Below are positions 1 through 40,136 of a stretch of 40,136 bases of DNA, one piece after another (positions within the stretch are counted from its first letter, which is position 1; every line of letters begins with the position of its first letter). This stretch comes from Acidobacteria bacterium RIFCSPLOWO2_12_FULL_65_11 (GTDB taxonomy: Bacteria > Acidobacteriota > Vicinamibacteria > Vicinamibacterales > CAVVIG01), in assembly GCA_001767495.1 (NCBI GenBank), contig MELA01000131.1:1-40136 (forward strand). The letters run 5' to 3'. The notes below the pieces were generated by a model. That model was not told the origin of the DNA. It made no database searches and worked only from the letters and a program-made list of their open reading frames with translations. The position numbers and the translations under genes are program-made.

Positions 1-23
1 GCTCCCCTGAATGCATCATGACG

Positions 24-98
24 GCATAACACGCGGCTGCACCGGACGGCCGCGCGTGAAGATCCGTGAGCGGCCGCCGGTGAGCCGCAACGTTGGCT
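24..98 (+). other. candidate integron attC recombination site 1
   Basis: R'' GCATAAC (24-30), 9-nt spacer, L'' CACCGG-A-CGGCCGC (40-53) with one unpaired A, terminal spacer, L' GCGGCCGCCGGTG (70-82), 9-nt spacer, R' GTTGGCT (92-98). Arms are complementary apart from the extrahelical A. Confidence 0.6.
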
Positions 99-183
99 AG
101 GCTGCTGAACAAATCGGCAAACCAGACCTTCGGTAATCAAGTCCAATTCACTTCAGGGAGAGGGTGCTACCCCTCGACGTGAC

Positions 184-609
184 TTGGTGACCAGATTGTC
201 AAACAGGACAACCAGCTATCTTCTATTAGGCGCTCTGGGATCCCTCGGAGTGCTCTCCTGTGTCGGTCCTACAGCCCCCTCCGACGGGCGCGTGTGCACG
301 GCGCAGGTTGTTCCGGGCATCGTCGTTGAAATTCGCGCGAAGGCCAGTGCGCAACCGCTCGCGTATTGGGCCCAAGGTGTTGTTCGGGAGGGCGCCTATT
401 CCGATTCATTGGAGCCGTACGGATTCCTCAATCTTGATCCTCAATCAATGGTCTCGCGCCAGGCCGCTTACGAGCGGGCAGGCATCTATTCGGTAGAAGT
501 CACGGCGTCTGGTTTTCAAACCGTTAAATTTGAGGGTGTCACCGTCCTCAGTGGCCCGTGCCATGTCCAGACTGCGAATCTCACGGCCCTACTAGAACCG
601 GCACCGTAG
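184..609 (+). CDS. small secreted lipoprotein-like protein, carboxypeptidase-regulatory-like fold; probable integron cassette gene
   Basis: N-terminal hydrophobic segment with lipobox-like LGVLSC; PGIVVEIRAK...AGIYSVEVTASGFQTVKFEGVTV resembles CarboxypepD_reg repeats; TTG/GTG start; lies between two attC-like sites. Confidence 0.55.
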   Translation: MVTRLSNRTTSYLLLGALGSLGVLSCVGPTAPSDGRVCTAQVVPGIVVEIRAKASAQPLAYWAQGVVREGAYSDSLEPYGFLNLDPQSMVSRQAAYERAGIYSVEVTASGFQTVKFEGVTVLSGPCHVQTANLTALLEPAP

Positions 610-617
610 CTTGTCGA

Positions 618-698
618 CAGCAGCCATGCGATGGAGCCGACGCACCTGGTGCCTGTGATATTGTCGCCGCGGTGCGCGGCTCATCGCTGACGTTATAA
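618..698 (+). other. candidate integron attC recombination site 2
   Basis: L'' GAGCCG-A-CGCACC (634-646) pairs with L' GGTGCGCGGCTC (671-682), leaving one extrahelical A; 9-nt spacer then R' GTTATAA (692-698). R'' (618-624, CAGCAGC) is degenerate. Starts 9 nt after the upstream stop codon. Confidence 0.55.
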
Positions 699-884
699 GG
701 AACAAGAGCAACTGGCTGCTGCGGCCATCGGGGTCATCCGGGTCATGTCGGCGTTCAGTTCGCCGTAACCAGGCCTCTCGATCGGCGGCGCGCGCCGGTG
801 TCTTCTTGAACAGTGTCGGTTCTCGTATCGATCCAGCGGAGGGGCCAAGCCGTCGCCCGTGGTCGCGTCGAGGGCCTGGGCGAC

Positions 885-1010
885 GGTCAACGTTCTGAGG
901 TCGTCACGGTTCCGTCGGTGTGGCGCCGCTTTGGGGGTTGCTCGAAGCGCCGGTGCGATCGCGCGGGTTTCGATTTGGCGAGGGCTCATTTGCGTGACCG
1001 AACGTTAGAC
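885..1010 (+). other. possible integron attC site 3 (VCR-length, degenerate)
   Basis: R' GTTAGAC (1004-1010) fits GTTRRRY. Arms GTCAACGTTCtgaGGTCgtCACG (886-908) and CGTGACCGAACGTTaGAC (993-1010) are complementary with small bulges. Confidence 0.35.
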
Positions 1011-1017
1011 GGCTGAA

Positions 1018-1407
1018 CTACCGAATGGCGGGCTTCACGTGATTCTCAAGCCAGACAGTCAGTTGCTCTCGGGTAACTTTCCCTGCAGCGAGATCAAGCA
1101 TCAGACGCTCCTGTTCGTCGACCGCGGCATTGATTTCAAAGCCGTTCAACAGGAGGAAGACTTCCATCGCGGCGTGGGCTACCCGCTTGTTGCCATCGAC
1201 GAACGGATGGTTCATGGCGAGAGAGAAGCCCAGGGCTGCAGCCTTGCGGACCAACGTGGGGTGCAGGTCCGTGCCGCCAAACGTGGCGCGCGGCTGGGCC
1301 AGAGCGGACTCGAGCATCCCGAGATCTCGAATTCCAGTGGCCCCGCCGGATTGGTCGAGCACGGCCTGGTGCAGGTCTACGACCTCTCCGAGCGACAGGT
1401 AGCGCAT
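1018..1407 (-). CDS. doc: Doc-family (Fic fold) toxin
   Basis: Fic/Doc motif HPFVDGNKRVAH; about 129 aa; start overlaps antitoxin stop (TGATG). Confidence 0.88.
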   Translation of the reverse strand: MRYLSLGEVVDLHQAVLDQSGGATGIRDLGMLESALAQPRATFGGTDLHPTLVRKAAALGFSLAMNHPFVDGNKRVAHAAMEVFLLLNGFEINAAVDEQERLMLDLAAGKVTREQLTVWLENHVKPAIR

Positions 1408-1601
1408 CAGGCGAGACGCCTGTATAACTCCTGATTCTTCTGGAGAATCCTGGCGGCGGCGACCCGAAACTCGGCGTCGGGGGCGCTCAGCAAATCGGCC
1501 AGCGCCGCGCGCGCGAGATCCTCAGGTGCCAATCCAAGGCGCTTGGCTTCCTCGCGAAGTTTGTCGGCCTGGGCCGGGGGCAGTTCGAACGCCACTTTCA
1601 T
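1407..1601 (-). CDS. antitoxin partner of Doc, short RHH-like protein
   Basis: 64 aa [34 protein letters not shown]...[13 protein letters not shown], directly upstream of and translationally coupled to doc. Confidence 0.75.
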
Positions 1602-1966
1602 GTCGGTACTGTAGCGCGAGCCACGCCGTCCAACAAGCGCGCGAGGTCGACCGCGGCGCGGCGATCCGTCTTGACCTTGTCGCCGGGTTTCTTCGGGATG
1701 AGCGACGGGGCGACGACCTGACAGGTGAACCCCTGGCCCGTCAGGTACCGATGCAGCCCGTAGCCGCACGGCCCGGCCTCGTACGCGAACCCGAGCTCGG
1801 GCGTTTTCCCCTGCGGGCGCCGGATCAATTTGTCGAGGTCCGCCTGCCGCGGCCCGATCGCCCCGACAAACACGGGCGGATCGGCCGACTGGCCCTGGGC
1901 GTGGGCGACGGCGATCGAATCCTTGTGGACGTCGAGACCAACACAAAGAGGAGTAGGCTCTGACAT
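1598..1966 (-). pseudogene. IS110-family transposase N-terminal fragment
   Basis: [14 protein letters not shown]...[18 protein letters not shown]...[29 protein letters not shown] is typical of the IS110 DEDD N-terminal domain; the rest of the transposase is absent. Confidence 0.85.
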
Positions 1967-2061
1967 GGCTGACCTCCGGGAACACAACGCCGCGCTCCCT
2001 GCGGCGCTGCGGCTCTGGCCGGAACAGGCTAACCCGCGACGATACCGGAGGTCAGCCGTGT
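1963..2061. repeat. 17-bp inverted repeat at the IS110 remnant edge
   Basis: acatggctgacctccgg (1963-1979) versus ccggaggtcagccgtgt (2045-2061), 16/17 complementary; the left copy contains the IS110 ORF start. Confidence 0.7.
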
Positions 2062-2373
2062 TCTTCCGCCGAAGTCATCTGAGCCGAATCCGCCAGAGAC
2101 GCGCTCGATACGGTTATCGGGTACATCGCGCACGATTCCCAGCAGGGCGCCCTGCAAGTTCTCGATGAGGCGTTGCGTGTCGGTGCCAGCTTGGCGACGT
2201 TGGCTGACCGTGGGCGAGTCGTTCCGGAATTGAACGATCCAGCCATTCGCGAAGTGTTCGTGTACAAATATCGGCTTCAGTACGAAGTCGGAAAAACGCG
2301 CGTGCTCATCGTGGCATCTCTTCACGGAGCGCGGGACTTTGCCACCTGGCAGCAGAGCCAAGACGGGGAGTAG
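2062..2373 (+). pseudogene. RelE/ParE-type toxin with in-frame TGA at 2080
   Basis: Frame reads SSAEVI*AESARDALDTVIGYIAHDSQQGALQVLDEALRVGASLATLADRGRVVPELNDPAIREVFVYKYRLQYEVGKTRVLIVASLHGARDF; the stop falls where ParE proteins have Trp. Confidence 0.75.
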
Positions 2374-2496
2374 TTAGCGATGCATCACAGGTGAAGGCGC
2401 AAATCGTTGGGTGTGTGCCGTCGCGAGGCGCGCGACGGCTCAAGGCTTCTTAATTACGGCGTACCCGACCGACGCCATCAAGGAAGGCACACAAAT

Positions 2497-2892
2497 ATGG
2501 CCGAAGCAAAGGTGTTCTACGACCGTGAGGGCCAAACGTTGACCGTCTGGTTTATCGATCACGTCGAAGTGACCGACGAGAACATTACGGCCCACCTCGT
2601 CGATGGTCGTGTCATTAGCGTTCCGCTCGCCTGGTCGTGGCGCCTCTCGGACGCGACACCGGCCCAACGGGCGAACTGGACGTTGATTGGCGATGGCCAC
2701 GGCGTTCACTGGCCTGACGTCGACGAAGATCTGAGTGCGGACGGCATGCTCAACGGCGTGCCAGCTCGTCGTCCTGGAATTGCCAAGAATGGTCGCACCC
2801 CCGGCCTGCTCAGCGCCGGGGCCCATAGGCCCCAGCCTACTGTTTTTTCGCCAGCCAGCGAAAGAACACGATCACCAGCGCGGCCGGAATGA
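2497..2892 (+). CDS. DUF2442-domain protein with C-terminal read-through extension
   Basis: YDREGQTLTVWFIDHVEVTDENITAHLVDGRVISVPLAWSWRLSDATPAQRANWTLIGDGHGVHWPDVDEDLSADGML matches the DUF2442 pattern. Confidence 0.75.
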   Translation: MAEAKVFYDREGQTLTVWFIDHVEVTDENITAHLVDGRVISVPLAWSWRLSDATPAQRANWTLIGDGHGVHWPDVDEDLSADGMLNGVPARRPGIAKNGRTPGLLSAGAHRPQPTVFSPASERTRSPARPE

Positions 2893-3349
2893 GTGATCCC
2901 CACCACCCACCGAGACCGATCGCGGCTAGCGCGTCCGGTCCCAGTCTCACCACGACGAGCATGATCGCGCCCGCCCATGCCAACGCGCTCACCAGATTGA
3001 GCAGCGTGAAGCGGATGGGCCGGACACCGGCGTAGGCGCACGCCACGGGAATGGCGATGCGCAGTCCGGGAAGGAACCGGCACGCGAGCAGCATCAGATC
3101 CTGGTTGGCCTTGACGCGATCGACCACCGCGTCGCGATGTCTGGCGAGCCAGCCATAACGGTCCAGCCAGTGAATGCGCCCGCGCAGCAGGTAAAACCAC
3201 AGCTGATCGCCGATCGATCCCCCGAGCGCCCCACTGATGAGCACGCCGGCCCAGTCGAGCTTTCCGGCTTTCGCTGCCACGCACATCGCGACGTAATAGA
3301 TCTCGCCCTCGAGAATCGCGAAGAAGACTATCGACAGATAGACGAGCAC
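2837..3349 (-). CDS. DedA family (SNARE-associated/VTT) membrane protein
   Basis: Multi-TM; GALGGSIGDQLWFYLLRG and CRFLPGLRIAIPVACAYAGV motifs. Confidence 0.85.
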   Translation of the reverse strand: MLVYLSIVFFAILEGEIYYVAMCVAAKAGKLDWAGVLISGALGGSIGDQLWFYLLRGRIHWLDRYGWLARHRDAVVDRVKANQDLMLLACRFLPGLRIAIPVACAYAGVRPIRFTLLNLVSALAWAGAIMLVVVRLGPDALAAIGLGGWWGSLIPAALVIVFFRWLAKKQ

Positions 3350-3350
3350 G

Positions 3351-4604
3351 TTACGCGTGCGCCAGCACGTCGCGCACGACGCGGGCGACCCGCTCGGCCT
3401 CCTCGTCGGTCAGGCTTGAATAGACCGGGATCTGCATGGCGCCCGCCGCCCGCCGTGCGCCTAGCGCTCCAGGTGGGACGACCTTCGAGCCGGCAAACAG
3501 ATCCATGTCGCTGCACACGTCGACGTGGAGTGTTTCGACGTCGATGCCGCGCTTCACGCATTGCACCACCAGCTCGTCGCGCTTCGGGCCGAAGACGCAG
3601 TACTGGTAGTAGACGTGGGTCCGCCGTTCGGGCACCTGCGGTACCTGAATGCCGGGCAGGCGGCCGAGCGTCCGGTCCATCAATTGCACATGGCGGCGCG
3701 TCGCGGCGGTCCACTCGTCGAGCTTGTCGAGCGCCGCCAGGCCAATCGCCGCCTGCACGTTGGGGAACCGCTCCCTATAGGCCTCGGGCAGCGGATCGAG
3801 CGATCGAATGTGCTCCCACAGGTACACGTCAGGATTGGCGCCGATGAGCGACGAGATCCACAGAATGGGAAACGCGCTGATCGTGAACACCCACGGCTTG
3901 ATGAAGATGCGCTGGAGCCGGCCGACCAGCAGCCGGTTGTTGACCCGCTTCTCACCGGGCCACGGCTCGGACTCCGCGAGCGATCGCACGTAGGCAGCGA
4001 CCTCCGGATCCCGGACAAGCGCCAGGCCGCCGCCGTAGCAGTTCAGCGGCTTGAGTGTCTGAAAACTGAAAATGCCTGCGTCGCCGAACGTGCCGACGGG
4101 CTTACGGTCGAAGGTGGCGCCGACGGCGTGCGCGCAGTCTTCGATGACGCGCAGGTCGTGCAGACGTGCGATCGACATGATCGCGTCCATGTCGCACGGC
4201 AGCCCGTAGAGGTGCGTCGGCACCACGGCACGCGTGGCCGGCGTGATCGCGCGCTCGAGCGCGGTCGGGCTCAAGTTGAACGTCGCCGAATCGACGTCCG
4301 CAAACACCACCTTGAGGCCGGCGACGCGCGCCAGCTCCGGCATGACCCAGAAGGTCAGGGCCGGAAAGACGATCTCCGATCCCAGCGGCAGATCGAGCGC
4401 CTTGAGGACGTAGTAGAACGCCATGCGCGCGTACGACGCCGCGACGGCCTGCGGCGGAGCCACGCCTGCGCGCTCGGCGAACGCGGCCTCGAACTGTCCG
4501 ATTTGAGGACCTGTAATGAACTCGCCGCGTGCGTGGCAGCCGGCGATAATCTGCTGTGTATTCGGCAGGACTCGCGCTCCGTAGCGCGAGATGGCCGTCA
4601 GCAT
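3351..4604 (-). CDS. DegT/DnrJ/EryC1/StrS family PLP-dependent aminotransferase
   Basis: VFPALTFWVMPELARVAG, VIEDCAHAVGA, GIFSFQTLKPLNCYGGG (PLP lysine region). Confidence 0.88.
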   Translation of the reverse strand: MLTAISRYGARVLPNTQQIIAGCHARGEFITGPQIGQFEAAFAERAGVAPPQAVAASYARMAFYYVLKALDLPLGSEIVFPALTFWVMPELARVAGLKVVFADVDSATFNLSPTALERAITPATRAVVPTHLYGLPCDMDAIMSIARLHDLRVIEDCAHAVGATFDRKPVGTFGDAGIFSFQTLKPLNCYGGGLALVRDPEVAAYVRSLAESEPWPGEKRVNNRLLVGRLQRIFIKPWVFTISAFPILWISSLIGANPDVYLWEHIRSLDPLPEAYRERFPNVQAAIGLAALDKLDEWTAATRRHVQLMDRTLGRLPGIQVPQVPERRTHVYYQYCVFGPKRDELVVQCVKRGIDVETLHVDVCSDMDLFAGSKVVPPGALGARRAAGAMQIPVYSSLTDEEAERVARVVRDVLAHA

Positions 4605-5995
4605 GTGACGGGGCGGGAAACGCGGCCGATCTCCTGTCGCGTGTGCCGGTCGTTCACCCGCCGGTCCATCCGGCTCACCCACTCGCGAACGGCCGTGTCG
4701 TGAATCTGGAGCAGATTCGCCAGATACGACGGCCGCACGTAGAACCGCGTATAGGCCGCGCCCAGCAGGAACTTCAGCTCGTGCCGCGTCAGATTCGGAT
4801 GCCGGAAGGTCAGCGTGTGGCCGTCGAACTTCTCCCAGTCGGTCTCGGTCAGCAGCGGCTCGAGCTGCTTGAACATCGGCGTCCCGGGATACGGCGTCAG
4901 AATCTTGAACTGCGCGAAGGTCGACCCCAGCTCGGTCGAGTAGTCGATCGTCGCCGCGATGGACTCCCAGGTGTCCTGCAGGAACCCGAGCACGTAGAAC
5001 CCCGCCGTCACAATCCCCTTCCGCTGGCAGTGGTCGAGGATCGCCCGCTGGTGCGCCTGTGGAATCGGCCGCCGCCCTGATTTTTTCAGCGTTGCCGGGT
5101 CGAGCGATTCCACGCCGAAGCTCATCGCCCGGAACCCGGCCGCATGCAGCCGATCGAGCAGCTCCACGTCGAGCCGGTCCAGCCGCGTCTCGGCCTCGAA
5201 GGTCAGCGTGAGACCGCGCGCCGCAATCTCGTCGCACAGCTCCAGACACCGATCGCGCTGCTCGCTGAACAACGGGTCCCGGAAGATCACGTACGGCCGC
5301 GGATGCTGGTCGCACAGCCGCTCCAGTTCGTCGACGATGTTCGCGATGGAGCGTGCGCGGTAGCCCGCCAGGATTCGATGCGGGCAATACGTGCAGAACT
5401 CCGGACAGCCCCGGCTCGCCAGCAGCGGATAGCCCCCGCCCACGGGCCGCGCCGACCACTGGATGCCCAGCATGCCGCGACGATCCTCGGTGACCAGATC
5501 CCAGCGCGGAAACGGCAGCGCGTCGAGGTCGTCGATCTGCTCGCTCACGACGGAGCCGGCGGGAATGTTCCCGTGGGCGATTCGCATCACGCCCGCTTCC
5601 GGCTCTCCGGTGAGGATGAAATCACAATGGTCGCGGAACAACTCCGGCATTTTCGAGGCGGTGATGCCGATAAAGCCGACCTTTACGCCTCGCGACCGCA
5701 TCCGGTCGGCCCACGCCGTTTCGTGCCGGTAGTCGACGAGCGACGACAGCACGAGCGCCACGTCGCCGTCCACGACGTCGCCCCGGGTCCACTTCACGTC
5801 GTGCCCGCCGCGCGCCAGGATGGATGCGAGGTAGGCCATGTGCACGCTCGGTACGTCGTGGAAGTAGCGCTTCTGCCACGCATAGATACGCGTCACCCGC
5901 GAGAACGGATCGAGCCGCGACCCGTACCCGCCGACGACCGTATCCTTATTGACGAATCCACGGTCGGACTTCAGGTCGGCGAGAACAACGCGCAT
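4598..5995 (-). CDS. B12-binding domain radical SAM protein
   Basis: Radical SAM motif CPEFCTYCPH; N-terminal B12-binding-like domain; FKILTPYPGTPMF; 7-bp overlap with the downstream aminotransferase. Confidence 0.88.
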   Translation of the reverse strand: MRVVLADLKSDRGFVNKDTVVGGYGSRLDPFSRVTRIYAWQKRYFHDVPSVHMAYLASILARGGHDVKWTRGDVVDGDVALVLSSLVDYRHETAWADRMRSRGVKVGFIGITASKMPELFRDHCDFILTGEPEAGVMRIAHGNIPAGSVVSEQIDDLDALPFPRWDLVTEDRRGMLGIQWSARPVGGGYPLLASRGCPEFCTYCPHRILAGYRARSIANIVDELERLCDQHPRPYVIFRDPLFSEQRDRCLELCDEIAARGLTLTFEAETRLDRLDVELLDRLHAAGFRAMSFGVESLDPATLKKSGRRPIPQAHQRAILDHCQRKGIVTAGFYVLGFLQDTWESIAATIDYSTELGSTFAQFKILTPYPGTPMFKQLEPLLTETDWEKFDGHTLTFRHPNLTRHELKFLLGAAYTRFYVRPSYLANLLQIHDTAVREWVSRMDRRVNDRHTRQEIGRVSRPVTC

Positions 5996-6114
5996 GGCAA
6001 TATTGGGGAAAACGGGTTACACAATGCCATACCCTCGGCGGGGACGCAAGGCACGATGATCGCTTTTTCTTCGTCGCAACCCGTCTGGGTGTGGGGCAGC
6101 GACAGAACCAGTTG

Positions 6115-7599
6115 TTACGACTTGACGGTCAGTGAATCGGCGCGTGCGGGCGTTCCAGGCGGCGTGGCCGGCGGCTCGGCGTCCGGCCCGCTGCCGTTAT
6201 CGCTCCGCCTCCGCTTGGGCCGGATGTCGTAGCGCTTGATCATCTCGTTGAGCGTGGTGGGCTTGATGTGCAGGAGCTCGGCGGCCCGCTTCTGGACGCC
6301 TCCCGCGGCCTCGAGCGTCGACTCGATCAGCCGCTTCTCGAAGTCCGTGGTCACGTCCTTAAACGAGATCCCCTCGGGCGGCACGACGAACTGCGGCGTT
6401 TGGAACTCCGGCGCCTTGCGCACGTGATCCGGGATGAGATCGACGCCGATGCGGGGGCCGGCCGTCAGGACCACGGCCCGCTCGATCACGTTCTCGAGCT
6501 CGCGCACGTTGCCGGGCCAGTCGTAGTCGGTCAGCAGGCTGAGGGCGTCGGGAGCGATCTCGAGGCCCGTCTTGTGGTTCTCGTCGCCGTACTTCTGCAG
6601 GCAGTGCTGGGCGAGCAGCGGAATGTCGTCCTTGCGGTCGCGCAGGGGCGGGAGCTCGATGGCGATGACGTTGAGGCGGTAGAACAGATCCTCCCGGAAC
6701 TTCCCTTCCTCGATCATCCGCCGCAGGTCGAGGGTGGTCGCGGCAAGAATCCGCGCGTCAATCTGCAGTGTTTCCACGCCGCCCAGGCGCATGAACTCCC
6801 GCTCCTGGATGACGCGCAGCAGCTTGGCCTGCGTCTCGATCGGCACGTTACCGATCTCGTCCAGGAACAGGCTGCCCTTGTCCGCCAGATCCAAGAGCCC
6901 CTTCTTCGGGTACACCGCGCCCGCAAACGCACCCTTGACGTGGCCGAAGAGCGTCGACTCGATTAGATCGGGCGGCGAGTTGGCCGAGTTGACCGTGACG
7001 AACGGCCGTTCGGCCCTCGAGGAGTTGGCGTGGATCGCCCGCGCCACCATCTCCTTGCCCGTGCCGCTCTCGCCTGAAATCAGGATGGTCGATCGGCTCG
7101 GCGCCGCCTGGATGATCAGGTCGAACACCTGACGCATCTTCGGGCTCCTGCCGATGATGTTGCCAAACTTGTGATACCGCTCCTGGAGGTTCTGCCGCAG
7201 GTTGCGGTTTTCGTGCACCAGCCGCCGCCGCTCCAAGGCGTTACGGACGACGACGAGCACCTGGTCGTTCTTGAAGGGCTTGGTGAGGTAATCGAACGCG
7301 CCGGCCTTCATGGCCGAAATCGCGCTCTCGACCGACGCGTACGCCGTGATGATGACAACGGCCAGGTCTTCGTCGATGCGTCTGAGCTCGTCGAGCGTCG
7401 CGATGCCGTCGAGACCGGGCATCATGATGTCGACAATGGCGGCGTCAAACGGCAGGGCGCGCGCCATCTCGAGGCCCTCGCCGCCCGACGCGGCGACCCG
7501 CACGTCGTAGCCTTCCCGAGCGAGCAGCGTCTCGAGAATCTCGCGCATCACCTCTTCATCGTCGATGACGAGGAGCGTGCCAGTACGGGATGTGGACAT
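6115..7599 (-). CDS. sigma-54-dependent NtrC-type response regulator
   Basis: Receiver domain; AAA+ motifs GESGTGKE, GAFAGA (variant of GAFTGA), DEIGNVP; C-terminal Fis-type HTH. Confidence 0.95.
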   Translation of the reverse strand: MSTSRTGTLLVIDDEEVMREILETLLAREGYDVRVAASGGEGLEMARALPFDAAIVDIMMPGLDGIATLDELRRIDEDLAVVIITAYASVESAISAMKAGAFDYLTKPFKNDQVLVVVRNALERRRLVHENRNLRQNLQERYHKFGNIIGRSPKMRQVFDLIIQAAPSRSTILISGESGTGKEMVARAIHANSSRAERPFVTVNSANSPPDLIESTLFGHVKGAFAGAVYPKKGLLDLADKGSLFLDEIGNVPIETQAKLLRVIQEREFMRLGGVETLQIDARILAATTLDLRRMIEEGKFREDLFYRLNVIAIELPPLRDRKDDIPLLAQHCLQKYGDENHKTGLEIAPDALSLLTDYDWPGNVRELENVIERAVVLTAGPRIGVDLIPDHVRKAPEFQTPQFVVPPEGISFKDVTTDFEKRLIESTLEAAGGVQKRAAELLHIKPTTLNEMIKRYDIRPKRRRSDNGSGPDAEPPATPPGTPARADSLTVKS

Positions 7600-7611
7600 G
7601 GCGTCTCAATC

Positions 7612-7634
7612 GTCCGGCTCAAGCCGGACACTAC
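7612..7634 (-). repeat. TAGTGTCCGG-type palindromic repeat between HK and RR
   Basis: gtccggctcaagccggacactac; its TAG is the stop codon of the histidine kinase. Confidence 0.8.
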
Positions 7635-10525
7635 ATGCGGGCGGCGCCCTGCGTGCGCTCGGCGGCGGCGCGCGGCAGTGTCAAGGTGAACCGCGTGCCC
7701 TTACCGATCGCGCTGTCGCAGCGAATCATCCCCTCGTGCTCGCGCACGATGCCGTACGTGATGGACAGGCCGAGCCCCGTGCCGCGGCCCGCCGCTTTCG
7801 TGGTGAAGAACGGGTCGTAGATGCGCGCGAGGTGCTCGGAGGGAATCCCCGAACCGGTGTCGGCGACCTCGGCGACGACCAGGTCGTCCTCGACGCGGGT
7901 CGACACTGACAGCCAGCCGCCTTTGGGCATCGCGTCGCGGGCGTTCAGGAACAGGTTGAGGAACACCTGCTGGAGCTGTTGCTCGGCGCCGACCACTCTG
8001 ACCTCGGTCGGGGCCAGCTCGCGCCGAATCTTGATCCTGCCGACTTCGAACTGATGCTCGATGAGCGAAAAGACGTCCGAAATCACGGCGTTGAGATCCA
8101 CGTCGATATGCTCGTTCCCCGTGCCGCCGGGCCTCGACAGGTTGAGCAGGCCGCTCACGATCTTGGCGGCGCGGAAGGTCTGCTTCTCGATTTTTTCGAG
8201 GAGCGCCGTCTTCGGATCGCTCTGGTCGGCGCCCTCGAGCAGCATCTGCGTGAAACTCGAGATGCCGGTCAGCGGCGTGTTGACTTCGTGCGCCACGCCG
8301 GCGGCCAGGACGCCAATCGACGCCATCTTCTCGGAGATCTGTAACTGTTCCTCGAGCCGCACGCGATCGGTGATGTCTTCGACCAGCAGAATCGTGCCCG
8401 CGACCACTCTCCCGGCCGGATCCTGCAGCGGCACTTCCGTGGCATTGACCAGCATCCGCGAGGCCCGGCCATCCTCCCCCTTGCGCCGCTGGAGCGGCAC
8501 GCGATGGAGCGTCGCGCCGTGCGGGTACTCGCGGCGCGCGGCGGCCAGTGCCTCGACAAACGCCTGGTCGAACATCTCGCCGAGCGTTCGTCCGACCGCT
8601 TCCTCGCGCCTGATACCGTAGATCTCTTCGAGCGCGCGGTTCCATCGCACGATCCGCTCGTTGGGGTCGAACACGGCCAGCCCGTTGTCGAGCGACTCAA
8701 GAATGTTCTCGTTGAACTCCCGCAGCCGGCCCAGCTCCTCAGCCTTCAAGTGCAGCTGCCGGTACAGCCGGCCGTTCTCGATCGCCGTGGCGACCTGCCC
8801 GGCCACGGCCGTCAGCAGTGCTAAATCCTCGCTGTTGAACGGCTCGTCGTCTGCCTTCCGCCCAAGGGCCAGGACGGCAATCGCGCGGCCCTCGAACAGA
8901 CACGGCACGAAGTAATAGATGCCGGCGTCCCGCCACGCCTCCACTTCCTCCGCGGTGAATCGAGCCGCCGCAATCGGATCGTCGAGCGCGACGGTCCGGC
9001 TGGCGTCGAGACGCATCATGAACGACGAAGAGCGCTCGAGCGCCGGCACGGCCTGGGTGAATCCGTGGCTGCCGATCGCCTCGAAATCGCCCGACCGCTC
9101 GTCGGCCAGCATGAGCGCCATGCGATCGACGACCAGCGTCTCGACGACTCGCGACACCAGGCGCTGGCTGAGGTGGACGATGTCGAGATCGGTGTTGAGA
9201 TCGCGCGCAAAGGCCACGAGCGCCCGGCGGTAGTCGTACCGATCGCGGTAGAAAAACACCCGGTCGAGCGCGTTCTGCAGGGCCTCCCTGACCGGCTGCG
9301 CGAGGAGCACTACGACGGCGGTGGCCAAGACCGCGATCACCCAATTATGCGAGGCCGAGTCGTTCGCGAACACGAAATCCGTCGCCTTCAGGAGCGCCAC
9401 GTAGAGCGCGAGGCTGGCCAGGCCGAACACGGCGTACACCAGGCCGCGCTTGGCGATCACCTCCACGTCCCGCAGGCGATATCGCACGATGGCGCATGCG
9501 AACGTCAGCGGCACCAGGCCGAGCGGCACCGCCGTGAGCTGGAGCGCGAACGGCGGGTCCGCGCCGAGCGCCCATGGCAGCGCGTAGCCGAGCGCGAACG
9601 GCCCGACGCCAAGCGCCGTTCCCCACCAGATCCAACGGAGCTGCCGCTCGGCCGTCACCGACGTGATTTCCCGGAACGCGCGCGCCAGCACGAAGAAGGC
9701 CGTCCCAGCGCAGAGAAACACGTAGACGAGCTCGGTCCGATCGAGCACGTCGATCATCCGCGAGAACAGCGGCCCGTCCGACGAGCCTTGTACCACCGCG
9801 GCGATGCGTAAGACGGCGAGCGCGAGCGCCGGCAGGTAGATCAAGGGCACCAAGAACCTGGACGCGCCGGTGGCGACCCGACGGTGCGGAAACACCAGCG
9901 TGAAGTGCAGCAGCACGGGCGGCAGGAGCGCCGTCGTCAGGGCGTCGCCCCAGTAGAAGATCCAATCGAGGCGATCGAAGGACCCGCCGAACGAGAACGT
10001 GAAGGCGCCGAAAAAGACGACCGAGAGCCAGAAGAAATGCAGCGTCGCCTGATCGCGCGGGCGTCTCAGACGAACTGACGCCCCCACGACGAGCGTGAAC
10101 AGCCCGACTGCCGCCAGCACGAAGTACATCGAGCTCGCCTGCGGGATGGGCGCGAGCACAACATCGACCGTCCGCCGCGTACCGAGATGCTGGATGGTGT
10201 AGGTGAGGGGAGTGCCGTCGCGGCCCGCGCGCTGGTACTCGATGACGTCAGCCGCCGTACGAACCGGCGAGCCGTTGACCGCGAGCAGGATGTCGCCCCG
10301 CTCGAGACCCGCGCGAGCCGCCGCCGACTCGGCGGCCAGATCGAGCGCCGTCACGGCCCCCGCACGCGCCCGCCACAAGACGCCATCCTCGACGTCGTGC
10401 GGGCGCGCAAACGTCGCGATGTTGGCGACGCCGAGCGCCGCCAGCAACACCGCCACGGCCAGCGCCAGGCCCGAGCGCCCCCACACGAGCCACCGCGCTT
10501 CGACAGGCTCAGCCACAGGTCTCAC
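7631..10525 (-). CDS. hybrid-architecture sensor histidine kinase: TM-PDZ-multiTM-GAF-PAS-HisKA-HATPase
   Basis: PDZ-like AARAGLERGDILLAVNGSPV; multiple TM segments; PAS ENILESLDNGLAVFDPNERIVRWN; H-box AAGVAHEVNTPLTGI; N/G boxes. Confidence 0.92.
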   Translation of the reverse strand: MRPVAEPVEARWLVWGRSGLALAVAVLLAALGVANIATFARPHDVEDGVLWRARAGAVTALDLAAESAAARAGLERGDILLAVNGSPVRTAADVIEYQRAGRDGTPLTYTIQHLGTRRTVDVVLAPIPQASSMYFVLAAVGLFTLVVGASVRLRRPRDQATLHFFWLSVVFFGAFTFSFGGSFDRLDWIFYWGDALTTALLPPVLLHFTLVFPHRRVATGASRFLVPLIYLPALALAVLRIAAVVQGSSDGPLFSRMIDVLDRTELVYVFLCAGTAFFVLARAFREITSVTAERQLRWIWWGTALGVGPFALGYALPWALGADPPFALQLTAVPLGLVPLTFACAIVRYRLRDVEVIAKRGLVYAVFGLASLALYVALLKATDFVFANDSASHNWVIAVLATAVVVLLAQPVREALQNALDRVFFYRDRYDYRRALVAFARDLNTDLDIVHLSQRLVSRVVETLVVDRMALMLADERSGDFEAIGSHGFTQAVPALERSSSFMMRLDASRTVALDDPIAAARFTAEEVEAWRDAGIYYFVPCLFEGRAIAVLALGRKADDEPFNSEDLALLTAVAGQVATAIENGRLYRQLHLKAEELGRLREFNENILESLDNGLAVFDPNERIVRWNRALEEIYGIRREEAVGRTLGEMFDQAFVEALAAARREYPHGATLHRVPLQRRKGEDGRASRMLVNATEVPLQDPAGRVVAGTILLVEDITDRVRLEEQLQISEKMASIGVLAAGVAHEVNTPLTGISSFTQMLLEGADQSDPKTALLEKIEKQTFRAAKIVSGLLNLSRPGGTGNEHIDVDLNAVISDVFSLIEHQFEVGRIKIRRELAPTEVRVVGAEQQLQQVFLNLFLNARDAMPKGGWLSVSTRVEDDLVVAEVADTGSGIPSEHLARIYDPFFTTKAAGRGTGLGLSITYGIVREHEGMIRCDSAIGKGTRFTLTLPRAAAERTQGAARM
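10498..10512 (+). repeat. CTTCGACAGGCTCAG dispersed repeat motif
   Basis: Exact CTTCGACAGGCTCAG at the HK 5' end; it encodes the AEPVEAR peptide in the predicted HK N-terminus. Confidence 0.7.
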
Positions 10526-10670
10526 GAGCTATAACGTCGCACCAAGCCGGTGCGAACAGCATCCGTAAGTATATGAAGAAACTGATGTTTGAGCCTAGGA
10601 ACTCCGGCGAAAACGGCGGCAAATCCAATAATTCGGATGTTGTGCTTGACCTTATGGATCGCGCCAATGC

Positions 10671-10784
10671 TGTAGTGTCCGCCTTTAGGCGCACTTCCAG
10701 GTCCGGTTGCCAGCCTCCGCGCGTCCGCGCTTCGGCTAGGGCTCGCCGCAGCCGATGGCGTAGGCGGAAAGCCGGACACTTACA
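10671..10784. repeat. MITE/REP-like element with inverted TGTA(A)GTGTCCG ends
   Basis: Left tgtagtgtccgcctttaggcg, right ggcggaaagccggacacttaca; ends are inverted copies flanking a GC-rich core. Confidence 0.7.
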
Positions 10785-10792
10785 ATTTGTGT

Positions 10793-12751
10793 CTAGAACT
10801 TGAGCGTGAGACCGCCGACGACCCGCTTGGGCGGGTGGATGACGAGCAACTCGTCGTAGACCGACGACCCGACGGGGCCCTCGCGGAAGAAGTTGCGGAC
10901 CGCGAGCAGCATCTCCCACCTCGCGGCGCCAAAGTCCATGAACGGCAGCGACTGACGGACCTGGACGTCAAAGCGCGAATCGAGGCGATCTGGGCTTTCG
11001 CGGGGCCGCGCGAAGGCATTGCTCACTCGGTAGAGGAGCACGACCCGAGTCGATGTCTCGGGCACGTCGGCCTCGAGTGTCGTCGCTACGTCGTGCACGT
11101 CCTCCGACTCCAGCCGGCCCGTGGACGGCGCGAGCAGCATCAAGTAGCTCGCGCTCGCGGTCGGATACCAGTGGGCGCGAGTGCGTGAGTACTCCACGGA
11201 ACCGCGGACGCGGTGGGCCAACGCCGTGCGGATTCCTGCGCTCCAGCCGGTCGCGTCCACATCGCCGTTGCTGCTGACGAAATAGTGGCCCAGGTGGGCC
11301 CCGGGGCCGACCGGTCTGTCGACGCCGAAGAGCGTCACCAACTGGTCGTCGACGTGCTGATGGAATACGCGCACCGACACGGTCGACTCACCCATATCGC
11401 GCGCCGCTTCAACGTCCAGATGGGTCGTGTGCTCCGCCGTGAGCGGCTGTCCCTCGACGAGCGACGAGAAGGTCCGCTGCGGAGGCAACCAGAGACCGGG
11501 CTCGATGGGCGGCAAAAATTCTTCGGCGCCCGGGGCGAGCGCGCGGCGCGACGCCCGGGCACTCAACCGGAAGCGGTCGGTCGGCGAAATCGTCAGCGCG
11601 ACGCGCGGACTGACGAGGTCCGAGGTCTCGAGATAGTCGTATCGCGCGATACGGGCGCCATAGGTGATCGACACGGCCGGTGCGAGGGCAAACGTGTCGA
11701 AGCCGTACAGCGCCCCGGCATAGTGGCCCCTATCGGAGACCTCGCGCAGAGCGTAGGTGGCAGGATTCCCGCGGTCGTAGCGCTGGGTACTGTACGAGAA
11801 ACCGAGATCATAGCGATGGCGCGCCGGCACCCGCGTCGAGTACGCGGCGGCGGCGAACCACGAGGGGCGATCGCCGTCGGTGAGCGCGCCGCGTACCGTC
11901 CACTCGGCGTCGCCGACCGGCGCGCCGAGCGACACATACGCCGTGCCGCGCGAAAAGCTGTTCGACGCGAACACGTCCGGACCGTCTTCGTTGACCGAGC
12001 CAGTGGTCAGCAGGATGACCTGGCCGGAGAACGGCACGCCGGTCAGGAAGCCCGTGGCGAGCCCCGCCCCGGATCCGCCGGACCGGCCGAACCGGTTGAG
12101 GGGCCCAAAGACATTGGTCTCGAGCGTCGGGGGACTCTCGGCAAGGAACTCGTCTGGGAAGGTGACGTCCTTCAGCACGCCGCGGCGCGCGTGCCGAAGG
12201 CGCCAGGCAATCTCGTCTTGTCCATCAGTGTCAGATTTCTCGGCGGCGGCATCGTCCGAAGCAGCCGGATCGGCAGTCTCGGCCCCGGCGGCCGGCGGCA
12301 ACGTGCGAGGCTGCAACGTGCCGCCCATCCCGGCCGCGAGCACCGGGTACGGCGAGGGGTTGCCGCTGATCGAGGAGCTGAGGCGCCTGAGGGCAATCGA
12401 GGAGTCGACTCGCGCACTCGGTCGGACGTCGACAAGCCGCCCGCGCGGGGAGACGAAACCCGCCGATTGCGCGCGAACAAGGTACCGACCCGGCGGCAGC
12501 GTGCGCAACTCGAATCGTCCACTTCCATCCGTGAGGGTGGACGACGACGTCGCACCAAGTGCCGAGACCAAGGCGCCTGACACCGCCGCGCCTGCCTCGT
12601 CCTGGACGATCCCCGCGATCGACCCAGAGGTGAGCACCGCCACGCGGCGCACAGACAGAGACGGGCCCTGCGCGCCAGCGCCGGCCGCGACCGAGAGCAG
12701 CATCAGACCACCGACCGCCGCCGTCAGTCTGGAGTAGCTCATCTCACCCAC
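10793..12751 (-). CDS. TonB-dependent receptor-like outer membrane barrel with N-terminal carboxypeptidase-regulatory domain
   Basis: SGSIAGIVQDEAGAAVSGALVSA...GRFELRTLPPGRYLVRAQSAGF; alternating beta-strand C-terminal region ending LKF. Confidence 0.8.
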   Translation of the reverse strand: MGEMSYSRLTAAVGGLMLLSVAAGAGAQGPSLSVRRVAVLTSGSIAGIVQDEAGAAVSGALVSALGATSSSTLTDGSGRFELRTLPPGRYLVRAQSAGFVSPRGRLVDVRPSARVDSSIALRRLSSSISGNPSPYPVLAAGMGGTLQPRTLPPAAGAETADPAASDDAAAEKSDTDGQDEIAWRLRHARRGVLKDVTFPDEFLAESPPTLETNVFGPLNRFGRSGGSGAGLATGFLTGVPFSGQVILLTTGSVNEDGPDVFASNSFSRGTAYVSLGAPVGDAEWTVRGALTDGDRPSWFAAAAYSTRVPARHRYDLGFSYSTQRYDRGNPATYALREVSDRGHYAGALYGFDTFALAPAVSITYGARIARYDYLETSDLVSPRVALTISPTDRFRLSARASRRALAPGAEEFLPPIEPGLWLPPQRTFSSLVEGQPLTAEHTTHLDVEAARDMGESTVSVRVFHQHVDDQLVTLFGVDRPVGPGAHLGHYFVSSNGDVDATGWSAGIRTALAHRVRGSVEYSRTRAHWYPTASASYLMLLAPSTGRLESEDVHDVATTLEADVPETSTRVVLLYRVSNAFARPRESPDRLDSRFDVQVRQSLPFMDFGAARWEMLLAVRNFFREGPVGSSVYDELLVIHPPKRVVGGLTLKF

Positions 12752-12801
12752 TCACTAACTCCAGGGGCCGGCCCCTGGTCATCACAGAGAGACCGCCGCT
12801 T

Positions 12802-13917
12802 CTAGGGCGCGACCGTAAAGTTGATGTCCCGCGTCAGCGACTTACTCGCGAGCTTGTCGGTCACTTTGACTTCGAGCCGGTACGCACCCTCTGGGAACGA
12901 TGCCAACGGTACGGCCTGGCCCGTCTGCAGTTGGTGGCCTGCCGCGAGATTGAACTCCGCCGGCAGCGACTGCGCGTTCAAGTTCTGCGGGTTGGTCTTG
13001 TTGAAGAACTTCTCGCCGGCCTTGCACGGCTCGCCCTCTTTGGCCTCGGTGCCGGGAGCGGCCTGGCAGAAGCTGTACTCCACCATCACGTCAGGCTTGT
13101 TTGCCGCGTCGCTCTTCGCGTTGTAGATCAGCATGAAGAGGGAGAGTTCCGATTTCTTGGTGAACTTGGTGTCGGCGACCGGGACGATTTCGATCGGGCC
13201 GAGCGCATAAGGACGTTCGGCCATTTGCTGCTGCGACAAAGGGGCCGTCACCGGATCGACACGCTCGGCGACAATGACCGAGCTCGTGGTGAGGTCGCTC
13301 GTCCAGAAGTCGGGAACGGTAATGGTGTGCTTGACCACTGCAGCCTTCGGCGGTGGCGCGCCCTTCTGGGCGGAGATGGGCTCTTTGAGGGCGACAAACA
13401 CGTCGTAGACGCCTGCCGGCACCGAGAAGGACCGTGCGATCCGCGTCGGCGTGCCCGCTGCGCCCACCACGAGCTGCGTCACGAAATTGATGTCCTCGTA
13501 CGCGTATCTCGGCCTGGCGGCCGGAGCCCCCGCGGGGGCCGGCGGCGCGGCCGGGGCCGGCGCCTTCGAAACCACGCGCCAATAGAGCGCCACCGATCCG
13601 CTTGTCAACTTCGACCCGTCGACCGTGACGACGAAGGGGACGTACTGGGCGTTTGGACCGCTCTTGAGGTAATCCTCGCGCATCCAGGCGAGCGCGAAGT
13701 CGTTGGGCGCGGTTTGCCCGGCCGCTAGGTCGTCAACCAGCTTGACGGTGCCCTGAATTTCAGCCTGACGGGCGGCTGCCGCCGCGGCCTGTGCGCGGGC
13801 ATCCTGTCCCTGTGCCTGTCCTTGCGTCTGACCCTGCCGCCCCTGGGCGAGCAGGCCGCCCGAGCACAGTACGCTCAGGGCCGTACCAACCGCGAACCAT
13901 CGATTCGAACTCACCAT
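12802..13917 (-). CDS. secreted protein of unknown function
   Basis: Signal peptide MVSSNRWFAVGTALSVLCSGGLLAQ; Gln/Gly- and Ala/Pro-rich regions; C-terminal FPEGAYRLEVKVTDKLASKSLTRDINFTV. Confidence 0.75.
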   Translation of the reverse strand: MVSSNRWFAVGTALSVLCSGGLLAQGRQGQTQGQAQGQDARAQAAAAAARQAEIQGTVKLVDDLAAGQTAPNDFALAWMREDYLKSGPNAQYVPFVVTVDGSKLTSGSVALYWRVVSKAPAPAAPPAPAGAPAARPRYAYEDINFVTQLVVGAAGTPTRIARSFSVPAGVYDVFVALKEPISAQKGAPPPKAAVVKHTITVPDFWTSDLTTSSVIVAERVDPVTAPLSQQQMAERPYALGPIEIVPVADTKFTKKSELSLFMLIYNAKSDAANKPDVMVEYSFCQAAPGTEAKEGEPCKAGEKFFNKTNPQNLNAQSLPAEFNLAAGHQLQTGQAVPLASFPEGAYRLEVKVTDKLASKSLTRDINFTVAP

Positions 13918-14055
13918 AAGAAGGCCCACTCCCCCATATTTAGGTGTGATGAACAGCTCATGATAGGCGCGCCTCCCACGCAAGTCAAACCATTCTGTCT
14001 GCGGCACTTCAGCCGCCTGACTCGTGTGCTATGCTGACCCGCTGATTGATCCGCT

Positions 14056-15345
14056 ATGTCGGCGCTCGTTGACGACAGCCTGGTGATTGTCCTCGCCGGT
14101 GGCGCCGGCGAGCGCCTCTATCCCCTGACGAAGGATCGGGCCAAGCCGGCCGTCTATTTCGGCGGGCCGTACCGCATGATCGACTTCTCGCTCAGCAACT
14201 GCATCAACTCGGGGCTGCGGCGCATCTTCATCGCCACCCAGTACAAGTCGCTCTCGCTCAACCGGCACATCCGCATGGGCTGGAACATCGTTTCAGAGGA
14301 GCTCGGTGAGTTTGTTGAGATTCTTCCGCCGCAGAAGCGGGTCAGCGAGCACTGGTATCAGGGCACGGCCGATGCGGTGTACCAGAATCTCTACTCCATC
14401 CTGGACGAGGGCGCGCGCTACGCGATCGTGCTCTCGGGCGATCACGTCTACAAGATGGACTACGCGCGCATGCTGCGCTTCCATCAAGAGCGCGGCGCGG
14501 CCGTGACGCTGGCCACGATCGAGGTGCCGCGGGCCGACGCGCACCGCTTCGGCATTATTGCCGTCGACGACCAGGAGCGCGTCACGGGATTTGAGGAGAA
14601 GCCGGAGCAGGCCAGTCCGATTCCCGGCTCGCCCGACCTGGCGCTCGCCTCGATGGGCGTCTACGTGTTCGACATCGACGTCCTGGTGCGCGCCCTCGAA
14701 GCGGACGCGACGGAGGCGACCTCTCACGACTTCGGGAAGGACGTCATCCCGGCACTCATACAGACCGACGTCGTGTACTCGTATCGCTTCTACGACGAGA
14801 ACAAGAAGGCCTCGAAGTACTGGCGCGACATCGGGACGCTCGACGCCTATTTCGAGGCGAACATGGATCTCTGCCATGTGAATCCCGAGTTCAACCTGTA
14901 CGATCCCGAGTGGCCGCTGCGCACGCATCAGCCCCAGGCGCCGCCCGCCAAGTTCGTGTTCGCGGACGCCGGACGGCGCTGCGGGCAGGCGCTCGACTCG
15001 ATCATTTCGCCCGGCTGCATCGTGTCGGGCGCCACGGTGTATGGCAGCGTGCTCTGCCCCAACGTGCGGGTGCACAGCTTCTCGCACATCGAGCAGTGCA
15101 TCCTGATGCCGGGCGTCCGGGTCGGCCGCCACGCGCGCCTCCGCCGCGTGATCGTCGATCGCGATGTGGTGATTCCGCGCGGCGCGCTCATCGGCTACAA
15201 CCCGGAGGAGGATCGCCGCCGCCACACGATGACCGACGGGGGCGTCATCGTCGTCGAAAGCGACGATGAGCCGCTCATCGGACCGGTGACGGACGAAGCG
15301 TTGGCGTTTGAGGCCGAGGCCGATCGGCGCGGCGGAGGCGCATAA
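14056..15345 (+). CDS. glgC: glucose-1-phosphate adenylyltransferase
   Basis: VLAGGAGERLYPLTKDRAKPAVYFGGPYRMIDFSLSNCINSG; WYQGTADAVYQN; full length. Confidence 0.97.
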   Translation: MSALVDDSLVIVLAGGAGERLYPLTKDRAKPAVYFGGPYRMIDFSLSNCINSGLRRIFIATQYKSLSLNRHIRMGWNIVSEELGEFVEILPPQKRVSEHWYQGTADAVYQNLYSILDEGARYAIVLSGDHVYKMDYARMLRFHQERGAAVTLATIEVPRADAHRFGIIAVDDQERVTGFEEKPEQASPIPGSPDLALASMGVYVFDIDVLVRALEADATEATSHDFGKDVIPALIQTDVVYSYRFYDENKKASKYWRDIGTLDAYFEANMDLCHVNPEFNLYDPEWPLRTHQPQAPPAKFVFADAGRRCGQALDSIISPGCIVSGATVYGSVLCPNVRVHSFSHIEQCILMPGVRVGRHARLRRVIVDRDVVIPRGALIGYNPEEDRRRHTMTDGGVIVVESDDEPLIGPVTDEALAFEAEADRRGGGA

Positions 15346-15351
15346 AAAGCT

Positions 15352-16749
<1,398 letters not shown>

Positions 16750-16752
<3 letters not shown>

Positions 16753-16775
16753 GTCCGGCTGAAGCCGGACACTAC
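16750..16775 (+). repeat. REP-like palindromic repeat at eno stop
   Basis: TAG-gtccggctgaagccggacactac. Confidence 0.75.
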
Positions 16776-16850
16776 GAAGACAATCCACATGCGCGATCTT
16801 GCGTGTACAACGTGACCCCGCGTGCATGACGCGATCCTGCGTGTATAAGA

Positions 16851-16875
16851 TGTAGTGTCGGACTTTAGCCGGACC
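16851..16875 (+). repeat. REP-like palindromic repeat upstream of gpmA
   Basis: tgtagtgtcggactttagccggacc. Confidence 0.75.
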
Positions 16876-16884
16876 GTTGGGACC

Positions 16885-17631
16885 ATGCACACACTCGTTT
16901 TGCTCCGCCACGGCGAAAGCACCTGGAACCAGGAGAACCGGTTCACCGGCTGGACCGACGTCGATCTGTCCGATCGCGGTCTGGCCGAGGCGCGGGAGGC
17001 GGGGCGGCTGCTCCGCGAGGGCGGGTACGTGTTCGACGTCGCGTACACGTCGGTACTCAAGCGCGCCATCCGGACACTGTGGATCACACTCGACGCGCTG
17101 GATCTGATGTGGATTCCGGTGGTGAACAGCTGGCGGCTGAACGAGCGCCACTACGGTGCGCTGCAGGGGCTCAACAAGGCGGAGACGGCGGCCAAGCACG
17201 GCGAGGCGCAGGTCAAGATCTGGCGCCGCAGCTACGACATCCCGCCGCCCGCGCTCACGGTCAACGACACGCAGCATCCGTCACGCGATCCGCGGTACGC
17301 CACGGTCGCGGCCAAGGATCTCCCGCTGACCGAATCGCTCAAAGACACCGTCGCGCGCTTCTTGCCCTACTGGCACGAGACGATCGCGCCGTCGATCGAA
17401 TCTGGCAAGCGCGTCCTCATCGCCGCACACGGCAACAGCCTTCGGGCGCTCGTGAAATATCTCGACAACATCTCAGAGTCGGACATCGTCGAGACGAACA
17501 TCCCGACCGGCATCCCGCTTGTCTACGAGCTGGACGACACGCTCAAGCCGATTCGACCTTATTACTACTTGGGGGATCCGGCGGCAGCCGCCGCCGCTGC
17601 CGCGCGCGTGGCCGCGCAGGGCAAACGGTGA
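16885..17631 (+). CDS. gpmA: 2,3-bisphosphoglycerate-dependent phosphoglycerate mutase
   Basis: [58 protein letters not shown]. Confidence 0.96.
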
Positions 17632-17644
17632 TATTGCAGATCTC

Positions 17645-18562
17645 ATGACCTCGATGCCCCGTGTCCCTGTGATAGTCGCCCTCGCCTTGGCTGGCATATG
17701 TGTCGTGGCCTCGCCGCCAATGGCCGCCGCACAGCTGCCGCCCACGGACGTGACCGTCGCCGATGCGCGATCGCAGGGCGGCCTGAGCCTGACCGTTTTT
17801 TCGGCGACATCTCTTGGTTCGGAGGTGACTCCGTCGGTGCTGATCGGCGTCGAGGTCCACGGCCTGGCGGCGATGGTGGCTCCGCAGACCGATCTTCCGC
17901 GGCAACTCGAGCTGAACTATCTGGCTGAGAGCGGAGGCGCCGTGCTCGCGCGCCACGCCGTCGCCCTGCCTCTCACCGATGCCCAGACCGTGACGCGGGC
18001 CACCGAACAGGGCGCGCGCGTCCTTGCCAGGATTCCACTCTCGGCCGGCCGATACGCGCTGCGCGTGACCGCCCGCGACAGTGGCGATCGGCGAACAACG
18101 TCGGTGGTTCACGACCTCGATGTGCCCAACCTGATCGGGGCCCCTATCACAATGACCGATCTGGTGATGAGCGCATCGGGGGTGTCCGGCGTGACGTATC
18201 CGCAGCCCCAGGAAGACACACTTCTGCCGCTGGTTGGCCAACCGCCGACAGGTCGCCGCCAATTTTCGCGCGCCGAAAAACTCGAAGTGAACGCCGAGAT
18301 CTACGAGGCCCCGACCGACGATGGCTTCGGAGCCACCCTCAGCATCGCCACCAGCATCGTCACGCCCGAGGGTCGTGTCGTGCATGAGGCTGTCGACAGC
18401 GGCTCGAGCGAGACGCTCCCGAATGGCGTGTTTGGATACCAGCACTACACGCTGGTGCCGATTGCGACGCTCCCGCCCGGCCCCTACATCCTGCGGGTGA
18501 GCGTGTCGGTGGACGGGGCCGCATGGACCTCTCGGTCGGTGCCAATTACAGTCGAGCCGTGA
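17645..18562 (+). CDS. secreted protein of unknown function
   Basis: Signal peptide VPVIVALALAGICVVASPPMAAAQ; C-terminal LPPGPYILRVSVSVDGAAWTSRSVPITV. Confidence 0.7.
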   Translation: MTSMPRVPVIVALALAGICVVASPPMAAAQLPPTDVTVADARSQGGLSLTVFSATSLGSEVTPSVLIGVEVHGLAAMVAPQTDLPRQLELNYLAESGGAVLARHAVALPLTDAQTVTRATEQGARVLARIPLSAGRYALRVTARDSGDRRTTSVVHDLDVPNLIGAPITMTDLVMSASGVSGVTYPQPQEDTLLPLVGQPPTGRRQFSRAEKLEVNAEIYEAPTDDGFGATLSIATSIVTPEGRVVHEAVDSGSSETLPNGVFGYQHYTLVPIATLPPGPYILRVSVSVDGAAWTSRSVPITVEP

Positions 18563-18568
18563 AGTGAT

Positions 18569-18596
18569 GGTTGCGGATTGTCGATTGCGGATTGCC
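18569..18596 (+). repeat. four GATTGNN heptads
   Basis: GGTTGCG GATTGTC GATTGCG GATTGCC. Confidence 0.8.
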
Positions 18597-18682
18597 GTGC
18601 ATCCTCGACGCCCTCGAATCAGGAAAGCAGCAACTCGGCCGCCGTCAGGTTCTGGCGGATGAATCACGAATTATAATCTGGC

Positions 18683-18886
18683 ATGCCTACCATTCCCGCG
18701 GACTGGCGGCAGGAATTTGAAGCGGCCGCGCGGCGGCCGCTGGCCACGCGCCTGCGCTACGCCTTCATTCACACGTACAAGCCAGTCCTCGATGACGCGC
18801 CGTATCGCGCGTTTTCGACGCTGGAGGAATATCGCCGGTGGTGCGACAGCCACCTGCCGCCGTGGCTCGGCTATGGCCGCGTTTGA
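18683..18886 (+). CDS. small hypothetical protein, partner of the downstream nucleotidyltransferase-like gene
   Basis: 67 aa; stop overlaps the start of the 18873 ORF. Confidence 0.5.
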   Translation: MPTIPADWRQEFEAAARRPLATRLRYAFIHTYKPVLDDAPYRAFSTLEEYRRWCDSHLPPWLGYGRV

Positions 18887-19175
18887 ATACCGTCAGGCGA
18901 CCGAGATCAGGGACGCGCTCGCCCGCCACGGCGTGAAGTACCTGTTCATCGGTAAATCCGGCGCCATCCTGCTCGGATTTCCAGATACGACGCAGGACGC
19001 CGATCTGTTCGTCGAAAAGTCGCCGGCCAACGGCCGCGCCCTGGCGGATGCGCTGCAGGAGCTCGGGTTCGCGTTAACAGAGGACGCCTGCCAGCGCCGC
19101 TTCGGACTTTTCTCCAGACACCGCTTGACCAGATCGTGTAGCCGAGGATTCAGCCGGCCCTTGTTGTCCTTTTAA
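18873..19175 (+). pseudogene. nucleotidyltransferase-like (AbiEii/DUF-type) fragment
   Basis: YRQATEIRDALARHGVKYLFIGKSGAILLGFPDTTQDADLFVEKSPANGRALADALQELGFALTED; the C-terminal remainder looks non-homologous. Confidence 0.5.
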
Positions 19176-19204
19176 CTTTTCAGTTCTAACTTCTAACTTT
19201 CTTT

Positions 19205-19516
19205 CTACTCCACGGGCTCCGTGGTTTCGTCGGCCGCGATCCTGAGCGAGCGAAGGAAGCGGCGATCGTTGGTCGTCACTTCGAAGGTGCGCCGCGGCTG
19301 GACCTCGCGGGCAGGGCGCGCGGCAGCCGATGCCTTGGTCAGCGCCGCCGACTGCGAGCGGCTGACGAATCCGACGACGGCCTCGAGCGATACTTTCATC
19401 TCAAATCCCGCCGCGCGTGCCTTCTCGCGGCACGCCTCCACTTGCGGATTTTCTGCGACCGCGGCGGCAATCGCGTCGGCCAGCTCTCGCGCGAACCGAT
19501 TCACGACGTCGTCCAT
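19205..19516 (-). CDS. hypothetical protein
   Basis: 103 aa, Ala-rich, plausible coding composition. Confidence 0.45.
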   Translation of the reverse strand: MDDVVNRFARELADAIAAAVAENPQVEACREKARAAGFEMKVSLEAVVGFVSRSQSAALTKASAAARPAREVQPRRTFEVTTNDRRFLRSLRIAADETTEPVE

Positions 19517-19734
19517 CCTGCTTCCTCCCTCACGCCGCCGGGCCGGGAGCCGGGGCGCTTCCCAATCCGAAGCTGTCTACACCAGGGCGGTGAGCAGGGA
19601 TCGGGGGCCTGAGGTGTGCATCTAGAGTCTGAAAAACCCTTGTAGGTACGCGTGAGTCTAAAGCCGGAGACGCCGATCTGTCAAGGACTTACAGACACAC
19701 TTTCGCCAGACTCGGGTACAATCGCCCCCAATAT

Positions 19735-19766
19735 GAATTGTGGGATTGCAGGATTGCAGGGTTGAA
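19735..19766 (+). repeat. 8-bp variant of the GATTG repeat at the 5' end of the Dpp/Opp ATPase gene
   Basis: GAATTGTG GGATTGCA GGATTGCA GGGTTGAA. Confidence 0.65.
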
Positions 19767-20829
19767 GAACACTGATCCGGTCCTCGCCGTTGAACATCTG
19801 ACCACGGTGTTCGACCTTTCGACCGGACCGGCGCCCGCGGTCGACGCGGTGAGCTTCCAGATCCGCGCCGGCGAAACGCTCGGGCTGGTGGGGGAATCCG
19901 GCAGCGGCAAGTCGGTGACGGCGCTGTCGATCATGCGGCTCGTCGAACCGCCCGGACGCATCACAGGCGGCCGCGTTCGATTCAAGGGTCGCGATCTGCT
20001 GGCACTCGCCGAATCGGAGATGCGTGAGGTGCGCGGCGCAGACATCGCACTGATTTTCCAGGAGCCGATGACGGCGCTCAACCCGGTCTTCACGATCGGC
20101 GACCAGATTGCCGAGACGCTCGTCGTCCACGGCCGCTCGACGTGGCGCGCAGCGATGGTCCACGCGGTGGAGCTGCTCGAAGCGGTTCGCATCCCTGACG
20201 CACCGTCGCACCTCAACGACTACCCGCATCAGCTGTCAGGCGGGATGCGACAGAGAGTGCTCATCGCCATGGCGCTCGCCTGCAAGCCCTCGCTCGTCAT
20301 CGCCGACGAGCCAACCACGGCGCTCGACGTCACGATCCAGGCCCAGATTCTGGACTTGCTGCGCGAGATGAAATCGGCTTTCAACCTCTCGCTGCTGTTC
20401 ATCACGCACGATCTCGGCGTCATCGCCGAGACTGCCGACCGCGTCGCCATCATGTACGCCGGCCGCATCGTCGAGGAAGGTCCCGTCCGATCGATACTTC
20501 GCGACCCGAAGCATCCCTACACGCGGGGCCTGCTCGCGTCGATTCCTGGAGGCGTGCCGGGCGAGCGGCTGCGCGCGATTGAAGGATCGGTGCCCGCGCT
20601 TGGCGCCCTTCCGCCGGGCTGCGCCTTCAATCCACGGTGCCCCGATCGCTTCGAGCCGTGCACATCCGCGCCGCCGCCCGAGTACCCGGTCGACCCGAAT
20701 CATGGCGCGCGCTGTTATCTGTACGATCCAGGCACCAGCCACCGGCCTTCGCTCTCCGAGCTTCGGCCAGGCTCGCCGGAGCGCCAAAGGCGCGAAGGCG
20801 GCCAGCCGCCAGCCACTACTCGACGCTGA
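19762..20829 (+). CDS. dipeptide/oligopeptide ABC transporter ATP-binding protein (DppD/OppD-like)
   Basis: [54 protein letters not shown]-terminal Opp/Dpp Cys motif region; start uncertain (the long ORF begins at 19738 inside a repeat). Confidence 0.92.
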
Positions 20830-21707
20830 TGCCCCTGGTTGAAGTCTCGCATCTCGTCAAGCACTTCCATCGCGGCACGCGACTCTTCAGCGCCGGCACG
20901 CTCGTCAAAGCCGTCGACGATGTGAGCTTCAGCATTGAGGAAGGCGAGACGTTCGGACTGGTGGGTGAATCGGGCAGCGGCAAGACGACGATGGGGCGTT
21001 GCATCCTACGGCTCGTCGAGCCGACATCGGGCGACGTGAGGTTTCGCGGAGAGAACGTGCTCGCGTTCTCCAAGCCGCGCCTTCGCGCAACGCGGCGCCA
21101 GATGCAGATCGTCTTTCAGGATCCCTACTCCTCGCTCAATCCGCGGATGCGGGCCCGCCAGATCGTCGAGGAGCCGCTCATCATTCACGGGCTCGGGAAT
21201 CGGACAACGCGGCGCGAGCGGGTCGCGGAGCTCTTTCGTCTGGTCGGCCTTGATCCGGCGCATCTCGATCGATACCCACACCAGTTCAGTGGCGGCCAGC
21301 GTCAGCGCATTGGGCTGGCGCGGGCGATTGCGCTCAACCCCTCGTTTGTCATCCTTGACGAGCCGGTCTCCTCCCTGGACGTGTCGGTGCAGGCGCAGGT
21401 GGTCAATCTGCTGATGGATCTTCAGCAGCAGTTGAAGCTCACGTATCTCTTCATCGCGCACGACCTGCGGCTGGTCGAACATATCTGCAACCGCGTCGCG
21501 GTGATGTATCTGGGAAAGATCGTCGAGCTCGCCCCGACGCAGGCGTTATTCGCCGCGCCGCAGCATCCGTACACGCGCGCGCTCCTGTCAGCCATCCCGG
21601 TCGTCGATCCCGACGCCCCGCGGCAGCGAATCACACTCGATCCGGCGCTCGTTAATCGAGACGCCGTGCTGCGAGAAATCTCGCCGCAACACTTCGCGGC
21701 GGTGTAA
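20829..21707 (+). CDS. dipeptide/oligopeptide ABC transporter ATP-binding protein (DppF/OppF-like)
   Basis: [68 protein letters not shown] overlap with the upstream gene. Confidence 0.93.
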
Positions 21708-21731
21708 TCGCCAGTCGCCAGTCCCCGGAGA

Positions 21732-22418
21732 CTACGCCGCCCGGCGTACGTCGTTTTCGACTTGTCCGTCGCGAATGTAAACGGTGCGGTAGGCGAAGGA
21801 GGCGACGTCAGCCTCGTGCGTGACGATGATGATCGTGTTGCCGGCCTTGTGGAGGCGCTCGAAGAGGTGCATGATTTCGGCGCCGGTCTTCGAGTCGAGA
21901 TTGCCGGTCGGCTCATCGGCGAGCAGGATCGACGGGTTGTTGACGAGCGCACGCGCGATGGCCACGCGCTGGCGCTGGCCGCCGGAGAGCTCGTTGGGAC
22001 GATGCGTCATGCGCGAGGTCAGCTCGACCTTGTCGATCGCGGCCTTCGCGCGCTCCTGCCGCTCTTTCGCGGGCACGCCGGCGTAGACCAGCGGCAGCTC
22101 GACGTTGTGCAGCGCCGTCGCGCGCGGTAGCAGATTGAAGGTCTGGAAGACGAAGCCGATCTCCTCGTTGCGAATCCGGGCCAGCTCGTTGTCGTTCATC
22201 TGGCCGACTTGCTTCCCGTTGAGCAGGTACGAGCCTTTGGTCGGCGTGTCGAGACAGCCAATGAGATTCATCAACGTCGACTTGCCCGACCCCGATGGCC
22301 CCATGATGGCGACGTACTCGCCGCGCTCCATCTGAATCGTGACGCCCCGGAGCGCGTGGATCTCCTCCGCGCCCATCACATACGTCTTCCAAAGGTCGAT
22401 GGTTTCGATGAGTGCCAT
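21732..22418 (-). CDS. MacB/LolD-type ABC transporter ATP-binding protein
   Basis: [74 protein letters not shown]. Confidence 0.95.
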
Positions 22419-22510
22419 GGTCCTTAGAGTAGACGAGCCCCCGCCACAACACGTTCCCCAATCGGGCTCAAGCGCTTCAATCCCTCTTGTCTACCAACGC
22501 GAACCGACGC

Positions 22511-23128
22511 CTACTGACCGCGCGGAGCGGGTCTTGATAAGTACGCGTTCGAGGCCGCCTGGTCTTTGAGCGGCGTGACCTTGTCAGGATCGATACGAAC
22601 CATCAGATAGTCGATGTGATCGTCGATCCTGGTGAACCAGTGGCCCGTGCCCGCTGGAATGACCACGACGTCTCCCGTCTTGACCTGGTAGGCCACGCCG
22701 TTTCGAATATCCGATCCGTTGTTCCCCGGCCCGTTGAACTCGCGGACCGTCTGCAACGTCGCCGGACGCCGCTGCCGGTTGACGATATCCGGACCCAGGA
22801 CGAGCGTGGCCGAGCCGTCGATGACGTGGTAGACCTCGCTGACCTGATCGTGTTCGGCGACCGAGTCCGGCGCGGGGGCGTCCAGCTTCCCACGATGGAC
22901 CATGCCGATGCCGATGTGCGCCTTTCCAATCTCAATATCTCGCACCTGCTGATCGGTCAGTCTCTCCTCGATCGCCTTCTTCGTGTAGGCCTGCAGTTCG
23001 GAGACGGGGATGTGGTATCCGGGGCACATACTGCACGTCGGCTGCGGGTCGGTGGGGTTGATTCTCCCCTGTGCCAGCGCGGCGACCACACCGACCGCCA
23101 CGACCATTCCCACCAGGCTGTTCCTCAT
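22511..23128 (-). CDS. secreted cupin-domain protein
   Basis: EHDQVSEVYHVIDGSATLVLG ... VVIPAGTGHWFTRIDDHIDYLMVRI. Confidence 0.8.
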   Translation of the reverse strand: MRNSLVGMVVAVGVVAALAQGRINPTDPQPTCSMCPGYHIPVSELQAYTKKAIEERLTDQQVRDIEIGKAHIGIGMVHRGKLDAPAPDSVAEHDQVSEVYHVIDGSATLVLGPDIVNRQRRPATLQTVREFNGPGNNGSDIRNGVAYQVKTGDVVVIPAGTGHWFTRIDDHIDYLMVRIDPDKVTPLKDQAASNAYLSRPAPRGQ

Positions 23129-23138
23129 CTCTGCCTCC

Positions 23139-23163
23139 CGGGCTGGTGAAGCCCGCGCGCTAC
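23139..23163 (-). repeat. REP-like hairpin between the NHL and cupin genes
   Basis: cgggctggtgaagcccgcgcgctac; its TAG is the stop of the NHL gene. Confidence 0.55.
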
Positions 23164-24350
23164 GGCGTCGGAGGCCAGAGCACGCCCTGCACGGCTCTCG
23201 TGACCGGCCCCACGCCTTTGTAAAGGAAACGCTGCACGCGCGCGCCCGTATACGTCTCGGTCGCGTACAGGTTGCCCCGCGAGTCGGTATCCAGGTTATG
23301 GACGCCGAAGAACTGCCCAGGCTGCCGTCCTCCGTCACCGAAGCCCGTCAGGACTTCGAGCGTGCTGCGCAGGACGATGCTAACCTTCTCGTCCACGCCG
23401 TTGGCCATGTAAATGTAGGTCTGCTGCGGGTCTCTCGAGAAGGTCATGTCCCAGACCGAACCGGACCGAAGCGTCCGGTTGTCGAAAAACGCCTCCTTCA
23501 CGAACGTGCCGTCTGTTCGGAAGACCTGAACACGATCGTTCACCCGGTCGCACACGTAGACCAAGCCGTCCTTCGAGACAATCGTGCAGTGCACGGTGTT
23601 GAAATGCCTCGATGGCGCCGCGTCAGGACTGTACGGCGGAACCGGCGAGTCGTCCGGTTTGCTGCCGTACGCGCCCCAGTGCCGCTTGTACTGGCCAGTC
23701 TCCCTATCGAGCACGACGATCCGGCGGTTGCCATAGCCGTCGGCGATATAGACTTCGTTCGCGGAGGGATCCTCGTAGATCTTCGCGGGCCGCCAGAAGT
23801 TTTCGAGGTCGTTGCTCCCGTTATGCGTGCCCTGACGGCCTATCTGCAGGAGGAACCTCCCGGTCCGGTCGAATTTCAGGATCTGCGTGTCCGTGTTTCC
23901 GTTTCCGCCAATCCAGACATTGCCCCTGGAATCGACCGTGATGCCATGGTTGCTCTCCGGCCACTGGTAGCCTGCTCCCGGACCGCCCCAGGAGCCGACG
24001 AGGTTGCCGGCCTGATCGAATTCCAGAACGGGAGGGGCGACTTTGCAGCACACGCCGATCGGCGGCGTGAACTCGGCGGCCTTCAAGTTGTCTTCCACCG
24101 TCTGCGGTCGATGGATGATCCAGACGTGATCCTGGGCATCGACCGACAGGCCAATCGTCGATCCGAGGACCCAGTGATTCGGCAGCGGCTTGGGCCAGAA
24201 CGGATCCACTTCGAAGATCGGGGCCCCAGCCGGTGCACGGGCCTGCGTGAGCAGGCTGGACGGGGATGCTGTGGCGAGCGGCGCGTGCGGTATGCAGAGC
24301 ACGCCAGCGAGCGCGACCAGGATCAAGCCGACAGAACGTGCAGGGTTCAT
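23160..24350 (-). CDS. NHL-repeat beta-propeller protein (peptidyl-alpha-hydroxyglycine alpha-amidating lyase-like)
   Basis: Repeated NHL-like blades: GITVDSRGNVWIGGNGNTDTQILKFDRTGRFLLQIG, NEVYIADGYGNRRIVVLDRETGQYKRHWGAYG. Confidence 0.8.
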   Translation of the reverse strand: MNPARSVGLILVALAGVLCIPHAPLATASPSSLLTQARAPAGAPIFEVDPFWPKPLPNHWVLGSTIGLSVDAQDHVWIIHRPQTVEDNLKAAEFTPPIGVCCKVAPPVLEFDQAGNLVGSWGGPGAGYQWPESNHGITVDSRGNVWIGGNGNTDTQILKFDRTGRFLLQIGRQGTHNGSNDLENFWRPAKIYEDPSANEVYIADGYGNRRIVVLDRETGQYKRHWGAYGSKPDDSPVPPYSPDAAPSRHFNTVHCTIVSKDGLVYVCDRVNDRVQVFRTDGTFVKEAFFDNRTLRSGSVWDMTFSRDPQQTYIYMANGVDEKVSIVLRSTLEVLTGFGDGGRQPGQFFGVHNLDTDSRGNLYATETYTGARVQRFLYKGVGPVTRAVQGVLWPPTP

Positions 24351-24388
24351 CGCTCCCTCCCCGTTAGTTCGTCCCACGAGACTGCTGA

Positions 24389-26428
<2,040 letters not shown>

Positions 26429-26449
26429 CCGGCCGATTCTATGCCATTT

Positions 26450-26504
26450 GTAGGCCGGGTCCTTTCGGACCCGGCTGAAGGCGGGTCCAAAAGGACCGCC
26501 CTAC
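26450..26504. repeat. double hairpin repeat between acsA and the TPR gene
   Basis: gtaggCCGGGTCCtttcGGACCCGGctgaagGCGGGTCCaaaaGGACCGCcctac; contains the TAG stop of the TPR gene. Confidence 0.75.
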
Positions 26505-27595
26505 GCGCCACCCAATGCCGCGAGCCTGGCCCGCACGCGTGCCACCAGATCGGCATGCGTGACCGCGCCCAGCTTGAGGAACGCGCGATAGTGCTCGATG
26601 GCCATGGACACCTCGCCGGCTTCGTCGGCCACCAGGGCGAGGTTATAGTGCGCGCCGGGGCTGCGGGCGTCGACGCTCACGGCGCGCAGCAGCAAGTCTC
26701 GCGCGTCCGCGCCTCGGCCGCCGGCCTTCTGCACGAGGGCGAGGTTGACGATCGACTCGACATTGCGCGGATCGGCGGCGAGCGCGACGCGAAATTCGGC
26801 CGCGGCCGCGTCGAGCCGGTTCGACCCCATCAGGGCGACGCCGAGATTGTTGTGCGCCCGGACGTACTTGGGGTCGATCTCGATCGCCCTCTGGAATTCC
26901 CTGATGGCCTGGTCGAGCTGACCGCGCTCTCGATAGACCAGTCCCACGTTGTTGTGGACTTCTGCGCTCGAATCGTTCTGATCGAGGAGCACGCGGTACT
27001 GCGTAAGCGCGTTGTCGAAGTCGCTGATGCGCTGGTAGTACAACGCGAGACCGAAATGATCCGTCGGTGGCGCTGTAGGGCCGGGTGCCGGCGTGGACGC
27101 CGCGGGTACGTCGGGCTCGCGCGGGACGGGCGACCGCGGTGTGGACGCGCGCGGCGGCGGCACAGGCGCGCTCGGCACCTGCGGGGACCGGCGGGTGGTC
27201 GGCGCCGTGGTCGAGGGAGATTCAGGAGTCGCCGATGGCGTGGCTACCGGCAGCGGGGACGCAGGCTGCGTCGTCTCGGGCCGCGCCGGTTCGACGACCG
27301 TCGTCGAAGGGACCGTCGGCGGCGGCGGCGGGGCAGACGCCGTGCGCTGGGCGGCCGGACGCCCGGGCGGCGCGGGCGAAAAGATCGCGACGATGACCCA
27401 CAGCCCGACAAAACCGAGCGCGACGGCGATGCCCGCGTAGGCGATGAGCCTGTTCGGTGTGAGACCGCCCGATCCGGCTCGTCGCCGGTAGCCGAGCGTA
27501 GCGAGCACTCGATCGGTTCGCGCCGTCTGCGCGGACGGGTCGTCGTACTCGCGCGCCGCCGAGCGGCGTCTGAGCGCATCCAGAATCAGGCTCAC
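26501..27595 (-). CDS. TPR-repeat protein, MshN-like
   Basis: N-terminal TM, Pro-rich linker, several TPR units (AEVHNNVGLVYRERGQLDQAIREFQRAIEIDPKYVRAHNNLGVAL); coupled to an MshM-like gene. Confidence 0.8.
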   Translation of the reverse strand: MSLILDALRRRSAAREYDDPSAQTARTDRVLATLGYRRRAGSGGLTPNRLIAYAGIAVALGFVGLWVIVAIFSPAPPGRPAAQRTASAPPPPPTVPSTTVVEPARPETTQPASPLPVATPSATPESPSTTAPTTRRSPQVPSAPVPPPRASTPRSPVPREPDVPAASTPAPGPTAPPTDHFGLALYYQRISDFDNALTQYRVLLDQNDSSAEVHNNVGLVYRERGQLDQAIREFQRAIEIDPKYVRAHNNLGVALMGSNRLDAAAAEFRVALAADPRNVESIVNLALVQKAGGRGADARDLLLRAVSVDARSPGAHYNLALVADEAGEVSMAIEHYRAFLKLGAVTHADLVARVRARLAALGGA

Positions 27596-28968
27596 GGTTC
27601 GGTTTGAGCTCGCGCCTCTGTCACGGCCACGGCGGGCGTCGCAGCAACGCCCGCCGCAAGAGCGGCGTCGACGACGCGGGCACCGGCGCCAGGCGCCGCG
27701 GCATTGATCCGCTCGGCGTCCCGTCCGGCGATCTCGGCATCAGTGTATGCCCCAACGAGCACGCGGTGCCAGCGGCCGTCGGGCCCCAGGTCGACATCAG
27801 CCCGGTAGACCGCGTAGCCGGAGGCTTCGAGCCACGTCGTCAGCGCACGCGCGTCGGCGTCTGATGTCGGAGCCGACGCCGGGTACGAGCCCATCAGAAT
27901 GGTCAGCGTCGCCTCGGAGGGAAGACGGCGATCGGCCGCAGGCGCCACGGTGGTCGCCGTCAACACGCGATCCACCTTGGCGGTTCCGCTTGCCGCCTGC
28001 ACCGCGCTCGTCCCGAAGCGCTGATAGAAGTACGCCGTGGCGCCGACGGCCGCCCCCGACGCGAGCAGCACGGTGGCGGCCGGGGCGGCGAGCGACAGCA
28101 TCCGACGCCGCCACCGGGCCTTGGACCACGCCGGCACGCGCAGATCCAGACTCTCGGCCGCGTGCCTCACCATCTCCGGCGTGATCCGGTCTGCATGGAC
28201 CGAGAACCCCGCCAGCAGCGCCCGATCGCAGATGAGGTTGATCAACCGCGGGATGCCGCCCGAGAGCCGATGCACCTCGCCGAGGGCCTTGGGGGCGAAG
28301 CTGACCGCGGCGGACCCACCGGCGATCGTCAACCGGTGGACGACGTAAGCCGCCACCGCCTCGCGGTCGAGCGGCTTGAGTTCGTAGCGAATCGAGATTC
28401 GCTGATCGAGCTGCCTCAGGTCCGGCGATCGCAGCACGGTCTGGAGATCCAGCTGGCCAACGAGAATGATCTGGAGCAGCTTCTCTTTGTCAGTCTCGAG
28501 ATTCGACAAAATCCTGATCTGTTCGAGGACCCGGAGCGGCAGGTGCTGCGCCTCGTCGATAATGAGCACCGCGCTCGCCTTGAGCGGGATCAGGCTGAGG
28601 AGAAAATCGTACAGGACGTCGATCAGATCCTGCTTGCTGACGCCGGCGAGCCGTCCCGACTTGATCTCCTCGCGCGAGACGACGCCAAAGTCCTGCAGGA
28701 TGCGCTTCAGCAGGTCCTCTTCGGAGAGAAAAGGGTTCAACACGAGCGCGGTGAACGTCGCCCGATCGATCTGCTCGAGGAGCGCCCGGCACAGCGTCGT
28801 CTTGCCGGTCCCGATGTCGCCGGTGACCACGGCGAAGCCTTCGCGGCGGCGGATGGCGTACTGCAGCAGATCGAACGCGTTCGCGTGGCACTGGCTGCGA
28901 TAGAGATACTTCGGATCCGGTGTCAGGCTGAAGGGCTTCTCGGCGAATCCGTAATAGCGTTCGTACAT
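27592..28968 (-). CDS. ExeA/MshM-like AAA ATPase with C-terminal SPOR-like domain
   Basis: MYERYYGFAEKPFSLTPDPKYLYRS; GDIGTGKTTLCRALLEQ; C-terminal LTILMGSYPASAP...RWHRVLVGAYTDAEIAGRDAERI. Confidence 0.88.
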   Translation of the reverse strand: MYERYYGFAEKPFSLTPDPKYLYRSQCHANAFDLLQYAIRRREGFAVVTGDIGTGKTTLCRALLEQIDRATFTALVLNPFLSEEDLLKRILQDFGVVSREEIKSGRLAGVSKQDLIDVLYDFLLSLIPLKASAVLIIDEAQHLPLRVLEQIRILSNLETDKEKLLQIILVGQLDLQTVLRSPDLRQLDQRISIRYELKPLDREAVAAYVVHRLTIAGGSAAVSFAPKALGEVHRLSGGIPRLINLICDRALLAGFSVHADRITPEMVRHAAESLDLRVPAWSKARWRRRMLSLAAPAATVLLASGAAVGATAYFYQRFGTSAVQAASGTAKVDRVLTATTVAPAADRRLPSEATLTILMGSYPASAPTSDADARALTTWLEASGYAVYRADVDLGPDGRWHRVLVGAYTDAEIAGRDAERINAAAPGAGARVVDAALAAGVAATPAVAVTEARAQTEP

Positions 28969-28977
28969 ATCTTGTTC

Positions 28978-29027
28978 GTCCGCCTAAAGGCGGACACTAC
29001 AAATGACCGCCTACAGGCGGACACTAC
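28978..29027 (-). repeat. tandem pair of REP-like repeats
   Basis: gtccgcctaaaggcggacactac (28978-29000) and ccgcctacaggcggacactac (29007-29027). Confidence 0.8.
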
Positions 29028-29045
29028 GAATGAACAATGCCCCCA

Positions 29046-30299
29046 TCACGGCGCGACGATCCTCGGGGTTAACAAAATCAGCACGGCGACGCGGGCGCGC
29101 GTCGCGGGCGTGTTTCGACCGAACCAGCCGCTTCGTGCGGCAATCGCGCGCTCGCGCGTGAACCCGGAGATGACGAGCGTCTCGCCGCTGGCCACTCGCG
29201 CCAGTGTGTCGGCCTCGTGAATCGCGCGACGCTCGACCGCCTGGCTGTCGCTCGCAGGCGCTCGGCTCGCCACGATGGGACTGAGGCTCAGCATCACCAC
29301 GCCGTCAGAGGAAATATGCGGCGTCACGCTCAATACCAATCCCTCGGTCGGTGCGCCGCCTGCACCCTCACGCGGGGACGCCTCGGTCGACACCGAGCGG
29401 ACAATCGCCGGCTCGTTGTTCAAGGCGAGCAGCCTCGGGTTGGCCACCACCGACACCCTGCCCTGCGCGCCAAGCGCCGCCATGAACGCCGCAGCGTCGG
29501 TGACGCGCAGACCCGCGCGTTCGGCCCGCGTGCCGGCGGGCCGATTCTGTCCCGCACCCGACACGGTTCGCGCCAGCGCGTCCCAGTCGAGCGCCCGTGC
29601 GCTCTCGTCGGTCAGCTCGACCTCAACCACGCGCGCGTCGATCTCCACCTGCCGGTGGACGCGGTCCTGCACCGCATCGAGGTACTCGGCGACACGGTCC
29701 AGGCGCTCCGGAAAGTCGGTCACCTGCAGCAGCCCCGCCTTGCGGTCCACGTTGAACGTGGCGCGCTCCGAGAGGAGGCCCTGGACGCCTCTGGCCAGAT
29801 CGGCAAACACGTCGGCTCGTGTCGCGCTCGCCACGCTCGCCGAGGCGGCGGTCCCAGGGCTCCCGACATCGCCGCCAATGGTCGAGGTTCCGGTGCGCTC
29901 GGTCGCGATGTAATTGATGTCGAACATCCGCGTCGTCTGCGCGCGCGGAAACACGCGCACCAGGCCGAGGTCGGCCCGATAGTCGAAGCCGAGCGGCGCG
30001 AGCACCAGCTCGAGCGCCTGACGAATGGTGACGTTCCGGAGCTCGCCGATGAACGACCCCGAGATGGCCGGATCGGGGACGATGCTGAGGGTCGTGCCGC
30101 GGACGATGAGCAGCAGCAGATCCTTGACGGCGATCGGCTGCGCGAAGCTCAGCGTGAGCGTGCGGTTATCGAGGTTGGCCGCCGGTCCCCGCTCGTCGAG
30201 CTGCGTCAGCGGCAGGGTCGGCAATTGGCCGGGCGGCGGCGCCTGCGCAAAGGCCGCCGACGGAGCGACGCTCAGGGCGAAGAGAAACACCCATTTCAC
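29046..30299 (-). CDS. secretin (MshL/PilQ/GspD-like) with STN-like N-terminal domain
   Basis: VKDLLLLIVRGTTLSIVPDPAISGSFIGELRNVTIRQALELVLAPLGFDY; secretin C-terminal VEIDARVVEVELTDE...LALNNEPAIVRSV...SGETLVISGF...VLILLTPRIV. Confidence 0.88.
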   Translation of the reverse strand: MKWVFLFALSVAPSAAFAQAPPPGQLPTLPLTQLDERGPAANLDNRTLTLSFAQPIAVKDLLLLIVRGTTLSIVPDPAISGSFIGELRNVTIRQALELVLAPLGFDYRADLGLVRVFPRAQTTRMFDINYIATERTGTSTIGGDVGSPGTAASASVASATRADVFADLARGVQGLLSERATFNVDRKAGLLQVTDFPERLDRVAEYLDAVQDRVHRQVEIDARVVEVELTDESARALDWDALARTVSGAGQNRPAGTRAERAGLRVTDAAAFMAALGAQGRVSVVANPRLLALNNEPAIVRSVSTEASPREGAGGAPTEGLVLSVTPHISSDGVVMLSLSPIVASRAPASDSQAVERRAIHEADTLARVASGETLVISGFTRERAIAARSGWFGRNTPATRARVAVLILLTPRIVAP

Positions 30300-30386
30300 G
30301 TCCTAGATTTCGGTCTGAGGAAGGAATGTCGATAGCTGCGCGTCGGTGAGACAACGCGTGCAGCCGCGCGCAATGCTACAACGTAC

Positions 30387-30410
30387 GTAGTGTCCGCCTT
30401 CAGGCGGACC
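30387..30410 (+). repeat. REP-like palindromic repeat 3' of ino1
   Basis: gtagtgtccgccttcaggcggacc. Confidence 0.75.
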
Positions 30411-30411
30411 G

Positions 30412-31725
<1,314 letters not shown>

Positions 31726-31743
31726 GAAGGGGAACTATATCAA

Positions 31744-31764
31744 CAATCAGCAATCGTCAATGCG
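31744..31764 (+). repeat. three CAATCNN heptads
   Basis: CAATCAG CAATCGT CAATGCG. Confidence 0.7.
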
Positions 31765-31786
31765 AGCGCTGTAAACTGTATCCCTG

Positions 31787-32374
31787 ATGGCGCTGAACCC
31801 CTTCGCGCTCGGCCGGGGCCTAGCGCGGCGCGGCGACTCCTATATGCTGCTCGTCGGCATGACCGGCGTGAAGATGGGCGACCGGCTGGTTCAGGTAGGC
31901 TGCGCGCACGGCGGACGGCTCGGCGCGGTCGCGAGCAGGGTGGGATTGTCAGGCCAGGCGGTGGCGGTCGTGCCCGACGAGGGATCGGCCGCCCGCGCGC
32001 GCAAGGGCGCCGCCCAGGCCGGTGCGCTCGTCGAGGTCGAAATCGGCCCGCCGACCCGACTGCCGCTCGCCGACCAGGCCTTCGACGTCGCCGTCGTCGA
32101 CGACACGGGCGGGCTGGTGGGCGCGGCACCGCCCGCGGATCGGCTCGCCGTCGCCCGCGAGCTTCAGCGAGTCCTGCGGCCCGGCGGACGCGTCGTGCTG
32201 ATTGGCGCCGCTCCGCGCGCCGGTTTGAGCGCGCTCCTGACGCGCGCGCCCGCTCATCCGCCCTTTGTTGCATCCGAGGAAGCCCGTACGACGCTGATGA
32301 GCACATTCCGAGCCGTACGCACGCTCGCGGAACGCGAAGGCCTCGTGTTCGTCGAAGGGATCAAGCCGCGGTGA
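31787..32374 (+). CDS. class I SAM-dependent methyltransferase-like protein
   Basis: GDRLVQVGCAHGGRLGAVASRVG...ADQAFDVAVVDD...ELQRVLRPGGRVVLIG. Confidence 0.75.
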   Translation: MALNPFALGRGLARRGDSYMLLVGMTGVKMGDRLVQVGCAHGGRLGAVASRVGLSGQAVAVVPDEGSAARARKGAAQAGALVEVEIGPPTRLPLADQAFDVAVVDDTGGLVGAAPPADRLAVARELQRVLRPGGRVVLIGAAPRAGLSALLTRAPAHPPFVASEEARTTLMSTFRAVRTLAEREGLVFVEGIKPR

Positions 32375-32381
32375 GGCCCAG

Positions 32382-33440
32382 GTGACGCGCCGGGTCGCAA
32401 TCTTCATCGCCGTGCTCGCGGCGATCGCGGTACCGATTCAGGGACAGCGGCCGGAACCGCCAGATCGAGACCCGTTCCGTTTCAGGGGCGGCGTCGAATT
32501 CGTCGGCGTCCATGCGACGATTACCGATGCGAGCGGCCGGTTCGTGTCCGGCCTGCGGAAGGAAGACTTTGCCGTGTACGAGGACGACCAGCGCGTGGAG
32601 GTCACGCACTTCAGCGTCGATCGCGTGCCGGTGAGCCTCGGCCTCGCCCTCGACACCAGCAGCAGCATGGCGGGGGACAAGATCAAGGCCGCTCGGCGCG
32701 CGATCGAGGAATTGCTCGGCCAGCTGGTCGCCGGAGAGGACGAGATGTTGCTCTATCGCTTCGGCGACTTTCCCATTCTCGTGCAGGCATGGACAGCCGA
32801 TCGGCGGCTGATTGGTCGGGCGCTCGAGCGCATCGAGCCAACCGGCGGCACGGCGATGTACGACACCATCGCCCAGGCCCTTCCGCTCGTCGACACCGGA
32901 CGCAACCCGAAGAAGGCGTTGATCGTGGTCTCGGACGGCAACGACACATCGAGCGGCATCGAGCTCCCCGACCTCAAACAGCGCATCCGGGAGAGCGAAG
33001 CGCTGGTGTACGCGGTCGGCATCGACGGCCAGGACGTGCCGGCCTTTCGGCCGCGGCCGCGACGCCAGCGGCGTCCGCCGCCGCGACTGCCCTTCCCGAC
33101 ACCTTTCGCGCCGGGCGGCTCGGGTCGCGGCGGGTTCCTCCAGCTCCTGCCCGGCAATCAGGGCGCCAGCGGCAGCTCCGCCCGTTCTCGTGGCAACGAT
33201 CCCGCCAATGTCGCCGCGCTGCGAGATCTGACCGACGACAGCGGCGGCCGCACGGAGGTCATCGGCGAGTTGCGCCAGTTGGAGCGCACGGTCGCCGCCA
33301 TCGCCGACGAGATGGGCCGGCAGTACTACCTGGGCTATGCGTCCCCGGGCCAGAAGAACGGGCGCTGGCGCTCGATTCGAGTGGAGGTGCGCGACCTCGC
33401 CCACCACGTCCGCGCCCGCCGCGGTTACATCGCGAATTAA
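32382..33440 (+). CDS. secreted VWFA-domain protein
   Basis: VHATITDASGRFVSGLRKEDFAVYEDDQRVEVTHFS...VSLGLALDTSSSMAGDK; MIDAS DxSxS present. Confidence 0.88.
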   Translation: MTRRVAIFIAVLAAIAVPIQGQRPEPPDRDPFRFRGGVEFVGVHATITDASGRFVSGLRKEDFAVYEDDQRVEVTHFSVDRVPVSLGLALDTSSSMAGDKIKAARRAIEELLGQLVAGEDEMLLYRFGDFPILVQAWTADRRLIGRALERIEPTGGTAMYDTIAQALPLVDTGRNPKKALIVVSDGNDTSSGIELPDLKQRIRESEALVYAVGIDGQDVPAFRPRPRRQRRPPPRLPFPTPFAPGGSGRGGFLQLLPGNQGASGSSARSRGNDPANVAALRDLTDDSGGRTEVIGELRQLERTVAAIADEMGRQYYLGYASPGQKNGRWRSIRVEVRDLAHHVRARRGYIAN

Positions 33441-33454
33441 GAATAGAATGTCGC

Positions 33455-34201
33455 GTGCCTCTGCTCGCGACCACGATCGGACTGAGCCTGCTCGGGAGCT
33501 TCGGCGGTCTGCTCGTCGCGTCGGCTCTCCTGCTCTTCACCGATGCGATCCGGACCCGGCTCGTGCCATGGCTGGTCAGCTACGCGGTTGGCGCGCTGCT
33601 GGGCGTGGCGCTCCTCGCGCTGCTGCCCGAGGCGCTGACACTGCTCCCCGCGACGACCGTCCTGGGCACGTTGCTCGCCGGGATCATCGTGTTCTTCATC
33701 CTCGAGAAGCTCGTGCTGCTGCGGCACTGCCACACCGACGAGTGCGACGTGCACGAGGCAACCGCGCCGCTCGTGATTGTGGGCGACGCCTTCCATAATT
33801 TCGTCGACGGCGCGATCATCTGCACCGCCGTGCTCTCCTCGGTTCCGCTCGGCATCAACACGGCGATTGCCGTCGCCGCGCACGAAATCCCACAAGAGGT
33901 CGGCGACGTCGCGATTCTGCTCGCGTCGGGCTATAGCCGGACCCGCGCGCTCATGCTCAATGCCATCTCCGGTGCGTCAGGCATCCTCGGCGCCCTGCTG
34001 GCGTACGCCGGGGTGAGCTTCGTCCCCGGCATCCGGCCGTACATCCTCGCGTTCTCGTCCGCCAGTCTGCTGTACATCGCGATGTCGGATCTGATTCCCG
34101 ATCTGCACCGCGGCGAAATCGACGCCAACGCCGTGCGCCAGGTGGTGCTCATCTCGGCCGGTATTGGAACGATCGTTCTTTTCGAAAAGTTGATTGGATG
34201 A
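33455..34201 (+). CDS. ZIP family metal transporter
   Basis: ILEKLVLLRHCH; GDAFHNFVDGAIICTAVL; AVAAHEIPQEVGDVAILLASGYS; GTG start. Confidence 0.9.
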   Translation: MPLLATTIGLSLLGSFGGLLVASALLLFTDAIRTRLVPWLVSYAVGALLGVALLALLPEALTLLPATTVLGTLLAGIIVFFILEKLVLLRHCHTDECDVHEATAPLVIVGDAFHNFVDGAIICTAVLSSVPLGINTAIAVAAHEIPQEVGDVAILLASGYSRTRALMLNAISGASGILGALLAYAGVSFVPGIRPYILAFSSASLLYIAMSDLIPDLHRGEIDANAVRQVVLISAGIGTIVLFEKLIG

Positions 34202-35355
34202 CTCCCATCGACGAAGGGAATCTGGCGACCATCGAGAAAATGTGGCGCCTGGAAGTCGAGGCGGCCCATACCTACCGACTGCTCGCCCAACGCGAGCGCG
34301 ATCCGAAGCGACGCGACATCCTGACCCGGCTCGCCGACCAGGAAGCCGTGCACGCCGCCCGCTGGTCCGATCGCATCACCGCTGGGACGGGACGCCGGCC
34401 GGATCCCGCGCACGTGGAGCGCGGCCTCTCCTGGTTCCAGCGCATCGGCGACTCCAACGTCGTCCTTAATCGCCTGGAACAGGAGGAGACCAGAGCCGAG
34501 GCCGAGTACGACCAGTTGCTGGCCCGGCTGACCGACCCGCAGGACCGGCAGATCGCCGAGCAAGCCATGCACGAGGAGCGCGATCATGCCGTGATCCTCC
34601 GGACACTGGCCGGCGGCGCGATCCCCACGCCGCGCTCGACCCTCGACACGATCCTTCGTCGCGAGCGCTGGCACGTGCGCGGTACCGGCTGGATTGGCGA
34701 CGCCATCTACGGCGTCAATGACGGTCTCGGCGCGGTGTTCGGGATCGTCTCCGGGATGGCCGGCTACACGGGCGGCAGCGAGGTAGTGCTGGCCGCAGGG
34801 CTGGCCGGTACGATGGCGAGCGCGCTGTCGATGGGCGCGGGGGCTTATCTGGCGTCGAAGTCCGAGCGCGAAGTGTACGAGTCGGAAGTCTCGCGCGAGC
34901 GCGCAGAAATCGAGGAAGACCCGCACGAAGAGATGCTCGAGCTGGAGCTGTTCTATCAGCTCAAGGGGTTTTCGGCCGAGGAAGCGCGCTCGATGGCCGA
35001 GCGCATGCACAAGGAGCCGAAACAGTTCCTCCGCACCCTCGTCCACGAAGAGCTCGGCCTTTCTGAAGAGACATTTCCCACGCCCTGGCGTTCGACGCTG
35101 TCGGCCACCCTCTCGACGGCCATCGGCGGGTTCATCCCAATCATTCCCTTCTTCTTCACCGTCGGCATGCCGGCCGTCATCGCCTCGTTTGTGATCAGCA
35201 CGATCGCGCACTTTGCGGTCGGCGCGTCAAAGGCCCTGGTGACGACGCGGAGCTGGTGGGCCAGCGGAGCGGAAATGACGATGGTCGGCGTGATCGAGGC
35301 TGGAATCACCTACGGCCTGGGTGTCGCACTCTCCGGCTACGCACCCGCCCCCTGA
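34198..35355 (+). CDS. ferritin-like (rubrerythrin) domain fused to VIT1/CCC1 transporter domain, MbfA-like
   Basis: N-terminal EVEAAHTYRLLAQRE...HAARWSDRI...EERDHAVILRTL; C-terminal GVNDGLGAVFGIVSGMAGYTGG...LSMGAGAYLASKSEREVYESE; ATGA overlap with ZIP. Confidence 0.88.
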   Translation: MTPIDEGNLATIEKMWRLEVEAAHTYRLLAQRERDPKRRDILTRLADQEAVHAARWSDRITAGTGRRPDPAHVERGLSWFQRIGDSNVVLNRLEQEETRAEAEYDQLLARLTDPQDRQIAEQAMHEERDHAVILRTLAGGAIPTPRSTLDTILRRERWHVRGTGWIGDAIYGVNDGLGAVFGIVSGMAGYTGGSEVVLAAGLAGTMASALSMGAGAYLASKSEREVYESEVSRERAEIEEDPHEEMLELELFYQLKGFSAEEARSMAERMHKEPKQFLRTLVHEELGLSEETFPTPWRSTLSATLSTAIGGFIPIIPFFFTVGMPAVIASFVISTIAHFAVGASKALVTTRSWWASGAEMTMVGVIEAGITYGLGVALSGYAPAP

Positions 35356-35367
35356 ACCAGTGACTCC

Positions 35368-35778
35368 TCAGGAGCTTCGCAGGAGCGGATGCTCGGTGAT
35401 CAGCTGGTCGGCAACCACGCGGCCGCCAACGAGGTGCTCCTGGATGATCCGTTCGAGAACGATCGGATCGCACTGGCGGTACCACGCGCCCTCCGGATAG
35501 ACGACGGCGATCGGACCGCCCTCGCAGATGCGGAGGCAGTTGGCCTTGGTACGCAGGATGCCCCCCTGCTCGGACAATCCAAGCTCTTTCAGACGCCGCT
35601 TGAGAAACTCCCAAGCCACGAGCCCGCGCTCCTTGTCACAGCACTTTGGCGTCGATTGATCGCAGCACAGCAGCATGTGCCGACGGGCTGTCGGCACGCC
35701 GATTGTGACGGCGGTCTCACGCAGCCGTTTCGATAGAGTTTCGTCAGGCACGTGCCTCCTCCATCTCCGATCGGGCAT
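35368..35778 (-). CDS. thioredoxin-like [2Fe-2S] ferredoxin
   Basis: [17 protein letters not shown]...[26 protein letters not shown]; start codon uncertain. Confidence 0.85.
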
Positions 35779-35784
35779 TTCCGC

Positions 35785-35819
35785 CAATCATCAATCAACA
35801 ATCCCCAATCATCAATTCA
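35785..35819 (+). repeat. five CAATCNN heptads
   Basis: CAATCAT CAATCAA CAATCCC CAATCAT CAATTCA. Confidence 0.85.
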
Positions 35820-35861
35820 CGGGACTCTCTTGCTATCATAGGGGACCCGTTCACGGGAATC

Positions 35862-36314
35862 ATGACCGAATCCAAGGATCAGCCGCTCGGCAGGTCGATA
35901 TCCCTTCCCCCAGGCTCCACAGGGGCGGTGTCGTCGGAAGCCGTCACCAACAACGTTCGCGTCGAGGTCGAGGCGCAGTATGCGCCCGATCGCTCACAAC
36001 CTTTTCAGAGCCAGTGGTTCTTCCACTACACCGTGCGTATCACGAACGAAGGGGATGAGACGGTGCAGCTCCTCAGCCGTCACTGGATTGCCACCGACGC
36101 CACCGGGCGGGTCGAAGAGGTGAAGGGACCGGGAGTGGTCGGTGAGCAGCCGGTGCTTGCACCGGGTGAATCGTTCCAGTACACGTCGGGGTGGCCGCTT
36201 AAGACGCCGACAGGCATCCTGCGGGGCACCTATCAGATGATCGGCGAGGACGGTGACCGCTTCGACATCGAGATTGCCCCCTTCGCCCTCCGGGAACCTT
36301 ATACCGTTCATTGA
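35862..36314 (+). CDS. apaG: ApaG domain protein
   Basis: FFHYTVRITNEGDETVQLLSRHWIATDATGRVEEVKGPGVVGEQPVLAPGESFQYTSGWPLKTPTGILRGTYQM. Confidence 0.95.
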   Translation: MTESKDQPLGRSISLPPGSTGAVSSEAVTNNVRVEVEAQYAPDRSQPFQSQWFFHYTVRITNEGDETVQLLSRHWIATDATGRVEEVKGPGVVGEQPVLAPGESFQYTSGWPLKTPTGILRGTYQMIGEDGDRFDIEIAPFALREPYTVH

Positions 36315-36336
36315 CGTCCATCCTTCACAGTTTTGC

Positions 36337-36363
36337 GACATCTTCGACATCTTGGACATCTTG
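36337..36363 (+). repeat. three 9-bp tandem repeats
   Basis: GACATCTTC GACATCTTG GACATCTTG. Confidence 0.85.
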
Positions 36364-36387
36364 ACGGATAGGGGTGCAGGACGCACA

Positions 36388-36419
36388 GGTACAGCCGATA
36401 CCACCCGGTACGGCCGATA
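36388..36419 (+). promoter_or_regulatory. 13-bp direct repeat, candidate regulator binding site
   Basis: GGTACAGCCGATA (36388-36400) and GGTACGGCCGATA (36407-36419), just upstream of a TACAAT -10-like box (36429-36434). Confidence 0.5.
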
Positions 36420-36446
36420 TAAAGTTGTTACAATTTGGCCTAATTC

Positions 36447-36500
36447 GACCAGACCGTGCGGAGCACGGGTTGGTCTTTTCTGAAGCGCCGCGGCGCTTCA
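36447..36500 (+). promoter_or_regulatory. double-hairpin 5' leader of the OMP gene
   Basis: GACCAGACCGTGCggaGCACGGGTTGGTC-TTTTC followed by the perfect 20-bp palindrome TGAAGCGCCGCGGCGCTTCA (36481-36500). Confidence 0.6.
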
Positions 36501-36521
36501 CACAGGAGAAAGGAACGGATC

Positions 36522-37079
36522 GTGAGACAACTCTCAAAGCTCGTCTGGTCGACGACTGCCGCTTTGGCGCTCGTCGTCGCGATGGGGGCCATGTCACCAG
36601 CAGCGGCCCAGCCCCAAGTCGCAGCCGGGTATCAGTTCATCAACGCCAGCGCGGGGGGCTCCAGCACGAGCATCCCGGCCGGCTGGTTCGCCGACGTCGC
36701 CGTTCCGATTGGCTTCCCCATGCTGAGCGTGGTGGGCTCAGTGGACGGCGGTTACAAGTCCGACAACGTCGTGAGCGGCGACAGTGCCAAAACCCATACG
36801 ATCTTGGGCGGTGTCCGCTACAGCCTGCCGGCGAGCGGAAAGATGACGCCGTTCGCGCAGGTAACATTCGGCGTTGCGCATGGGAGTTATGACCCAGGCG
36901 GTGCCGGAACTAGTACGTCGTCCAACGAAGGCGCGGTGGACTTCGGCGGCGGGATCGACTGGGGACTGAACGACAAGTGGACAGTCAGGATCGGTGCCGG
37001 CTATCGCCGGATCATGTCGACCCCTGGCGTGAACAATTTCCGGTTCGTTGCGGGCGTGGTTCTTCCGATCGGCAACTAG
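36522..37079 (+). CDS. outer membrane beta-barrel protein
   Basis: Signal peptide VRQLSKLVWSTTAALALVVAMGAMSPAAAQ; alternating strands; C-terminal RFVAGVVLPIGN; RBS AGGAGAAAGGA before the GTG start. Confidence 0.8.
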   Translation: MRQLSKLVWSTTAALALVVAMGAMSPAAAQPQVAAGYQFINASAGGSSTSIPAGWFADVAVPIGFPMLSVVGSVDGGYKSDNVVSGDSAKTHTILGGVRYSLPASGKMTPFAQVTFGVAHGSYDPGGAGTSTSSNEGAVDFGGGIDWGLNDKWTVRIGAGYRRIMSTPGVNNFRFVAGVVLPIGN

Positions 37080-37147
37080 TTCACTCGCGGATTATGAGGC
37101 GGCGGACGGGCGGCACACGAAGCGGTGCCGCCTAAGATCCGCCGCCG

Positions 37148-38395
37148 TCACCGCCGTGTATACTTGCTCTCCACGTATTCCTCAACCAGACGCTGAAACG
37201 CCGCGGCCAGCTCTTCGTACCCGCCGCGCAGCGTCGTCACGTGCCTCCCGTCGACATAGATTGGACAATTGGGAGCTTCGCCCGTTCCAGGCAGGCTGAT
37301 GCCGATGTTGGCCGCCTTTGACTCGCCCGGGCCGTTGACCACGCACCCCATCACGGCCAGCGTCATCGTTTCGACACCTTCGTACTTCGTCTTCCACTCG
37401 GGCATCTTGTCGCGAACATAACCCTCAATCCGCTCGGCCAGCTCCTGGAACGTCGTGCTCGTCGTGCGGCCGCAGCCTGGACACGCCGTGACGCTCGGCG
37501 AGAACGATCGGAGACCGAGCGCCTGCAGCAGCTCGCAGGCGGCATAGACTTCTTCGCGGCGGTCGCCGCCGGGCCGCGGCGTCAGCGACATGCGAATCGT
37601 GTCGCCGATGCCCTCGGCCAGCAGCACGCCCATTGCCGACGCCGACCAGACAAGTCCTTTGGTCCCCATGCCGGCTTCGGTGAGACCAAGGTGCAGGGGC
37701 TGATCGGTTTCTTTCGCCAGCGCGCGGTAGACGACGATGAGATCGCGCGGCCGCGACGTCTTGCACGAGATGATGATCTGATCCTTCCGGAGCCCGCTCT
37801 CGATGGCGAGCGAGGTCGACTCGACAGCCGAGAGAACCATGCACTCGTTGATGACCTCCTCCGACGTCCTGCCGAGATCGCGGTCGGTGTTCTCCTGCAT
37901 CTTGGCGACGACGAGATCCTGGTTGAGCGAGCCGCCGTTGACGCCAATGCGCACCGGCTTGCCGTTGTCGACGGCCACCTTGCAGATCGTGGCGAACTGC
38001 TCGTCCCGGCGCCGCCCGGTGCCGACGTTGCCCGGATTGATGCGGTACTTGTCGAGGGCCCTGGCGCACGCAGGACACTTTGTCAGCAGCAAGTGCCCGT
38101 TGTAGTGGAAGTCGCCGATGAGCGGCGCCTGGCAGCCCGCATCTTGCATCCGCTGCTTGATCTCGGACACCGCGGAGGCGGCCTCCGGCAGGTTGACGGT
38201 GACACGCACCATGTCCGATCCGGCCTCGGCCAACTCGATACACTGCGCGGCCGTCGCGCGCGCGTCGGCCGTGTCGGTCAGCGTCATCGACTGGACGACA
38301 ATCGGCGCGCCGCCGCCCACCTGGACCTGGCCGACCTTCACACCAACGGTCTTGTGCACTCGGACGAAACTCATGGCGGTATCGATTTGCATCAT
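37148..38395 (-). CDS. ispG: 4-hydroxy-3-methylbut-2-enyl diphosphate synthase
   Basis: [76 protein letters not shown]. Confidence 0.96.
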
Positions 38396-38408
38396 ATAAT
38401 GGCAGCCT

Positions 38409-40136
38409 ATGAACGGGCGACGCGAGGATCCTGAACATCAGGTGGTCGACTGGCCGCCGCCGCAACGGCCGAAGCGACCAATCGGCGGCATACTCCTGCT
38501 CGTCGCCCTCGCCGTGATCGCGCTGAGCGGCCGGACGACGTTGTCCTACTACGTCGACGCGCTCTGGTTCGACTCGCTGGGCTACGCGGACGTGTTCTGG
38601 AAGACGCTGAACCTGCAGGCAGCCACCTTCCTGATCTTTGCAGCCATCACCTTCCTGGTGCTGTACGGCTCGTATGTCGCGCTCAAGCCGGCGCGCCTGG
38701 GCGAACTCGCCGGCGGCAGCATCCTGATCGGCGGTCAGCCCCTTCGGCTTCCGGTCGAACCGGTGCTGCGCTTGATCGCGCTCGTTGGGTCGCTCGGCCT
38801 GGCCCTCGCCACGGGCGCCGGCATGATGGCCCAGTGGTCCACGCTCGCGCTGTACTGGTACGGCGCGGCGGCTGCCGCCTCCCCCCTCGTCGATCCGATC
38901 TTTGGCCGTCCGGTCACCTTCTACCTCTTCACGCTGCCGGCCTGGCAGATCGTCTCGAACTGGCTTCTGACGCTCGGCGTGCTCGTCTGCGCCATCGCCG
39001 GATTCTTCGTCGTCCTGTCGGGCGGCACTCGCATTCTGACACGCGCCCAGAGCAACGACGGGGTGCCGCCGTGGCGCGGACTGTCGATCGGCTTTGCCGC
39101 CGTGCTCCTGATGCTGGCGGTCCGTGTGTATCTTGGCCGGTTCGGAGAGCTGCTCGACGACAGCGCGAGCGCCATTTTCAGCGGTGTCACGTACGTCGAC
39201 GCGCACGTGACGCTGACCGGGATGCTCGTGGTTGCCGAAGCGTTAGTCGCCGGCGCGCTGGTGGCCCTCGCGAACGCGGTGTCGAAGCCGAAAGTGGCGT
39301 GGCTCATCGCCGCCGTCGTGCCCGCCGCGGTGTGCTACGCGGGCGTCGGCGTGGTGGGCTGGTACGTCAGCAGCTTCATCGTCAGGCCGAACGAGCTCGT
39401 GAGGGAAACCCCGTACATCGCGCACAACATCGACCTGACGCGACAGGCCTACGCGCTCGACCGCATCACCGAGCAGGCGTTTCCCGCCGAGACCGGCCTC
39501 GAGGCCGTCGATGCGGCCAACAACCAGGACACGCTCGAGAACATCCGCCTCTGGGACTGGCGCGCGCTGCAGGACACACTGCGGCAGATCCAAGCGATCC
39601 GGACGTATTACGACTTCCCGGACATCGACATCGACCGGTACGAGATCAACGGAGAAGTCCGCCAGATGATGCTCGCCACGCGAGAGCTGAGCATCGACAA
39701 ACTTCCGGGCAGCAGCCGTAACTGGATCAACGAGAAGCTCATCTACACGCACGGCTACGGCGTCACGATGAATCCGGTCAACGGCTTCACACCCGACGGC
39801 TTGCCGACGCTCGTGTTGAGCGACATGCCCATGCGGAGCACGATTGCTGGTCTGACGGTCACTCGCCCGGAGGTCTACTTCGGCGAGCTCACCAATGCCC
39901 ACGTCTACGTGAAGACGCGGCAGCAGGAGTTCAACTACCCGCAGGGCGAGACCGACAGCAAGACGTCGTATGAAGGCAGCGGCGGCATCGTGCTCGGCGG
40001 ATTTTTCAGACGTCTCCTCATCGCCGCCGAACGCGGCGACGTGACGAGGCTGCCCTTCAGCGACGACATCAGCGCGGAGAGCCGGGTGCTGATGCGCCGC
40101 AACATCCGCGAGCGCATCGGGACGCTGGCGCCCTTC
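38409..40136 (+). CDS. UPF0182 family membrane protein (partial, runs off window)
   Basis: Open frame [67 protein letters not shown]...; multi-TM; UPF0182-like ERNIR-type segment near the end. Confidence 0.88.

Follow-up and report, generated by a model that had tools for sequence, protein, structure and literature searches.

A contig of Acidobacteria bacterium RIFCSPLOWO2_12_FULL_65_11 begins, very probably, inside the tail of a sedentary chromosomal integron

We analyzed contig MELA01000131.1 (C131) of Acidobacteria bacterium RIFCSPLOWO2_12_FULL_65_11 (GCA_001767495.1), a draft assembly of 3.55 Mb in 153 contigs, 98% complete. The window, meaning the whole stretch of 40,136 bp analyzed here, is the entire contig, so its base 1 is an assembly break. 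Its left end very probably represents the tail, or distal end, of a sedentary chromosomal integron, the integrase of which is most likely the intI gene of another contig, C72, lying past the contig break. What looked like an orphan cassette would then be the tail end of a defined integron, in a lineage of which few members are cultivated, and contig edges can conceal integrases. The features at this end are the following, in window coordinates.

1–92 (+), 3' end of an upstream cassette cut off by the contig start; the body of this cassette, which attC1 closes, is to the left of base 1
22–100 (+), attC1; held-out covariance model match of 34.3 bits (E = 1e-6), R'' GCATAAC at 24–30, R' GTTGGCT at 92–98
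93–692 (+), complete 600-bp gene cassette, bounded by the G^TT points 92/93 (attC1) and 692/693 (attC2)
184–609 (+), cassette ORF of 141 aa, lipoprotein-like; signal with ...VLSC, no Pfam match above the cut-off
616–700 (+), attC2; held-out covariance model matches of 57.8 bits (R1) and 62.6 bits (R2), R'' degenerate, R' GTTATAA at 692–698
1018–1407 (−), Fic/Doc-family toxin-like gene (PF02661, E = 1.8e-19), possible former cassette; L092 and L093 carry ~50% identical genes immediately downstream of intI
1598–1987 (−), N-terminal fragment of an IS110-type transposase (weak PF01548, below cut-off), with 46% identity to the copy of the array region on contig C112
2173–2373 (+), ParE/RelE-type toxin fragment (PF05016, E = 1e-4, at the cut-off)
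2497–2892 (+), DUF2442 gene (PF10387), probable former cassette with no detectable attC
2837–3349 (−), VTT-domain gene (PF09335), chromosomal flank; the DegT–VTT neighbourhood is kept in relatives
3351–4601 (−), DegT/DnrJ aminotransferase (PF01041), chromosomal flank by synteny
4598–5995 (−), radical SAM gene (PF04055), chromosomal flank by synteny

The two attC sites and the cassette between them

Both hairpins of the window are attC sites, as the original prediction had claimed for 24–98 and 618–698. Two covariance models were used. Model R1, built from the five attC sites of contig C55, recovered window positions 618–700 in a whole-genome search (57.8 bits, E = 1.4e-11) and gave no match for attC1. 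Model R2 was built from 32 attC sites on other contigs of the same genome, both window sites being held out, and it scored 616–700 at 62.6 bits (E = 4.2e-14) and 22–100 at 34.3 bits; both scores are significant, and the next best R2 score in the window, 15.4 bits (E = 0.09), adds no third site. attC1 is a member of a second attC subtype, found by the broader model; it was also absent from the 150 candidates scored in a genome-wide scan. By blastn, attC1 resembles the attC sites of contigs C57, C96 and C88 (75–84%), and attC2 has 76–86% nucleotide identity with those of C55 and C112. An Rfam search of the window returned zero matches, a result uninformative for attC.

The geometry proposed for the two sites, with a single unpaired A in the L'' arm, stood only as far as it is shared: folding gives the same long stem in both, with two unpaired bases on the top-strand L'' side (GCGGCT-G-CACCGG-A-CGGCCGC and GCGATG-G-AGCCG-A-CGCACC). 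Taken alone, the fold gives modest shuffle z-scores (−1.8 to −3.8), and the hairpins were judged to be attC because of their homology to other sites, not because of these z-scores. Across 37 sites from ten contigs, those of the window among them, 12 of the 19 stem pairs change on both sides. In the same alignment, which was fitted to the covariance model and therefore favours the structure, 95% of cells are paired, none of 500 shuffles reaches as high a value, and sliding the partner destroys the signal.

A possible third attC at about 884–1010 (GGTCAAC ... GTTAGAC at 1004) was rejected, scoring 4.2 bits at 990–1012 with R2 and filters off. The sequence at 983–1010, GGCTCATTTGCGTGACCGAACGTTAGAC, looks like the 3' half of an attC and does not score as a site. 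A degenerate attC after the DUF2442 gene (about 2800–2842) was likewise discarded, with a non-significant 8.7 bits on the other strand.

The cassette has the expected layout, with a single short ORF that reads toward attC2 and ends 9 nt before position 618, as originally described. Cutting at G^TT releases exactly 600 bp (T93..G692), where about 600 bp had been predicted. In integron recombination, the attC bottom strand folds, IntI binds the R and L boxes and one strand is exchanged at R'; circular cassettes are excised and inserted at attI or at another attC. Here, IntI would recombine each window attC as a folded single strand, cut at G^TT in R', so that cassettes could be excised, inserted or reshuffled, 93–692 being one such cassette. 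The weak points admitted by the original prediction hold: the R' cores are GTTGGCT and GTTATAA, and attC2 lacks the AAC of R'', a motif retained by almost every other attC of this genome. As attC2 is also the last detectable attC of the window array, this terminal cassette may be hard to excise or mobilize.

The only domain match of the cassette ORF, to a carboxypeptidase regulatory-like domain, is below threshold. None of 26 family-level relatives has a detectable homologue; beyond the family, we found two remote ones (34–38%), in another family of the same class, and one short local match. The two lipoprotein homologues (G061 and G062) were considered as cassettes and set aside, because the best attC score beside them was 12.3 bits.

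Beyond attC2, no attC was detected up to the VTT gene, even with filters off, and the genes there resemble the contents of other arrays. The ParE fragment is ~36% identical to ParE genes directly preceding attC in C55 and in the relative G012, and the DUF2442 gene has 80% amino acid identity over 81 aa with a C112 gene immediately followed by an attC. We infer from these similarities that 700–2836 is probably an eroded array tail.

The missing integrase and the other end of the locus

The original prediction saw an integron cassette with no integrase in view, and a search for intI and further attC sites bears it out. No intI exists on C131, and a profile search of the genome found three intact full-length IntI genes above the TIGR02249 cut-off, on C55, C72 and C92. 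There are 37 attC sites on at least ten contigs, window sites included, forming arrays of near-uniform attC in a genome that also carries intI genes, with ORFs ending a few nucleotides ahead of several other sites. On C55, five obvious attC adjoin intI in the classical (divergent) layout. The IntI ORF of that contig (L010, 5932–7770) is ~290 residues longer at its N-terminus, which may reflect fusion or duplication of the integrase start or a start codon called too early. On C112 (L042, 8142–16257), at least seven attC form an array with an IS110-type transposase inside, and no intI was found on the contig. A further tyrosine recombinase on C141 (16725–17534), ~32% identical to IntI, is below the TIGR02249 cut-off and has no attC nearby.

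Synteny points to C72 as the other end. Relatives in the family keep the order PIG-L – AMP-binding ligase – VTT – DegT – radical SAM; the order from PIG-L through VTT to DegT was read in nine relatives (L071–L074, L076, L077 and L166–L168, the L072 piece stopping short of PIG-L), with PIG-L and AMP-ligase named from their translations. An amidohydrolase assignment for the gene after VTT was rejected, since the translated product looks like an AMP-binding ligase. In the window VTT, DegT and radical SAM are present, and the array occupies the place of the AMP-ligase, an orthologue of which was not found in this genome (best matches 29–35%). PIG-L has a single full homologue in this genome (64% over 968 aa), close to the right end of C72 and followed by an intact intI (45122–46066, +) that has visible catalytic R, H..R and Y motifs and points off the contig end. 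C72 stops 372 nt later, with no attC in that interval. On the C72 side the link is the synteny of one gene, the joining sequence being unassembled, and the gene that comes next upstream in relatives did not turn up on the examined piece of C72. Because the sole PIG-L orthologue adjoins intI on C72 and the array adjoins VTT on C131, we infer that the two contigs are the ends of a single integron split in assembly. The orientations agree: PIG-L (+), intI (+), gap, attC1 (+), attC2 (+), VTT (−). The proposed locus would read PIG-L, intI, unassembled cassettes, attC1, lipoprotein cassette, attC2 and toxin/antitoxin-like remnants in one direction, followed by VTT, DegT and radical SAM in the other. 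It is most likely an ordinary integron by kind, whose integrase is missing from the window because the contig edge cuts the array, severed rather than absent. IntI presumably acts on the attC sites of the window.

The lack of intI on C131 could also mean a CALIN, that is, an attC cluster without its own integrase (IntegronFinder definition, PMC9024848), produced by secondary-site insertion or intI loss and served in trans from C55, C72 or C92. Apparently isolated cassettes on C122 of the same genome and in two relatives (a single DUF4260–attC unit in G023 and a single attC in G024) fit this reading, and C131 taken alone, with two attC and no intI, looks like a CALIN. But the contig begins inside the array, its head being unseen, and the syntenic partner PIG-L adjoins an intact intI on C72 in the matching direction, so an integrase probably severed by assembly sets the locus apart from a CALIN, which we consider unlikely. 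Still less probable is that the array belongs to another platform, either the intI of C92, which is likewise directed off its contig end, or the classical divergent one of C55, whose attC sites, with those of the C112 array, are the closest to attC2. Neither C92 nor C55 has the genes expected beside VTT, while C72 has them, in the right direction.

If C72 and C131 are indeed joined, the layout is atypical, since by synteny this intI would be transcribed toward its cassettes. In seven metagenome-assembled loci with related IntI, all 21 attC at E < 1e-3 are downstream of intI and co-directional with it. Among named IntI, the closest is that of Acidobacteria bacterium RIFCSPLOWO2_02_FULL_67_21, with 89% identity. 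Treponema integrons also have intI transcribed toward attI (PMC3607928), and are similar in having intI and cassettes co-directional, as for C72–C131 by synteny and in the seven loci. On the other hand, the phylum and the integrases are different, and one platform here (C55) has the usual divergent layout. Ghaly et al. 2021 described an Acidobacteria attC covariance model and sedentary chromosomal integrons with taxon-specific attC (PMC8352920). The present genome is similar in combining near-uniform attC arrays with intI, and in having attC recognized by a taxon-trained model, but it differs in its three platforms within one draft genome and its arrays over at least ten contigs. A reversed integron layout and dispersed cassettes are documented for an acidobacterial family.

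The interval next to VTT in related genomes

With this model, attC sites were detectable in 22 of 27 family genomes, this one included. The interval adjacent to VTT is occupied in 4 of 15 genomes examined: in the present integron and in G012, G023 and G024. In G012 (L078, 2935–3072), a 46-aa C-terminal remnant of intI directly follows VTT and is itself followed by two attC, and the locus reads as a decayed reversed integron at the orthologous position. G023 (L073, 5732–6201) has a DUF4260-like gene, named from its translation, and a single attC between conserved chromosomal genes, which looks like a lone inserted cassette; G024 has a single attC. Weak sites, possibly decayed (19.4 bits), are found in G016 and G026, and the intervals of the remaining genomes examined are short or unrelated.

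Hairpins conserved with chromosomal neighbours and no cassette turnover would have spoken against the original prediction. Instead, the relatives lack both these hairpins and the cassette gene, which is absent from all 26 of them, and the orthologous interval holds other cassettes or none. A reading of the hairpins as ordinary inverted repeats of the chromosome (terminators or REP/BIME-like elements) is hardly credible, despite the modest single-fold z-scores, given their significant held-out scores, single-base bulges on one arm and R' cores, the genes ending beside many sites, the arrays adjoining intI, and the fact that most relatives lack them in the orthologous interval.

It is possible, although rather doubtful, that integrons and lone cassettes of this acidobacterial family have docked repeatedly in the interval downstream of VTT, which would suggest that insertion, whether IntI-mediated or of platforms, favours this chromosomal target. 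Alternatively, the occupied intervals could reflect the decay of old integrons. The locus offers a comparison of empty and occupied intervals across genera, in which the arrival and decay of an integron can be traced. The attC sites in this interval have two orientations, that of the present genome and G023 being opposite to that of G012 and G024.
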